Assembly: GCA_029060305.1 (NCBI GenBank)
Contig: JAIDUG010000055.1
Coordinates: 1 to 64,000, forward strand
Length of the DNA stretch: 64,000 nucleotides
Direction: 5' to 3'
Origin: Ruminococcus sp.
GTDB lineage: Bacteria; Bacillota; Clostridia; Oscillospirales; Ruminococcaceae
The position numbers and the translations under genes were made by a program. Within the stretch, counting starts at the first letter, position 1. Each line of letters opens with the position of its first letter. Positions 1-64,000 of this stretch are shown one piece after another. Below the pieces are notes generated by a model. It was not told the DNA's origin. It made no database searches and worked only from the letters and a program-made list of their open reading frames with translations.

Positions 1-81
1 TTCCTTCGTTTTGTCAAGAGTTTTTCTGCAAAATTTACATTTTGTTCATATCTTTTCCTTAGCTTAATGGTGTTGATCGAT

Positions 82-262
82 ATGGGGGCTTATTACAAGA
101 GCAATTTCAAAAAGCAAGGGTTATAAAGGTGGTTTTGCTTGGGGCTTTTGGCTCGGAATAATCGGTCTTATCGTTGTAGCCTGTAAACCTGACAATCGTG
201 GTTATAATCAATTATCATCTGAAAATAAGGATAAATCCAAAACAAAAGAAACTATTTCATAG
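82..262 (+). pseudogene. Possible frameshifted small membrane protein (C-terminal ...KGYKGGFAWGFWLGIIGLIVVACKPDNRG...)
   Basis: Frame ending at TAG 260-262 reads GLITRAISKSKGYKGGFAWGFWLGIIGLIVVACKPDNRGYNQLSSENKDKSKTKETIS but has no start; ATG at 82 is out of frame by one base across the G5 run at 84-88. Confidence 0.4.
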
Positions 263-288
263 GTGGACGAATATGATACAAATAAAAA

Positions 289-314
289 GGCGGATTTTTC
301 GGAATCCGTCTTTT
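289..314 (+). terminator. Rho-independent terminator
   Basis: GGCGGATT-tttcgg-AATCCGTC followed by TTTT. Confidence 0.6.
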
Positions 315-330
315 GTTATGCACAAAAAAA

Positions 331-358
331 GACCGTTCCGTCGTGAGACGAAACAGTC
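331..358 (-). terminator. Terminator of the cellobiose phosphorylase gene
   Basis: GACCGTTCCGTC/GACGAAACAGTC stem with a T-run on the minus-strand side. Confidence 0.7.
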
Positions 359-380
359 CTTTTATTATTTAATAATGGAA

Positions 381-2840
381 TTAACCCATAATAACTTCAA
401 CTTCGTGAACACCGTCAGCAGAAGCAGGGATAACGTTTCCGTCTACTGCCTGACCGTCAACAGTCATTGACTTAACGCCCTTGCAAACGTGGTCGGGATT
501 CTTTACAGTGATATTGTAAGTAGCACCACGGAATTTTCTTACAGCGGTAAAGCCGTCCCATTCGTGAGGAATAGACGGGTCAACCTTAAGACCGTTCCAG
601 TCAGCAGCAAGTCCGAGAATATACTGGGAAATAGCAACCATATTCCAAGCAGCAGTACCAGTAAGCCATGAGTTCTTGCCCTCACCGAATCTGCTTGCGT
701 CCTTACCGGCAATCATCTGACCGTATACATAAGGCTCTGTTTTGTGGAGGTCTGAGATATCCTCATTGAAAGCAGGAGCAATCTTTGAGTAGTATTCAAA
801 TGCCTTGTCGCCACGACCTGCATAAGCCTCAGCACATATAATCCAAGCGTTGTTGTGAGTGAAGATTCCGGCATTTTCCTTGTAACCGCCGGGATATGTT
901 GAAATTTCACCGTACTGGATATAGTACTTTGTGAAAGCAGGGTTATTGAGAACAAGACCATATTTTGTGTTGAGGTACTTGTCGATAGATTCAAGGGTCT
1001 TGATGTCAGCACCCTCTTCCTTGCCGATTTCTGACATAACAGCAAAGCCCTGTGGTTCAATGAAGATTTTGCCCTCTTCGCATTCCTTTGAACCCATTTT
1101 ATTGCCCTCGGAATCGTAAGCACGGATAAACCAGTCGCCGTCAAAAGCAGATTCCATAACACTCTTCTTCATCTTGTCGATTTCAGCCTGAGCCTTTTCA
1201 GCCTCATCGTCCTTACCGAGATGTTTGAGAATAGCAACGTAGTTAGGACCAGCATATGTGAAGAGAGTAGCAACCATTACAGATTCAGCAACCTTTGAAT
1301 AACCGCCCTCTTCTGCAAATTTCGGGTTTGTGTAAGTCTGGAAGCTCTCACCGGGAGTATCTGAATAGCATGAAAGATTAATACAGTCATTCCAGTCAGC
1401 ACGCATAGCAAGTGGGAGGTTGTGAGGACCAAGATTGTTAATAATTTTGTAGAATGAAACTTTAAGGTGGTCAAGCATTGGCTTAGCTTTTGATTCGTCG
1501 TTGTCATAAGGCACCATTTCGTCAAGGATTGTCCAGTCACCAGTTTCCTTTATGTAAGCGGAAACAGAAAGAATCATCCAGAGCGGGTCGTCAGAGAAGT
1601 CACCGCCGATATCGGAGTTACCTTTCTTTGTAAGTGGCTGATACTGGTGATAGCAACCGCCGTCTTCAAGTTGAGTTGAAGCAATATCAATAATACGCTG
1701 TCTTGCTCTGTCAGGAATTTGATGTACAAAACCAAGAATATCCTGATTTGAGTCACGGAAGCCCATACCACGACCGATACCGCTTTCAAAGTAAGAAGCA
1801 GAACGTGAGAGGTTGAAAGTAACCATACACTGATACTGATTCCATATATTAACCATACGGTCCACTTTGTCATTCGGAGTATTTACATTGATTATTCCGA
1901 GGAGCTTATCCCATGTAGCTTTAAGTTCTGCGAGACCCTCTGCAACCTTTTCAGGAGTATTGTACTGTTCAATCATTGCAAGAGCCTTTTCCTTGTTGAT
2001 TGTAACTCCGTCAGCTTCAAACTTCTTGTCGACAGGCATTTCAACGTAACCGAGAATGAAAATAAGAGTTTTTGATTCACCAGGAGCAAGAGTTATCTTC
2101 TTGTAGTGTGAAGCGATAGGAGACCAGCCGTCAGCGAAAGAATTGTTTGCTTCGCCTGCAACAACAGCCTGTGGGTCATTGAAACCGTTGTAAAGACCGA
2201 TAAATGAATCTCTGTCAGTATCGTAACCGTCTATTTCGTCATTTACAGTATAGAAAGCAAAGTGGTCACGTCTGTCTCTGTATTCAGTCTTGTGGTAGAT
2301 AGTAGAACCTACAACTTCAACACGACCTGTACTGAAATTTCTTTGGAAGTTAGTGCAGTCGTCCTGAGCGTCCCACAAGCACCATTCAGCAAAGGAGAAC
2401 AGTGAGAAAGTTTTAGATTCTGAACCCTCATTTGTGAGTACAACCTGCTGAACTTCTCCGGCATAGTTTTGCGGAACAAAGAAAGTAACCTCAGCTTTTA
2501 AATTGTTTTTCTTACCTGTAATAACAGTGTAACCCATACCGTGACGGCATTCATAGGAATCAAGCCCTGTTTTTACAGGAGACCAGCCAGGATTCCAGAT
2601 TGTGCCGTTTTCGTTGATATAGAAATAACGACCGCCCATATCGATAGGAACGTTGTTGTAACGATAACGTGTGATTCTTCTGAGACGAGCGTCCTTGTAG
2701 AAAGAATAACCGCCTGCGGTGTTGGAAATCAGAGAGAAGAATTCCTGAGTGCCGAGATAGTTAATCCATGGATAAGGTGTCTTAGGGGAATTGATAACGT
2801 ATTCTTTATTAGCGTCATCAAAAAATCCGAACTTCTGCAT
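381..2840 (-). CDS. Cellobiose phosphorylase (GH94)
   Basis: 819 aa; N-terminus [30 protein letters not shown] and overall GH94 pattern ([20 protein letters not shown]). Confidence 0.92.
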
Positions 2841-3045
2841 AATTGATTTTACTCCTTTTTATTTCATTGTGAACGATATTTCAGTTCCTGAAAAAGCGAT
2901 AGCCTATCGCATTTTCTAACATTATATCATACTTTTCATTTTATTACAATAGATTATAGAAAAATTCCTATGTACTATTTTTCATCAGATTTTTGTGCAA
3001 TTTGACAAAAATTCATTTGAAGTACCAAAATTATTTGATTATGAT

Positions 3046-4053
3046 TCAGCAACTGAAAAATCTCTGATGAGTTTTAAATGTGTTATTGGGCTTTATTTCG
3101 ACATAACCCGTCATTTCAGCAGGAAGAGAGAGGTTAGGGGCATCAATCATAGCTGTCATAGGTTCAGGACAGAAGTAATGATTGAATCCTCTGTCGTTCC
3201 ATATAATCCAGAATTTGTATTCGTCGGAAACTTCATAGCAGAGTTTTTTACCGCTTTCAACGTCTTCCGCAATCACGCCGTGAAACTGCTGACCGTCAAG
3301 GGTTGTATATTCGCCGAAATACATATCATTGTCCACTACCTGCAATACAGGGCATTTAGTACCGTTTTTGTATTCAAGGTCATAACTTTCAGGAGAGCGG
3401 AGGACTTCTGTAGGGAGACAGCGTTCATTGAGTTCACATTTCTTGCCGATTGGTACAGTCAGTCTTATATTGCTTTCCTTAGCACCGTCAACAAAAGGGG
3501 CGTTGATTGTTGTATGTGAAGCAAGTGACATCGGAAGTACAACGTTTGAATTGTTTGTAAACTTAATGTTCTGTTCGAGACCGTGTTCTGAGAGTGTGAA
3601 AGTATATTCAGCAGTGAATTTTATCGGCAGATACTGGAAAAATTCGTCTCTTTCGTCGTAAACATAGCGAGTGACAAGCCATGCACAATTTGCATCGGAA
3701 TTGTATTCTACTATTTCGTGTTCACGTTTATGCAGGAATCCGTGAATGTGGTTGTTGTAAGGTGCTTTTTCGTTTACCGGAAGATGATATACAGCATCGG
3801 AAGTTTTCAGAATACCGTCAGCGAAACGGTTGGGAAGATAAAGGGTAGGAAGTCCCCATACTTCAGCAGACTGCTTTATATCGTCAGCAGTGTTGTTTGG
3901 ATTGAAGCGGAAGAATTCCATATTGTTTTTATTGTCTCTGAGACGGATAACGTTAGAGCCGACTTCGTAAGCGATAACGGCTTCGTAACCGCCTGCCTGT
4001 AATCTTACACAAGTAAGACCATTGAAATTAAAAAGCTGGGTGGAATTGTGCAT
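3046..4053 (-). CDS. Aldose 1-epimerase family protein
   Basis: 335 aa; galactose mutarotase-like (NNHIHGFLHKREHEIVEY). Confidence 0.75.
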   Translation of the reverse strand: MHNSTQLFNFNGLTCVRLQAGGYEAVIAYEVGSNVIRLRDNKNNMEFFRFNPNNTADDIKQSAEVWGLPTLYLPNRFADGILKTSDAVYHLPVNEKAPYNNHIHGFLHKREHEIVEYNSDANCAWLVTRYVYDERDEFFQYLPIKFTAEYTFTLSEHGLEQNIKFTNNSNVVLPMSLASHTTINAPFVDGAKESNIRLTVPIGKKCELNERCLPTEVLRSPESYDLEYKNGTKCPVLQVVDNDMYFGEYTTLDGQQFHGVIAEDVESGKKLCYEVSDEYKFWIIWNDRGFNHYFCPEPMTAMIDAPNLSLPAEMTGYVEIKPNNTFKTHQRFFSC

Positions 4054-4079
4054 AATAAAATTTCCTTTCTTAAAAAAAT

Positions 4080-5447
4080 TCAGTCCATACGATTTTCCAT
4101 ATCGGTGTATTCGTGCATAGGGGAAATAGCCTTGTAAGCCGGACGTATAATCTTGTTTGAGTTGATAAGTTCCTCAATTCTGTGTGCCGACCAGCCGGAA
4201 ATTCTTGAGACAGCGAAAAGCGGGGTAAAAAGTTCGTCAGGGATTCCGAGCATTCTGTATACAAAACCGCTGTAGAAATCAACGTTTGCACATACACCTT
4301 TGAACATACGTCTTTCGCTTGCGATAACCTCAGGAGCGAGTTTTTCAACAAGTGAATAGAGTGCAAATTCTTCATGTCTGTTCTTTTCTGATGAAAGTTT
4401 TTCTACAAAGCCCTTGAAAACTTTGGCACGTGGGTCAGACTGTGAATATACAGCGTGTCCCATACCATAAATAAGTCCTGCCTTGTCAAAAGCTTCCTTG
4501 TGGAGAAGTTTTTGGAGATAGTTTCTTACTTCATCTTCGTCCGTCCAGTCCTTTACGTTTGCTTTCATATCGTCAAACATCATAGCAACTTTTATATTAG
4601 CACCGCCGTGTTTAGGACCTTTCAGAGAGCCGAGGGCTGCCGCAATTGCTGAATATGTATCAGTACCTGAAGACGATACAACGTGTACTGTAAAAGTAGA
4701 ATTGTTACCGCCACCGTGTTCAGCGTGGAGAACAAGTGCGAGGTCAAGAATACGTGCCTCAAGTTCAGTATACTTCTTGTCGGGACGGAGCATATAAAGC
4801 AGATTTTCAGCAATCGAAAGATTCGGGTCAGGGTCATGGAAGAAAAGACTTCCGCCACTGTTGTAATATTTGTAGGCGTTGTAACCATAGACTGCAAGTA
4901 CAGGGAAAAGCGTAATCAGTTCAATGCACTGTCTCATAACATTGGGAACAGCGATATTATTAGCGTCGTCATCATAGGAGTAGAGGGCAAGAACGCTTTT
5001 TGCGAGAGTATTCATCATATTGTCACTCGGAGCTTTCATAATAACATCTCTTGTGAAAGTTGTCGGAAGTTCACGGAAGTCTGCAAGAATCTTTTTAAAT
5101 TCTGTGAGTTCGTGTTCGGACGGCATATCGCCGAAAAGCAGTAAATATATAGTTTCCTCAAAACCGAAACGTTTTTCTTTGATAAAGCCGGAAACAATAT
5201 CTTCAACGTCGATACCTCTGTAATAGAGTTTTCCGTCACCGTGATTGGGTGTACCGTTACCGGTATCAAGTACCTTTATTGTGCTTATGTTTGTAAGACC
5301 TGCAACAACGCCGTTTCCGTCAAGGTCACGGAGACCACGTTTTACATCGTACTGCATATAGAGTTCCGGATTTATCTTGTAACCGTCAAGAGACTTGTCA
5401 GCAAGTTTCAGGATTTCCGGAGTAACAGATGAGAATTTGTATTTCAT
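4080..5447 (-). CDS. Citrate synthase (paralog 1)
   Basis: 455 aa; LHAEHGGGNNSTF, GPKHGGAN, CANVDFYSG motifs. Confidence 0.92.
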   Translation of the reverse strand: MKYKFSSVTPEILKLADKSLDGYKINPELYMQYDVKRGLRDLDGNGVVAGLTNISTIKVLDTGNGTPNHGDGKLYYRGIDVEDIVSGFIKEKRFGFEETIYLLLFGDMPSEHELTEFKKILADFRELPTTFTRDVIMKAPSDNMMNTLAKSVLALYSYDDDANNIAVPNVMRQCIELITLFPVLAVYGYNAYKYYNSGGSLFFHDPDPNLSIAENLLYMLRPDKKYTELEARILDLALVLHAEHGGGNNSTFTVHVVSSSGTDTYSAIAAALGSLKGPKHGGANIKVAMMFDDMKANVKDWTDEDEVRNYLQKLLHKEAFDKAGLIYGMGHAVYSQSDPRAKVFKGFVEKLSSEKNRHEEFALYSLVEKLAPEVIASERRMFKGVCANVDFYSGFVYRMLGIPDELFTPLFAVSRISGWSAHRIEELINSNKIIRPAYKAISPMHEYTDMENRMD

Positions 5448-5659
5448 AATATCGTCATCCCTTTCTTTTTTTACAAATTTTTTTTAATTAATATAATAAT
5501 TATAACAGATTTCACTAAACCTGTCAAGCATTTGGAAGAAGTAAAAAGCATTTTTCCCAAAAAACAGCACCTGATAAAGATATTTGTCAGATTTCTGTTG
5601 AAAAAAAGTCCTGAATATGATATATTTAATACAGTAAAATTTTTAAGGAGTGGTTTTAT

Positions 5660-6727
5660 TTGGCACAGATTGAAGCAACAGAATATAAATGTCCCAATTG
5701 TAATGCCGATTTGAAATTTATGCCGAATACTCAGAAATTCGGCTGTGAGTACTGCGGAAGTGAGTTCACACAAGAAGAGATGCAACAGATAAATGCAGAT
5801 AATCCGGAGACAGTACTGACAGAGGCGGAAATTCACGAACAGCAGGAATTTGAGGAACACACTAATTTATATCATTGTGCAAGTTGCGGTGCAGATATTA
5901 TGGCAGACGACGAACAGACAGCACTTTTCTGTTATTACTGTCATAATCCGATAATACTTGCCGGAAAACTCACCGGAAAATACAAGCCGGATAAAGTGAT
6001 AGGTTTCAAGTACACGAGGGAAAACGCTTTAAACTGTTTCAAAAAATGGGCAAGAAGTAAATGGTTTATTCCGGACGACTTCAAATCTCAGGAGCAGATA
6101 GAAAAAATGACAGGTCTGTATGTACCATTCTGGGTGGCTGACTGCAATATGAAAGCAGACGTTTCCGGAATCGGTAAAAGGAAACGCACGTGGACTTCCG
6201 GAGAATACAGGTATACTGAAACAAAGGAGTTTAGTGTGGAACGTCAGGCAGATATATCAGCGGAAGGTATTCCGGCAGACGGTGCAAGCAAAATTGAAGA
6301 CAAGTTAATGGAAGCTATCGAGCCTTACGAGTACGGCGACCTGAAAGATTTTTCGATGTCATATTTCAGCGGATTTTATGCTGATAAATTCGACGTTGAC
6401 AAGTCGGAAGTCTTTCCTCGAATCCGTGAAAGAGCGACAGAAGCAGGAAGAAAAATAGTCAATAACACTATACATGGTTATTCTTCATTTGTTGTAACCA
6501 GTGAAAACTACAACATTATGAGTACAAAATGGCAGTATGCAATGTTGCCTGTATGGTTTATGACATATAAATATGAGGATAAAATGTACGAGTTTGCGAT
6601 AAACGGACAGACAGGAAAAACTGCCGGTACACCTCCGCTTGACAAAACGAAACTGAAACTTTTCAGCATGGCTGTAGGGTTGGCGGTAGCTGTTTTAGGT
6701 TTTCTTTTTGGAGGTGCTTTATTGTAA
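5660..6727 (+). CDS. Zinc-ribbon containing protein with C-terminal TM segment
   Basis: TTG start; CPNC...CEYCG and CASCG...CYYC zinc ribbons; C-terminal hydrophobic helix. Confidence 0.75.
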   Translation: MAQIEATEYKCPNCNADLKFMPNTQKFGCEYCGSEFTQEEMQQINADNPETVLTEAEIHEQQEFEEHTNLYHCASCGADIMADDEQTALFCYYCHNPIILAGKLTGKYKPDKVIGFKYTRENALNCFKKWARSKWFIPDDFKSQEQIEKMTGLYVPFWVADCNMKADVSGIGKRKRTWTSGEYRYTETKEFSVERQADISAEGIPADGASKIEDKLMEAIEPYEYGDLKDFSMSYFSGFYADKFDVDKSEVFPRIRERATEAGRKIVNNTIHGYSSFVVTSENYNIMSTKWQYAMLPVWFMTYKYEDKMYEFAINGQTGKTAGTPPLDKTKLKLFSMAVGLAVAVLGFLFGGALL

Positions 6728-7650
6728 TGAAGAAGTCAGTTTTAATTATGATAAATGCGTTGCTTGTTGTTGCAATACTTGTATTGTTTATTATACAGTC
6801 GTCTGCAAAGACTGATATTTCAAAAGGTTTTGACGGAAACTATATAAAGAGTGGTTTTATTGACAATACGGGACTTGCGGAAAATCCCGAAGAAATGACA
6901 AAACTTGTACGTGAGACCGCTGAAAAATTGGAAATGAATGTATTTGTATACGTTGCAGGAGAAGACGACATTTACAGAAGTGATTATGATATAGAATGTT
7001 TTGCCGATGATTCCTATGATGAGATTTTCGGGGAAGATACTGACGGAGTATTTTATTATATGGACTTGTCGGGACGTGTACCGGCATATGACTACATATC
7101 AGCAAGCGGTAAGGCTGTACTTCTGTATCAGAATTGTATTGATAATATATTCACACGCCTTGACAATTATCTGCCGGCTTCCGGACAGACCGTCTATCCG
7201 GAAAACATTGAAGACGCTGTAAAGGAGTTTCTGAGAGCTATTAAAGATTATGGCAAAACAGCACCGGGTTCAAATTCAATGACATATTATTACGACGAGT
7301 CTTCCGGAAAGTATATGTTTATGAAGAACGGAAAATTTGTTGTTTCAAATCACAAGCCCATTGCATATAATGTAATTCTTATGTTGGTATGTGTGGTTGT
7401 TGGACTTATAGTTGCTGTTATAGTATACTTTGCAACAAAACAAAGATATATATTCAAGAAAAGTCAGAATAGCGGAATATACGTCAGAAACGAAAAGACA
7501 GTTTTCCATAGAAGTACAGATACATTTATTCGTTCGTACACTACAGAACACAAGATTGAAACAAGCAGTAGTAGCAGTAGTCGTAGTAGTGGCGGTGGCG
7601 GAGGTCATAGCCATAGCGGAGGTCACGGCGGTGGCGGACATCACAGATAA
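6727..7650 (+). CDS. TPM-domain-like membrane protein with Ser/Gly/His-rich tail
   Basis: N-terminal TM; TPM-like DTDGVFYYMDLSGR...YISASGKA; second TM; tail SSSSSSRSSGGGGGHSHSGGHGGGGHHR; start overlaps preceding stop. Confidence 0.7.
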   Translation: MKKSVLIMINALLVVAILVLFIIQSSAKTDISKGFDGNYIKSGFIDNTGLAENPEEMTKLVRETAEKLEMNVFVYVAGEDDIYRSDYDIECFADDSYDEIFGEDTDGVFYYMDLSGRVPAYDYISASGKAVLLYQNCIDNIFTRLDNYLPASGQTVYPENIEDAVKEFLRAIKDYGKTAPGSNSMTYYYDESSGKYMFMKNGKFVVSNHKPIAYNVILMLVCVVVGLIVAVIVYFATKQRYIFKKSQNSGIYVRNEKTVFHRSTDTFIRSYTTEHKIETSSSSSSRSSGGGGGHSHSGGHGGGGHHR

Positions 7651-7663
7651 AAATATGATAAAA

Positions 7664-7690
7664 AAGAGACTTCAATTTTGAAGTCTCTTT
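7664..7690. terminator. Bidirectional terminator
   Basis: AGAGACTTC...GAAGTCTCT between convergent genes, A/T runs on both sides. Confidence 0.8.
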
Positions 7691-7695
7691 TAATT

Positions 7696-8064
7696 TTATT
7701 TGTCATCTTTGTTTTCTTTGCAACGAAAAACTGCAATAATATTTACAATTGCAAGAATCACACATAATACAGCCCAGGCGATTAAGTCCTTGAATACAGA
7801 ACCAGCCGACGTGAAGCCGATTAAAGCAGAAATTCCAAAAATAATAACTCCGGCAATTGAGCCACCCTTTGTAGTATTCTTGCGACTTGCTATCATAGTA
7901 ATTCCACCGGCAAGCATAAGCAGAGATACTAAAGCACCACCAGTACCGCTTGATTCACCGTTATCCGATAAAGCGTTTACAGCACCAGCCGTACAAGACT
8001 GAAACAATACAAAGCATGATATAATTATTGTAAGTATTCCTAAAACTAATTTTGTCGTCTTCAT
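7696..8064 (-). CDS. Small multi-TM membrane protein
   Basis: 122 aa, several hydrophobic helices; RBS-like GGAGG upstream; divergent from XRE gene. Confidence 0.7.
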   Translation of the reverse strand: MKTTKLVLGILTIIISCFVLFQSCTAGAVNALSDNGESSGTGGALVSLLMLAGGITMIASRKNTTKGGSIAGVIIFGISALIGFTSAGSVFKDLIAWAVLCVILAIVNIIAVFRCKENKDDK

Positions 8065-8094
8065 GATTTTCCTCCTTTATTTTATTTCCCTTTT

Positions 8095-8159
8095 TATACC
8101 AAATCGGGATAAAAATATTATACCATTATGATATAATGAATTTATCCCAATTTGGTATA
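8095..8159. promoter_or_regulatory. Divergent promoter region flanked by a 19-bp inverted repeat (putative XRE operators)
   Basis: TATACCAAATCGGGATAAA (8095-8113) and TTTATCCCAATTTGGTATA (8141-8159), one mismatch; TATAAT at 8132-8137 (+) and at 8122-8117 (-). Confidence 0.7.
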
Positions 8160-8173
8160 TAGAGTTATTTTTT

Positions 8174-8380
8174 ATGAGATTAAAGGAATTAAGAAAATCA
8201 AAGAGAATGACACAACAGAGACTTGCAATAGAGTTAAATCTGAATCAAAATTCAATAAGTCGCTATGAAAGTGGAGAACGTGAAGCCGATTACAAGACGC
8301 TTATAGCATTATCCGACTATTTTCATGTTTCAATAGATTATCTTCTTGAACGTACAGATAATCCTACATTTTACCGTTAG
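8174..8380 (+). CDS. XRE-family HTH transcriptional regulator
   Basis: 68 aa; MRLKELRKSKRMTQQRLAIELNLNQNSISRYESGEREADYKTLIALSDYFHVSIDYLLERTD. Confidence 0.92.
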   Translation: MRLKELRKSKRMTQQRLAIELNLNQNSISRYESGEREADYKTLIALSDYFHVSIDYLLERTDNPTFYR

Positions 8381-8389
8381 AATAAAAAA

Positions 8390-8416
8390 ATTCCCCTGAG
8401 TGAATCAGGGGATTTT
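8390..8416. terminator. Bidirectional terminator
   Basis: TCCCCTGA/TCAGGGGA stem, A-run upstream and T-run downstream. Confidence 0.8.
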
Positions 8417-8419
8417 TAT

Positions 8420-8950
8420 TTAGTTATTCATACCGATTTCAATAGCTTTGAAGTTATTTTCAATAAGGTGAGCCTTTGAGGGTGGTACAACCTTTTCGAT
8501 AGCTTTTTTCATTGTATCGAGTGTGAAAAGATTAGTTTCTTTAATGAGTTTGCCGAGCAGGATAATATTTGAACCGCCTTTTAAATTATTGTCCTCTGCG
8601 AGTTGCGACGACGGTATATAATAACATTCAACGTCGTTTCTTTCGCATTTCGATTCAATGAGGGTGCTGTCTATGAAAATTTTTCCGTCTGGCTTTACGT
8701 CGTTGACGAATTTGTCAAAAGACGGTTGATTCATAGCTATGAGAATATCAGGAGTAAGTACGAGCGGTGAACCTATAGGGTTATCGGAAATACATACGGA
8801 ACAGTTAGCAGTACCGCCACGCATTTCAGGACCATATGACGGTAACCACGAAAGTTCCTTGTTGTCCATAAGACCACAATAAGCAAGAATTTTTCCGGCA
8901 AAGAGTACGCCCTGTCCGCCGAAACCTGCAAGAAGAATTTCAGTAGTCAT
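8420..8950 (-). CDS. 2-oxoacid:ferredoxin oxidoreductase, gamma subunit
   Basis: 176 aa; [31 protein letters not shown]. Confidence 0.9.
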
Positions 8951-9705
8951 TATTTGTTGCCTCCTTCCGCTTTAACGTCCTTATAAACTCCGAGTGGATA
9001 ATAAGGAATCATTTCGTCCTGAAGTCTCTTTATAGCCTCAACAGGAGACATTCCCCAGTTAGTCGGACAGGTTGAGAGGACTTCCACAATTGAAAGACCT
9101 CTTTTTTCCTTTTGGTTTTCAAAAGCCTTTCTGATAGCCTTTTTTGTTTCACGGATATGTGGTACTGTATCGACTGCAACACGTTGTGCCAGAGCAGTAC
9201 CGGTAAGCGTTGAAAGCATTTCGCATACTCTTACAGGGTATCCTGCAAGTTCGGGGTCACGACCATACGGAGTAGTCTGCGTAACCTGTCCGGGAATAGT
9301 AGTAGGAGCCATCTGACCGCCTGTCATTCCGTAGATAGTGTTGTTGATAAATATTATAACGATATTTTCGCCACGTGTGGCAACGTGAACGGTTTCAGCA
9401 GTACCGATTGCCGCAAGGTCTCCGTCACCCTGATATGTAAATACAAACTTGTCGGGATTGGTTCTCTTAACGCCTGTCGCAACAGCTGGCGCACGTCCGT
9501 GAGGGGCTTCAATCATATCGCAATTGAAGTAATCGTAAGCCATTACGGAACAGCCTACGGGACATATGCCGATTGTATCGCCCTCAATGCCCATTTCGTC
9601 GATTACCTCGCATACAAGTCTGTGGACTATACCGTGAGTACAGCCCGGACAGTAGTGTGTTGCAACATCAGCAAGTGATTTAGGTCTTTCAAATACAACA
9701 GCCAT
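8950..9705 (-). CDS. 2-oxoacid:ferredoxin oxidoreductase, beta (TPP) subunit
   Basis: 251 aa; CPGCTHGIVHRLV, GDGDLAAIGTAE TPP motif. Confidence 0.92.
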   Translation of the reverse strand: MAVVFERPKSLADVATHYCPGCTHGIVHRLVCEVIDEMGIEGDTIGICPVGCSVMAYDYFNCDMIEAPHGRAPAVATGVKRTNPDKFVFTYQGDGDLAAIGTAETVHVATRGENIVIIFINNTIYGMTGGQMAPTTIPGQVTQTTPYGRDPELAGYPVRVCEMLSTLTGTALAQRVAVDTVPHIRETKKAIRKAFENQKEKRGLSIVEVLSTCPTNWGMSPVEAIKRLQDEMIPYYPLGVYKDVKAEGGNK

Positions 9706-10763
9706 TATTCAGCACCTCCGACTTTTTTTATTTCCTCGAGAATTTCGGCAGGAGTTGGAATAATACCGCCGGTTCTTCCGAAGAAGTGTACAGGCTTTGA
9801 ACAGTTAATAGCAAGTTTCACATCGTCAATCATCTGTCCCATTGACATTTCAACGTCAAGCAGACATTTTGCTGACTTGCACGCCTCGTTGATTTCTTTT
9901 ACAGGAAAAGGCCATAAGGTCTTAGGTCTGAACATACCTGCCTTTATACCGATTTCACGGGCAGAGTTTACAGCGGACTTTACAACACGAGCTGTTGCAC
10001 CGTAAGCACAAAGAAGTATGTCACAATCCTCAGTGAGATAAAGTTCAGCGTCTGTTTCCTCAGCCTTGACCTTTTCGTATCTTTCAAATCTTTCATAGAC
10101 AGAGTTCTGAAGTTCGTCAGGTTTGAGGTAAAGGGAGTTGATAATGTGATGTTTTCTTTTGTTTTTGTGACCGTCGGCTGTCCATGAACTCTTGTCATAA
10201 GCGTTTGCATTTATTTCAGGGAACGAAACAGGTTCCATCATCTGACCGAGAAGACCGTCTGCAAGAATCATAGCAGGCATTCTGTACTTGTCGGCACGGT
10301 CGAATGCTGTAACAACCATGTCAACCATTTCCTGAACAGAAGCAGGAGCGTACACAAGTAAATGGAAGTCACCGTGACCGAGGGCTTTTGTAGCCTGCCA
10401 GTAGTCTGCCTGTGAGGGTTGAATACCTCCGAGACCTGGACCACCTCTCTGAACGTTTATGATTACTGCCGGAAGGTCTGAACCGGCAAGATATGAAATA
10501 CCTTCGCTTTTAAGAGATACTCCGGGGGAAGAAGATGATGTCATAGCACGTACACCTGTAGATGCTGCACCGAGAACCATATTTATAGCAGCGATTTCTG
10601 ATTCAGCCTGTAAAAATACACCGCCTGCCTTGTGCATACGTTTAGACATATAAGCGGCGAGTTCAGTTTGTGGGGTAATGGGGTAGCCGAAAAAACATTT
10701 ACAGCCTGCACGTATAGCGGCTTCTGCGAGTGCCTCATTACCTTTCATTAAATTTCTTTCCAA
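9705..10763 (-). CDS. 2-oxoacid:ferredoxin oxidoreductase, alpha subunit (VorB/KorA-like)
   Basis: 352 aa; GNEALAEAAIRAGCKCFFGYPITPQTELAAYM. Confidence 0.92.
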   Translation of the reverse strand: MERNLMKGNEALAEAAIRAGCKCFFGYPITPQTELAAYMSKRMHKAGGVFLQAESEIAAINMVLGAASTGVRAMTSSSSPGVSLKSEGISYLAGSDLPAVIINVQRGGPGLGGIQPSQADYWQATKALGHGDFHLLVYAPASVQEMVDMVVTAFDRADKYRMPAMILADGLLGQMMEPVSFPEINANAYDKSSWTADGHKNKRKHHIINSLYLKPDELQNSVYERFERYEKVKAEETDAELYLTEDCDILLCAYGATARVVKSAVNSAREIGIKAGMFRPKTLWPFPVKEINEACKSAKCLLDVEMSMGQMIDDVKLAINCSKPVHFFGRTGGIIPTPAEILEEIKKVGGAE

Positions 10764-10784
10764 AGTAAAAAAAGCTCCTTTCGA

Positions 10785-10991
10785 TTATTTTTCAACAATT
10801 ATTGCACAGTCAGGACACATAATTCCACACATAGCACAGCCTATACAAGCGTTTTCGTCTGTACAGACAGCATAGAAATATCCTTTTTTGTTACGTTTTT
10901 CTTTCTGAAGCGAAACAATTTTCTTAGGACAGGCAGTGACACAAAGTCCACAGCCTTTACAGCGTTCAGTAACCACTGTCATTTTAGCCAT
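10785..10991 (-). CDS. 4Fe-4S ferredoxin, delta-type subunit
   Basis: CKGCGLCVTACP and CIGCAMCGIMCP clusters; ATG at 10991 has a GGAG RBS, preferred over 11009. Confidence 0.9.
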   Translation of the reverse strand: MAKMTVVTERCKGCGLCVTACPKKIVSLQKEKRNKKGYFYAVCTDENACIGCAMCGIMCPDCAIIVEK

Positions 10992-11012
10992 AAAATCAGC
11001 TCCTTTCATGTA

Positions 11013-11672
11013 TCATATTTCCCATAAAGGCTTTACATAGATTTTTATAGGGTAAGCATCGGGAATGTCGGTAAGTTCCGCACATTCTTCCGGAAACGTC
11101 GTGAACGCAATCGGAAGACCTGTCCGGACTGATATTTCAGAAGCAAATTCTTCTGAATTTTCAACGATTTCAAGAGTAGTTTCATTGCCGAGGTTGGTGT
11201 TGTTGACGATTGCCGTGTGTTTCATTCGTGAAGCGTTTTCGATTTCGTACATAAGGGAAATTGTTTCGTCAGGAGTTGCAGTAAGATAACGGCGTTGATT
11301 TATAACATAGAACATATCAACGTCATCACCGTATGTGGAAAGTGCTTCCGCATAGCGACCGAGTGCAACTGCTCCTGCATCGTCACCGCCCACGTCAATA
11401 ATCAGACAGTCTTCACTTTTTGCAAGCTGTTCAAGGTCAAACTGTATTGACGGAATATCAAGGTTAGTGTTAGCAAAATCCGGAGCAATAAGTTTTATGC
11501 TGTTGTCCTCAAAAAGATTTCTGAAATCCGCTGTTCTGAAATAAGGATTTACAATATCGAGGTCAACCACTGCAACGGATTTTCCCTGACGGTGTGCCCG
11601 TATAGCAAGGTTTACTGCAAGATTGGTTTTACCGCTTCCGTAGTGACCGGTAATAATAGTAATTTTTTTCAT
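11013..11672 (-). CDS. P-loop ATPase (MinD/CobQ-like) of the oxidoreductase cluster
   Basis: 219 aa; GHYGSGKTNLAVNLA Walker A; VVDLDIVNPYFRT. Confidence 0.75.
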   Translation of the reverse strand: MKKITIITGHYGSGKTNLAVNLAIRAHRQGKSVAVVDLDIVNPYFRTADFRNLFEDNSIKLIAPDFANTNLDIPSIQFDLEQLAKSEDCLIIDVGGDDAGAVALGRYAEALSTYGDDVDMFYVINQRRYLTATPDETISLMYEIENASRMKHTAIVNNTNLGNETTLEIVENSEEFASEISVRTGLPIAFTTFPEECAELTDIPDAYPIKIYVKPLWEI

Positions 11673-11873
11673 AATGTCCTTTCCGCCGGAAGATTCCCGA
11701 CAAAGAAAAAGTCTGTAAAATTTATTATATCATATTTTTATAGTGATTGCAAGATGTTTTTAAATTTTCGGGACAGATTTATTGTGATTTTTTAACAGAT
11801 ATTTGCCACAATAAAAAAATAATATGTGAATGGTCTTCTTTATGCAAAAAAATATTCCCGTAAAGCGTTAATC

Positions 11874-11902
11874 TTGACACTTTGTGACAACTATGTTATA
11901 AT
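11874..11902 (+). promoter_or_regulatory. Sigma-A promoter with extended -10
   Basis: TTGACA (11874-11879), N17, TG-T-TATAAT (TATAAT 11897-11902). Confidence 0.8.
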
Positions 11903-11937
11903 AAGACAAACCATACTTTTTTCGAGAGGTTATAAAT

Positions 11938-12372
11938 ATGAATAATTCTATAAATATTACTGCAATAATGTCAGATATAAAGAAAACTGCAAAGAATATT
12001 CCGGACTTTGAGAACGTCCGTTATTCTGAAAAAGCGGGTGCGGTAGTACCTGAAAATCCCGACGAAGCTATTTCTGAAATGAGGGCATATTCTTATATAC
12101 ATTCTTACCGACAGCTTACAGGAAAAAAATATGAAGTATTTCTGAAAAAAGTCGTAAGGAAAATAATAAAATTTTATGTAGAGCCGATTGTTGATGAACA
12201 GAATGATTTCAACGCTTCAGCGGAAACTACAATAACTTCCTTGCGGAATGTGCAGAAAAAGCTAATCAGACGGATTGAAAAAATGGAAACGGAAAACAGT
12301 TGTCTTGTTAAACGTATTGAAAAACTTGAAGAAGAAAATAATCGTCTTATCAAAGACCTTTACGGTGAATGA
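11938..12372 (+). CDS. Coiled-coil protein in glycosyltransferase operon
   Basis: 144 aa; C-terminal heptads (KLIRRIEKMETENSCLVKRIEKLEEENNRLIKDL); overlaps next ORF by 4 nt. Confidence 0.7.
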   Translation: MNNSINITAIMSDIKKTAKNIPDFENVRYSEKAGAVVPENPDEAISEMRAYSYIHSYRQLTGKKYEVFLKKVVRKIIKFYVEPIVDEQNDFNASAETTITSLRNVQKKLIRRIEKMETENSCLVKRIEKLEEENNRLIKDLYGE

Positions 12373-13436
12373 AAATGAAGATTATACAGCTTTTACCGAC
12401 TGTTTCTTATGGTGATGCAGTAAGTAATGATACATTTGCAATTGAAAGAATTATAAAGTCTATGGGAATTGATACGGATATTTATGCAGAAACAGTCGGA
12501 AAAAATCTTCCTGTAAAGAACGTCCGGAATCTGAAAAATATTTCCGGAGATGACATTATTATTTATCATATGTCAACCGGTACTGATTTGAATTTTTCAC
12601 TTGACAGAATGGTGTGCCGTAAAATAATGATTTACCATAATATAACGCCTCCCGAATTTTTCAGACCTTACAGCCGTGAAATGTTTGCACTGACGAATTA
12701 CGGTTATCAGGGTCTCAGGCGTTTAAACAGAACTTTTGATTTGTGCCTTGCTGATTCAGAATATAATAAATCTCAGCTTGTTGAATATGATTACAGATGT
12801 TCCATAGAAGTACGTCCGGTACTGATACCTTTTCGTGATTACAGAAAAGTTTCCGACCATTATATAATAAACAAATACTCTGACGGTTGGACGAATATTA
12901 TTTTTGTAGGCAGAATCGCTCCGAACAAAAAACATGAAGATGTTATTAAGACTTTTTACTGTTACAAGAAGATAAATCCGAAATCAAGACTTATTCTTGT
13001 CGGAAGTTGGACGGGAATGGAAAATTATTATAGTCGTCTTAAAAAGTATACTGAAATTCTCGGCTTGAAAGACGTTATATTTACCGGACAAGTTACTTTT
13101 GACGAATTACTTGCATATTATCAGGTGGCGGATATTTTTCTTTGTATGAGCAGACATGAGGGTTTCTGTGTACCTCTTGTCGAATCTATGTTTTTTAATG
13201 TTCCGATAGTCGCATTGAACGCCGGAGCAGTACCGGAAACTCTTGGGGGAAGTGGTGTACTTCTGTCTGATAACGACCCTGTGTATGCAGGTGAAACTAT
13301 TTCCCGAATACTGAATGACCAACATTTCCGTAAAGATATTTTAAGAAAACAGAAAAAAAGACTTTCTGATTTTTCGTACAGAAAAACCGGAAGTCTTTTC
13401 AGAAAAATACTGACTGACTTTATAAACGGTGGATAA
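12369..13436 (+). CDS. Glycosyltransferase family 4
   Basis: 355 aa; IIFVGRIAPNKKHEDVI ... CMSRHEGFCVPLVESM. Confidence 0.88.
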   Translation: MKMKIIQLLPTVSYGDAVSNDTFAIERIIKSMGIDTDIYAETVGKNLPVKNVRNLKNISGDDIIIYHMSTGTDLNFSLDRMVCRKIMIYHNITPPEFFRPYSREMFALTNYGYQGLRRLNRTFDLCLADSEYNKSQLVEYDYRCSIEVRPVLIPFRDYRKVSDHYIINKYSDGWTNIIFVGRIAPNKKHEDVIKTFYCYKKINPKSRLILVGSWTGMENYYSRLKKYTEILGLKDVIFTGQVTFDELLAYYQVADIFLCMSRHEGFCVPLVESMFFNVPIVALNAGAVPETLGGSGVLLSDNDPVYAGETISRILNDQHFRKDILRKQKKRLSDFSYRKTGSLFRKILTDFINGG

Positions 13437-13438
13437 TT

Positions 13439-14620
13439 ATGAAAAAAATCGGTTTTATTATACCATGGTATGCAGACGATATTTCCGGTGGTGCTGAAAA
13501 TATGCTCCGTGACCTTACTGCTGAACTTTATAAAAAAAACATACCTCTTGAAATTCTCACGACTTGTGCAAAGGAATTTCGTTCTGACTGGAATGAAAAT
13601 TACTACAGAGAGGGAATTTATTTCAACAGAAACAATATTCCCGTGAGACGTTTCAGCGTGCGAAAACGTGATATACGTGCTTTTGACGGCGTGAACTTCA
13701 AATTTATGAATAACATTCCGGTGACTTCAGACGAGGAAAAAATTTTTCTGCGTGAGATGATTAACAGTAACGGACTTTACAGATATATGCGTGAAAACTC
13801 CGATAATTATTCATTGTTTGTGTTTATACCGTATATGTTTGGTACTACTTACTGGGGTATGAAACTTTTTCCGGAAAAATCAATTCTTATTCCGTGCCTG
13901 CACGATGAACATTACGCATATATGAAACATTTTCAGAAACTTTTTCCGAAAATTGCAGGAATGGTTTTCAATTCAGAACCTGAAAAAAATCTTGCTGAAA
14001 AAATCTATAATTTGCAGAATGTTGAGACCCTGACGGCAGGAATAGGAATGAATACAGATATTTCCGGAAATCCGGAAGACTTCCGAAGAAAGTATAATAT
14101 AAAAGAGCCTTTTATACTGTACTCCGGCAGAAAAGACAGCGGAAAAAATATTGATACGCTTATAGAATACTATGCTGAGTACGTCAGAAGAAAAAATACT
14201 GATTTATGCCTTGTAATGACCGGTGGAGGAAAAAAAGTCCGTGCATACAATATAATTGATTTAGGGTACGTTTCGGAGCAGGATAAGTATAATGCTATGA
14301 GTGCAAGTGCATTTCTTTGTCAGCCGTCAGTAAACGAAAGTTTTTCGCTTGTTGTAATGGAAAGCTGGCTTTGTAAACGTCCGGTACTTGTTCACGAAAA
14401 ATGCGAGGTTACACGGAATTTTGTTCTGCAATCGGACGGCGGACTTTATTTCAGCAACTATCCGGAATTTGAAGCGTGTACAGATTTTCTTCTTGCCGAC
14501 AATGAAGTTTCTGATATAATGGGACTTAATGGTTGCGGATATGTGAAAGATAATTTCAGCCGTGAAAAAGTAACGGGAAAATATATCGACTTTTTCAACC
14601 GGATATTAAATAATAAATAA
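13439..14620 (+). CDS. Glycosyltransferase family 4
   Basis: 393 aa; IPWYADDISGGAENMLRDL; FILYSGRKDSGKNIDTLI; CQPSVNESFSLVVMESW. Confidence 0.85.
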   Translation: MKKIGFIIPWYADDISGGAENMLRDLTAELYKKNIPLEILTTCAKEFRSDWNENYYREGIYFNRNNIPVRRFSVRKRDIRAFDGVNFKFMNNIPVTSDEEKIFLREMINSNGLYRYMRENSDNYSLFVFIPYMFGTTYWGMKLFPEKSILIPCLHDEHYAYMKHFQKLFPKIAGMVFNSEPEKNLAEKIYNLQNVETLTAGIGMNTDISGNPEDFRRKYNIKEPFILYSGRKDSGKNIDTLIEYYAEYVRRKNTDLCLVMTGGGKKVRAYNIIDLGYVSEQDKYNAMSASAFLCQPSVNESFSLVVMESWLCKRPVLVHEKCEVTRNFVLQSDGGLYFSNYPEFEACTDFLLADNEVSDIMGLNGCGYVKDNFSREKVTGKYIDFFNRILNNK

Positions 14621-14636
14621 GGTGGTTTTTCTTTTT

Positions 14637-15620
14637 ATGAATGTTAAAGAAACACTTCTTGAAACTCTTGCTGGTTCAGACGGCGAATACATTTCGGGAG
14701 CTATGCTTGCCGAAAAAATCGGTGTAAGCCGTAATGCCGTATGGAAAGCTGTAAAATCCCTTGAAACAGAGGGATATTCAATTGAAGCTGTAACTTCAAA
14801 AGGTTACAGACTTTCCGCTGAAAACAACAGACTTTCCGAAAAACTTATACAACCTTTTCTGAAAACTGAGGATTTCGGTAAAAAGATTGTAATTCTTGAA
14901 GAAACAGATTCAACGAATAATTATGCAAAAGAAATTGCATCTTCCGGAGCGTTGCACGGTACTGTAGTGATTGCTGACTCTCAGTCATCAGGTAAAGGCA
15001 GACTGGGCAGAAGTTTTGTTTCCCCGAAAGGAAAAGGGCTTTATATGAGTGTGGTAGTACGTCCGGATTTTGACATACAAACAGCTTCTATGATAACTTC
15101 TGCCACTGCCTGTGCTGTTGCTGTTGCTGTTGAGAAACTGTGCCGTTCTGAAGTGAATATAAAATGGGTCAACGACCTTTATATGAACGGCAGAAAAATA
15201 TGTGGTATACTTACGGAAGCCTCTTTAGGTATGGAAATGAAGTCCATTGATTATGCTGTTATCGGAATAGGGATAAACGTCCGCAGTGCTGGGGGAGGTT
15301 TCAGCCGTGAACTGAGAGTTTCTGCAACTTCCGTTGAGGACGAGACCGGATTAAGAATCAATCGTAACAGACTTTGTGCAGAAGTGCTGAACAGTCTTGA
15401 AAAGTATCTGTCGGGAATAGAATCACGTAACTATATCAGGGAGTACAGAAACAGGGAAATTCTTACCGGAAACACAATAACAGCTAATGTAGACGGAAGT
15501 ACAGTAATAGCTTTCGCTGAGGGAATAGACGATAATGCAAATCTTGTAATAAAACTTCCCGACGGCACTATTCGTCATCTGAGTTCCGGAGAAGCTAACC
15601 TTTGCAGAGTGATAGAATAA
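14637..15620 (+). CDS. birA: Bifunctional biotin repressor / biotin-[acetyl-CoA-carboxylase] ligase
   Basis: N-terminal HTH (GAMLAEKIGVSRNAVWKAVKSLETEGYSIE); SSGKGRLGRSFVSPKGKGLYMS; IKWVNDLYMNGRKICGILTE; ATG 14637 preferred to GTG 14622. Confidence 0.92.
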   Translation: MNVKETLLETLAGSDGEYISGAMLAEKIGVSRNAVWKAVKSLETEGYSIEAVTSKGYRLSAENNRLSEKLIQPFLKTEDFGKKIVILEETDSTNNYAKEIASSGALHGTVVIADSQSSGKGRLGRSFVSPKGKGLYMSVVVRPDFDIQTASMITSATACAVAVAVEKLCRSEVNIKWVNDLYMNGRKICGILTEASLGMEMKSIDYAVIGIGINVRSAGGGFSRELRVSATSVEDETGLRINRNRLCAEVLNSLEKYLSGIESRNYIREYRNREILTGNTITANVDGSTVIAFAEGIDDNANLVIKLPDGTIRHLSSGEANLCRVIE

Positions 15621-15637
15621 AAAATTTTTATATTCGC

Positions 15638-15666
15638 AAAAAAAGACGGTTTTCACGTCTTTTTTT
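15638..15666. terminator. Bidirectional terminator
   Basis: AAAAAAAGACG-gttttca-CGTCTTTTTTT. Confidence 0.7.
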
Positions 15667-15679
15667 TGTTATAATATAT

Positions 15680-16114
15680 TTATGCTTGTCCAGAATGAAT
15701 ATTGGTCAGGGATATTATCAAATCAGTCATTAAAGGAACAGTTACAGGAAATATCCGTATTTTGTACATATCGCTTACAGGCGACAAATTTCTGTACCAG
15801 CCGTTATAGTCTGCTTGAACACATAATATATACAGCATAGTTATGCATAATGTAAATCCGGAAACCCATAATATCAACGAAATTATATTTGATATTTTTT
15901 TCCTGAACATACAGCATATACTTCCGGAAGTCATAAGTATTCCTGAAAAAATAAGAAAAATTCCGGTGTACATTATTTTTGTGCCGTAAACTGAATGATT
16001 ATAAACAAGTCCTGCACCTGTCATTATTACCATAAAGAACGGATAAACAGCCGTTGAAATAATAAGAAAGATTTTTGCAAAAAATAAAATATACTTTTTT
16101 GATTTTTCTGACAT
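15680..16114 (-). CDS. Hypothetical membrane protein
   Basis: 144 aa with about four hydrophobic segments. Confidence 0.5.
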   Translation of the reverse strand: MSEKSKKYILFFAKIFLIISTAVYPFFMVIMTGAGLVYNHSVYGTKIMYTGIFLIFSGILMTSGSICCMFRKKISNIISLILWVSGFTLCITMLYILCVQADYNGWYRNLSPVSDMYKIRIFPVTVPLMTDLIISLTNIHSGQA

Positions 16115-16248
16115 TATAATAACCTCTTTTTGCTTTTAAAGGAATAAACAGTAAAATATGCGGTTAATTCTCAATTATAAAACCGCATTGTAATCATATA
16201 ATAAATACATTCTCAGTTTTCAGAGAATTAAAGGAAAGGATTTACAGA

Positions 16249-17478
16249 ATGAAACTTAAAAGAAAAATCATTAAAGGCACAGCGGTTATATTATCTTTGG
16301 GAATAGTCGGACTTTTTGGCACAGCGGAATATTATTCCACACATCTTCCGTCGTCACTTACAACTGAATCCGGCAGTGAGATAAGAATTGCCGAATATCC
16401 GCAGATATTTTGTTTTAATAATTCGGAAAATGCCATTCCGGTTTCAAATAACAATGACGGCACTTCTCAGGTGACTTTAACGCTTTTCGGAGCAATTCCG
16501 GTAAAAAATATTGAAGTCCACGAGGCAGAAGCTCCCACACTTGTGGCAGGGGGGAATCCGTTTGGAATAAAGCTCCTTATGGACGGCGTAATGGTTACTG
16601 AAATGGGTGAAGTCGAGACAGAAAACGGTGAGAAAATCTGTCCTGCACAGAATGCCGGAATACAGGTAGGTGACATTATAAAATCGGCAGACGGAAAAAA
16701 CATAACTTCTAATAACGAAATTCAGGAAATTATAGGTAACAGCAACGGCAAAAAAATAAAGATAATTGTCAGTCGTGAGGGAAAAGATTTTCCGGTATTT
16801 CTGAAACCGGAGTATTCCGAATCTGATGAAAAATGGCGTGGGGGAATGTGGGTGCGTGACAGTATCGCCGGTATCGGTACAATGACATTCTTTAATAAGA
16901 CTACTGGAGAATTTGCCGGTCTCGGACACCCTGTATGTGATTCTGATACCGGTGAACTTGTTCCTATTTACAGCGGTGAAGCAGTACCTGTTGAAATTAC
17001 AGACGCTAAAAAAGGTTCTAAAGGTATTCCGGGGGAATTACACGGTCAGTTTATGTACGGCGGAAACTTTGGTATACTCAATCGTAATAATTCGTGTGGA
17101 GTATACGGACTTCTTTCTGAGCAGGCTGTAAAGGTTTTGTGTGAGACTTCCGAGGAGTACAAAATGGGTTACAGACAGGACGTTAAAACAGGTGAGGCAG
17201 AAATTATGACGACGATTTCAGGAGATACTCCGAAAAAATACAGTATTGAAATTGAAAAGATAGATTATAACAGTTCTGAAAGTACGAAAAATATGGTAAT
17301 CCGCATAACAGACAAGGAATTACTTGAAAGTACCGGTGGTATTGTGCAAGGTATGAGCGGAAGTCCGGTAATTCAGGACGGAAAGATAATAGGTGCGGTA
17401 ACACACGTTTTTGTTTCTGACCCTACTAAAGGTTATGCGATTTTTGCTGAGAATATGGCAGAGTACCTCAAAGGATAA
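16249..17478 (+). CDS. spoIVB: SpoIVB-type serine peptidase (S55) with PDZ domain
   Basis: 409 aa; TM, PDZ (GIQVGDIIKSADGKNI), GLGHPVCD and GMSGSPVIQDGKIIGAVTHVFVSDPTKGYAIF. Confidence 0.9.
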   Translation: MKLKRKIIKGTAVILSLGIVGLFGTAEYYSTHLPSSLTTESGSEIRIAEYPQIFCFNNSENAIPVSNNNDGTSQVTLTLFGAIPVKNIEVHEAEAPTLVAGGNPFGIKLLMDGVMVTEMGEVETENGEKICPAQNAGIQVGDIIKSADGKNITSNNEIQEIIGNSNGKKIKIIVSREGKDFPVFLKPEYSESDEKWRGGMWVRDSIAGIGTMTFFNKTTGEFAGLGHPVCDSDTGELVPIYSGEAVPVEITDAKKGSKGIPGELHGQFMYGGNFGILNRNNSCGVYGLLSEQAVKVLCETSEEYKMGYRQDVKTGEAEIMTTISGDTPKKYSIEIEKIDYNSSESTKNMVIRITDKELLESTGGIVQGMSGSPVIQDGKIIGAVTHVFVSDPTKGYAIFAENMAEYLKG

Positions 17479-17501
17479 TTTTTTCCGTAAAAAATAAAAG
17501 C

Positions 17502-17528
17502 GGGCGTTACTTAGTAACGCCCAAAAAA
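17502..17528. terminator. Bidirectional terminator
   Basis: GGGCGTTAC-TTA-GTAACGCCC with flanking A/T runs. Confidence 0.8.
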
Positions 17529-17541
17529 TCGTGATTTTTAA

Positions 17542-17814
17542 TTATCTGTTTTCCTCACTGAAACCGCTGTCAACGAGGTCGATGAGAGCATCAACGGCAG
17601 CCTTTTCATCTGTACCATCAGCGATAACCTTAACGTTTGTACCGCCTACGATACCGAGTGAAAGAATACCAAGAAGGCTCTTAGCATTAACTCTGCGTTC
17701 TTCCTTTTCAATCCAGATAGATGACTTGAATTCATTAGCTTTCTGAATGAAGAAAGTAGCCGGTCTTGCGTGAAGTCCGACCTGATTTTTGACCATTACT
17801 TCTCTGACAAACAT
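17542..17814 (-). CDS. HPr-family phosphocarrier protein
   Basis: GLHARPATFFIQ (His site) and NAKSLLGILSLGI (Ser46 region); ATG 17814 with AGGAGAG upstream. Confidence 0.9.
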   Translation of the reverse strand: MFVREVMVKNQVGLHARPATFFIQKANEFKSSIWIEKEERRVNAKSLLGILSLGIVGGTNVKVIADGTDEKAAVDALIDLVDSGFSEENR

Positions 17815-18109
17815 ATACAACTCTCCTGTTCTCTGTAGTGTACCCTCTGAATCCGGATACCATTTGCAAATTATTTCAATTGCTGATATTAATTATACAT
17901 TCAAAAATCTGCATAGTCAACGGATTTTTTGCTTTAAACGCCCACTTTTCAAGAATTTCTACATTTAGTTTAAATGTGAGAGTTATTTTTTCGGTTTGGT
18001 TGTTGATATTTACTATAAAAAGTTTTAACATAAATTGTATAACTCCCACAATTTTCAACATTGTATTATGTTCATTACGTATAAACTGTAAATTTTTGAA
18101 ATAGTATAC

Positions 18110-18808
18110 TTATTGTTTAGATTTATTGTATACTTCCAGTAAATCGGGACGGCGTTGAGAAGTAACCTCAATACTTTTTTCAAGTCGCCATTTTTCAATA
18201 TTTTTGTGATGTCCGGAAAGAAGTACAGCCGGTACGTTTTCGCCCTCCCATACTTCAGGACGTGTATATTGAGGGTACTCCAAAAGACCACTGTAGATAC
18301 TTTCGTCTTTGAAACAGACTTCGTCAGAAAGAACGCCGTCACACATTCTTGCAACAGCGTCAACAACAGCCATTGCAGGAATTTCACCGCCTGTGAGAAC
18401 ATAGTCGCCTATGGAAATTTCCTCGTCAACTATCTTGTCAATAATACGCTGGTCTACGCCCTCATAGTGACCGCAGATTATAAGAATATTTTCCATTTTG
18501 GAAAGTTCAACAGCACGTTGCTGAGTGAAGATTTTTCCTTTAGGGGACATATATATTGTATGCGGTTTTGAACCGATTTCGTTACATACTGCATTGTAAC
18601 AGTTGTAAATAGGTTCACACTGCATAACCATTCCCATACCTCCGCCGTATGGAGTATCGTCAACACGTCTATGTTTGTCGTGAGTGTAGTCACGTATCTG
18701 ATGGCAGTTTATGTATATTTTGCCTGCTTTTCTTGCACGTCCGACTATGCTTTCACCTAATACGGCTTCGCACATTTCCGGAAATAATGTGGCTATTTCT
18801 ATTCTCAT
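18110..18808 (-). CDS. trmD: tRNA (guanine-N1)-methyltransferase
   Basis: 232 aa; MRIEIATLFPEMCEAVLGESIVGRARKAG; DYVLTGGEIPAM; LLEYPQYTRP. Confidence 0.95.
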   Translation of the reverse strand: MRIEIATLFPEMCEAVLGESIVGRARKAGKIYINCHQIRDYTHDKHRRVDDTPYGGGMGMVMQCEPIYNCYNAVCNEIGSKPHTIYMSPKGKIFTQQRAVELSKMENILIICGHYEGVDQRIIDKIVDEEISIGDYVLTGGEIPAMAVVDAVARMCDGVLSDEVCFKDESIYSGLLEYPQYTRPEVWEGENVPAVLLSGHHKNIEKWRLEKSIEVTSQRRPDLLEVYNKSKQ

Positions 18809-19509
18809 TTTTCTGTTACCTCTCTTATTATAACGCTTTTACAGCCATTAAAAGCCCATGCATAATATTTACAGGTTTCAGGAATAGAAATTCTCAGATT
18901 GTTACAACAACTAAAAGCACCCTCTCCTATTAATTCCGTATTTTCAGAAAGTCGCAATCTTTTAAGATTAGAACAATATCTAAAAGCACGATTATATATT
19001 TCTTTTATATTATCAATATTTATTTTTTCTAAACTACAGCAACTTGAAAATGCTTCTGTACCTATTATTATATCATTTCCGGAAATATTTACTTCAACAA
19101 GATTATTACATTCTGAAAATGCTTTTTTTCCTATTTCTTTAACAGTTTCAGGAAGATTTATCTTTTTTATTGTTCGATTATTTTGAAAAGCACAGTTTCC
19201 GATTTTTGTTACACCATATGGTATTGTAACTTCTTCACTTTCACCGAGATATTCGTGTAATAAACCGTTTTCTATATCAAATTCTTCAGGGTCATATGAT
19301 GTGTAAGGTACATCAATAATTTCACCATTTTCATTAACCATATTGGTTGAATTGTTTGGGCTATCTTCGATATTGTATGGCGGTACAACATCAGGAGTAG
19401 TTTCAGCCTTTACTGGTGAGAATTTAGCATCTTTTGCAAGAATTTCAATAATATTTTTCAATTCCTGTATTTCATTTTCAAGATTTTTTATTTTTTCATT
19501 ATCATTCAT
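18805..19509 (-). CDS. BspA-type leucine-rich repeat (LRR_5) protein, no signal peptide
   Basis: 234 aa; N-terminal coiled coil then VTKIGNCAFQNNRTIKKINLPETVKEIGKKAFSECNNL repeats; ATGA overlap with trmD. Confidence 0.9.
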   Translation of the reverse strand: MNDNEKIKNLENEIQELKNIIEILAKDAKFSPVKAETTPDVVPPYNIEDSPNNSTNMVNENGEIIDVPYTSYDPEEFDIENGLLHEYLGESEEVTIPYGVTKIGNCAFQNNRTIKKINLPETVKEIGKKAFSECNNLVEVNISGNDIIIGTEAFSSCCSLEKINIDNIKEIYNRAFRYCSNLKRLRLSENTELIGEGAFSCCNNLRISIPETCKYYAWAFNGCKSVIIREVTEK

Positions 19510-19523
19510 AAATTTATTCTCCT

Positions 19524-20021
19524 TTAATCAAATAGTCCCTCAAGGGGTCTTATAGTCATCGAATTGTTGTCTATATCGGTAGAAACAACAACGTCAGCGA
19601 TAGCAGGTACAAGATATTCTCTGCCGTTGCCGTTTACGACGTATACATCATTTGCACCTGTCTGCATAACGTCAGTTATTTTACCGTATATAAAATCAGT
19701 GTCAGCATTTTTTACCTCAACGCCTATTAAGTCCTGTATAAAATAGGTGTCGTCGTCGAGTTCAAGGTCGTCACGATGCATATATAATATTTTATTGCGG
19801 AGTTTTTCAGCCTGCTCCGGAGTGTCCACGCCCTCAATCTTTGCGATTACCATATTTTTTGCTGTTCTTGACCTCTCAATGAATATTTCCTTTCTGTCAA
19901 GAAAAAGCCTGTCAAATTCGCAGAGAAGTTCCGGAACATCAGTATAAGGCATTATCTTGACTTCTCCTTTTATGCCATGGACGTTTACAATCTTTCCTGC
20001 TTCGAGATATTCTTTTTTCAT
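19524..20021 (-). CDS. rimM: Ribosome maturation factor RimM
   Basis: MKKEYLEAGKIVNVHGIKGEVKIMPYTD; LVPAIADVV; ATG 20021 with AAGGTG RBS. Confidence 0.93.
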   Translation of the reverse strand: MKKEYLEAGKIVNVHGIKGEVKIMPYTDVPELLCEFDRLFLDRKEIFIERSRTAKNMVIAKIEGVDTPEQAEKLRNKILYMHRDDLELDDDTYFIQDLIGVEVKNADTDFIYGKITDVMQTGANDVYVVNGNGREYLVPAIADVVVSTDIDNNSMTIRPLEGLFD

Positions 20022-20149
20022 TCTATCACCTTTTTTTCTTTTTGTGTATTTATATATTAACATATTTGAAAATATTTGTCAATATCGTTATAAGAATTTA
20101 TATTTAGCAAAAATACTGTGCGGAGATTATATTTGTTTTTTTGTGATAA

Positions 20150-20656
20150 TCAGTTATGTTCTTTTATATGTAGTTTTATTTCGGAAAACTCCACTGGTGT
20201 ATAATTTATTCTTTCTACACTTACACAGAAACTCTGTTCGGAGAAGTTTGAGTATATGGGATTAGAGTGGACGTGTCCGAAGATATTCGCATAAGGCATA
20301 TTTTTGTTTATGTAGAGGGGTTCGTGTGAAATAATCCAGAAGTTTTCATAGATTATGGGATAACGGCTTACTCCTGAAAATCCGCAGTGATAATAATACT
20401 GTTCGTTTTCTGTATCGTGATTTCCCATAACAAGAAATTTTTCGCCGTTGAGTTTATGACAGATTTCACGGGATTTTTCAAAGCCGTATGCTGAAAAGTC
20501 TCCGACTAAAAAAACTTTGTCTTTTTCTGAAACAGTATTATTCCATTTTTCTATAATTGTGTTGTCCATTTCCTCAGTACAGGAAAACGGACGGTTTTCA
20601 TATTTTATTATATTGCCGTCTCCGAAATGTGTATCTGCCATAAAAAATGTTCTCAT
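20150..20656 (-). CDS. Calcineurin-like metallophosphoesterase
   Basis: 168 aa; MADTHFGD, LVGDFS, MGNHDTE, SHEPL, FGHVHSN. Confidence 0.88.
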   Translation of the reverse strand: MRTFFMADTHFGDGNIIKYENRPFSCTEEMDNTIIEKWNNTVSEKDKVFLVGDFSAYGFEKSREICHKLNGEKFLVMGNHDTENEQYYYHCGFSGVSRYPIIYENFWIISHEPLYINKNMPYANIFGHVHSNPIYSNFSEQSFCVSVERINYTPVEFSEIKLHIKEHN

Positions 20657-20779
20657 AATGATTCCTCACTTTAATATATGTTTTAATTTTATTATAACAG
20701 ATAATTTCAGTTTGTCAATCTGATGATATAATCTGTTGTAGTGTCGGAAATTGCTTATTACAAATTAATGATATAAGTC

Positions 20780-20809
20780 TTGACAAAATCCGGAGTTGTG
20801 GTATATAAT
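20780..20809 (+). promoter_or_regulatory. Sigma-A promoter for Cys T-box operon
   Basis: TTGACA (20780-20785), N18, TATAAT (20804-20809). Confidence 0.75.
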
Positions 20810-20821
20810 ATTATAAGCAAT

Positions 20822-21066
20822 ATTTTTGAAGAAGCGTAGCAGTCAGAGTAGCTTTTAAAAAAGGTTTTTTCAGAGAGTGTCGGGGCGGTGCGACGACACA
20901 TACCTTTGAAAGTGAAGTGCGTCTGTCAGCTTTGCGGAGGAAAAAACAGTATTCCGCAACGTAAAACCTTCGTTACAGGTAAATGAGCTATAAATCGGAG
21001 TGGAACAGCGTTACATACGCCTCCGGAGCGTATTATTTCTGTTTACGCTCCGGAGGCTGATTTTTT
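20822..21066 (+). ncRNA. T-box leader, predicted tRNA-Cys responsive
   Basis: Stem I-like CAGAGAG...GGTGCGA...; candidate specifier TGC (20918-20920); T-box-like GGAGTGGAACAGCGT around 20998 with TGGA (21001-21004) matching the U73 discriminator of tRNA-Cys; 14-bp terminator stem 21019-21032/21044-21057 then T-run; precedes cysE and cysS. Confidence 0.85.
21019..21066 (+). terminator. T-box regulatory terminator
   Basis: GCCTCCGGAGCGTA / TACGCTCCGGAGGC perfect stem plus TGATTTTTT. Confidence 0.88.
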
Positions 21067-21081
21067 AAAGGAGGAAAAGAC

Positions 21082-21729
21082 TTGTTTGAATATATAAAGA
21101 GAGATATAAGACTGATAAGAGAACGTGACCCTGCTGTGCACAGTACACTTGAAATACTGTTGACATATCCAAGTCTCACGGCGATAAGAAGTTATCGTAT
21201 TGCCCACTGGTTCTATAAACGAAAGATGTTCACAACTGCGAGAATGATTTCACAGCGTGCAAGACAAAAAACGGGTATTGAAATACACCCTGGTGCAGAA
21301 ATCGGCAAGGGGCTTTTCATAGACCACGGAATGGGTGTGGTTATAGGTGAAACAGCAGTAATCGGTGATAACTGTCTTTTATATCAGGGGGTAACTCTTG
21401 GCGGTACTGGTAAGGACAAGGGAAAACGTCACCCCACTCTTGGACACAACGTACTTGTGGGAGCAGGTGCAAAAGTTTTAGGACCTTTCAAGGTAGGAAA
21501 CAACGTCAAAATAGCTGCGAATGCTGTTGTACTGAACGAAATTCCCGATAACTGTACGGCTGTTGGCGTTCCTGCACGAGTGGTAAGGCGTAACGGCAGA
21601 AAAATATGTCCTGACGTATGCGAGGAAATAGACCAGATACACATTCCCGACCCTGTATCTCAGGAATTATGCCGTCTTGGTGCTGAAGTTGAGAAACTTA
21701 AAAAAGAGATTTCGGATATAAGAAAATGA
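21082..21729 (+). CDS. cysE: Serine O-acetyltransferase
   Basis: 215 aa; TTG start with AAAGGAGG; GIEIHPGAEIGKGLFIDHGMGVVIGETAVIGDNCLLYQGVTLGGTG. Confidence 0.95.
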   Translation: MFEYIKRDIRLIRERDPAVHSTLEILLTYPSLTAIRSYRIAHWFYKRKMFTTARMISQRARQKTGIEIHPGAEIGKGLFIDHGMGVVIGETAVIGDNCLLYQGVTLGGTGKDKGKRHPTLGHNVLVGAGAKVLGPFKVGNNVKIAANAVVLNEIPDNCTAVGVPARVVRRNGRKICPDVCEEIDQIHIPDPVSQELCRLGAEVEKLKKEISDIRK

Positions 21730-21736
21730 AATATTT

Positions 21737-21769
21737 ACTGCCGGTATTTCCGTATAGAATACCGGCAGT
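21737..21769. other. Intercistronic hairpin without a clear U-tract
   Basis: ACTGCCGGTATT/AATACCGGCAGT perfect 12-bp stem between cysE and the next ORF. Confidence 0.6.
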
Positions 21770-21820
21770 GAGAAAAAATAATTTTGTGTGAACAAAAATA
21801 AAAAAGGAGTTTTTGATAAT

Positions 21821-22339
21821 ATGTCTGTATTTTTTAATTTCGGGCTTGAATACATACGTTTCCGTGAAAGACAGATTGAAAGCATTATCAATTATATGCA
21901 GTATGATTTGAAAATGGACAGGGAAGATATTGCAGTACCACCGGAAAGAATGACCGTCAGTTACGGAGTTTCTGACAAGTCCCGAAGAATACGTGCCTCT
22001 ATTCTTGAATGGAGCAGTTTCCATAACGGAAATTTTTTTGACGAAACAGATGAGTACAATGACCTTGAAATAATTATCTCAATTGACAATAATTTCTTTA
22101 CCGCAAGATGTGTGAAAAGCTGTATTACAAACACTATATCGGAAATAGAGTTTCCACACGGATTTCCGGACGAGCGTTACTCATGGGACTGGTATGAACA
22201 GCTTGCATATCAGGCAGGCGGACTTCTTACTGATAACAGACGACTTGCGGAGTTTGCATCTCAGGAAGCAGAAAAAGAAGATAATTTCAATCTTTTCAGA
22301 TTTGAAAAGGAAATGCTTACACGATACCAGAATTTATAA
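21821..22339 (+). CDS. Hypothetical protein in cysE-cysS operon
   Basis: ATG 21821 with AAAAAGGAG upstream; 172 aa, family not recognised. Confidence 0.65.
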   Translation: MSVFFNFGLEYIRFRERQIESIINYMQYDLKMDREDIAVPPERMTVSYGVSDKSRRIRASILEWSSFHNGNFFDETDEYNDLEIIISIDNNFFTARCVKSCITNTISEIEFPHGFPDERYSWDWYEQLAYQAGGLLTDNRRLAEFASQEAEKEDNFNLFRFEKEMLTRYQNL

Positions 22340-22365
22340 TTTTTTCAGAAGGAGCAGAATTTACT

Positions 22366-23775
22366 ATGCAGTTATATAATTCACTTTCACATAAAAAAGA
22401 GGAATTTGTTCCTCATGAAGCAGGAAAAGCGAGTATTTACACTTGCGGACCTACAGTATATCATTACGCACATATCGGAAATCTCCGCACCTATATTATG
22501 GAAGATATTCTTGAAAAGTATCTGAGATTCACCGGACTGGATGTCAAGCGTGTAATGAATATTACAGACGTTGGACATCTTACAAGCGACGGTGATACAG
22601 GTGACGACAAGATGTTAAAAGGTGCTAAGCGTGAACACAAGACCGTTATGGAAATAGCACAGTTTTACACGGACGCATTTTTTAGCGACTGCAAAAAACT
22701 TAATATCAAAACTCCTGATGTAGTAGTACCGGCAACTTCCTATATAGACGAATTTATAAGAGTTATTGAAGTTCTTATTGAAAAAGGCTTTGCATACGAG
22801 GCAGGCGGAAATATTTATTTCGATACTTCAAAACTTGACAAGTACTATGTTTTCAACGATTTCAAAGAGGAAGATTTGGCTGTCGGAGTACGTGAGGGTG
22901 TAGAGGAAGATTCAAACAAACGCAACAAGGCAGATTTTGTACTTTGGTTTACTAAGTCAAAATTTGATTCTCAGGAACTCAAATGGGAAAGTCCTTTCGG
23001 AACAGGTTACCCTGGCTGGCATATAGAATGTTCGTGTATCAGTATGAAGAATATCGGGGAATATCTTGATATTCATTGCGGAGGTATTGACAATGCTTTT
23101 CCGCACCACACAAACGAAATCGCACAGAGTGAAGCCTATCTCGGTCATGAATGGTGCAACTACTGGTTTCACGTTCATCACCTCAACACGAACAGCGGTA
23201 AGATGAGTAAGTCAAAAGGTGAATTTCTTACTGTATCACTTCTTGAGGAAAAAGGCTATAATCCTGTAGTATACAGATATTTCTGCTTGTTGTCGCACTA
23301 CAGAAAGTCGCTTGTATTTGACTGGGACAATCTTAATAATGCTGTAGTTTCTTACAATAAACTCATCGAAAGAATCGCATCTCTTACTTCCGACAAATCG
23401 GGAGAAGTTGACAGTACAGAATATAACCGTCTTATGAAAAATTTCACGGACGCACTTGATAATGATTTGAACACTTCGCTTGCAATTACGGCGTTGTATG
23501 ACGTTCTGAAATCTTCCGCAAACGCTGTAACAAAAATCACACTTATAAAAGAATTTGACAATGTTTTAGGACTTGACCTTATTGAAAATGCTGTAAAGGT
23601 TTCTGAAAGTGACAATGAAGAAATTCCGGAAGAAGTAATGGTACTTGTTGAGGAAAGAAAAATTGCACGTAAGGAAAAGAATTTCGCACTTGCCGACGAA
23701 ATCAGAAATAAAATAACTGCACTCGGTTATGAAGTCCGTGAGACAAGACAAGGAGTTGAAATCCGAAAAATATGA
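22366..23775 (+). CDS. cysS: Cysteinyl-tRNA synthetase
   Basis: 469 aa; YTCGPTVYHYAHIGNLRTYI; HLNTNSGKMSKSKGEF. Confidence 0.96.
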   Translation: MQLYNSLSHKKEEFVPHEAGKASIYTCGPTVYHYAHIGNLRTYIMEDILEKYLRFTGLDVKRVMNITDVGHLTSDGDTGDDKMLKGAKREHKTVMEIAQFYTDAFFSDCKKLNIKTPDVVVPATSYIDEFIRVIEVLIEKGFAYEAGGNIYFDTSKLDKYYVFNDFKEEDLAVGVREGVEEDSNKRNKADFVLWFTKSKFDSQELKWESPFGTGYPGWHIECSCISMKNIGEYLDIHCGGIDNAFPHHTNEIAQSEAYLGHEWCNYWFHVHHLNTNSGKMSKSKGEFLTVSLLEEKGYNPVVYRYFCLLSHYRKSLVFDWDNLNNAVVSYNKLIERIASLTSDKSGEVDSTEYNRLMKNFTDALDNDLNTSLAITALYDVLKSSANAVTKITLIKEFDNVLGLDLIENAVKVSESDNEEIPEEVMVLVEERKIARKEKNFALADEIRNKITALGYEVRETRQGVEIRKI

Positions 23776-24266
23776 ATTTAAGAAAAGCATTGCAGACTGA
23801 TATTGATATTGTTGCTGAAATTTATAGAAGTGTTATCGGAGTGAATAATTCGCACTGGACAGAAGATTATCCAACATATCAAAATGTTGTGCAGGATTAC
23901 AGCAAAGGAAATCTTTATATATTTGAGAATGATAATACAGTAATTGGTGCTTGTTCTGTTGAATCGGAAAGTGTTTTTGAAAATGATGACTTCTGGAAAA
24001 TCAATAATGGTACACAATGCGAAATTTCAAGAATAGTGATTGCACCTGAATATCAGGGAAAAGGTTATGCACGTATAATGGTGGGAAAACTTATTGACAT
24101 ACTCACGGAAAAAGGTTTTAAGTCTGTACATCTTTTTGTTGTGAAAAGTAACATTCCTGCCGTTGAAACATATAAAAGCCTTGATTTTAGTATTTCAGGG
24201 GAATGTAATATGTTTGGATATGAATATTTTGCTATGGAATACATTATAAACAGAAAAGAGGTTTGA
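23772..24266 (+). CDS. GNAT-family N-acetyltransferase
   Basis: 164 aa; ISRIVIAPEYQGKGYARIMVGKLID. Confidence 0.88.
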   Translation: MNLRKALQTDIDIVAEIYRSVIGVNNSHWTEDYPTYQNVVQDYSKGNLYIFENDNTVIGACSVESESVFENDDFWKINNGTQCEISRIVIAPEYQGKGYARIMVGKLIDILTEKGFKSVHLFVVKSNIPAVETYKSLDFSISGECNMFGYEYFAMEYIINRKEV

Positions 24267-24267
24267 A

Positions 24268-25053
24268 ATGGCAAGAATATATCCCCTTTTCAGCTCCAGT
24301 AAAGGCAACTCTCATTTTATCGGTACTGAAAAGGGTGGAATACTTATTGATTGCGGAGTAAGTTTTAAAAGACTTTCAACCGCTCTTGAAACAAACAGGA
24401 TACCGCTTTCAGCAGTGCAGGCGGTTTTCATAACACACGAACACGGCGACCACGTTTCCGGACTGAAAATGCTTACTCAGAAAACAGGCATTCCGGTTTA
24501 TAGTACAAAGAAAACTCTCACAAAACTTTGTGACGACAATAAAGTTTCCCCGAAATCTCCGGTTATTGCAATGAAACGTATTATATCTTGTGCGGATATG
24601 GAAATAAGCTGTTTTGGTACTTCTCATGATGCTGTTGAACCTTGCGGATATAAGATACATACTTATGATGATAAATATTGTGCAGTATGTACTGATACAG
24701 GAATTATTACTCCGGAAACCGACGAGGCACTAAAAGGTTGTAAAATGGTTCTGATAGAGTCCAATTATGACGAAATGATGTTGAGACGTGGGAATTATCC
24801 TCTGTATCTCAAACAGCGTATATTGTCAGAAAAGGGTCATCTCTCAAATGACGACTGTGCTTTGCAGGTCGGGAAACTCATAAAGTATGGTACTACCCAT
24901 ATAGTACTCGGACATCTCAGTCAGGAAAACAACAAGCCTTCGTGTGCATTCAATACGGTGAGAGGGTTTCTTGACAAGAATTATAAATTCAACAAAGATT
25001 ATTTAATGGGAGTTGCACCCGTTGAAACTCAGGGAGGAGCGGTTATTTTCTGA
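24268..25053 (+). CDS. MBL-fold metallohydrolase (YycJ/WalJ-like)
   Basis: 261 aa; FITHEHGDHVSGL; VCTDTGIIT; LGHLSQENNKP. Confidence 0.88.
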   Translation: MARIYPLFSSSKGNSHFIGTEKGGILIDCGVSFKRLSTALETNRIPLSAVQAVFITHEHGDHVSGLKMLTQKTGIPVYSTKKTLTKLCDDNKVSPKSPVIAMKRIISCADMEISCFGTSHDAVEPCGYKIHTYDDKYCAVCTDTGIITPETDEALKGCKMVLIESNYDEMMLRRGNYPLYLKQRILSEKGHLSNDDCALQVGKLIKYGTTHIVLGHLSQENNKPSCAFNTVRGFLDKNYKFNKDYLMGVAPVETQGGAVIF

Positions 25054-25526
25054 TGACGATAAATTTAATAGTTATAGGAAAACTCAAAGAAGATTATCTC
25101 CGAAATGCCTGTGCAGAATATATAAAGAGACTTTCAAGATACTGTAGTTTTGAGTTGCACGAAATAGACGAATGCAGATTAAGTGAAAATCCGTCCGTAA
25201 AGGAAATAGAATCCGCTTTACAGAAAGAAGCGTTACAGATAAAAAAATACGCAAAAGGTATGATAATACCTATGTGTATTGAGGGAAAACAGCTCAGCAG
25301 TGTGAAGTTTTCGGAAAAAATATCGTCCGCCGGTGTGAACGGTTTCAGCACGGTGACTTTCATAATCGGAAGTTCTTTCGGTCTTGCTCCGGAAATAAAG
25401 TCAATGGGAAGTTTTAAACTCTCAATGTCGGAGATGACTTTTCCGCACCAGCTTGCAAGGGTTATGTTACTCGAACAGATTTACAGGGCATTTCAGATTG
25501 CGGAGGGCGGAAAGTATCACAAGTAG
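25053..25526 (+). CDS. rlmH: 23S rRNA (pseudouridine1915-N3)-methyltransferase
   Basis: 157 aa; INLIVIGKLKEDYLRNACAEYIKRLSRY; FIIGSSFGL; LEQIYRAFQIAEGGKYHK. Confidence 0.93.
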   Translation: MTINLIVIGKLKEDYLRNACAEYIKRLSRYCSFELHEIDECRLSENPSVKEIESALQKEALQIKKYAKGMIIPMCIEGKQLSSVKFSEKISSAGVNGFSTVTFIIGSSFGLAPEIKSMGSFKLSMSEMTFPHQLARVMLLEQIYRAFQIAEGGKYHK

Positions 25527-25533
25527 GTGACAT

Positions 25534-25863
25534 ATGGCAGTAGATTTGATAAGATTCAACGGGGACTGGAACAACAAGAAAAGCGAAATAATTTTCAGTT
25601 ATCCGATTTCATCTGAAAATTTTTTCAGAAACATTTGGACAGTTGCTATTACTGAAAGTAAATTGAAGTTATTCAAAGATTGGGGGAATTTCACTCCTAA
25701 TCAGATAAATGAAGTACTTGACGAACTCTGTATATTAATAAAATGGTGTGACGATAATTTAACCGGAAATGACCATTTCAGAATGTATAGTCGGATTGAA
25801 GAACTTATGATTGTTATTCCAAAAGAAGCCCCAAATAGCAATGAACCATTCTATATTTTTTAA
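25534..25863 (+). CDS. Hypothetical protein
   Basis: 109 aa ORF just downstream of rlmH. Confidence 0.5.
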   Translation: MAVDLIRFNGDWNNKKSEIIFSYPISSENFFRNIWTVAITESKLKLFKDWGNFTPNQINEVLDELCILIKWCDDNLTGNDHFRMYSRIEELMIVIPKEAPNSNEPFYIF

Positions 25864-25865
25864 AT

Positions 25866-25973
25866 ATGAGTATTCTGAAACATAATAAGAAATTACAGAA
25901 ATGGTTTCCGTCAAGACGAAATATCGAAAGAGGTATAATCAATAAACCAATACTGAGGGGAGGAACAGAATGA
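25866..25973 (+). CDS. Candidate 35-aa basic small ORF
   Basis: MSILKHNKKLQKWFPSRRNIERGIINKPILRGGTE; its TGA overlaps the ATG of the CPBP gene (ATGA); no clear RBS. Confidence 0.3.
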   Translation: MSILKHNKKLQKWFPSRRNIERGIINKPILRGGTE

Positions 25974-27142
25974 ACGAAGAATATTACAATGATAAGTATT
26001 ACAGAGCGGAAATATATTCCCTTAATCGTGAAATCCGCCGACTTAACAGGCAGATTGAAACGGAAAGGCAGAGTAAGTTGCCTGATAAAATGAACCCTTT
26101 TGACAACCCTACAGAATATTCCGAGTTCAGTGGTGACTATTCTGATATAATGCCGGAATTAGATGCTCCTGACTGTACAGTACCGCTTGAACCTGAAGAT
26201 TCTGAATATCGTAAAATAAAACGTTTTTATTCGATAGGCGGTTGGGCATTGCTCGGACAGTTTTTTGTCAGTAACATTCTTGCAATGTTGGCTGTATATA
26301 TAATAAGAATGATTATATCGTCACTCAATTCCGGTGTTGACATAAGTATAATTGATGACTATATGAATAGTTCGTCTATACTTGCCGGAATCAATATGAT
26401 GTCATTTGTTGTTGCAAATATCAGTTTTGCCTTTATGGGACTTAAAATGTCAAGAATTTCAAGAAATCAGCTTGTCCGGACAAGGAATTTCAGTTTCGGA
26501 AAAGCCGTGCAATATTGTATGTCAGCGTTTTTTCTGTGGACAATATCGCTTTTTGTATCGTCAGGATTAAATGATATTTTTGAGCATTACGGTCATACTA
26601 CTTACGTTATGGATATGGACGGAACGGCGGTGACTGGTACAGGGTGGGCAGTAATGACGGTTTACACTTGTATTATAGCACCGATTACTGAGGAAATTTT
26701 TTTCAGGGGAATGTTACTCAGAGTATTTTCAAGGTCTAATCAGAGGTTTGCGGTATTTGCGACGGCGTTTTTCTTCGGACTTTCACACCATAATATTCCG
26801 CAGTTTGTACTTGCGTTTCTGCTCGGAACTTTCCTCGCACACATCACACTGAAACACAATTCCGTAATACCTGCTGTGATAGTACACATATTTATAAATT
26901 CAATGTCAACAGCGGTTTCCTATATAGAGGAAAATGCAGGATTTATATTTACTTCAGGTCTGATACTTGTAATGGGGGTAATGGGATTTTTTATGTTATG
27001 TCTTTTCCGTGAAAAAGACAAAATACCTTTCACAACTCCGGCACAGGCAAAACGTGGTTTCTGTATAGCAAAATGTTCCCTGATGTTTGATATTGCTGTG
27101 ACGGTACAGATTATATATACATTTTTATTGATACTTATGTAA
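25970..27142 (+). CDS. CPBP-family intramembrane glutamic endopeptidase
   Basis: 390 aa; APITEEIFFRGML, FFFGLSHHN; GAGGGGAGG upstream. Confidence 0.88.
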   Translation: MNEEYYNDKYYRAEIYSLNREIRRLNRQIETERQSKLPDKMNPFDNPTEYSEFSGDYSDIMPELDAPDCTVPLEPEDSEYRKIKRFYSIGGWALLGQFFVSNILAMLAVYIIRMIISSLNSGVDISIIDDYMNSSSILAGINMMSFVVANISFAFMGLKMSRISRNQLVRTRNFSFGKAVQYCMSAFFLWTISLFVSSGLNDIFEHYGHTTYVMDMDGTAVTGTGWAVMTVYTCIIAPITEEIFFRGMLLRVFSRSNQRFAVFATAFFFGLSHHNIPQFVLAFLLGTFLAHITLKHNSVIPAVIVHIFINSMSTAVSYIEENAGFIFTSGLILVMGVMGFFMLCLFREKDKIPFTTPAQAKRGFCIAKCSLMFDIAVTVQIIYTFLLILM

Positions 27143-27146
27143 TTCA

Positions 27147-27181
27147 AAGGCGGTCGGAAATTTTGACCGCCTTATTTTTTT
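27147..27181. terminator. Bidirectional terminator
   Basis: AAGGCGGTC/GACCGCCTT stem then T-run. Confidence 0.8.
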
Positions 27182-27776
27182 AATCCGGTTTGTGATATAT
27201 TATAGGTCTGAGCTGTATTCCTCTGAGAGCAGATTCAACAGCTTGCGGAAGCATTGAAAATTCTGCAACCAGTGAAGCCGGTTTGTTTGTGCAGTCGTCC
27301 TGCAACATCGGTACGAAATAATAATTTTTCCTGTTGAAAAGTTCACCTATATTCTTTGCAGAACCTAAAAGGGAATCATTTGAAGCTATTGCAAGCAATA
27401 CAGGTTTACCACTTCTTAGATGTGACTTTACAGCCATTGTAACCGCTGTATCAGTAATACTGTTTGCGAGTTTCGAGGCGGTGTTTGATGTACACGGTGC
27501 TATTACCATAATGTCAGTCATATTTTTAGGTCCTATAGGTTCAGCGTCCGCTATCGAGGTGATTACTTCCTTTCCGGCTATGAGACTTAATTTTTTTATA
27601 TTTTCCTCCGCACTTCCGAAACGTGTGGAAGTAGCAGAAGCCGTTTCCGACATTATCGGAATTATTTCAGCTCCCATATTTTTAAGTATTTCAGCCTGTT
27701 CAAAACATTTTCCGAATGTACAGAAAGAGCCGGTCATTGCGAAACCTATTTTCAGACCGCTGAATATATCAGTCAT
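27180..27776 (-). CDS. spoVFB: Dipicolinate synthase subunit B
   Basis: MTDIFSGLKIGFAMTGSFCTFGKCFEQ; MVIAPCTSNTASKLANSITD; ATG 27776. Confidence 0.9.
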   Translation of the reverse strand: MTDIFSGLKIGFAMTGSFCTFGKCFEQAEILKNMGAEIIPIMSETASATSTRFGSAEENIKKLSLIAGKEVITSIADAEPIGPKNMTDIMVIAPCTSNTASKLANSITDTAVTMAVKSHLRSGKPVLLAIASNDSLLGSAKNIGELFNRKNYYFVPMLQDDCTNKPASLVAEFSMLPQAVESALRGIQLRPIIYHKPD

Positions 27777-28635
27777 TAAAAAAACCCCTTTCCTCAATAA
27801 TTCCGGCAACCGTTTCTGCTATAAATTCTCCTGAAGTTACCGGTGCAGTTTTTCCGGGAATACCTAATGCCCATATGACCTTTTTACCAAGAAGTGTTGC
27901 GGATTCAAAATCTATTCCACCAGGTTTGGAAGCAAGGTCAATGAAAAGTGTGTCGTCACTGAATTTTTCAAGAAGTCTGTTATCGAAAATCATTTCCGGT
28001 ACTGTATTGAATACCAGTGAATAATCAGTATCCATTTTGTTGGTACATATTGACTTTATACCGAGAATACGTGCTTTTGCTGAACCTTTTGCGTTGCGTA
28101 CAGAGGCAGTAACATCTGCTCCGAAACCTTTCAGGATTTCCGCAAGAGCCGTGCCGATACGTCCCAGTCCGACAATCAGGACTTTCAGACCATTCAGAGT
28201 AACGGGAAGTTCATTCAGTGCTATTTCAACAGCACCTTCCGCTGTCGGAACAGCATTTTTTAAACTCAGGTCTTCACGTCCCATATAGTCAACGATTTCC
28301 ATATCGCCGAAAAATTCCTGTAATTTCGGGTCATATTTTCCTACAAATATTATTCCGTCAGGTTTGAGAAGACGACGGATTTCTTTCGGATTTATTTTTT
28401 CACTGCTGAAAGGTGCGGGAATCATTCTGTTATTGTCAAGCGGAGGAACAGGCAGTACCGCAAAGTCATAGAAACCGTCAGTATCTGTCACGGCTGATTT
28501 GAGATTCATTTTTTCGGGTACTGCTTCAGCAGAAAAACCCATTACATAAGTATCATATAACGAAGAAAGTTTTCCGGCACAATATACTTGTCGCATATCT
28601 CCGCCGGTTACAAGTATTCTGAAATTGTTTTTCAT
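27769..28635 (-). CDS. spoVFA: Dipicolinate synthase subunit A
   Basis: MKNNFRILVTGGDMRQVYCAGKL; VLIVGLGRIGTALAEILKGFGADVTASVR; ATG 28635 with GGAG RBS; upstream ORF extension runs into a terminator. Confidence 0.9.
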   Translation of the reverse strand: MKNNFRILVTGGDMRQVYCAGKLSSLYDTYVMGFSAEAVPEKMNLKSAVTDTDGFYDFAVLPVPPLDNNRMIPAPFSSEKINPKEIRRLLKPDGIIFVGKYDPKLQEFFGDMEIVDYMGREDLSLKNAVPTAEGAVEIALNELPVTLNGLKVLIVGLGRIGTALAEILKGFGADVTASVRNAKGSAKARILGIKSICTNKMDTDYSLVFNTVPEMIFDNRLLEKFSDDTLFIDLASKPGGIDFESATLLGKKVIWALGIPGKTAPVTSGEFIAETVAGIIEERGFFND

Positions 28636-28726
28636 ATTATTCTCCATTCTGCCGTTGTATACGGCTTTCAAGAAAAAATTTTCTGTTCTATTATATGAAA
28701 TTTGTGCCGAATGGTGTGCATAAAAA

Positions 28727-28758
28727 AAGCGTGTTCCGCTCATTGAGTGAACACGCTT
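28727..28758 (-). terminator. Terminator of the TM-HTH gene
   Basis: AAGCGTGTTC/GAACACGCTT; minus-strand T-run; overlaps stop codon. Confidence 0.75.
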
Positions 28759-29182
28759 ATAAATATTTATAACCGGTTTTTTCTTTCCAGTCGTCACCTA
28801 TATGTGTTTTGCAGGTTTTTTCAAGCCACTCTACTTTCATATAAAGTTGTCCCACACGCATTGAAAGGTCTGCGTTTTCTGCTGAAAGACGTGATATATT
28901 GTCAAGAAAATCATTTTTCCATTTGTTTATCTCGTCAGCCGTGAGCGTTGAGTGTTCGGCAATAATATCATCAGCAGATTTTCCCTTAATCATTTCAACA
29001 GCTATTTTTTGCTTGAAATTCTTTGTGTACTCGGTATCGGCAGACTTTGGCGGAGATTCAGGTTTCGGCGGAGGGTCAGGTTTCTTTTTTTCAGGTTCGG
29101 GAGGTTTTTCCTTTGGTTTCATACTTTTCAGAACCATATAAACAATTGCAAACATCAAAGCCCATACAAAAACGTCACCCAT
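28757..29182 (-). CDS. Membrane-anchored protein with IS3-OrfA-like HTH/zipper domain
   Basis: N-terminal TM (VFVWALMFAIVYMVL), Pro/Lys linker, then YTKNFKQKIAVEMIKGKSADDIIAEHSTLTADEINKWKNDFLDN...LSMRVGQLYMKVEWLEKT. Confidence 0.65.
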   Translation of the reverse strand: MGDVFVWALMFAIVYMVLKSMKPKEKPPEPEKKKPDPPPKPESPPKSADTEYTKNFKQKIAVEMIKGKSADDIIAEHSTLTADEINKWKNDFLDNISRLSAENADLSMRVGQLYMKVEWLEKTCKTHIGDDWKEKTGYKYL

Positions 29183-29205
29183 AGGAAAAAACCTCCTTTT
29201 TTTTA

Positions 29206-30324
29206 TTATTTTGCGAGAGTACCGTGTGAAAGAGATTTCAGGTAAGCGTTTATAAAGCCGTCAATATCTCCGTCCATAACCGCCTGAATATTACCGTTTT
29301 CAAATCCTGTTCTGTGGTCTTTTGCGAGTGTGTAAGGCATAAATACATATGAACGTATCTGAGACCCCCACGCAATTTCACGCTGAACACCTTTTATGTC
29401 CTCGATTTTTTCAAGGTGTTCACGTTCCTTTATTTCGACGAGTTTTGAACGGAGCATTTTCATAGCGTAGTCCTTGTTCTGATACTGACTTCTCTGTGTC
29501 TGACATGATACTACAATACCAGTCGGTTTATGGATAAGACGTACAGCGGAACTTGTTTTATTTACTTTTTGACCGCCTGCACCGCTTGAACGGTAAACTT
29601 CCATTTCTATATCTTCGGGACGAATGTCAACTTCGATTGAGTCGTCGATTTCGGGCATAACTTCGAGGGCAGCGAAAGATGTATGTCTTCTTCCGGAAGC
29701 GTCGAAAGGTGAGATACGCACAAGTCTGTGTACACCTGATTCGGATTTCATATAGCCGTAAGCGTTATCGCCCTCTATGAGTATTGAAGCGGATTTCATA
29801 CCTGCATCATCACCGTCAAGGTAATCCATGAGAGTAACTTTATAGTTATGACGTTCAGCCCAGTGATTGTACATTCTGTAAAGCATTTCTGCCCAGTCCT
29901 GTGCCTCTGTACCGCCTGCTCCTGCATGGAATGTAAGAATAGCATTTGAGTTGTCGTATTCTCCGGTGAGAAGTGTGGAAAGTTTTTCATCTTCGAGTTT
30001 CCTCTTGAAAGTTTCTGAATCAGCTTTTATTTCTTCAACGGAGCTGTCGTCATCTTCCTCAATGGAAAGCTCTATGAGTGTAATAAGGTCTTCGAGACTT
30101 TCGTTTAACTTGTTGTATTTTTCGATTTTTCTTTCGAGGGACTTTGTTTCACGAAGTACTTTCTGTGAATTTTCAAGGTCGTCCCAGAAACCGTCTTCAG
30201 CAGTCTGAGCATTGAGTTCAGCGATTCTTGCCTTTGCAGACTCTATATTGAGAACGTCCGCAAGTTCAGTCATTTCTTTTCTGTAGTTGGTCATTTCAAC
30301 CCTTAAATCGTCAAGTATAATCAT
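29206..30324 (-). CDS. prfB: Peptide chain release factor 2
   Basis: 372 aa; SGAGGQKVNKTSSAVR (GGQ), ISPFDASGRRHTSF (SPF); single continuous frame. Confidence 0.94.
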   Translation of the reverse strand: MIILDDLRVEMTNYRKEMTELADVLNIESAKARIAELNAQTAEDGFWDDLENSQKVLRETKSLERKIEKYNKLNESLEDLITLIELSIEEDDDSSVEEIKADSETFKRKLEDEKLSTLLTGEYDNSNAILTFHAGAGGTEAQDWAEMLYRMYNHWAERHNYKVTLMDYLDGDDAGMKSASILIEGDNAYGYMKSESGVHRLVRISPFDASGRRHTSFAALEVMPEIDDSIEVDIRPEDIEMEVYRSSGAGGQKVNKTSSAVRLIHKPTGIVVSCQTQRSQYQNKDYAMKMLRSKLVEIKEREHLEKIEDIKGVQREIAWGSQIRSYVFMPYTLAKDHRTGFENGNIQAVMDGDIDGFINAYLKSLSHGTLAK

Positions 30325-30356
30325 AAAAAATTATATCCTTTCCTGTTAAATTATTT

Positions 30357-32720
30357 TTAGTATATACGTGATGCCACGTCAACGGTTTGTTTAGCATCTT
30401 TTGCGTAAAAGTCAGCGTGAATCTGTTCGGCATAAGAAGCCGTCAGTACAGCACCGCCGACTACTGTTTTACATTCGGGATATTCTCTGTTGAGAATTTT
30501 AATAGTTTCTTCCATAGCTCCGAGAGTAGTTGTCATAAGTGCGGAAAGTCCCACAAGTTTCACCTGATGTTTTATAGCTGTATCAACTATCAGTTGCGGG
30601 TCAACATCTTTTCCAAGGTCTATAACGTCAAAACCATAGCTTTCAAGCAGGACTTTTACTATATTTTTTCCTATGTCGTGAATATCGCCTTTTACTGTAG
30701 CGAGGACTATTTTTCCTTTTGAAATGTTTCCTGAATTATTGAGAGCGAGTTTTCCCTTTATTACCTCAAAACAAGCCTGTGCTGAACCTGCCGTGAGTAT
30801 AAGTTGCGGAAGGAATATTTTGCCCTTTTCAAATTTGTCACCTGCGGAATCAAGTGCCGGTATAAGATAACTGTTAATGATTTCCATAGGTTCGGTATTG
30901 TCAACAAGTTCACGGACAGCTTTGAGAGCGTCGCTTTTGAGACCGTTTTCGACTGCATACACAAGGTCAGGAGAATTTTTTTCCGTTGTAGCGGACTGTG
31001 TTGTTTTCGGAGCAGAGGCGTTTGCGTATACGTTTATGAAATCTGCTGAATTGCGGTCTATTCCTGCAAGCAGACGATATGCACGTACTGCACCTATTAT
31101 TGAATCAACATTAGGATTTATAATAGGTAAATCAAGTCCGCTATGAAGTGCCATTGTCAGAAACGTTCTTGTAATAAGTTCCCTGTTAGGCAAACCGAAT
31201 GAAATATTTGATACTCCCAGTACTGTACGCAATCCCAGTTCATTTTTTACACGGTGCAGGGCGTTGAGTGTTTCCATAACGCCGTCCTGTTCAGCGGAAG
31301 CAGTAAGCGTAAGGCAGTCAATGAAAACATCTTCTTTCGGTATTCCGTATTCTGTAGCACGTTTAAGGATTTTTTCTGCTATTGCAAAACGTCCCTCGGA
31401 AGTTTTAGGTATACCGCCTTTGTCAAGAGTAAGTCCTACAACAGATGCACCGTATTTTTTTACAATCGGCAGAATCTTATCAAGTGATTCATCTTCACCA
31501 TTTACTGAATTGACAATAGGTTTTCCGTTATATACACGCAGACCGGCTTCAAGTACTTCCGGAATAGTTGAATCAAGCTGTAATGGCGTGTCGCATATTC
31601 CCTGAATAGCCTTTACCGCTGTAACCATCATTTCTTTTTCATTTATATCGGGAAGTCCGACGTTTACGTCAAGAATTTCTGCACCTGCGTGAATCTGTTC
31701 AACTGCCTGCCCTAAAATATAATCAATGTCGTGATTTATCAGTGCTTCCTTGAAACGTTTTTTTCCTGTAGGGTTGATACGTTCACCGATTACACGAGGT
31801 TGATTTATTGTAACGCAGTTTACAGCAGAACACGCAAGACTGACACGTTTTACAGGTCTCTTAATATTATCAACGCTGTCAAGTTTTTTAATCATCTGTC
31901 GTATGTGTTCGGGAGTAGTTCCGCAACAGCCACCGAATATTTTAACACCTGCTCCGGCAAGTTTTACAGCACTTGTTGCAAAATCTTCCGGATTTACATT
32001 GAAAAGATTTGTAACAGGGTCGGGAAGTCCTGCGTTTGCCTTTGCGATAACAGGAAGATTTGTCAGTGAGCATATTTTGTCAAGTACGGGGAAAAGTTCC
32101 TCAGGACCAAGTGAACAGTTTACGCCGATAGCATCAGCACCAAGTCCCTCTAAAACAGCTACCATACATTCCGGCGAAACTCCGGTAAAAGTACGCATAT
32201 TTTCCTCGAAAGTCATCGTAACAAGCACAGGTTTATCGGAATTTTCCTTGACGGCAAGCAGTGCGGATTTTACTTCATATAAGTCTGTCATTGTCTCAAT
32301 AACGATAACGTCGGCTTCATTTCCGGCGATAACTATTTCCTTGTATACCTCATATGATTCTTCAAATGACAATGCTCCCGACGGTTCGAGAAGCTGACCT
32401 GTAGGTCCTATATCAAGTGCGACCAGTTTGTTTCCGACAGCTTTACGGGCATTGGAAATTCCTGCATGCACGACTTCTGCCACACTGTAACCGGAGTTTT
32501 CAAGTTTGAAACGGTTAGCACCGAAAGTATTTGCGTAAATAATGTCAGCACCGGCTTCCGCATACATACGGTGAATGTTAATGATAGCTTCGGGATTTGT
32601 GATATTCAGAAGTTCCGGAACGTGTTCGGTCTGTATTCCGTGAGCCTGTAACATAGTTCCCATACCGCCGTCAAGAAAAACGAATTTCTTTTCAAGCAGA
32701 GAACAGAATTTATTTGACAT
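30357..32720 (-). CDS. metH: Cobalamin-dependent methionine synthase, short form
   Basis: 787 aa; Hcy methyltransferase (GGCCGTTPEHI), pterin-binding (GERINPTGKKRFKEAL), B12-binding (GDIHDIGKNIVKVLLESYGFDVIDLG); no AdoMet activation domain. Confidence 0.92.
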   Translation of the reverse strand: MSNKFCSLLEKKFVFLDGGMGTMLQAHGIQTEHVPELLNITNPEAIINIHRMYAEAGADIIYANTFGANRFKLENSGYSVAEVVHAGISNARKAVGNKLVALDIGPTGQLLEPSGALSFEESYEVYKEIVIAGNEADVIVIETMTDLYEVKSALLAVKENSDKPVLVTMTFEENMRTFTGVSPECMVAVLEGLGADAIGVNCSLGPEELFPVLDKICSLTNLPVIAKANAGLPDPVTNLFNVNPEDFATSAVKLAGAGVKIFGGCCGTTPEHIRQMIKKLDSVDNIKRPVKRVSLACSAVNCVTINQPRVIGERINPTGKKRFKEALINHDIDYILGQAVEQIHAGAEILDVNVGLPDINEKEMMVTAVKAIQGICDTPLQLDSTIPEVLEAGLRVYNGKPIVNSVNGEDESLDKILPIVKKYGASVVGLTLDKGGIPKTSEGRFAIAEKILKRATEYGIPKEDVFIDCLTLTASAEQDGVMETLNALHRVKNELGLRTVLGVSNISFGLPNRELITRTFLTMALHSGLDLPIINPNVDSIIGAVRAYRLLAGIDRNSADFINVYANASAPKTTQSATTEKNSPDLVYAVENGLKSDALKAVRELVDNTEPMEIINSYLIPALDSAGDKFEKGKIFLPQLILTAGSAQACFEVIKGKLALNNSGNISKGKIVLATVKGDIHDIGKNIVKVLLESYGFDVIDLGKDVDPQLIVDTAIKHQVKLVGLSALMTTTLGAMEETIKILNREYPECKTVVGGAVLTASYAEQIHADFYAKDAKQTVDVASRIY

Positions 32721-32734
32721 TAAAAATCACTCCT

Positions 32735-33850
32735 TTAGTCGTTTCTGAAATTTCCGAGACAACGGAAGTATTCCATATTTTCGGAAAGGTCGTTTATCAA
32801 CGCACGGACTTCAGGGTCTTGAAGTTTTCCTGTAAAGTCAAGATAAAACATTACGTCGAAACTTCCGTCACGTATGGGACGGTTTTCAATTCTGATAATA
32901 TTCATACCGTTTACATAGAATTTTGTAAGCAAGCGGTAAAGGCTTCCCTCTGTATGCGGAATCTGTATCATTATTGAAATAGTGTCAGCATCTTCTGAAA
33001 CCTGTAAATCCCTTGCGATACATACGAATTGTGTTCTGTTGACGGAACAGTCTGCTATATTTTCAGCAAGTATTTCCAGTCCGAGACGTTCCGCACAGTC
33101 AACTGAACATATGGAAGCGATATTTTCGTCGCTGTTCAGTACCATTTCAGCCGAAGTCGCTGTATTGCTGTATGGTGAAGTATTAAAGTTGTGTTCCGCA
33201 AGGAATACACTGCATTGTGCAAGGGCTTGCGGGTGCGAATAAACACATTCTATATCGTTTATTGAAGTGCCTTTTTTTGCACAGAGACAGTGATTTATTT
33301 CAACACATACCTGTTTTACAATATATACACTATATTTTGCCATAAGGTCGTATGCACTGTCAATCATTCCTGCTGTTGAGTTTTTCAGCGGAATAACGCC
33401 GTAATCTACTTCTCCAGACTGTACAGCCCTGAAAACGTCCTCAAAGGATTTATAGAATGTGGGTTGTTTGTCTCCGAAAATCATTCTTGAGGCTGTTTCA
33501 GAGTTTGCACCGGAAGTCCCCTGACAACCTATTTGCTGAACGTTTTCAAAGTCCGGTGTAATGAAATTATATTCCTGATTGTCTGAAAGTAATTTTCTGT
33601 TCTGTAATAACTTGCTTATGTCCATAATTGTCGTGAAAAGTGTTGACGTACCGTTTTCAAGTGTGGGGTCATTTGTGAGAGCCTTTATTCTGTCAATAAC
33701 CTGTTGTTCACGTCCGCCCTGAAATACCGGCATATTGTGTTGTTTTTTGTAGTCTGCCACTCCTTTACAGAGTTCCATACGTTTCATGAAGAGTGATAAT
33801 ATTTCTTTGTCTGTAACGTCTATTTCGTTACGCAGTTCCTGTAAATCCAT
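32735..33850 (-). CDS. pheA: Bifunctional chorismate mutase / prephenate dehydratase
   Basis: 371 aa; N-terminal CM helix, PDT domain (GCQGTSGANSE), C-terminal ACT (EGSLYRLLTKFYVNGMNIIRIENRP). Confidence 0.92.
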   Translation of the reverse strand: MDLQELRNEIDVTDKEILSLFMKRMELCKGVADYKKQHNMPVFQGGREQQVIDRIKALTNDPTLENGTSTLFTTIMDISKLLQNRKLLSDNQEYNFITPDFENVQQIGCQGTSGANSETASRMIFGDKQPTFYKSFEDVFRAVQSGEVDYGVIPLKNSTAGMIDSAYDLMAKYSVYIVKQVCVEINHCLCAKKGTSINDIECVYSHPQALAQCSVFLAEHNFNTSPYSNTATSAEMVLNSDENIASICSVDCAERLGLEILAENIADCSVNRTQFVCIARDLQVSEDADTISIMIQIPHTEGSLYRLLTKFYVNGMNIIRIENRPIRDGSFDVMFYLDFTGKLQDPEVRALINDLSENMEYFRCLGNFRND

Positions 33851-33940
33851 ATGTTTTTTACCTCCGGAAAATTTAACTGATAGCTAAAATACATTATAGC
33901 AGGTTTTTTTATAAAAAGCAATAAAAAAGGCATAAATATA

Positions 33941-33970
33941 TTGCAAACAACCGTTTCTGTGTGGTATAAT
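33941..33970 (+). promoter_or_regulatory. Promoter of ruvCAB operon
   Basis: TTGCAA (33941-33946), N18, TATAAT (33965-33970). Confidence 0.6.
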
Positions 33971-34034
33971 AATAAGGTGTATAATAAAGTATATATGGTT
34001 ATACAGACTTTTTCAACAGAACAGGAATAATAAT

Positions 34035-34520
34035 GTGAAAAAAATAAGAATATTAGGAATTGACCCCGGTTATGCAATAGTAGGTTTCGGTGTACTGGAT
34101 TATGACGGTGTAAATTTCCGTCCGGTTGAGTATGGTGCAGTCACTACAGATGCAGGAACGTTCTTTACTGAACGTCTTAGGGCAATAAATGAAGATATGG
34201 AATTTATATTTGACAAATTCAAGCCAGACTGCATGGCTATTGAAAAACTTTACTTCACTACCAACCAGAAAACCGCTATTGACGTTGCACAGGCAAGAGG
34301 TGTGACAATACTTTCTGCCGCTAAAAGATTCATACCTGTTTCAGAATATACGCCGTTGCAGGTGAAAATGTCAGTTACTGGTTACGGAAAAGCAGAAAAA
34401 CATCAGATGATGGAAATGACACGCAGTTTACTGGGGCTTGCGCATATTCCGAAACCTGATGACGCTGCTGATGCTCTGGCGGTTGCGATATGTCATGGAC
34501 ATTCGGTACGGTGGAGATAA
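34035..34520 (+). CDS. ruvC: Holliday junction resolvase RuvC
   Basis: GTG start; ILGIDPGYAIVGFGVLDYDG; AIEKLYFTTNQKTAIDVAQARG. Confidence 0.95.
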   Translation: MKKIRILGIDPGYAIVGFGVLDYDGVNFRPVEYGAVTTDAGTFFTERLRAINEDMEFIFDKFKPDCMAIEKLYFTTNQKTAIDVAQARGVTILSAAKRFIPVSEYTPLQVKMSVTGYGKAEKHQMMEMTRSLLGLAHIPKPDDAADALAVAICHGHSVRWR

Positions 34521-34547
34521 TTAAATACAAAAAAGGAAGATTTTTTT

Positions 34548-35156
34548 ATGATATACAGTCTTAAAGGTAAACTCACGGTTAAGGAAATGAATTTCATTGT
34601 TGTGGAATGTAACGGCGTGGGATATGGTTGCAGGACTTCTTACAACACGGTTTCTCAGTTAGGGACGATAGGAGAAGAAATTACAGTTTACACTTACATG
34701 AGTGTGAGAGACGACAATATAGAACTTTTTGGATTTTCGTCACTTCAGGAGCTGAATTGCTTCAAACTGTTAATATCAGTTTCGGGAGTGGGCGGAAAAG
34801 CCGGAATATCAATACTTTCCGACATTACTCCGGAAAGTTTTGCATTTCTTATAGCTTCCGGTGATAGCAAGGCTTTCACTAAAACAAAGGGCATAGGTGC
34901 TAAAACCGCTCAGAGAATAGTCCTTGAACTCAAGGATAAAATATCAGCAGAAGATTTTACCGGAAAAAATATTCCGGTTGTTGCAAATTCTGTAGATGTA
35001 TCGTCCACGTCAGTTTCAGAGGCTATGGAAGCCCTTATGGTACTTGGATATTCACAGGGCGAAATAGCACCTGTTCTCAGAAAATGCGACCCCTCACTCA
35101 GTACACAGGAACTTATAAGGGAATGTCTCAGACTTATTTCTTCAGGTAATATATGA
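34548..35156 (+). CDS. ruvA: Holliday junction helicase subunit RuvA
   Basis: MIYSLKGKLTVKE; FKLLISVSGVGGKAGISIL; TKGIGAKTAQRIVLELKDK. Confidence 0.94.
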   Translation: MIYSLKGKLTVKEMNFIVVECNGVGYGCRTSYNTVSQLGTIGEEITVYTYMSVRDDNIELFGFSSLQELNCFKLLISVSGVGGKAGISILSDITPESFAFLIASGDSKAFTKTKGIGAKTAQRIVLELKDKISAEDFTGKNIPVVANSVDVSSTSVSEAMEALMVLGYSQGEIAPVLRKCDPSLSTQELIRECLRLISSGNI

Positions 35157-35197
35157 TAAGAAAACACTATTTTGAAAAATAAAACGGAGGTGCAGAA

Positions 35198-36238
35198 TTG
35201 ATACAGACAGAAGATATGGAGTTTGCTCCGAGAGTAATTTCGCCGGAAAACATTGCAGAAGACAGCGATATTGAAACAACTCTCAGACCGCAGACACTTC
35301 ACGAATATATCGGACAGGACAAAGTAAAGGAAAATCTTGCAATATATATCAAGGCTACAAAACTCAGAGGTGAACCGCTTGACCATGTTTTGTTATACGG
35401 TCCTCCCGGACTGGGTAAAACTACATTGTCGGCGATAATTGCACACGAACTTGGAGTTAATCTCCGTGTTACAACAGGACCTGCAATTGAAAAACCAGGG
35501 GATTTGGTTTCACTTCTTACAAGCCTTTCAGATAACGATGTGCTTTTTATAGACGAAATACATCGTCTGTCAAGGGCAGTAGAGGAAATCTTGTATCCTG
35601 CACTTGAAGACAGGGTGATTGACATAATAATCGGTAAAGGACCGTCAGCACGTTCAATAAGAATGGATTTGAAACCTTTTACGCTTATAGGAGCTACTAC
35701 ACGTGCAGGACAGCTTTCTGCACCATTGAGAGACAGATTCGGAGTTATACAGAGACTTGAACTCTACTCAAAGGAACAGCTTACTGATATAGTACGCCGT
35801 AGTGCAATGATACTTGGCATACCGTGTACTGCCGACGGAGCAGGGGAAATTGCGGGCAGAGCAAGAGGTACACCACGTATTGCAAACAGACTTTTAAAGC
35901 GTGTGCGTGACTTTGCGGACGTTATGGGCGACGGTGAAATCAATCAGAAGATAGCTTCAATGGCACTGGAACGTCTTGAAATTGACGAGCTGGGACTTGA
36001 CAGCCTTGACAGACGTATGCTTGAAATGATTATAAGAGGTTATGGCGGAGGTCCTGTAGGTCTTGAAACTCTTGCCTCTGCAATAGGTGAGGAGGCCGTT
36101 ACTATTGAGGACGTATGTGAGCCTTTTTTAATGCAGTTGGGATTCCTCGGACGTACTCCACGTGGACGTTGTGCAACGAAACTTGCTTATGAACATCTCG
36201 GCTTTACATTTCAGGACGACGGTCAATTGACATTATGA
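35198..36238 (+). CDS. ruvB: Holliday junction helicase subunit RuvB
   Basis: TTG start with [34 protein letters not shown]. Confidence 0.96.
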
Positions 36239-36756
36239 TTTGCGGAAATAATTACAGATATAATATCCGGTTTTATAATAAATCCTGTTACGGAAAAATG
36301 ATTAACGGACAGGCAGTTGAATATGTTTCAGAAATGCGTTATGGACTGTGTAATATGAGTTTCAACGGTTGTGAAGTTATAGCAGTTCATAACGCTCTGG
36401 TGTATCTGAAAAAAACTGTTCCGATATATGAAATATCACGTTATATGGAAAAATTCAGAATGCTTATTGGAATTTTAGGGTGCAATCCCCATAAAATCGG
36501 AAAAGCCCTTGAAAAGTATGAAGTAAGTTATAAGAAATCACGAAATATCGGAAATGCAGATACTTTCATTTTGTCTTTCTGGACGGGAAAACGTTTTCTT
36601 TCTTCGATACATACTGTTTTCTGTGTGCGACAGAAAAATGGTACAGTAGTTTACAACAGATATAACAGTTGTAGGGAAGCAAGGGTTTATCGGGATAATT
36701 CTGCAATTGCAGAACAGAAAAAGATTATAGCTGTTTACTCTATCAAAGGAGTGTGA
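36235..36756 (+). CDS. Putative papain-like / C39-like peptidase
   Basis: 173 aa; [16 protein letters not shown] plus [22 protein letters not shown] (Cys/His/Asn-like pattern). Confidence 0.5.
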
Positions 36757-36759
36757 CAA

Positions 36760-38052
36760 ATGGAAAACTTTCACGGTGAATATATAACTTTGGAGTATTC
36801 CGACCATGAACTGGCTGAAATTACCGGAAAAACTGTTGCCTCTGTTCTTTCACCGAAAAACAGGAAAAATCCTCTTGTAATAGTCGGACGTGACGGTGGA
36901 ATGTCTGCCGGAAGTATTGCTGATTCAGTATGTCGTGGAATATGTTCAGCAGGAATACCGGCGGAAAAACTTGGCATAGTTTCACCGCCGGTAATATCGT
37001 GCCTTGCGGAAATTCATGACGCTGATGCAGGAATAATGATTACATCTTTGCCGGACGGTCATCACTGCGGAATACGTCTTTATTCTTCCGGCGGTTATAA
37101 ACTCAGCTACGAAACAGGTGAGGAAATAAAAAGAATTATTTTCAAATCTCCGGAAGAACTTGAAAAACGCATAAGAAATAAAAAGGGCGGTGTAATAGTC
37201 TGTGAAAACGCCATAGAAGAATATATAAGTTTTATAAGGGAATCTGTAAATGAAGATTTTTCCGGAATGAAAATCGCTGTAAGATGTTCGGACGGAAAAA
37301 ATAATGAAATTGCTGTAAGGCTTTTTACTGAAATGGGTGCAGATGTTGAGATTATTCCGGAAGATAATGAAACCTTTAAAACGGAAGATAATTTTGACTG
37401 TGGCTTTATTTTCAGAAATGACGGCGAAAGCTGTACCGTTATTGACGAAAAAGGCTTTATAATTGACAATGACAGACTTATGGCGGTCTTTGCGAAATAC
37501 TGTAGAAACAATAATCTGCTGAAAAACAACGTTTTTGTAGTTACTTACGGAGCAGGCTATGGATTTATGAAGTTTGCAGAGGAAAATAATATAACAGTTG
37601 TTACGGCAGGATTCGACGAAAACAGCATTATTGCAAGAATGACTGAAGACGGTTACAGCATAGGTGCTGACAGTAACGGAAGAATTATATTTCTTGACGA
37701 TATTCCGGCAGGCGACGGATTTTTTACAGCGGTAAAACTTCTTTCGATTATGCGGAAAATAAAGTCTCCGCTCAGTGAACTTGCTGATATGAGACACTAT
37801 TCTCAGGTTTCCGCTGATGTGGAGATACCATTGAATTTCCGTGAGATATGGAAAAACGATTGTGTGATAACCGACCATATAGCACGTTATATACACCTGC
37901 TCGGCAACAGAGGAAAAATTTTTGTACATGAAAATTCCGTAATTCCTGCAATAGATATTAAAGCAGAGGGAATGGATTACGTTGATATAGACGATGCAGT
38001 AAAGAGCATTGCAGAAAAAATAAGGGAAAGAATAATAAGAAAGGAATATTAA
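36760..38052 (+). CDS. Phosphohexomutase-superfamily protein, probably catalytically inactive
   Basis: 430 aa; family fold features (VIVGRDGGMSAGSIADSVCRGICSAGIPAEKLGIVSPPVISC; DEKGFIIDNDRLMAVFAKY; IIFLDDIPAGDGFFTAVKLL) but degenerate active-site motifs. Confidence 0.8.
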   Translation: MENFHGEYITLEYSDHELAEITGKTVASVLSPKNRKNPLVIVGRDGGMSAGSIADSVCRGICSAGIPAEKLGIVSPPVISCLAEIHDADAGIMITSLPDGHHCGIRLYSSGGYKLSYETGEEIKRIIFKSPEELEKRIRNKKGGVIVCENAIEEYISFIRESVNEDFSGMKIAVRCSDGKNNEIAVRLFTEMGADVEIIPEDNETFKTEDNFDCGFIFRNDGESCTVIDEKGFIIDNDRLMAVFAKYCRNNNLLKNNVFVVTYGAGYGFMKFAEENNITVVTAGFDENSIIARMTEDGYSIGADSNGRIIFLDDIPAGDGFFTAVKLLSIMRKIKSPLSELADMRHYSQVSADVEIPLNFREIWKNDCVITDHIARYIHLLGNRGKIFVHENSVIPAIDIKAEGMDYVDIDDAVKSIAEKIRERIIRKEY

Positions 38053-38054
38053 AT

Positions 38055-38918
38055 ATGAGAACAGCGGATAAATGGACAGACTACAGAATAATTGATACTT
38101 CAGACGGAGAAAAACTTGAAAAATGGGGGGATATAAGTCTTGTACGTCCCGACCCTCAGATAATATGGAAAACCGATAAAACTTCTAATCTCTGGAATAC
38201 TGCTGACGGTCATTATTACCGTTCTGCTTCCGGCGGTGGAAAATGGAATTTCAGAAAGAAAGTTCCGGAAGTATGGAATATAAATTACGGAAATCTTACA
38301 TTCAACATAAAGCCTACAGGTTTCAAACATACAGGACTTTTTCCTGAACAGGCTGTAAACTGGGATTTTATGGCAGATAAAATCAGGAATGCAGGTCGTG
38401 AAATCAGTGTACTTAACTTGTTTGCATATACAGGCGGTGCCACTCTTGCGTGTGCAGAGGCAGGAGCTTCCGTTTGTCACGTTGACGCTTCAAAAGGTAT
38501 GGTACAGTGGGCAAGGGAAAACGCTACTGTTTCCGAACTTTCTGATAAGCCTATACGCTGGATAGTTGACGACTGCGAAAAATTCATAGCCCGTGAGATA
38601 AGACGTGGTAGACGTTATGATGCTGTTGTAATGGACCCTCCGAGTTATGGCAGAGGACCTTCCGGTGAAATATGGAAACTTGAAAATTCAATTTACGACC
38701 TTGTAACGCTTTGTTCAGGAGTGCTTACTGATAACCCTTTGTTTTTCCTTATCAACAGCTATACAACAGGTTTGTCGCCGTCGGTAATGGGCTATATTCT
38801 CGGTACTGTACTTACAAAGAAATTCGGCGGAAGTGTTTCATTTGACGAAATAGGACTTCCTGTACAGTCAACCGGAATGACACTGCCGTGCGGTTCAACT
38901 GCTATATGGCAGAAGTAA
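38055..38918 (+). CDS. Class I SAM-dependent methyltransferase (RlmI/RlmK-like)
   Basis: 287 aa; VLNLFAYTGGATLACAEAGASVCHVDASKGMVQWARENA; VVMDPPSYGRG. Confidence 0.88.
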   Translation: MRTADKWTDYRIIDTSDGEKLEKWGDISLVRPDPQIIWKTDKTSNLWNTADGHYYRSASGGGKWNFRKKVPEVWNINYGNLTFNIKPTGFKHTGLFPEQAVNWDFMADKIRNAGREISVLNLFAYTGGATLACAEAGASVCHVDASKGMVQWARENATVSELSDKPIRWIVDDCEKFIAREIRRGRRYDAVVMDPPSYGRGPSGEIWKLENSIYDLVTLCSGVLTDNPLFFLINSYTTGLSPSVMGYILGTVLTKKFGGSVSFDEIGLPVQSTGMTLPCGSTAIWQK

Positions 38919-38932
38919 AGAGGTTTTGCGGA

Positions 38933-39127
38933 ATGTCAGATATTATAAAAAATCTTGTTGATAACTTCGTGGAAATATATAACGTTCAGGAGCGTTTTCT
39001 GGGTGGAGGGATAGTCCTTGAAACCGATGAAAAATGGATAAAAATGCGTTGTGAGACCGACAAAGGTTCAGTAATAAGAATAATTAAGATTGACGTTATC
39101 GGACGTATATCATGTTGTGATGATTAA
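38933..39127 (+). CDS. Small protein, possible LSm-like fold
   Basis: ATG 38933; 64 aa: MSDIIKNLVDNFVEIYNVQERFLGGGIVLETDEKWIKMRCETDKGSVIRIIKIDVIGRISCCDD. Confidence 0.5.
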   Translation: MSDIIKNLVDNFVEIYNVQERFLGGGIVLETDEKWIKMRCETDKGSVIRIIKIDVIGRISCCDD

Positions 39128-39150
39128 GAATATTATTAAGAGGAATATAA

Positions 39151-39996
39151 ATGGATAATATCATTGAAATAAGAAATCTCCGTTTCCGTTACGATTCAGA
39201 CAGTGAAAAGCCGTCCGCAGAGGTGCTGAAAGGAATAGACCTTGATATAAAGCAAGGTGAATTTATTGCGGTACTTGGTCATAATGGTTCGGGAAAATCC
39301 ACGCTTGCGAAACATCTCAATGCCATACTTCTGCCAACTTCAGGAAAGGTTACTGTTGACGGAATTGATACTGCTGACGATTCACGGCTTTTTGAACTCC
39401 GTCAGTGTGCCGGAATGGTTTTTCAGAATCCCGATAATCAGATAGTATCTTCTGTAGTTGAAGAAGATGTTGCTTTTGCACTGGAGAATTTAGGCGTACC
39501 TTACGAGGAAATGCGACAGAGAGTTGACGATTCACTGAAAGCCGTCAATATGTATGATTACAGATTTCATTCACCGGCACAGCTTTCCGGCGGTCAGAAA
39601 CAAAGGGTTGCTATTGCGGGAATTATTGCAATGCGTCCGAAGTGCATAATACTTGACGAGCCTACAGCTATGCTTGACCCTCAGGGCAGAAAGGAGGTGA
39701 TGTCAGCGGTGCGTGAGATGAACCGTAAATATGGGATAACAATTGTTCTGATTACTCACTATATGGAAGAAGCTGTCCAGTGTGACCGTGTGGTTGTAAT
39801 GGAAAGCGGACGTATTATTATGGACAATATCCCCGAAAAAGTTTTTTCGCAGGTGGAGCTTTTAAGAAAAATCGGTCTCGACGTTCCGCAGGTGACTGAA
39901 TTGTGCTGGGGTCTCAGAGAAGCAGGTGTTGATATTCCGCCGGAAATAATATCTGAGGAAGAATGTGTAAAAGTATTATTGAAATTATTAATTTGA
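39151..39996 (+). CDS. ecfA1: ECF transporter energy-coupling ATPase A1
   Basis: 281 aa; GHNGSGKSTLAKHLNAIL; LSGGQKQRVAIAGIIAMRPKCIILDEPTAMLDP. Confidence 0.93.
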   Translation: MDNIIEIRNLRFRYDSDSEKPSAEVLKGIDLDIKQGEFIAVLGHNGSGKSTLAKHLNAILLPTSGKVTVDGIDTADDSRLFELRQCAGMVFQNPDNQIVSSVVEEDVAFALENLGVPYEEMRQRVDDSLKAVNMYDYRFHSPAQLSGGQKQRVAIAGIIAMRPKCIILDEPTAMLDPQGRKEVMSAVREMNRKYGITIVLITHYMEEAVQCDRVVVMESGRIIMDNIPEKVFSQVELLRKIGLDVPQVTELCWGLREAGVDIPPEIISEEECVKVLLKLLI

Positions 39997-40009
39997 AAAG
40001 GAGTTATTT

Positions 40010-41134
40010 ATGAAAATGAAAAGAATGATTGCCGGTCTTATGGCAGTATTCGTTATGGGTGTGGGCGTACCTTATGTAAGTACGGTTACGGAAAATACTT
40101 CCGTAATGACAGCAAGTGCGGTTGATAGTGGTACATATGAATATCTCACATATTATAATTATGGAGATTATATTGAGATTTCTGGTTGTAGTAAGTCTGC
40201 AACAGAAGTTGTTATTCCGTCTGAGATAGACGGCTTACCAGTAACGAATATCGGAGAGCAAGCTTTTTATGAGTGCTGGAATTTAACATCAGTAGATATT
40301 GCTGACAGTGTAAAAAATATAGATGCTTTAGCATTTTGTTATTGCAAAAGTTTAAAAACGGTAAATATTCCTGATAGTGTTGAACGTATAGGAATGGATA
40401 CATTTGGATTTTGCAGTAGTTTAAAATCAATAAAATTGCCTGACAATATAAAAAGTATCGGAGATTATGCATTTTATGGTTGCAGTAATTTAGCATCAAT
40501 AGAGATTCCTGAAAGTCTTACAAAGATTGGTGGTTATGCTTTTTATAGAACATTATGGCTTGAAGAAAAAATGAAAGAAAATCCGTTTGTTGTAGTAAAT
40601 GAAATTTTGATTGATGGCAGAGCGTGTATAGGAGATGTAACTATTCCTGACGATGTAAAAAATATTGGATATGGTGCATTTGCTTCCAGTAGTGATTTGA
40701 AATCAATAGTTATTCCGGAGAGCGTAGTGAGTATTGGGGAAAGTTCATTCGGAGCGTGTGCAGAATTAGACAAAATAACTTTTTTAAATCCTGAATGTGA
40801 AATTGAGGGTGATAATTATACAATTACAAATAACTTTGAACATTTTTACGGTACTATATACGGTTATGAAAACTCAACCGCACAGGCATATGCTGAAAAG
40901 TACGGCAGAAGTTTTGTCTCACTCGGAAAAGTACCCGAAAAAGACCTCTCAGCAGGCGATATGAACGGCGACAACGAAGTAAGTATATCAGACGCTGTAT
41001 TACTTCAGGATTGTATTTTAGGTAAAAAGGAACTTACGGAAGAACAGTTGAAAAGTGCAGACCTCACAGGTGACGGTGTTGTTGACGTTTTTGACCTTGT
41101 TATGCTCAGACGTAAGGTTATATACGGCGAATAA
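40010..41134 (+). CDS. Secreted BspA-type LRR protein with C-terminal dockerin
   Basis: Signal peptide; LRR_5 repeats; C-terminal GDMNGDNEVSISDAVLLQDCIL...ADLTGDGVVDVFDLVMLRRKVI. Confidence 0.9.
   Translation: MKMKRMIAGLMAVFVMGVGVPYVSTVTENTSVMTASAVDSGTYEYLTYYNYGDYIEISGCSKSATEVVIPSEIDGLPVTNIGEQAFYECWNLTSVDIADSVKNIDALAFCYCKSLKTVNIPDSVERIGMDTFGFCSSLKSIKLPDNIKSIGDYAFYGCSNLASIEIPESLTKIGGYAFYRTLWLEEKMKENPFVVVNEILIDGRACIGDVTIPDDVKNIGYGAFASSSDLKSIVIPESVVSIGESSFGACAELDKITFLNPECEIEGDNYTITNNFEHFYGTIYGYENSTAQAYAEKYGRSFVSLGKVPEKDLSAGDMNGDNEVSISDAVLLQDCILGKKELTEEQLKSADLTGDGVVDVFDLVMLRRKVIYGE
40955..41131 (+). other. Dockerin domain coding region
   Basis: Two EF-hand-like duplicated segments. Confidence 0.85.
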
Positions 41135-41154
41135 ATAAAAAAGGGGTTATGATT

Positions 41155-42561
41155 ATGAAAATTAAAAGAATGATTGCCGGTCTTATGGCAGTATGTGTTA
41201 TTGGTATAAATTGCCAGTCATTAAGCAATATTTTTAATGTTACCAGAATAACGGCGTTTGCATCTTCAGAAAATACAGAGGATACATATGAACTTCTTAC
41301 ATACATAAACTATGGAGATTATATTGAGATTATCGATTGTGATTTTTATGTAGAAACGGTGGAAATTCCGGCAGAAATAGACGGTGTACCGGTAACAAGC
41401 ATCAGATATAATACGTTTTGTAATTGTTCCGATTTAAAATCAATAGTTATTCCGGATAGTGTGACAATTATCGGAGAACGTGCATTTTTTGGTTGTACAA
41501 GTTTAACATCAATAAAAATTCCGGATAGTGTAACAACTATCGGATATGGTGCATTTTATGATTGTACAAATCTGACATCAATAGAAATTCCGGATAACAT
41601 AAAAAATATTGAAGGTCAGGTATTTTATGGTACATCGTGGCTTGAAGAAAAGAGAAAAGAAAGTCCGTTTGTTATTGTAAATGAAATTTTAATTGACGGT
41701 TATACCTGCTCCGGTGACATAATTATTCCGGATAGTGTAACAAGTATCGGAGATGGTGCATTTCAAGGTTGTAACGGTCTGACATCAATAGTCATTCCAG
41801 ATAGCATAATAAGTATTGGAAATAATGCATTTTGGGATTGTAAAAGTTTGACGTCAATAGTCATTCCGGATAGCATAATAAGTATCGGAAATGGTGCATT
41901 TGGTGGTTGTTCTGATTTAAAATCAATAAAAATTTCTGACAGTGTAACTACTATCGGAAAAAATACATTTTATTATTGCACAGGTTTAACATCAATAGAA
42001 ATTTCCAAGAGATTAGACACAATCAGTGAAAATATGTTTAATCATTGTTATAGTCTGACAACAGTGGAAATTCCGGAAAGTGTAACAAGTATTGAATGGA
42101 TGGCATTTTATGAATGTGAAAATTTAACATCAATCACAATTTTAAATCCGGAATGTAAGATTTATGATAGAAATAATACAATTACAAATATAAATACTGG
42201 TAATGGCAATACAACACCTTATTTTAATGGGACTATTTATGGATATGATAATTCCACAGCACAGGCATATGCTGAAAAGTATGGCTGTAAATTTGTATCA
42301 CTGGGACAATTTACCGAAAAAGAAGTATTATTGGGAGACGTAAACGGTGACAATTTTGTAAATGCAGTAGATGCTACAATGGTACTTGTTGAGTATGCAG
42401 AACTTTCAACAGGAAATTCTTCAACATTAACGGAAAGTGCTGGAAAATCGGCTGATGTTAATAAGGACGGAATGATTAATGCAGTAGACGCTACTGTTAT
42501 TCTGCAATATTACGCACATCTTTCAACAGGCGGAACAGGTTCTATAGAAAATTTCACATAA
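41155..42561 (+). CDS. Secreted BspA-type LRR protein with C-terminal dockerin (tandem paralog)
   Basis: MKIKRMIAGLMAV signal nearly identical to upstream gene; many LRR_5 repeats; dockerin GDVNGDNFVNAVDATMVLVEYAEL...ADVNKDGMINAVDATVILQYYAHL; ATG 41155 better spaced than 41149. Confidence 0.9.
   Translation: MKIKRMIAGLMAVCVIGINCQSLSNIFNVTRITAFASSENTEDTYELLTYINYGDYIEIIDCDFYVETVEIPAEIDGVPVTSIRYNTFCNCSDLKSIVIPDSVTIIGERAFFGCTSLTSIKIPDSVTTIGYGAFYDCTNLTSIEIPDNIKNIEGQVFYGTSWLEEKRKESPFVIVNEILIDGYTCSGDIIIPDSVTSIGDGAFQGCNGLTSIVIPDSIISIGNNAFWDCKSLTSIVIPDSIISIGNGAFGGCSDLKSIKISDSVTTIGKNTFYYCTGLTSIEISKRLDTISENMFNHCYSLTTVEIPESVTSIEWMAFYECENLTSITILNPECKIYDRNNTITNINTGNGNTTPYFNGTIYGYDNSTAQAYAEKYGCKFVSLGQFTEKEVLLGDVNGDNFVNAVDATMVLVEYAELSTGNSSTLTESAGKSADVNKDGMINAVDATVILQYYAHLSTGGTGSIENFT
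41439..42130 (+). repeat. Intragenic 69-bp (23-aa) LRR tandem repeats
   Basis: Near-identical units, e.g. GTCATTCC(A/G)GATAGCATAATAAGTAT starting at 41791 and 41860. Confidence 0.85.
42334..42558 (+). other. Dockerin domain coding region
   Basis: Duplicated D-x-N-x-D calcium-binding segments with repeated NAVDAT. Confidence 0.88.
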
Positions 42562-42577
42562 AAAAGGAGCGATATAA

Positions 42578-43441
42578 TTGGCGGTACTTAAAACAGAAGA
42601 ACTCACTTATATATACAGTCAGGGGACACCTTTTGAAAAGACAGCAGTAGACCACGTAAACCTTGAAATAAAAGAGGGCGAAATTATAGGTATTATGGGA
42701 CATACCGGCTCGGGAAAATCCACGCTTATACAGCATTTCAATGCTCTGCTGAAACCCACTTCCGGAAAGGTCTACCTTGACGGCAGGGACATATGGGCGG
42801 ACAAGTCACAAATCCGTGAAGTCCGTTTCAAAGTAGGACTTGTCTTTCAGTATCCTGAGTATCAGATTTTCGAGGAAACCGTCTATAAGGATATTGCTTT
42901 CGGTTGCAGGAATATGAGACTTTCCGAAAATGAAATAAAACGACGTGTTACTGAAACAGTCCACGATATAGGACTTCCGGAAGAAATTCTCAGCTGTTCG
43001 CCTTTTGAACTTTCCGGCGGACAGAAAAGGCGTGTTGCGATTGCAGGAGTTATGGCAATGAATCCAAGAGTTTTAATTCTTGACGAGCCGTCGGCTGGTC
43101 TTGACCCTGTAGGACGTAAAAGAATTTTCGACTGTATAAAGGCTTATCACAAAAAAACAAAAAACACTATTCTCATAGTCTCGCACAGTATGGAAGATAT
43201 TGCTACATTTGCGGACAGGATTCTTGTTATGAACAAAGCTGGTATATTCTGTTTTGACGAAACTCCGAAAGTTTTTTCACGTGCGGAGGAAATTTCTGCA
43301 ATAGGTCTTGACGTTCCGCAGATAACAAGGATTTTTATTGAACTCAGAAAACACGGAATTGATTTCGGAGAAGAAGTTTATACGGTTGACAGTGCAAGAG
43401 AAGTCATTTTAAAGTATCTCAGGAAAAGGCAGGGTGTATAG
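42578..43441 (+). CDS. ecfA2: ECF transporter energy-coupling ATPase A2
   Basis: 287 aa; TTG start; GHTGSGKSTLIQHFNALLKPTSG; LSGGQKRRVAIAGVMAMNPRVLILDEPSAGLDP. Confidence 0.93.
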   Translation: MAVLKTEELTYIYSQGTPFEKTAVDHVNLEIKEGEIIGIMGHTGSGKSTLIQHFNALLKPTSGKVYLDGRDIWADKSQIREVRFKVGLVFQYPEYQIFEETVYKDIAFGCRNMRLSENEIKRRVTETVHDIGLPEEILSCSPFELSGGQKRRVAIAGVMAMNPRVLILDEPSAGLDPVGRKRIFDCIKAYHKKTKNTILIVSHSMEDIATFADRILVMNKAGIFCFDETPKVFSRAEEISAIGLDVPQITRIFIELRKHGIDFGEEVYTVDSAREVILKYLRKRQGV

Positions 43442-43444
43442 ATT

Positions 43445-44248
43445 TTGCTGAAAGATATTACAATAGGACAGTTTTTTCCGGCGGACAGCGTTATTCATCG
43501 GCTTGACCCACGTTTCAAAATAGTAATGACACTTCTTTTTATCATAATGCTTTTTACGGGACAGTCGGTTGTAAGCCTTGTTTTCGGAATAGCGTATACA
43601 TTAACAGCAATACTGCTTTCAAAAATAAAGCTGAAAATGTTTGCGAAAAGCATAAAACCTCTTATGCCGTTTCTTCTTGTGACGGCGTTATTGAATATAC
43701 TTTTCGTAAGCGGTGGAACGGTTTATTTCCATTGGAAATTCCTGAAAATCACTTCCGAGGGTATCAACGTAAGTGTGGTGATGATAATAAGAATTATAGT
43801 GTTGATTGCCGGAAGTTCACTGCTGACGTACACAACGTCGCCGATTACTCTGACGGATGCTGTTGAACGTCTGTTATCGCCTTTGAAGAAGTTTAAATTT
43901 CCGGTGCATGAGCTTGCAATGATGATGTCGATAGCACTGAGGTTTATTCCCACTCTTATTGAAGAAACAGATAAGATAATTTCCGCACAGAAAGCAAGAG
44001 GTGCGGAGATTGACACAGGAAGTATTAAGGACAGGGCGAAAAATCTTGTATCAATACTTGTACCGTTATTTATATCAGCATTCAGGAGAGCGGACGAGCT
44101 TGCAACGGCTATGGAATGTCGTTGTTACTGCGGAGGAGAGGGGCGGACAAGGTTGCGACAGCTGAAATCCGCTCCGAGAGATTATATAGCACTTGCGGTT
44201 ACAATAGGTTTCTTTGCGTGTGTTATTGTTATAAATATAATTTACTGA
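43445..44248 (+). CDS. ecfT: ECF transporter transmembrane subunit T
   Basis: 267 aa; SVIHRLDPRFKIV; AQKARGAEID; SAFRRADELATAMECRCY. Confidence 0.93.
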   Translation: MLKDITIGQFFPADSVIHRLDPRFKIVMTLLFIIMLFTGQSVVSLVFGIAYTLTAILLSKIKLKMFAKSIKPLMPFLLVTALLNILFVSGGTVYFHWKFLKITSEGINVSVVMIIRIIVLIAGSSLLTYTTSPITLTDAVERLLSPLKKFKFPVHELAMMMSIALRFIPTLIEETDKIISAQKARGAEIDTGSIKDRAKNLVSILVPLFISAFRRADELATAMECRCYCGGEGRTRLRQLKSAPRDYIALAVTIGFFACVIVINIIY

Positions 44249-44260
44249 GGATAAAGGAAA

Positions 44261-47200
44261 ATGAAAGTTAACAGAGACATTACAAAAAAATTTTCAAATA
44301 TCAGAAACAACAGATTCCTGAGATTTTTATATGACAAGGGAATATTATGTTTTCTGATTTCATTTATTATTCCTGCTGTAATAATGCTTTATGCGTTTGC
44401 ACAGAACGGAATACACCCTTTCGGAGACAGACAGATACTTGTTGTTGATTCGTGGCACCAGTACTATCCGTTTTTCCGTGTGGAAAGGGAAAAATTATTG
44501 AACGGCGGTTCATTTCTGTACTCATGGCAGAACGGTATGGGTACAAATTTTCTTTCGCTTATATCGTACTATGCAATGAGCCCTTTAAACTGGCTGTCTG
44601 TATTTTTTGACGAAGAAAATGTCAGAGATGCTTTTATGTATATACTTGTTGCGAAAATAGGTTTCAGCGGAGCATTTTTCAGTTGTTTTCTGAGGTATAC
44701 TTACAGACAGAAGAATTTTTCAGTATGTATGTTTTCGACAATGTTTGCATTGTGCAGTTACGTGCTTGGTTATTACTGGAATACAATGTGGTTTGATACG
44801 ATAGCACTGTTTCCGCTTGTAATGACCGGAGTAGTTGCTATATGCCGTGAAAGGAAATGGAAACTCTTTACATTTTCTTTGGCACTGTCGCTGATTACAA
44901 GTTATTATATAGGATATTTTACCTGTATATTCTGTATATTTATGTTTATGTCGGCAGGAATCATTGAACCTAAAGGCATTAAAGACTTTTTCATAAAATT
45001 GTTTATAATGGTGCGTTCTTCTATACTGGGAATAGCATTATCGGCATTTATAACACTTCCCGCATATTTCGGACTGCAACTCACATACAGTGCTGAGAAT
45101 AAATTCCCGAAAGATACGACTTTCTACGAAAAATGGACAGACCTTTTTGCAAATCTTCTTTCATTCAGTCAGCCTGTAAAGATTGAGGGTCTGCCTAATT
45201 TTGCTTGTGGAATGTTTGCAGTATTTCTTTTCGGAGTGTTTGTATTTTCAAACGGAATAAAAATCCGTGAAAAGATTTCGGGAGTGTTAATGCTTGCGGT
45301 AATCGTCGTAAGCTGTAATATGAACAAACTCAATTATATATGGCACGGATTCCACTTCACCAACCAGATACCATACAGATTTGCATTTATATTCTGTTTT
45401 GTGCTTGTGGCAATGGCTTTCCGTGCATATGACGTTATGATGAAAAAAGGTATAACAATATATCAGTTTGTACTTACGCTTATAGCACCTGCTGTTGTTT
45501 TTTGGCTGAATTACAGAAAAAGTCCGAAAGAATTTCCGTTTACTCAGACAAACAGAACAGTGTTGATTGTAGCCATTGCGGTAACACTTGTTGTAACAGT
45601 ATTATCAGCGATTATTAAAAACAGAAAATATAACATTGTATTTCTGCCGATATTTGCAGTAGCATGGGGAACGTTCTTCATGTTCTATATTGATTCCGAC
45701 GACTTTATAAAATTTGAAAATCTTCTTGACAAGGAAAAAACCAATCCGATAACAGCTTCCGTTATAGTGACAGCAATGTTTTTTGCAGTATTCGCACTTG
45801 TTAAGATTCTGAATATAAAAAATCATGCTTTAAGAAATACGGTTGCAGGAGTAACATTGTCGTGTGTACTGGGATTTGAACTTGTTGCAAATGCCGGAAT
45901 AGGTGTACAGACGGTCGGTACATCAGGATATACTTCATATCCGGACAGAAATAAAGAAGTACAGACATTGTTTTCGGATATACGTGAGAATGATAACGGA
46001 CTTTTTTACAGGACGGAAATGACAGGCACATATACTCTGAATGATAGTTCACTGTATGGATATTACGGACTTTCGCAGTTTTCGTCATCGGCAAATGTTT
46101 CAGTCACAAGACTTATGAGGAGAATCGGACTTTACGCTTCTGAAGCCGGAAACCGTTATTATTACCGTACTTCCACACCTGTAGTAAATTCACTTTTCGG
46201 AATAAATTACATTATGTCAAAAAAAGGCGTTTTGAAAAGTGAGGTAATGTCGCTTGAAATGCAGGACAGTAAAACAGGCGTTTATCTTTACAGGAATAAA
46301 TATCCTTTGTCACTGGGATTTATGATGAATGATGATATTCTTGAGCTTGAGGACAAGAATGCTGTAAATCCTTTTGAATATCAGAATAATATAATGAAAC
46401 TTGCTACAGGCAGTGAGGAGGCTTGTTTCACGGCTCAGCCGGTTGCACTTGTTGAATATAAGAATATGAAAGTGCAGAAAAACGGTTATGGTAATTATAG
46501 TTTTTCAAAGGAAAATGAAAATCTTTCCGCAAGTGCAATATACAGTTTTGCCGGTGTGGAAAACGGTTATTTATACGGTTACGCTAATAACGGTGCTTGT
46601 GATAAACTTTCCGTAAAAGCTGACGGAACGATTGTTGAAAGTGAAGTTTCTGTTGAAGATTATCCGGTAGCATTTCCTATGGGTGACGTTCCTGTAAACA
46701 GTACAGCAGATATTGAGATTTTCGCAAAAAGCGACAGCAAATCGGGAAGCTATAATCTTATGATTTATGCACTCAGAAAAGACGCTTTTGAAAAAGCCTA
46801 TAATAAACTTGCTGACGAACAACTTGAAATAACGTCTTTCAGCGATACGGAAATAAAGGGCGATATAGACGTTATTGAGGACGGTATATTATATCTGTCA
46901 ATGCCTTATGAAAAAGGCTGGACAGTAAAGGTTGACGGAGAAAACGTCAAAACTATGAAAGTACTTCACGCAATGCTGGGTGCGGAAGTACCGGCAGGAC
47001 ATCATACTATTGAAATTTCGTATATGCCGGAAGGTCTTGTCATGGGAGTTATCATTTCCGGAACAGCTCTTTTACTTTGCGGAGTAGTGGCATTTATTGA
47101 CGTTAAACGTCGCAAAAAGAAGAAAGACAGTGAAGTTACTGATATTCCGGAAGTTGAAACAGAGGAAGTAAAAGAAAATCATGAAGAATCCGGAAATAAT

Positions 47201-47284
47201 GAGCAGGAGGCGGAAAATGAGGAATCTGAAAATAATGACGGCTTACAGGGGGACGAATTATCACGGCTTTCAGATACAGAGTAA
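44261..47284 (+). CDS. YfhO-family membrane protein with acidic C-terminal tail
   Basis: 1007 aa; multiple TM; LVVDSWHQYYPFFRVEREKLLNGGSFLYSWQNGMGTNF; GWTVKVDGENVK; last TM then KKKKDSEVTD...SRLSDTE. Confidence 0.88.
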   Translation: MKVNRDITKKFSNIRNNRFLRFLYDKGILCFLISFIIPAVIMLYAFAQNGIHPFGDRQILVVDSWHQYYPFFRVEREKLLNGGSFLYSWQNGMGTNFLSLISYYAMSPLNWLSVFFDEENVRDAFMYILVAKIGFSGAFFSCFLRYTYRQKNFSVCMFSTMFALCSYVLGYYWNTMWFDTIALFPLVMTGVVAICRERKWKLFTFSLALSLITSYYIGYFTCIFCIFMFMSAGIIEPKGIKDFFIKLFIMVRSSILGIALSAFITLPAYFGLQLTYSAENKFPKDTTFYEKWTDLFANLLSFSQPVKIEGLPNFACGMFAVFLFGVFVFSNGIKIREKISGVLMLAVIVVSCNMNKLNYIWHGFHFTNQIPYRFAFIFCFVLVAMAFRAYDVMMKKGITIYQFVLTLIAPAVVFWLNYRKSPKEFPFTQTNRTVLIVAIAVTLVVTVLSAIIKNRKYNIVFLPIFAVAWGTFFMFYIDSDDFIKFENLLDKEKTNPITASVIVTAMFFAVFALVKILNIKNHALRNTVAGVTLSCVLGFELVANAGIGVQTVGTSGYTSYPDRNKEVQTLFSDIRENDNGLFYRTEMTGTYTLNDSSLYGYYGLSQFSSSANVSVTRLMRRIGLYASEAGNRYYYRTSTPVVNSLFGINYIMSKKGVLKSEVMSLEMQDSKTGVYLYRNKYPLSLGFMMNDDILELEDKNAVNPFEYQNNIMKLATGSEEACFTAQPVALVEYKNMKVQKNGYGNYSFSKENENLSASAIYSFAGVENGYLYGYANNGACDKLSVKADGTIVESEVSVEDYPVAFPMGDVPVNSTADIEIFAKSDSKSGSYNLMIYALRKDAFEKAYNKLADEQLEITSFSDTEIKGDIDVIEDGILYLSMPYEKGWTVKVDGENVKTMKVLHAMLGAEVPAGHHTIEISYMPEGLVMGVIISGTALLLCGVVAFIDVKRRKKKKDSEVTDIPEVETEEVKENHEESGNNEQEAENEESENNDGLQGDELSRLSDTE

Positions 47285-47978
47285 CGCTATTACAGTACAG
47301 GAAGTTTTGCAGAAAAGTGTTTCCAAAGTACTCAACGAAAAGGTTTCAATAACAGGCTGTTCACGGACAGATACAGGAGTACACGCCAATCAGTACTGTT
47401 TCAACGTCCGCACGGAAAGTCAGATTAGTACAAGAGGTTTTGTAAGAGGTGTAAACGGTAAACTTCCTGACGATATATCTATTCTCAGCTGTGAGGAAGT
47501 GCCTTTGGATTTTCACGCAAGATTTGATTGTAAAGGAAAGGAATATATTTACAAGATACATTGCAGTGAATCTAAAAATCCTTTTACAACCGACCTTATG
47601 TTACATTACCGCAGGAAACTTGATTTTGATGCTATAAAAAAGGCTTCACATTACTTTGTCGGAACTCATGACTTTGCTTCTTTCTGTGCGGACTGTACAA
47701 ATGTTTCAACAACTGTACGCACTATTTATTCGCTTGACATAGAAAATTATGGTGATACTGTGATAATACTTGTAAAAGGCGACGGATTTCTGTATAATAT
47801 GATTAGGATTATTGTCGGTACTCTTATTGATGTAAGTGAGGGAAGAATTTCGCCTGATGATATTCCTGATATTCTGAACGCAAAAGACCGTCTGAGAGCA
47901 GGCAGAACCGCAATGGCACACGGTCTGTATCTCAACAGGGTTTTTTACGACGAAAAAGATTTATTGGTGTGTGAATAA
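47217..47978 (+). CDS. truA: tRNA pseudouridine(38-40) synthase
   Basis: ATG 47217 with AGGAGG 6 nt upstream; MRNLKIMTAYRGTNYHGFQIQ; GCSRTDTGVHANQYC. Confidence 0.94.
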   Translation: MRNLKIMTAYRGTNYHGFQIQSNAITVQEVLQKSVSKVLNEKVSITGCSRTDTGVHANQYCFNVRTESQISTRGFVRGVNGKLPDDISILSCEEVPLDFHARFDCKGKEYIYKIHCSESKNPFTTDLMLHYRRKLDFDAIKKASHYFVGTHDFASFCADCTNVSTTVRTIYSLDIENYGDTVIILVKGDGFLYNMIRIIVGTLIDVSEGRISPDDIPDILNAKDRLRAGRTAMAHGLYLNRVFYDEKDLLVCE

Positions 47979-48009
47979 AAGAATTTTTTACGGCAGGGAG
48001 TGATATATA

Positions 48010-49176
48010 GTGCCGTCTTATGATGAGAATGACATTGTTGAAGTGAAAAAACGTGAACAAAGAAAAAAAAAATTAAGCAGATTTATTATATTCGTGCTTG
48101 TTGTAGGAGTGGCTTTGGGACTGTATTTTACAAAGGATATGTGGCTGAAAAAAATGAGAGGTATCGGCAGGCAGTACAGCACTATAATAAATTCAGGTAC
48201 GCTTGCAGAGGGTAATTTCCCGATTGAGATAACCGGAGAATACAGTTATCAGCTGAAACAAACTCAGGACAAGCTCATACTACTGAGTGATATACATATT
48301 TTTTTCTATAATACAGACGGCACATTAATGAGAAGACGACAACACGCATATACTAATGCAGTGCTTCAGGCAGATAACGGCAAGGCGTTGATTTACGAAA
48401 ACGGCGGTGACGATTTATGTATTGAGGATGAGGAAGATATTATCTATGAAAAGAATTTTGAAAACAATATAATGTTTGCAAGGATAAGTCCGGAGGGATA
48501 TTCGGCAGTCGTCACGACTTCTAACAATTATGACTGTGAAGTATTCATATACGACAAAAAGGGAAATGTCATTTATGAACGTAAGTGTATGGAACGTGTA
48601 AACGATATAAGTTTCACAGGGCAGAGCAGTGGTTGTGTGATAAGCTATATAAAAGCCGAAAACGGTTCTCTTGTAACTTCTGTACAACAGATAAACTTTA
48701 CCGAAAGTGCAGAAATATGGACTTCTGCCGGACTGAATACTGCCGGACTTGATGTATACGGATATGACGACGGTGCTTTTGTAGTGGGATTTGACGCTTG
48801 CGGTTATATAAACGGTAACGGTCAGATAAGTTCTTACTATCGTTATGACGGTGATATTGCAGGCGGTGCAAGTATCGGTGGAAAATCCGCCGTTATTATA
48901 AACAACGATGACAGACGTAAATATGTTATGGTACTTTTCAGCGGAAATGATACTGAATCACTTGTTATTGATTTGGGACAGGAAGCTGTTGACGTGGCAG
49001 TATATGACGGGCTTGCTTATGTTATGTGCAAGGAAGAAATCCGTGCATATGATTTCAGCGGTGAAGTCCGTTCAAAAGCCGGTATATCAGATGTCTATTC
49101 AGGGTTTGTCAGAAGCAGTGACTACATTTTTCTGAAAGGTTATAACAGGATTGACAGAATTGACTATGAAAGCTGA
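48010..49176 (+). CDS. DUF5711-like membrane-anchored beta-propeller protein
   Basis: 388 aa; GTG start; N-terminal TM, repeated beta-strand pattern. Confidence 0.65.
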   Translation: MPSYDENDIVEVKKREQRKKKLSRFIIFVLVVGVALGLYFTKDMWLKKMRGIGRQYSTIINSGTLAEGNFPIEITGEYSYQLKQTQDKLILLSDIHIFFYNTDGTLMRRRQHAYTNAVLQADNGKALIYENGGDDLCIEDEEDIIYEKNFENNIMFARISPEGYSAVVTTSNNYDCEVFIYDKKGNVIYERKCMERVNDISFTGQSSGCVISYIKAENGSLVTSVQQINFTESAEIWTSAGLNTAGLDVYGYDDGAFVVGFDACGYINGNGQISSYYRYDGDIAGGASIGGKSAVIINNDDRRKYVMVLFSGNDTESLVIDLGQEAVDVAVYDGLAYVMCKEEIRAYDFSGEVRSKAGISDVYSGFVRSSDYIFLKGYNRIDRIDYES

Positions 49177-49233
49177 TATTTTAAGACGAAAGGGGGAAAG
49201 GTACATCGGTATAATCTGTATGTACATATCAGA

Positions 49234-50133
49234 ATGGAAACACAGTTCTGGTGGTTTTATGATGTAATGGCGGTTGCCGTTGTGGCTTTAAGCCTTTACA
49301 TCGGAGGCAGAAAAGGTATATTAAAATCAGCGGTTACTTTTGTAAGCTGTATATTGGGAATACTTTTAGCTGTACCAATGAGCAGTGCTGTTTCAGAAAG
49401 TATCTACAAAACGACAATTCGTGACAGCAATATAAGCAAACTTGACAAATCGCTGATAGACGTTGAAATATCTTCATATCTTGGTAACAGCCTTGAAAAT
49501 ATGGGATATAATGTAATTGTCAATACTGAAAAGATTGACGAAATTCTCAGTTCTGATAAGGACGTTGACGAACAGCTTTACAAGTACCTTAATAACATTA
49601 ACGGAAAAGTTGTTGACAACGAGGTGAATTTCCGTACTAACCTTAATGAATGTTATTCGGTGGTAATGAAAAAACTCATTTCTGAAGATATGAGTAAATA
49701 CGCTGTTGCAACAGCTTCACGAAAAATAAGGGACGGCGGAACGGATTTCGGAAATCTTCTGAAAATGATAAAAACCGGCGAACAACGTAAAGAAGTGGCG
49801 AAAATAATATCAGATGATTATGTGGCAGATGCTTACAGGAATGTTATAAGACTTCTTGTATGTCTGATAGTGTTTGTGGTAGTATTTATTATAGGACTTC
49901 TTACCGCAAAATCTCTTACAGGCGGTCAGCGTGAATCATATGAAAGTACCGGTTCACATATTGCCGGAGGTGTGTGCGGAATTTTTTCCGGAGCAGGAAT
50001 TTTATTCATGATTGCTGTGATATTACGGCTCTATTCAGTTATCGGAAATAATGAAATGTTATTTTTTAGCAACAAAGCTATTGACAAAACCTTTATTTTC
50101 AGGTATGCTTATAATATTGCTTCTAATCTATGA
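49234..50133 (+). CDS. CvpA-family-like membrane protein
   Basis: 299 aa; VMAVAVVALSLYIGGRKGILKSAVTFVSCILGILLA and C-terminal TMs. Confidence 0.65.
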   Translation: METQFWWFYDVMAVAVVALSLYIGGRKGILKSAVTFVSCILGILLAVPMSSAVSESIYKTTIRDSNISKLDKSLIDVEISSYLGNSLENMGYNVIVNTEKIDEILSSDKDVDEQLYKYLNNINGKVVDNEVNFRTNLNECYSVVMKKLISEDMSKYAVATASRKIRDGGTDFGNLLKMIKTGEQRKEVAKIISDDYVADAYRNVIRLLVCLIVFVVVFIIGLLTAKSLTGGQRESYESTGSHIAGGVCGIFSGAGILFMIAVILRLYSVIGNNEMLFFSNKAIDKTFIFRYAYNIASNL

Positions 50134-50206
50134 AAAGTATATTACATTTTTCCGCAGGAATATTTCACGGAAATAACGAAAAAATAATAACAGGGGGAAA
50201 TGCCTG

Positions 50207-52549
50207 ATGATGATGTGCAGTAAATGTAAAAAAAGAATGGCAGTAATTTTTATTACTTCCGTACAGGGAAATGAAAAGAAAAATGAGGGACTTTGTCTTG
50301 CCTGTGCAAGAGAGCAGAGGATTCCGCAGGTATCGGAGTTTATGGACAAATTTGATATAACAGATGAGAAGATAGACCAGCTTTCTGACCAGATGATGAA
50401 TATGTTTGATAATGACAGCTTTGGAAACAGCTTTGAAATGGGCGGAGCAGGCACTATTCCTGAATTTCTTTCGGATATTTCAAAAGAAGATGGTATGCCG
50501 GACTTTCCTTCTCTTTTCGGTATGTCGTCTATGAAACCTGATTCTGAAGAACCTAAGAAATCTATAGACGGAAAACCTGACAGAAGAAGTATATTCGGCG
50601 GAAACAGACGTGAAAAGAAACCCAAAGAACTTAAATTTCTTGGAAACTACTGTACAAATCTTTCAAAAAAAGCTGCCGATGGTGAACTTGACAATATTAT
50701 AGGACGTGACAAGGAAATCGCACGTGTTATACAGATTATGTCGAGACGTACAAAAAACAATCCTTGTCTTATCGGTGAGCCAGGCGTCGGAAAAACCGCT
50801 ATTGCTGAGGGTATCGCACAGCGTATAAACGAGGGTGACGTGCCTTTTAATCTTGCTGACAAGAAAGTCTATCTGCTTGACCTTACCGCACTTGTTGCAG
50901 GAACACAGTTCAGAGGACAGTTTGAAAGCCGTGTGAAAGGTCTTATTGACGAGGTAAAGCGTGAGGGCAATGTAATTCTGTTTATTGACGAGGTTCACAA
51001 CCTTGTGGGAGCAGGTGATTCCGAGGGTTCAATGAATGCCGCAAATATTCTTAAACCGGCACTTTCGAGAGGTGAAATTCAAGTAATCGGTGCTACTACT
51101 TTCAGCGAGTATAGAAAGTATATTGAAAAAGATGCAGCACTTGAAAGACGTTTCCAGCCGGTGACGGTTGCAGAGCCGACAATTGAGGAAACTGTAGATG
51201 TACTTCTCGGAATTAAAAAATATTACGAAAATTATCACAGAGTACACATTTCTGACTATCTTGTAAGAGCTTGTGCAGTATTGTCAGAAAGATATATTAC
51301 AGACCGTTTTCTGCCGGATAAAGCTATCGACCTGCTTGATGAGGGATGTGCAAGGGCTTGCATACGTTCAAAGGAGATAGCGGAGTATGATAAACTCAGA
51401 AAACAGATTTCCGTATTAGAGGGTATGGAAAAGAGCATTTCCGAACAGACAGAGCCGGATTATCAGGCACTTGCGGAAGTAAAGGGAAAACTCATTCACG
51501 CACGTGAAGAGGAAAAAGTCCTGAAAGAAAAAGCGGAAAGTGTACAGGTTACAGAGGAAGATATTACAAAGGTTGTTGAACTCTGGACGGGTATTCCTGC
51601 AAGCAAGATTGCTGAAACAGAATTTCTTAAAATAGCACGTCTTGAGGGTGCATTGAAGAAACGTGTTCTCGGACAGGACGAGGCAGTTGAAACACTTGCA
51701 AAAGCAATCAAGCGTACAAGAGTACATCTCAACAAACGCCGTCGTCCTGCATCATTTATCTTTGTAGGACCTACAGGAGTGGGAAAAACTGAACTTGTAA
51801 AGGCACTTGCTGAAGAAATGTTTGATTCAACAGAACCGCTTATCCGACTTGATATGACGGAATATATGGAAAAACATTCTGTTGCACGAATGATAGGTTC
51901 GCCTCCCGGATACGTGGGTTACGATGAAGCAGGACAGCTTACTGAAAAAGTCCGTCGTCGTCCGTATTCTGTAATACTTTTTGACGAAATAGAAAAGGCA
52001 CACCCTGATGTAATGAATATTCTTATGCAGATTCTCGACGAGGGCAAGGTTGACGACGCTCACGGCAGAACGATAAATTTTGAAAATACAATAATCTGTA
52101 TGACTTCCAATGCCGGTTCTACTGACAAGACGGTCGGAGTAGGATTCAACAGAACTGAAAACGAGATTTCACGTGATAAAGCTATGAAAGGTTTGCGAGA
52201 GTTCCTCAGACCTGAATTTATCAGTCGTATTGACGAAGTTGTTGTATTCAGACAGCTTGACAAGAAAGATTTCGCAAGTATCGCCTCACTTATGCTTGAC
52301 GAGATGGTTGCACCTCTTTCAGAAAAAAATCTCAGCATAAGTTATGACAGCAAGGCACTTTCGCTTATTGCAGAAAAATCCTATGGAAAGCCTTACGGTG
52401 CAAGAGATATAAGACGTGTTATACGTCAGGACATCGAGGACAAAATAGCTGAAATAATTATAGAAAAAATTTCCGAAATAAGTGGTATTGATATTTCTGC
52501 TGACGGTGAAAATCTGACTGTTACTGCAAAGGAAAAAAAGGAGCAGTAA
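50207..52549 (+). CDS. Clp ATPase with N-terminal zinc finger (ClpE/ClpC-like)
   Basis: 780 aa; CSKC...CLAC finger; two AAA+ domains (GEPGVGKTAIAEGIA; GPTGVGKTELVKALAEEMF). Confidence 0.92.
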   Translation: MMMCSKCKKRMAVIFITSVQGNEKKNEGLCLACAREQRIPQVSEFMDKFDITDEKIDQLSDQMMNMFDNDSFGNSFEMGGAGTIPEFLSDISKEDGMPDFPSLFGMSSMKPDSEEPKKSIDGKPDRRSIFGGNRREKKPKELKFLGNYCTNLSKKAADGELDNIIGRDKEIARVIQIMSRRTKNNPCLIGEPGVGKTAIAEGIAQRINEGDVPFNLADKKVYLLDLTALVAGTQFRGQFESRVKGLIDEVKREGNVILFIDEVHNLVGAGDSEGSMNAANILKPALSRGEIQVIGATTFSEYRKYIEKDAALERRFQPVTVAEPTIEETVDVLLGIKKYYENYHRVHISDYLVRACAVLSERYITDRFLPDKAIDLLDEGCARACIRSKEIAEYDKLRKQISVLEGMEKSISEQTEPDYQALAEVKGKLIHAREEEKVLKEKAESVQVTEEDITKVVELWTGIPASKIAETEFLKIARLEGALKKRVLGQDEAVETLAKAIKRTRVHLNKRRRPASFIFVGPTGVGKTELVKALAEEMFDSTEPLIRLDMTEYMEKHSVARMIGSPPGYVGYDEAGQLTEKVRRRPYSVILFDEIEKAHPDVMNILMQILDEGKVDDAHGRTINFENTIICMTSNAGSTDKTVGVGFNRTENEISRDKAMKGLREFLRPEFISRIDEVVVFRQLDKKDFASIASLMLDEMVAPLSEKNLSISYDSKALSLIAEKSYGKPYGARDIRRVIRQDIEDKIAEIIIEKISEISGIDISADGENLTVTAKEKKEQ

Positions 52550-52552
52550 GGT

Positions 52553-53257
52553 ATGAAACTTAAATTAATTATTCTTACTGCTGTATTATGCCTTACTACC
52601 GTTTCGTGCAGTGAAAAGAAAGAAAATTCCTATTCAAGTAATGAAGTATCAGTCAATTCCTCAGTTGATTCCGTTGTAACCGATAATGACAATAATCATA
52701 ATATAGACCTGCCGGAAAGCAGGGCAGTTATGAAAGAAAAATATAAGGACGTTCCTGAAGTTTCTGAAGGTGCTGTAATAAGTGTAAGCAACACTACTGC
52801 AAAAGCCGGTGAAATTGCTGAAGTTACTGTTTCTTTGGAAGGTAAAGATGTTAAATGGAATATGTGTGGTATGCATTTGGCTTATCCGGAAGAACTTAAA
52901 TGTATTTATCCGGAAGATGAAGAAATTATGCTGGAATTTGAACAGGGTGAGGCAGTAAAACGTAATACTGGTCTTATTGTTATGGAGTGGAAAAAAGAAA
53001 ACAATCCTCCGGCAGAACTTGTAAATAAAAAGCTCGGTTCATTGTTTTTCACTGTAACGTTTAACAAAGACGACGGTAAGGACGGGGATATTCTGACTGT
53101 ATACTTCAAAGTGCCTGAAGATGCAAAATCAGGTACGGTATATCCTATAGATTTCTATTATATGGAAAGCGATATATTCAGAAATCTTGATAATGACCCG
53201 TCATTTGAAAAATATGCTTTTGAACATACTCAGGCAGGTTCAATAACTGTTGAGTAG
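52553..53257 (+). CDS. Lipoprotein with a cohesin-like domain (ScaE-type)
   Basis: Signal with Cys at residue 19 (TVSC); GAVISVSNTTAKAGEIAEVTVSLEG...MCGMHLAYPEELKC...TVYFKVPEDAKSGTVYPIDFYYMESDIFRNLDND...QAGSITV. Confidence 0.75.
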   Translation: MKLKLIILTAVLCLTTVSCSEKKENSYSSNEVSVNSSVDSVVTDNDNNHNIDLPESRAVMKEKYKDVPEVSEGAVISVSNTTAKAGEIAEVTVSLEGKDVKWNMCGMHLAYPEELKCIYPEDEEIMLEFEQGEAVKRNTGLIVMEWKKENNPPAELVNKKLGSLFFTVTFNKDDGKDGDILTVYFKVPEDAKSGTVYPIDFYYMESDIFRNLDNDPSFEKYAFEHTQAGSITVE

Positions 53258-53277
53258 GGAATTGTTTATAAAAATAA

Positions 53278-53308
53278 CAGGGGAACACAATGTTCCCCTG
53301 ATTTTTTT
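53278..53308. terminator. Bidirectional terminator
   Basis: CAGGGGAACA-caa-TGTTCCCCTG then T-run. Confidence 0.85.
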
Positions 53309-53538
53309 TACTGAATATTTTGTAATGCTATGTCAACAGCGTTTTTGTCGAAACCTACAACGGTAGTATTGCCGATTACTGTTACAGGAAGTGAAGACTG
53401 TCCGGTAAGTGCCATAACACGACGTGAATTGAAAGGTTCACAGGCGTTGATTGTGCGGAAAGTCACGCCTTTTTCGTCAAGATAACGTCTCATGCGTCTG
53501 CACCATATGCAGTTTTCAGAAAAATATACTTCAACCAT
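53308..53538 (-). CDS. Glutaredoxin-like protein
   Basis: MVEVYFSENCIWCRRMRRYLDEKGV; SLPVTVIGNTTVVGFD; ATG 53538. Confidence 0.85.
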   Translation of the reverse strand: MVEVYFSENCIWCRRMRRYLDEKGVTFRTINACEPFNSRRVMALTGQSSLPVTVIGNTTVVGFDKNAVDIALQNIQ

Positions 53539-53613
53539 TTTTATTAACACTCCTTTCGTTTTTGTATACGGTTATACTGTAATACTATTATTATCCTTTA
53601 AAACCTTACTTAT

Positions 53614-54624
53614 TCATTGATTTTGTTTTTCGACTGTACATTTCGGAAAATAGTGTTCAATAATATCACGCCAGTTTTTTCCGTCGGTAGCCATACCGTT
53701 TGCACCGTACTGGCTCATTCCTACACCATGCCCGAAACCTTTAGTTTTTATAGTAGCTTTTTCACCGTTGTAGCTGATTTCAAAACACGCTGAACGCAGT
53801 CCGAGAATTTCACGGACATCATTTCCGGTAACTTTGAAATCGCCGACCATTGCAGACAAAACTGTTCCGGAATCTGATACGGAATTTATGTTAATCCATG
53901 TAGTAAAGTCGTCACCGAGAGTTATTCCCGAAAATTTTTCCGCAAGTATTTGTCTTAACTGTTCTTTGGAGTAGCTGACTTCCTCAAAGTATTTCGGAGC
54001 GGAAATGTCGTAACTGCTTTCAACCGGCACAAGATAGTCTACTGCTGTACCCCATGCATTTTCAGCACTTTCTGTTTTTCCTGACGACATTGAATGAAAT
54101 GCTGAAATAATCGGCTCGTCCTCATAAGTTATTATGTAAGGCATAACTTCATTTACAGCATTATTTATTTTATCGTAATATATTTCAAAATTATCTCCGT
54201 AATACTGCATAGCCTGATTTTTTGTAAAATACCCCTGATATTTTGCGGTATCATTAGAAAAATCCGCTCCGCAGAGTTCGGGAGTAGGTGAAGAACGTTC
54301 TTTTAATCGTTGACGTTCTGCGTAAGTATGTGCAACAACTGCCTGAGCCTTTAAGGCTTCTGTTTCAAAAGTTGCTGGCATTTCTGCACATACTGCTCCT
54401 ACAACGTAGGTTTTTTCGTCAACTTCAATTACTTCTCCTGTCGAAACATCCAGTACCTTATAGGGCTCTCCGGTGTATGAGGGGAATTTGCTGTCTGAAA
54501 TTTCTGTTGTTCCGGAAATTTCTTTTACTACAGCATTACCCGAAAAAAATACCGGTATTGCCGGAATTACGGCTATTGAAACCGCTGAAAAAATCACAAC
54601 TGAAAAATATCTTTTCATTTTCAC
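53614..54624 (-). CDS. spoIID: SpoIID/LytB-domain protein
   Basis: 336 aa; signal/TM; VVGAVCAEMPATFETEALKAQAVVAHTYAERQ; FGHGVGMSQYGANGMA. Confidence 0.88.
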   Translation of the reverse strand: MKMKRYFSVVIFSAVSIAVIPAIPVFFSGNAVVKEISGTTEISDSKFPSYTGEPYKVLDVSTGEVIEVDEKTYVVGAVCAEMPATFETEALKAQAVVAHTYAERQRLKERSSPTPELCGADFSNDTAKYQGYFTKNQAMQYYGDNFEIYYDKINNAVNEVMPYIITYEDEPIISAFHSMSSGKTESAENAWGTAVDYLVPVESSYDISAPKYFEEVSYSKEQLRQILAEKFSGITLGDDFTTWININSVSDSGTVLSAMVGDFKVTGNDVREILGLRSACFEISYNGEKATIKTKGFGHGVGMSQYGANGMATDGKNWRDIIEHYFPKCTVEKQNQ

Positions 54625-54707
54625 TGTTACCTCACACTAAAGTATTTGACATATCAGCGGATTTGGTGTATAATTAGGTATGATTATATTTAAGGAGTGT
54701 TGCTGAT

Positions 54708-56087
54708 ATGCCATCTTTTATTTCAGGTTCTAATATTCAAAATTTATGCAATGAACTTGCTGAAAATACCAGTATTGATTCTTCACTTTACGACAAGTAC
54801 CACGTAAAGAGAGGTCTGCGAAACAGTGACGGTACAGGTGTTGTTGCAGGTATCACGAATATATGTAATGTTCACGGTTATGTACTTAACGAGGGAGAAG
54901 TTGAGGCTATTCCCGGACAGCTTATTTACAGAGGTTACAATATAAATGACCTTGTTGAAAACGTTGAGACGGAAAATCGTTTCGGATATGAGGAGACCGT
55001 TTTTCTTCTGCTTTTCGGACATCTTCCCACTGAAAAGGAACTTTCCACTTTCAATGCATACATTTCACTGAAACGTGATTTGCCTAACGGATTTGTTGAG
55101 GATATGATTTTAAAAGCTCCCTCAAAGAACATTATGAACAAACTTTCACGTTCTGTACTTGCATTGTACTCATATGACGACGAATGCGAACACAAAGGTC
55201 TTGAAAATGAAATGCGTACAGCGGTAAGTCTTATCGCAAAACTTCCTGTTATAATGACAACAGCATATCAGGTTAAAAGACGTGTTTTTGACAATCAGAG
55301 TATGATTATGCACCCTATTAATTATGAGGAAAACACGGCTCAGTGTATACTTTCACTTCTGAGACCCGACAGACAGTATACTGATGACGAGGCAAAAATG
55401 CTTGACCGTCTGCTGATGTTGCAGGCTGAACACGGTGGCGGTAACAACTCAACGTTTACTTGTCGTGTGCTTACTTCTTCCGGTACAGACCCTTATTCCG
55501 CTTATTCTTCCGCAATATGTTCTCTCAAAGGTCCACGTCACGGCGGTGCTAATCTTCAGGTAATATCTATGCTTGATAATTTCAAGGCAAACATAAAGAA
55601 CTGGAATGATGAGGGTGAAGTTGCCGATTATATGCGTAAGGTTATCCGCAAGGAAGCTAATGACGGTTCAGGACTTATTTACGGAATGGGTCACGCTGTA
55701 TATACTGTTTCAGACCCCCGTGCTGTTATTCTCAAGAAAAAGGCTTTTGAACTCGCAAAGGGTAAGGAAATTGAAGCTGAATTTCGTCTGCTTGAAACCG
55801 TTGAACGTCTCACACCGGAAATTTTTGCAGAAATAAAGGGCAGTACAAAGACTATGTGTGCTAACGTTGATATGTATTCCGGACTTGTTTACAGAATGTT
55901 AGGTATTCCTGACGAACTTTTCACACCTCTTTTTGCGGTTGCAAGAATGGCTGGCTGGTCTGCACATCGTATGGAAGAAATACTCACCGGAAACAGAATA
56001 ATCCGACCGGCATACAAGGCTATCGCAAAACCTAAACAGTATGTGAAAATATCTGAAAGAGAGTCGGGAAATTCTCAGAATAAATGA
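54708..56087 (+). CDS. Citrate synthase (paralog 2)
   Basis: 459 aa; LQAEHGGGNNSTF, GPRHGGAN, CANVDMYSG; strongly similar to the product of 4080..5447. Confidence 0.92.
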   Translation: MPSFISGSNIQNLCNELAENTSIDSSLYDKYHVKRGLRNSDGTGVVAGITNICNVHGYVLNEGEVEAIPGQLIYRGYNINDLVENVETENRFGYEETVFLLLFGHLPTEKELSTFNAYISLKRDLPNGFVEDMILKAPSKNIMNKLSRSVLALYSYDDECEHKGLENEMRTAVSLIAKLPVIMTTAYQVKRRVFDNQSMIMHPINYEENTAQCILSLLRPDRQYTDDEAKMLDRLLMLQAEHGGGNNSTFTCRVLTSSGTDPYSAYSSAICSLKGPRHGGANLQVISMLDNFKANIKNWNDEGEVADYMRKVIRKEANDGSGLIYGMGHAVYTVSDPRAVILKKKAFELAKGKEIEAEFRLLETVERLTPEIFAEIKGSTKTMCANVDMYSGLVYRMLGIPDELFTPLFAVARMAGWSAHRMEEILTGNRIIRPAYKAIAKPKQYVKISERESGNSQNK

Positions 56088-57394
56088 AAATTCTTAAATT
56101 ATTGATTATTCCTGTAGTCATAATGCTGACAGGCTGTGCATTCAGCTCAAGTATTGATAACCTTATGTCACCGCCTAAACTCAGCGTTGAACAGGAACAG
56201 ATTTACAATGCACTTACAAATGCGACTGGGACTTCAATAAGTCTTAAATATCCCAAATCCGGTAAATACCTGTCGGCTTTCATAATAGAGGACATTGACG
56301 GCGATGGTGACAATGAAGCGGTTGTTTTCTATGAAAAGAATAGCATAGCACTTGAGGAAAATACTCTCAGGATAAATATTCTTGATAATTCTGACGGTAA
56401 ATGGCGTTCAGTGTGCGATACTCCGGCAAAGGGTGCTGAAATTGAAAAAGTAATGGTTTCTGAATTAGGTTCTAACGACCGCACTAACCTTATTATCGGA
56501 AGCAGTCTGATAAACCGTTCAGAAAAGAACGTTTCCATATACAGCTATGTTGACGGAAATATTGAAGAAACTTTTTCAGAATCATATTCTTTCATAGATA
56601 TCACCGACCTTGACAAAGATGACGAAAATGAATTTCTGTTGTTGTCGGGAGCGTCGGCAGGTGATACGGCAACCGCTGAAGCGTACAAGCTCAATGAGGA
56701 CGGCATATATTATCAGTACAGCCGTAAACTCAGCGGAAATTTCACTGAATTTGACAGCCTGAATTACGGAAAAATTGACGAGGAAAGAACAGGTTTATAT
56801 ATAGATGCTGTAATGGGAACGGGTCTTATTCAGACCGATATAATTTATATGGACGATACTGGTCTGAAAAAAGTTTTTTCCACTTCTGAAGAATCGCTTT
56901 TTACAGTAAGACCAACCGGTTGTACATCATTCGATATTGATGGTGACGGTATTCTTGAAATACCAGTGCAGACTATTGCGTCCGGTTACGAGGAAGTTTC
57001 CGAAAGTGAACAGATGAAGTTTACAGAATGGTTTTTTGTGGGCAGAAATAACAGTCTTGAAAAAAAGTATTCTTCATATTACAATATAAACGACGGTTAT
57101 ATATTTATATTTCCGGAAAAATGGGAACATCACGTTACAATCAGACGTGATTCAATAAATGACGAAATAGTTTTCTGTTCATATGAAAACGGCACTGTCG
57201 GTCGTGAACTCCTGAGAATTTATTTTGCTACTGACCAGCCGTCTATAGAGGACAGAATTTCAAATGGATATATGCTTCTGCAAACTAAAGGTGATTCGGC
57301 GTATCTTGCTTATATACCGATTCAGAGTGATAACAGTGACGGGCTTTCACTTACGGAGGGCGATGTTGCTATAAATTTTAAGTGCAGAGAATGA
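56084..57394 (+). CDS. Lipoprotein with VCBS/FG-GAP-like repeats
   Basis: Lipobox LTGC; DIDGDGDNEAVVFY, DLDKDDENEFLLL, DIDGDGILEIPV; ATGA overlap with citrate synthase. Confidence 0.75.
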   Translation: MKILKLLIIPVVIMLTGCAFSSSIDNLMSPPKLSVEQEQIYNALTNATGTSISLKYPKSGKYLSAFIIEDIDGDGDNEAVVFYEKNSIALEENTLRINILDNSDGKWRSVCDTPAKGAEIEKVMVSELGSNDRTNLIIGSSLINRSEKNVSIYSYVDGNIEETFSESYSFIDITDLDKDDENEFLLLSGASAGDTATAEAYKLNEDGIYYQYSRKLSGNFTEFDSLNYGKIDEERTGLYIDAVMGTGLIQTDIIYMDDTGLKKVFSTSEESLFTVRPTGCTSFDIDGDGILEIPVQTIASGYEEVSESEQMKFTEWFFVGRNNSLEKKYSSYYNINDGYIFIFPEKWEHHVTIRRDSINDEIVFCSYENGTVGRELLRIYFATDQPSIEDRISNGYMLLQTKGDSAYLAYIPIQSDNSDGLSLTEGDVAINFKCRE

Positions 57395-57418
57395 TTTACA
57401 GAAAAGGAGTTGAAAATT

Positions 57419-58120
57419 TTGAAACGTATACTTATATGTGAGGACGAGGCAACAATTCGTGAATTTGTCGTCATAAACCTTAAACGTGCAGGATATGACG
57501 TTGTTGATGTTGACTGCGGTGAGTCTGCTTTAAAGACTTTTGAACTTGAACACGGAAATTTTGACATTGTTCTCCTTGACATTATGATGCCTGGTATTGA
57601 TGGTTTCACAGTGTGCAAGAAAATCCGTGAAAAGAGTTCGACAATAGGAATAATAATGCTTACCGCACGTACTCAGGAAATGGATAAGGTAAGCGGTCTG
57701 ATGATTGGTGCGGACGACTATATAACTAAACCTTTTTCACCGTCTGAACTGACGGCAAGAGTTGACGCTATTTACAGACGTGTGTGTATGAGTTTTATAA
57801 AGAATGAAAAACAGTCTGTAATTGAATCAGGACCTTTTTCACTCAATCTGAAAAGCCGTACTGTTACTAAAAACGGTATTCCGATTGAACTGACACAGGT
57901 TGAATATCAGATACTTGAATTTTTCCTCAATAACAAGAATACTGCCCTTGACCGTGCAAGTATACTCAATCATATATGGGGCGAGAGCTACTATGGCGAC
58001 GACAAGATTGTTGACGTGAATATAAGACGTATACGTATGAAGATTGAAGAAGAGCCGTCAAGTCCGAAGTATATAATTACAATATGGGGATACGGTTATA
58101 AATGGAATGATTCACAGTAA
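57419..58120 (+). CDS. OmpR-family response regulator
   Basis: RILICEDEATIREFVV; VLLDIMMPGIDGF; C-terminal winged helix; TTG 57419 (57410 also possible). Confidence 0.92.
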   Translation: MKRILICEDEATIREFVVINLKRAGYDVVDVDCGESALKTFELEHGNFDIVLLDIMMPGIDGFTVCKKIREKSSTIGIIMLTARTQEMDKVSGLMIGADDYITKPFSPSELTARVDAIYRRVCMSFIKNEKQSVIESGPFSLNLKSRTVTKNGIPIELTQVEYQILEFFLNNKNTALDRASILNHIWGESYYGDDKIVDVNIRRIRMKIEEEPSSPKYIITIWGYGYKWNDSQ

Positions 58121-59523
58121 TGGCTAAAAAGAGTATAACAAAACGCTGGATTGTAAATAACCTTGGTGTTGTAGTACTGGTTATGCTTATGCTTGACCTT
58201 ATATTTATATATGCTATACAGAGTTATTTTTACAGTTCAGCCAGACAGTACCTTATTTCAAAGATAAACGCTGTAACAAGTGTTCTGAGCGTACATTCTC
58301 AGGACAATGCGGCGAATTTTTCGGCAGAAATGCGTAATATGCTGGAGACTTTCAACGAAAAGGATAAAATTGAATTAATGGCTATAAATTCAAAAGGGAG
58401 AGTTGTTTTAACGTCATCGGGATTTTCACCGGACGAAAACCTTTTAATGCCTGATTACGAACAGGCTATGGAATCAGGCGAGGGGTCTTTTATAGGCAGA
58501 ATGCCTTCCGGTGAAAAAATCCTTGCTGTTTCTGTACCTATATCGTCTTTCAGCAGTGAATATAATTCAGTGCGTATGGTTACTTCACTTACCGATATTG
58601 ATTCAAATATACGTACAAGCGGAATAGCTATAACTATAGTATGTTTTGCGATTATACTTGTTGTGATAATTACAGGACTTTATTTTGCTGGTTCTATCGT
58701 GAAACCTATACGGCAGATAAGCAGTATTGCAAGAAAGTTTGCTATCGGTGACTTTTCCGTCCGTATAAGCAACAACAGTAACGACGAAATAGGCGATTTG
58801 TGTATGGCGATAAACCATATGGCAAACGAGCTTTCCAATGCTGAGGCTATGAAAAATGAATTTATATCATCTGTTTCGCACGAACTCCGTACACCTCTTA
58901 CAGCGATAAAGGGTTGGGCAGAAACCCTTATGATTGACGACGATGAATACAGTCCGGAAACTGTCCGTAAAGGAGTGGGCGTTATTGTGAACGAAACGGA
59001 ACGTCTTTCACAGATGGTTGAGGAACTGCTTGACTTTTCACGTATGCAGAGCGGACATTTTACTTTGCAGGCTTCAAATATGGATATTCTTGCTGAACTC
59101 GGCGACGCTGTATTGATTTACAGTGAAAAGGCACGTCGTGAAAATATTAAAATAGAATACAATGACCCTGAAATGTTGCCTTTTGTTTTCGGTGACAAAA
59201 ACCGCATACGACAGGTATTTATAAACGTCATTGACAATGCAGTGAAATATTCTTCAGCAGGGGATAAGGTTACGATAAATGCTTCCACCGCTGACGGAAA
59301 AGTTATTGTTACAGTTGCAGATACAGGTTGCGGTATAAAGGAATCAGATTTGTCAAAAGTAAAAACGAAGTTCTATAAAGCCAATCATACTCGCAGAGGG
59401 TCGGGAATAGGACTTGCGGTTGCAGATGAGATTATTGCAATGCACGAGGGTACTATGGAGATTTCCAGTGCCGGTGAGGGTAAAGGTACAACCGTTACGA
59501 TTGTACTTCCGGCGAAAACATAA
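58120..59523 (+). CDS. HAMP-domain sensor histidine kinase
   Basis: 467 aa; two TM, HAMP, SSVSHELRTPLTAIKGWAETL, VADTGCGIKESDL. Confidence 0.93.
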   Translation: MAKKSITKRWIVNNLGVVVLVMLMLDLIFIYAIQSYFYSSARQYLISKINAVTSVLSVHSQDNAANFSAEMRNMLETFNEKDKIELMAINSKGRVVLTSSGFSPDENLLMPDYEQAMESGEGSFIGRMPSGEKILAVSVPISSFSSEYNSVRMVTSLTDIDSNIRTSGIAITIVCFAIILVVIITGLYFAGSIVKPIRQISSIARKFAIGDFSVRISNNSNDEIGDLCMAINHMANELSNAEAMKNEFISSVSHELRTPLTAIKGWAETLMIDDDEYSPETVRKGVGVIVNETERLSQMVEELLDFSRMQSGHFTLQASNMDILAELGDAVLIYSEKARRENIKIEYNDPEMLPFVFGDKNRIRQVFINVIDNAVKYSSAGDKVTINASTADGKVIVTVADTGCGIKESDLSKVKTKFYKANHTRRGSGIGLAVADEIIAMHEGTMEISSAGEGKGTTVTIVLPAKT

Positions 59524-59537
59524 TAGGAGATATTTAA

Positions 59538-60458
59538 ATGGGAAAAAATCAATCCAGTGAAAAATTCAAATCGAAAATAGGCGGACAAGCTCTTATTGAG
59601 GGTATAATGATGCTGGGTCCTAATACAGGGGCTATGGCGTGCAGACTTCCCGACGGTTCAATAGACCTTGAAACGTGGGAGGAAAACAATGGCAGTAATG
59701 CTCCATGGTACAAGAAAACCCCGATTGTAAGAGGTTGTGTAAGTTTTGTCACATCTCTTACAAAAGGTTACAAGTATATGATGAAATCCGCTGAAAAACA
59801 GTTGACGGAAGAAGAAAAGGCAGAAAGCGAAAAATCCGGTATATTCGACATTGTAATGTATATCGGAATGTTTATCGGAATAGTTCTTGCAATGGGACTT
59901 TTTATTTTCCTGCCGAAAATTATAGTAGGACTGATTTCAGGTATTGCAGAGTATAGAATAATACGTTCAATACTTGAGGGAATTGTAAAAATAGCGATTT
60001 TTGTAGCGTATATGGCGTTGGTAAGCCTTATGAAAGATATTCGCCGACAATATGAATATCACGGTGCGGAACACAAGACAATAGCCTGTCATGAAGCGGA
60101 ATTGCCGTTGACTATAGAGAACGTCCGGAAACAGTCACGTTTTCACAAGAGATGCGGAACGAGTTTTATATTTATCGTTCTGATAGTCGGAATATTCGTT
60201 ATGTGTTTTGTACCTTTTACGGTGACGTGGCAGAGAATACTTGCTTCAGTAATACTGTTACCGCTGATAGTCGGAATATCTTACGAGTGTATAAGACTTG
60301 CGGGAAATCATGATAATTTATTTACAAGAATACTGTCTGCTCCAGGGCTGGCAATGCAGAGAATTACAACCCGTGAACCCGACGACAGTATGATTGAGAT
60401 TGCTATAACTGCTATGAAACCTTGTATTCCTCAGAACAGGGAGGAAGATAAGTGGTAA
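59538..60458 (+). CDS. DUF1385-family membrane protein (YqhQ-like)
   Basis: 306 aa; KIGGQALIEGIMMLGP; EYHGAEHKTIACHE; RFHKRCGTSFIF. Confidence 0.88.
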   Translation: MGKNQSSEKFKSKIGGQALIEGIMMLGPNTGAMACRLPDGSIDLETWEENNGSNAPWYKKTPIVRGCVSFVTSLTKGYKYMMKSAEKQLTEEEKAESEKSGIFDIVMYIGMFIGIVLAMGLFIFLPKIIVGLISGIAEYRIIRSILEGIVKIAIFVAYMALVSLMKDIRRQYEYHGAEHKTIACHEAELPLTIENVRKQSRFHKRCGTSFIFIVLIVGIFVMCFVPFTVTWQRILASVILLPLIVGISYECIRLAGNHDNLFTRILSAPGLAMQRITTREPDDSMIEIAITAMKPCIPQNREEDKW

Positions 60459-61261
60459 ACAATGAGTTTTTCCGTGAATGTGTTTCGCTTATGAAAAAAA
60501 ACGGTATAGATTCGGCATATTTTGATACAAAGTGCATTTTTGAAGATTTTCCGGAAGATAATGAAAAAATTTTTTCGCTTGTGAAGAAACGTGCTTCCGG
60601 TTATCCGTTGCAGTATCTTCTCGGACAGTGGGAATTTTATGGTTATCCGTTCAGAGTGAATGAAGATGTTCTGATACCCCGTGCAGATACGGAATTACTT
60701 ATTGAAAATGTAGTTGACATATGCAGGAAAAATAATCTTTCCTCTCCGAAAATAGCTGATTTATGTTCCGGAAGCGGTTGTATTGCGGTAACTCTCAAAA
60801 AACAGATACCGTCAGCGGAAATATATGCTGTTGAGATTTCTGAAAAAGCTGTTGAGGTAATACGTGAAAACGCTGTTCTGAACGATGTGGAAATAAATAT
60901 ATTTCATGCAGATGTGCTTGAATCCGAAACAGTAAAAAAACTGCCGGAGCTTGATATAATAGTATGCAATCCACCGTATCTTACTCAGGAAGAAATGGAC
61001 GGTTTGCAGAAAGAAGTCACTTTTGAACCGCCGTCAGCACTTTTCGGTGGTACGGACGGACTTGATTTCTACAGGAAAATAACTGCTCTCTGGAAAAATT
61101 CTCTCCTCAAAAACGGCTGGTTGCTGTATGAATCCGGCGACGGTCAGCATAAGGACATAAAAAATATTTTAGGTAAGAATAATTTTTACAATATAACATT
61201 CAGCCGTGACCTTAATCATATAATAAGAAACGTCACGGCACAGAAACAGGAGGATAAGTAA
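60452..61261 (+). CDS. prmC: Release factor glutamine methyltransferase
   Basis: 269 aa; [45 protein letters not shown]. Confidence 0.94.
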
Positions 61262-62406
61262 TGGCTAAAAAGGAACTCGCTAAAAAAGCAAGTGTTGTAC
61301 GTGTTACAACAAAAGACGACAAGAAAATCGCTCTTGAGGGTGCTTTGAAGATGATTGAAAAGAAGTACGGAGCAGGTGCAGTAATGCGTCTTGGACAGAC
61401 CGAAACCCTCAATGTTGATGCAATCCCTACCGGTTCAATGCGTTTGGATATGGCACTCGGTATAGGTGGTGTTCCGAAAGGTCGTATAGTTGAAATCTAT
61501 GGACCTGAAAGCTCCGGTAAAACTACGGTTGCACTTTCCGTAATCTCGCAGGCTCAGAAAATGGGCGGTGAGGCAGCTTTTATAGACGTTGAACACGCTC
61601 TCGACCCGAATTATGCAAAAGCTCTCGGCGTAGATACTGACAATTTACTTGTTTCACAACCTGACAGCGGTGAACAGGCTCTCGAAATTGCAGAGGCTCT
61701 TATCCGTTCAGGAGCAATCGACGTAATTGTTATTGACTCTATCGCCGCTATGACTACACGTGCTGAAATTGACGGAGATATGGGAGATTTGCACGTCGGA
61801 CAGCTTGCAAGACTTATGTCTCAGGCTATGCGAAAGTTGACAGGTGCTATTTCAAAATCAAATTGCGTGGCAATTTTCATAAATCAGATTCGTGAAAAAA
61901 TCGGCGTTATGTACGGAAATCCCGAAACTACTCCCGGTGGACGTGCGTTGAAATTCTATGCTTCCGTACGTATCGAAGTAAGAAAAGGCGAGGTTATCAA
62001 GAATAACGGCGAAATCGTGGGTGCATCAACACGTTGTAAGGTAGTAAAAAATAAAGTAGCTCCGCCTTTCAAGGAAGCAACTTTTGATATGATGTACGGT
62101 CAGGGAATTTCACGTACTGGTGAAGTGCTTGATATGGCTGTTGAACTCGACGTTATCAAGAAAGGCGGTTCATGGTTCAGCTACAACGACCAGAAACTCG
62201 GTCAGGGTCGTGACAATGTAAAGGAACTTCTGAAGAACAGTCCCGAACTTATGCAGGAGATTGAAAAGCAGATACTTGAACGTCAGGCAGAGATAATGAA
62301 CGTTTCAAAAAATCCCGAAAAGTCAGAACCGGTTGAAACTCCGGAAGATGATATTGTTGACGATATAGACGAGGATTTTGAAGAATTTACGCCGGCGGAA
62401 GAATAA
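61261..62406 (+). CDS. recA: Recombinase RecA
   Basis: 381 aa; [49 protein letters not shown]. Confidence 0.97.
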
Positions 62407-63032
62407 TGAAAATAACTTCCGTTAAAGTCTACAAAGGCACTACTTACGAGGTGGAGACAGATAACGAAAAAAAATTCTATCTCCACGCCGATATAATAGC
62501 GGATTTCGGGATATCAAAGGGAATGGAAATCGACCGTCCCGAACTCCGCAAAATAATCTACGCTTCAAATTTCCGCCGTGCCTATCAGTACGCTTTGTAC
62601 TGTCTTGACTACCGTGACTATTCGTCAGCGGAAATGAATCAGAAACTCATAAAGACTTATAAAAATGAAAATCTTTGTTGTGCGGTAGTGCAGAAACTTG
62701 AGGAATCCGGAATAATAAATGATGAACGTTATGCGGAAAAACTCGCTCACAGGTATGTCGAGGGCAGGAAGTACGGTTTCAGGCGTGCAAAGCGTGAGAT
62801 AATTATGAAAGGTATCAGTGAATATATGGCAGAAGATTCTCTGCAACCGTATGCTGAAATTTTTCAGGAGAATATCAGATACCTTATACAAACAAAATAC
62901 GCCCGTATGCTTACGGACGAAGATGACAGAAAATCAATAGAAAAAGTCAGAAATTCACTTGTCAGGAATGGTTACGGATTTGAGGAAATAAACCGTGCTG
63001 TAAAGGAATATTTTGATAATCAGGAGGGTTAA
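62406..63032 (+). CDS. recX: Regulatory protein RecX
   Basis: 208 aa; AYQYALYCLDYRDYSSAEMNQKL; GIINDERYAEKLAHRYVEGRKYGFRRAKREI; directly follows recA. Confidence 0.9.
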   Translation: MKITSVKVYKGTTYEVETDNEKKFYLHADIIADFGISKGMEIDRPELRKIIYASNFRRAYQYALYCLDYRDYSSAEMNQKLIKTYKNENLCCAVVQKLEESGIINDERYAEKLAHRYVEGRKYGFRRAKREIIMKGISEYMAEDSLQPYAEIFQENIRYLIQTKYARMLTDEDDRKSIEKVRNSLVRNGYGFEEINRAVKEYFDNQEG

Positions 63033-63035
63033 TAT

Positions 63036-64000
63036 ATGCCGGTTAAAGTCGGAATGGTATCACTTGGGTGTTCAAAGAATCTTGTTGATTCAGAGAGAAT
63101 GCTTTATAAACTCAGAAGTCACGGTTACAAGCTCGTGACAGAACCAGGATTAGCGGATATTGCTGTTGTAAATACCTGCGGATTCATACAGTCCGCAAAA
63201 GAGGAAGCTATTGAGACTATTCTTGAACTTGCTAAACTCAAAGAAGACGGCACCTTGAAAAAAATTGTAATCACAGGTTGTCTTGTTGAACGTTACAAGG
63301 AAGAAACTGCCGAACTTTTTCCGGAAGCAGATGCGGTTATAGGTATCGGCAACAACAGGGATATTGTGGACGTTCTTGACCACGTTATGAGGGACGAAAG
63401 ATATGTTAATTTTGCTCCGAAACTTGATGCTGAACTCACCGGAGACAGAATTATTTCAACACTTCCGTTTTTTGCATATCTCAAAATTGCCGAGGGCTGT
63501 TCAAACTGCTGTACTTACTGTGCTATTCCTCAGATAAGAGGAAAATTCAGAAGTGTTCCTATGGAGGACGTTATAAAGGAAGCGGAATGGCTTGCAAAGA
63601 ACGGTGTTACAGAACTTGTTGTTATAGCACAGGATACTTCAAGATATGGTGAAGATTTGTACGGAGAATCAAAACTTCCGGAACTTCTCCGCAGACTTTG
63701 CAGGATTGACGGTCTGCACTGGATACGTACTTTATATTGTTATCCGGAAAGAATAACCGACGAACTTCTTGAAACTATTGCAGAAGAGGAAAAGCTCGTC
63801 AAGTATCTTGAAATTCCGATACAGCACTGCAACAGCGAAATTCTCAGACGTATGAACCGTTGGGGCGATGTTGACAGTATGGAAAATCTTTTTGCACACA
63901 TAAGGAAGAAAATTCCGGACGTTATTCTGCGTACTACTCTTATTACAGGATTTCCGGCAGAATCAGAAGAACAGTTTACGGAATTGTCGGAGTTTGTGCA
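63036..64000 (+). CDS. rimO: Ribosomal protein S12 methylthiotransferase RimO (3' end beyond window)
   Basis: Open frame from ATG 63036: MPVKVGMVSLGCSKNLVDSERML...AEGCSNCCTYCAIPQIRGKFRS; radical-SAM CxxxCxxC; absent from ORF track because it is open-ended. Confidence 0.94.
   Translation, partial: MPVKVGMVSLGCSKNLVDSERMLYKLRSHGYKLVTEPGLADIAVVNTCGFIQSAKEEAIETILELAKLKEDGTLKKIVITGCLVERYKEETAELFPEADAVIGIGNNRDIVDVLDHVMRDERYVNFAPKLDAELTGDRIISTLPFFAYLKIAEGCSNCCTYCAIPQIRGKFRSVPMEDVIKEAEWLAKNGVTELVVIAQDTSRYGEDLYGESKLPELLRRLCRIDGLHWIRTLYCYPERITDELLETIAEEEKLVKYLEIPIQHCNSEILRRMNRWGDVDSMENLFAHIRKKIPDVILRTTLITGFPAESEEQFTELSEFV

Follow-up and report, generated by a model that had tools for sequence, protein, structure and literature searches.

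The cohesin CohG of Ruminococcus flavefaciens is reportedly a stand-alone protein that binds ScaB- and CttA-type dockerins weakly, and a 2015 FEBS Letters study is said to have proposed it as a 'molecular shuttle', an idea repeated in papers that cite that study. In strain FD-1, CohG is bound by the X-dockerin of ScaB (ScaB-XDoc) and by ScaF-Doc, and only very weakly by CttA-XDoc and ScaH-Doc, and its published binding in cellulose microarrays was weak (PMC5301203). FD-1 CohG, also called ScaG (structures 4n2o and 4wkz), is a single type III cohesin with neither a dockerin nor a sortase signal. The cohesin of ScaE (2zf9, 4iu2 and 8ajy) is likewise of type III, and both proteins bind group-4 dockerins in FD-1, but sortase links ScaE to the wall, through a long Thr-rich linker. 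The monovalent scaffoldin ScaG of Clostridium clariflavum, predicted to be cell-anchored (PMC4788839), resembles the protein described here in having one cohesin and a predicted association with the cell; its cohesin, however, is of type I, and only the name is common to the two.

The window, the whole stretch of 64,000 nucleotides of Ruminococcus sp. DNA that was analysed, contains a gene of this kind on its forward strand (52553–53257), with coordinates and a translation that agree with those in the preliminary description. The gene, cohG, is preceded by an 'aggag' ribosome-binding site (52539–52543) 9 nt upstream of its ATG, and encodes a predicted lipoprotein of 234 residues with one cohesin, no dockerin and no LPXTG motif. 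A phmmer search of solved structures gave 4n2o, annotated 'Autonomous cohesin', as the best match (E = 7.5e-51, residues 43–234), with 4wkz at E = 8.9e-51, and so bore out the earlier assignment of the single C-terminal domain as a cohesin. The domain spans residues 76–234 (52778–53254), as delimited by Pfam PF00963 from residue 76 and by the 4n2o alignment to residue 234. The Pfam Cohesin model scored the isolated protein at 22.8 bits, under its cut-off of 24.1, and exceeded the cut-off in the genome search; NCBIfam contained no model for the protein. An AlphaFold model computed from five sequences was of low confidence (pLDDT 51) and lends no support of its own. The likeness to ScaE emphasized in the preliminary description is real but secondary: ScaE structures matched at only E of about 1e-6 to 1e-5 and 32 bits, compared with 176 bits for 4n2o. 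A ScaE-like identity was rejected on this basis, and by sequence the window gene is the local CohG/ScaG orthologue rather than a ScaE variant. CohG is already known as a protein family, and the FD-1 protein comes from another species.

Among 398 genomes of the bacterial family searched, good matches to the window protein were confined to one genus, in which 114 of 125 genomes carry an orthologue (E at most 1e-20), with few exceptions in one copy only. The orthologue alignment comprised 115 distinct sequences with a median pairwise identity of 40%, forming 72 clusters at 70%. Five genomes (G438, G444, G449, G450 and G502) have clpE, the usual upstream neighbour, and no CohG orthologue above the threshold, and cohG is therefore not indispensable. 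Joint loss of cohG and dockerins was considered and not seen, as G444, G449 and G450 keep 42–68 dockerin matches. Three other genomes (G481, G480 and G506) combine cohG and 69–118 dockerin matches with almost no other Pfam cohesin match, a pattern that may stem from gaps in the assemblies or from a cellulosome pared down to its lipid-anchored cohesins.

The leader of the window protein, MKLKLIILTAVLCLTTVS (52553–52606), is of the Sec/SPII type, with an n-region, an h-region and a lipobox, TTVSC, ending in Cys19 (codon 52607–52609). The preliminary description had correctly recorded the hydrophobic leader, Cys19 and the Ser/Asn-rich linker, and had cautioned that the lipobox was non-canonical at position −3. 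That caution falls away in the alignment: all 115 orthologues have the Cys, with G, S or A always before it at position −1. At position −3 every sequence but one has L, A, M, F, S, V, T or I; Thr is therefore nothing unusual in the family, and TTVSC itself matches the PROSITE PS51257-type core. An automatic rule recognised this core in 110 of the 115 sequences; the other five keep the Cys and deviate at an outer position. The Cys is the sole invariant position of the leader (neighbouring columns have entropies of 1.5–3 bits), and apart from position −1 the remaining columns vary freely. Such conservation rules out a chance or non-functional lipobox owing to the Thr at −3, and the gene itself is no chance finding, given its occurrence in 114 of 125 genomes and a Cys19 that is invariant at a median identity of 40%.

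Genes for Lgt and LspA are present in the same genome. The leaders of its ScaC, ScaA-like, ScaB, CttA-like and ScaE proteins are without a lipobox, which makes the feature specific to CohG by comparison with the sca-cluster proteins. No C-terminal sortase signal was found: the window protein ends in AGSITVE, and an LPXTG-type motif occurs in none of the 115 orthologues. The genomic copy in G399 (locus L088), 48% identical to window CohG, shares 100% identity with 4n2o over a stretch of 187 residues, starts MKRKASAAAAVLMALSLMTGCADKSGG and has the canonical lipobox MKRKASAAAAVLMALSLMTGC. The crystallised CohG is therefore the product of a gene with a textbook lipobox; the aligned portion of the crystal sequence begins downstream of it. 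The evidence from sequence that CohG is lipidated is strong.

Cys19 is followed by a polar linker rich in Ser, Asn and Asp (residues 20–75, 52610–52777), about 53 residues long in the window protein. Linkers in the family measure 11–69 residues (median 41) and are rich in Ser, Glu and Asp. At full stretch the median linker would extend about 14 nm, and the cohesin would reach an estimated 15–20 nm from the membrane, reckoned at 0.35 nm per residue for a linker of about 41 residues plus the domain. A lipid-anchored CohG would thus be expected to sit under or inside the wall. Because the linker appears too short for display outside a Gram-positive wall, a surface anchor is less likely than a docking site on the membrane side, and the estimated reach fits receiving proteins and passing them to ScaE better than displaying cellulosomes beyond the wall.

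The gene upstream of cohG (50207–52549, forward strand) encodes a ClpE-type AAA+ ATPase of 780 residues with an N-terminal CxxC...CxxC zinc motif and Pfam domains AAA_2, AAA_lid_9 and ClpB_D2-small, and is the first gene of a predicted operon, with 3 bp between its stop codon and the cohG ATG. A candidate sigma-70-like promoter, TTGACA-17-TATGCT (50081–50109, forward strand), was located upstream of clpE by a consensus scan in which the number of such sites was not above the shuffled background, and a strong intrinsic terminator with a 10-bp stem and a T run follows cohG (53278–53308, forward strand). At 110 of the 113 orthologous loci whose upstream sequence was long enough for the test, clpE stands directly upstream of cohG, most often overlapping it (108 loci identified by script, and L040 and L046 by inspection). 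Downstream neighbours are poorly kept, a glutaredoxin-like gene being found at 13 and a SpoIID-like gene at 12 of 108 loci. The G399 orthologue also sits behind clpE, and in G438 the slot is occupied by a different lipoprotein, of the permuted-cohesin family described below. No CtsR operator was found for the clpE–cohG operon, and control by CtsR was rejected on that ground. The conservation of the gene pair could reflect inertia rather than function; a functional link between the two products would be the other reading. The literature searched treats CohG as stand-alone, with no mention of lipidation or of a ClpE neighbour, no statement that it is a lipoprotein or belongs to a clpE operon, and no experiments on its lipidation or localisation. 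Because most subscription journals lay outside this search, priority is not claimed for the lipoprotein or clpE observations.

A scan of the 2.47-Mb genome for other cohesins and sortase substrates, a check put forward with the preliminary description, recovered a full sca cluster on one contig (C17), four sortase matches and 93 dockerin matches. The cluster contains scaC, a ScaA-like gene, scaB, a CttA-like gene with an XDoc, and scaE; the scaB product has seven cohesins and a C-terminal XDoc. The ScaE protein (L068:15265–16458) has a cohesin matching 2zf9 at 1.5e-22 and a C-terminal SPKTG-TM-RKK sortase signal. Since the genome has its own ScaE, CohG supplements the sortase anchor and does not replace it, and the idea that it substitutes for a missing ScaE was discarded, ScaE and sortases both being present. 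The earlier proposal of a cohesin held otherwise than by sortase accordingly stands as regards the lipoprotein leader, the missing sortase signal and the many dockerins of the organism, but not as an alternative to a sortase-type anchor. Potential partners are encoded as well: the XDoc chain of the CohG structure 4wkz (4wkz_A) is matched by the ScaB XDoc at 2e-24 and by the CttA-like XDoc at 2e-17.

Two leucine-rich-repeat proteins with dockerins are encoded in the window on the forward strand. The dockerin of one (gene 41149–42561, C-terminal dockerin 42331–42510) belongs to the ScaB/CttA-like class and in a direct comparison gives E = 1e-11 against the ScaB dockerin; this makes the protein a candidate client of CohG and ScaE. 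The dockerin of the other (gene 40010–41134, dockerin 40952–41119) does not align, is of another class and is not a predicted client. Some fifteen dockerins in the genome are similar to 42331–42510, with the ScaB and CttA-like dockerins among the weaker matches. The two adjacent genes (40010–42561) stand between putative ECF transporter ATPase genes at 39151–39996 and 42578–43441. Elsewhere in the genome, a row of genes on contig C50 (L069:1094–5148, reverse strand) encodes a cyclase-fold protein with a dockerin, a membrane-anchored single cohesin (200 residues), a DUF4430 lipoprotein and an ECF-type transporter component; the row resembles an uptake unit for a vitamin or a small molecule, joined by a cohesin–dockerin pair.

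A second predicted cohesin lipoprotein, of 337 residues, is encoded on contig C52 (L070:1057–2067, forward strand; contig positions about 129556–130566). The cohesin in its C-terminal 154 residues is circularly permuted, with the strand region that normally closes the domain standing first. Profile alignment to the cohesins of the genome covered 80 columns at a probability of 86% with the sequence as it stands, and 126 columns spanning the joint at 94% when the sequence was doubled. Of the 125 genomes of the genus, 117 encode a relative, including every one of the 68 high-quality genomes, and a lipobox-type leader was seen in 30 of 30 inspected sequences. The literature search returned nothing relevant on circularly permuted cohesins, and this protein is possibly more novel than the CohG finding.

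The lipid-anchor signal and the operon shared with a protein-unfolding ATPase suggest that CohG catches newly secreted parts of the machine at the membrane. On the sequence evidence, CohG is probably a site beneath the wall, tethered to the membrane, at which ScaB- and CttA-like XDoc proteins dock and are handed over. Once exported through Sec, the protein would receive its lipid at Cys19 from Lgt and be cleaved by LspA; a flexible linker would then hold it to the outer side of the cytoplasmic membrane. There its most likely ligands would be the ScaB and CttA-like X-dockerins, together with other dockerins of that class, as they emerge from the translocon; the bound proteins would be retained at the membrane and then transferred to sortase-anchored ScaE or to a ScaE precursor before sorting. 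Co-translation with ClpE would link the supply of CohG to protein quality control. The model amounts to a membrane-tethered form of the published shuttle idea.

The shuttle might instead be soluble, as proposed for R. flavefaciens, with CohG shed or cleaved to act as a shuttle or dockerin cap after a transient or incidental lipid stage. The flexible linker is possibly cleavable, but a leader Cys that is invariant in 115 sequences would be needless in a soluble secreted protein, which makes this version distinctly improbable. The lipobox, the cohesin and a dockerin class in common with ScaE would also suit the reading closest to the preliminary description, in which CohG is a further permanent anchor, held by lipid, that works alongside ScaE and presents dockerin proteins at the cell surface. 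Such an anchor seems unlikely given linkers that are short against a Gram-positive wall, a ScaE with its own sortase signal in the same genome and the weak affinity reported for CohG (PMC5301203).

The near-universal coupling to ClpE, and the presence in G438 of another lipoprotein with a permuted cohesin in the slot behind clpE, would fit a quality-control or sensor component that reports the load or misassembly of dockerin proteins at the membrane while ClpE acts on the cytoplasmic side. CohG, however, has no transmembrane signalling part, the membrane separates it from ClpE and the search for a CtsR operator found none, so that a sensor role is very improbable. The docking and hand-over reading may be extended, tentatively and with some doubt, to the whole genus: the genus-wide clpE–cohG operon would then supply a cohesin, tethered to the membrane, by which cellulosome parts are captured and handed to ScaE, as a dedicated assembly stage beneath the wall, with the permuted-cohesin lipoprotein as a parallel docking site.

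These findings bear on how the cellulosome, a very large multi-protein complex, is assembled outside the membrane. A conserved lipid-anchor signal that puts CohG at the membrane makes the shuttle proposal directly testable, and the close linkage to clpE offers a second handle on its role. The basic equipment of the genus would thus include lipid-anchored cohesins besides the sortase-anchored ones.
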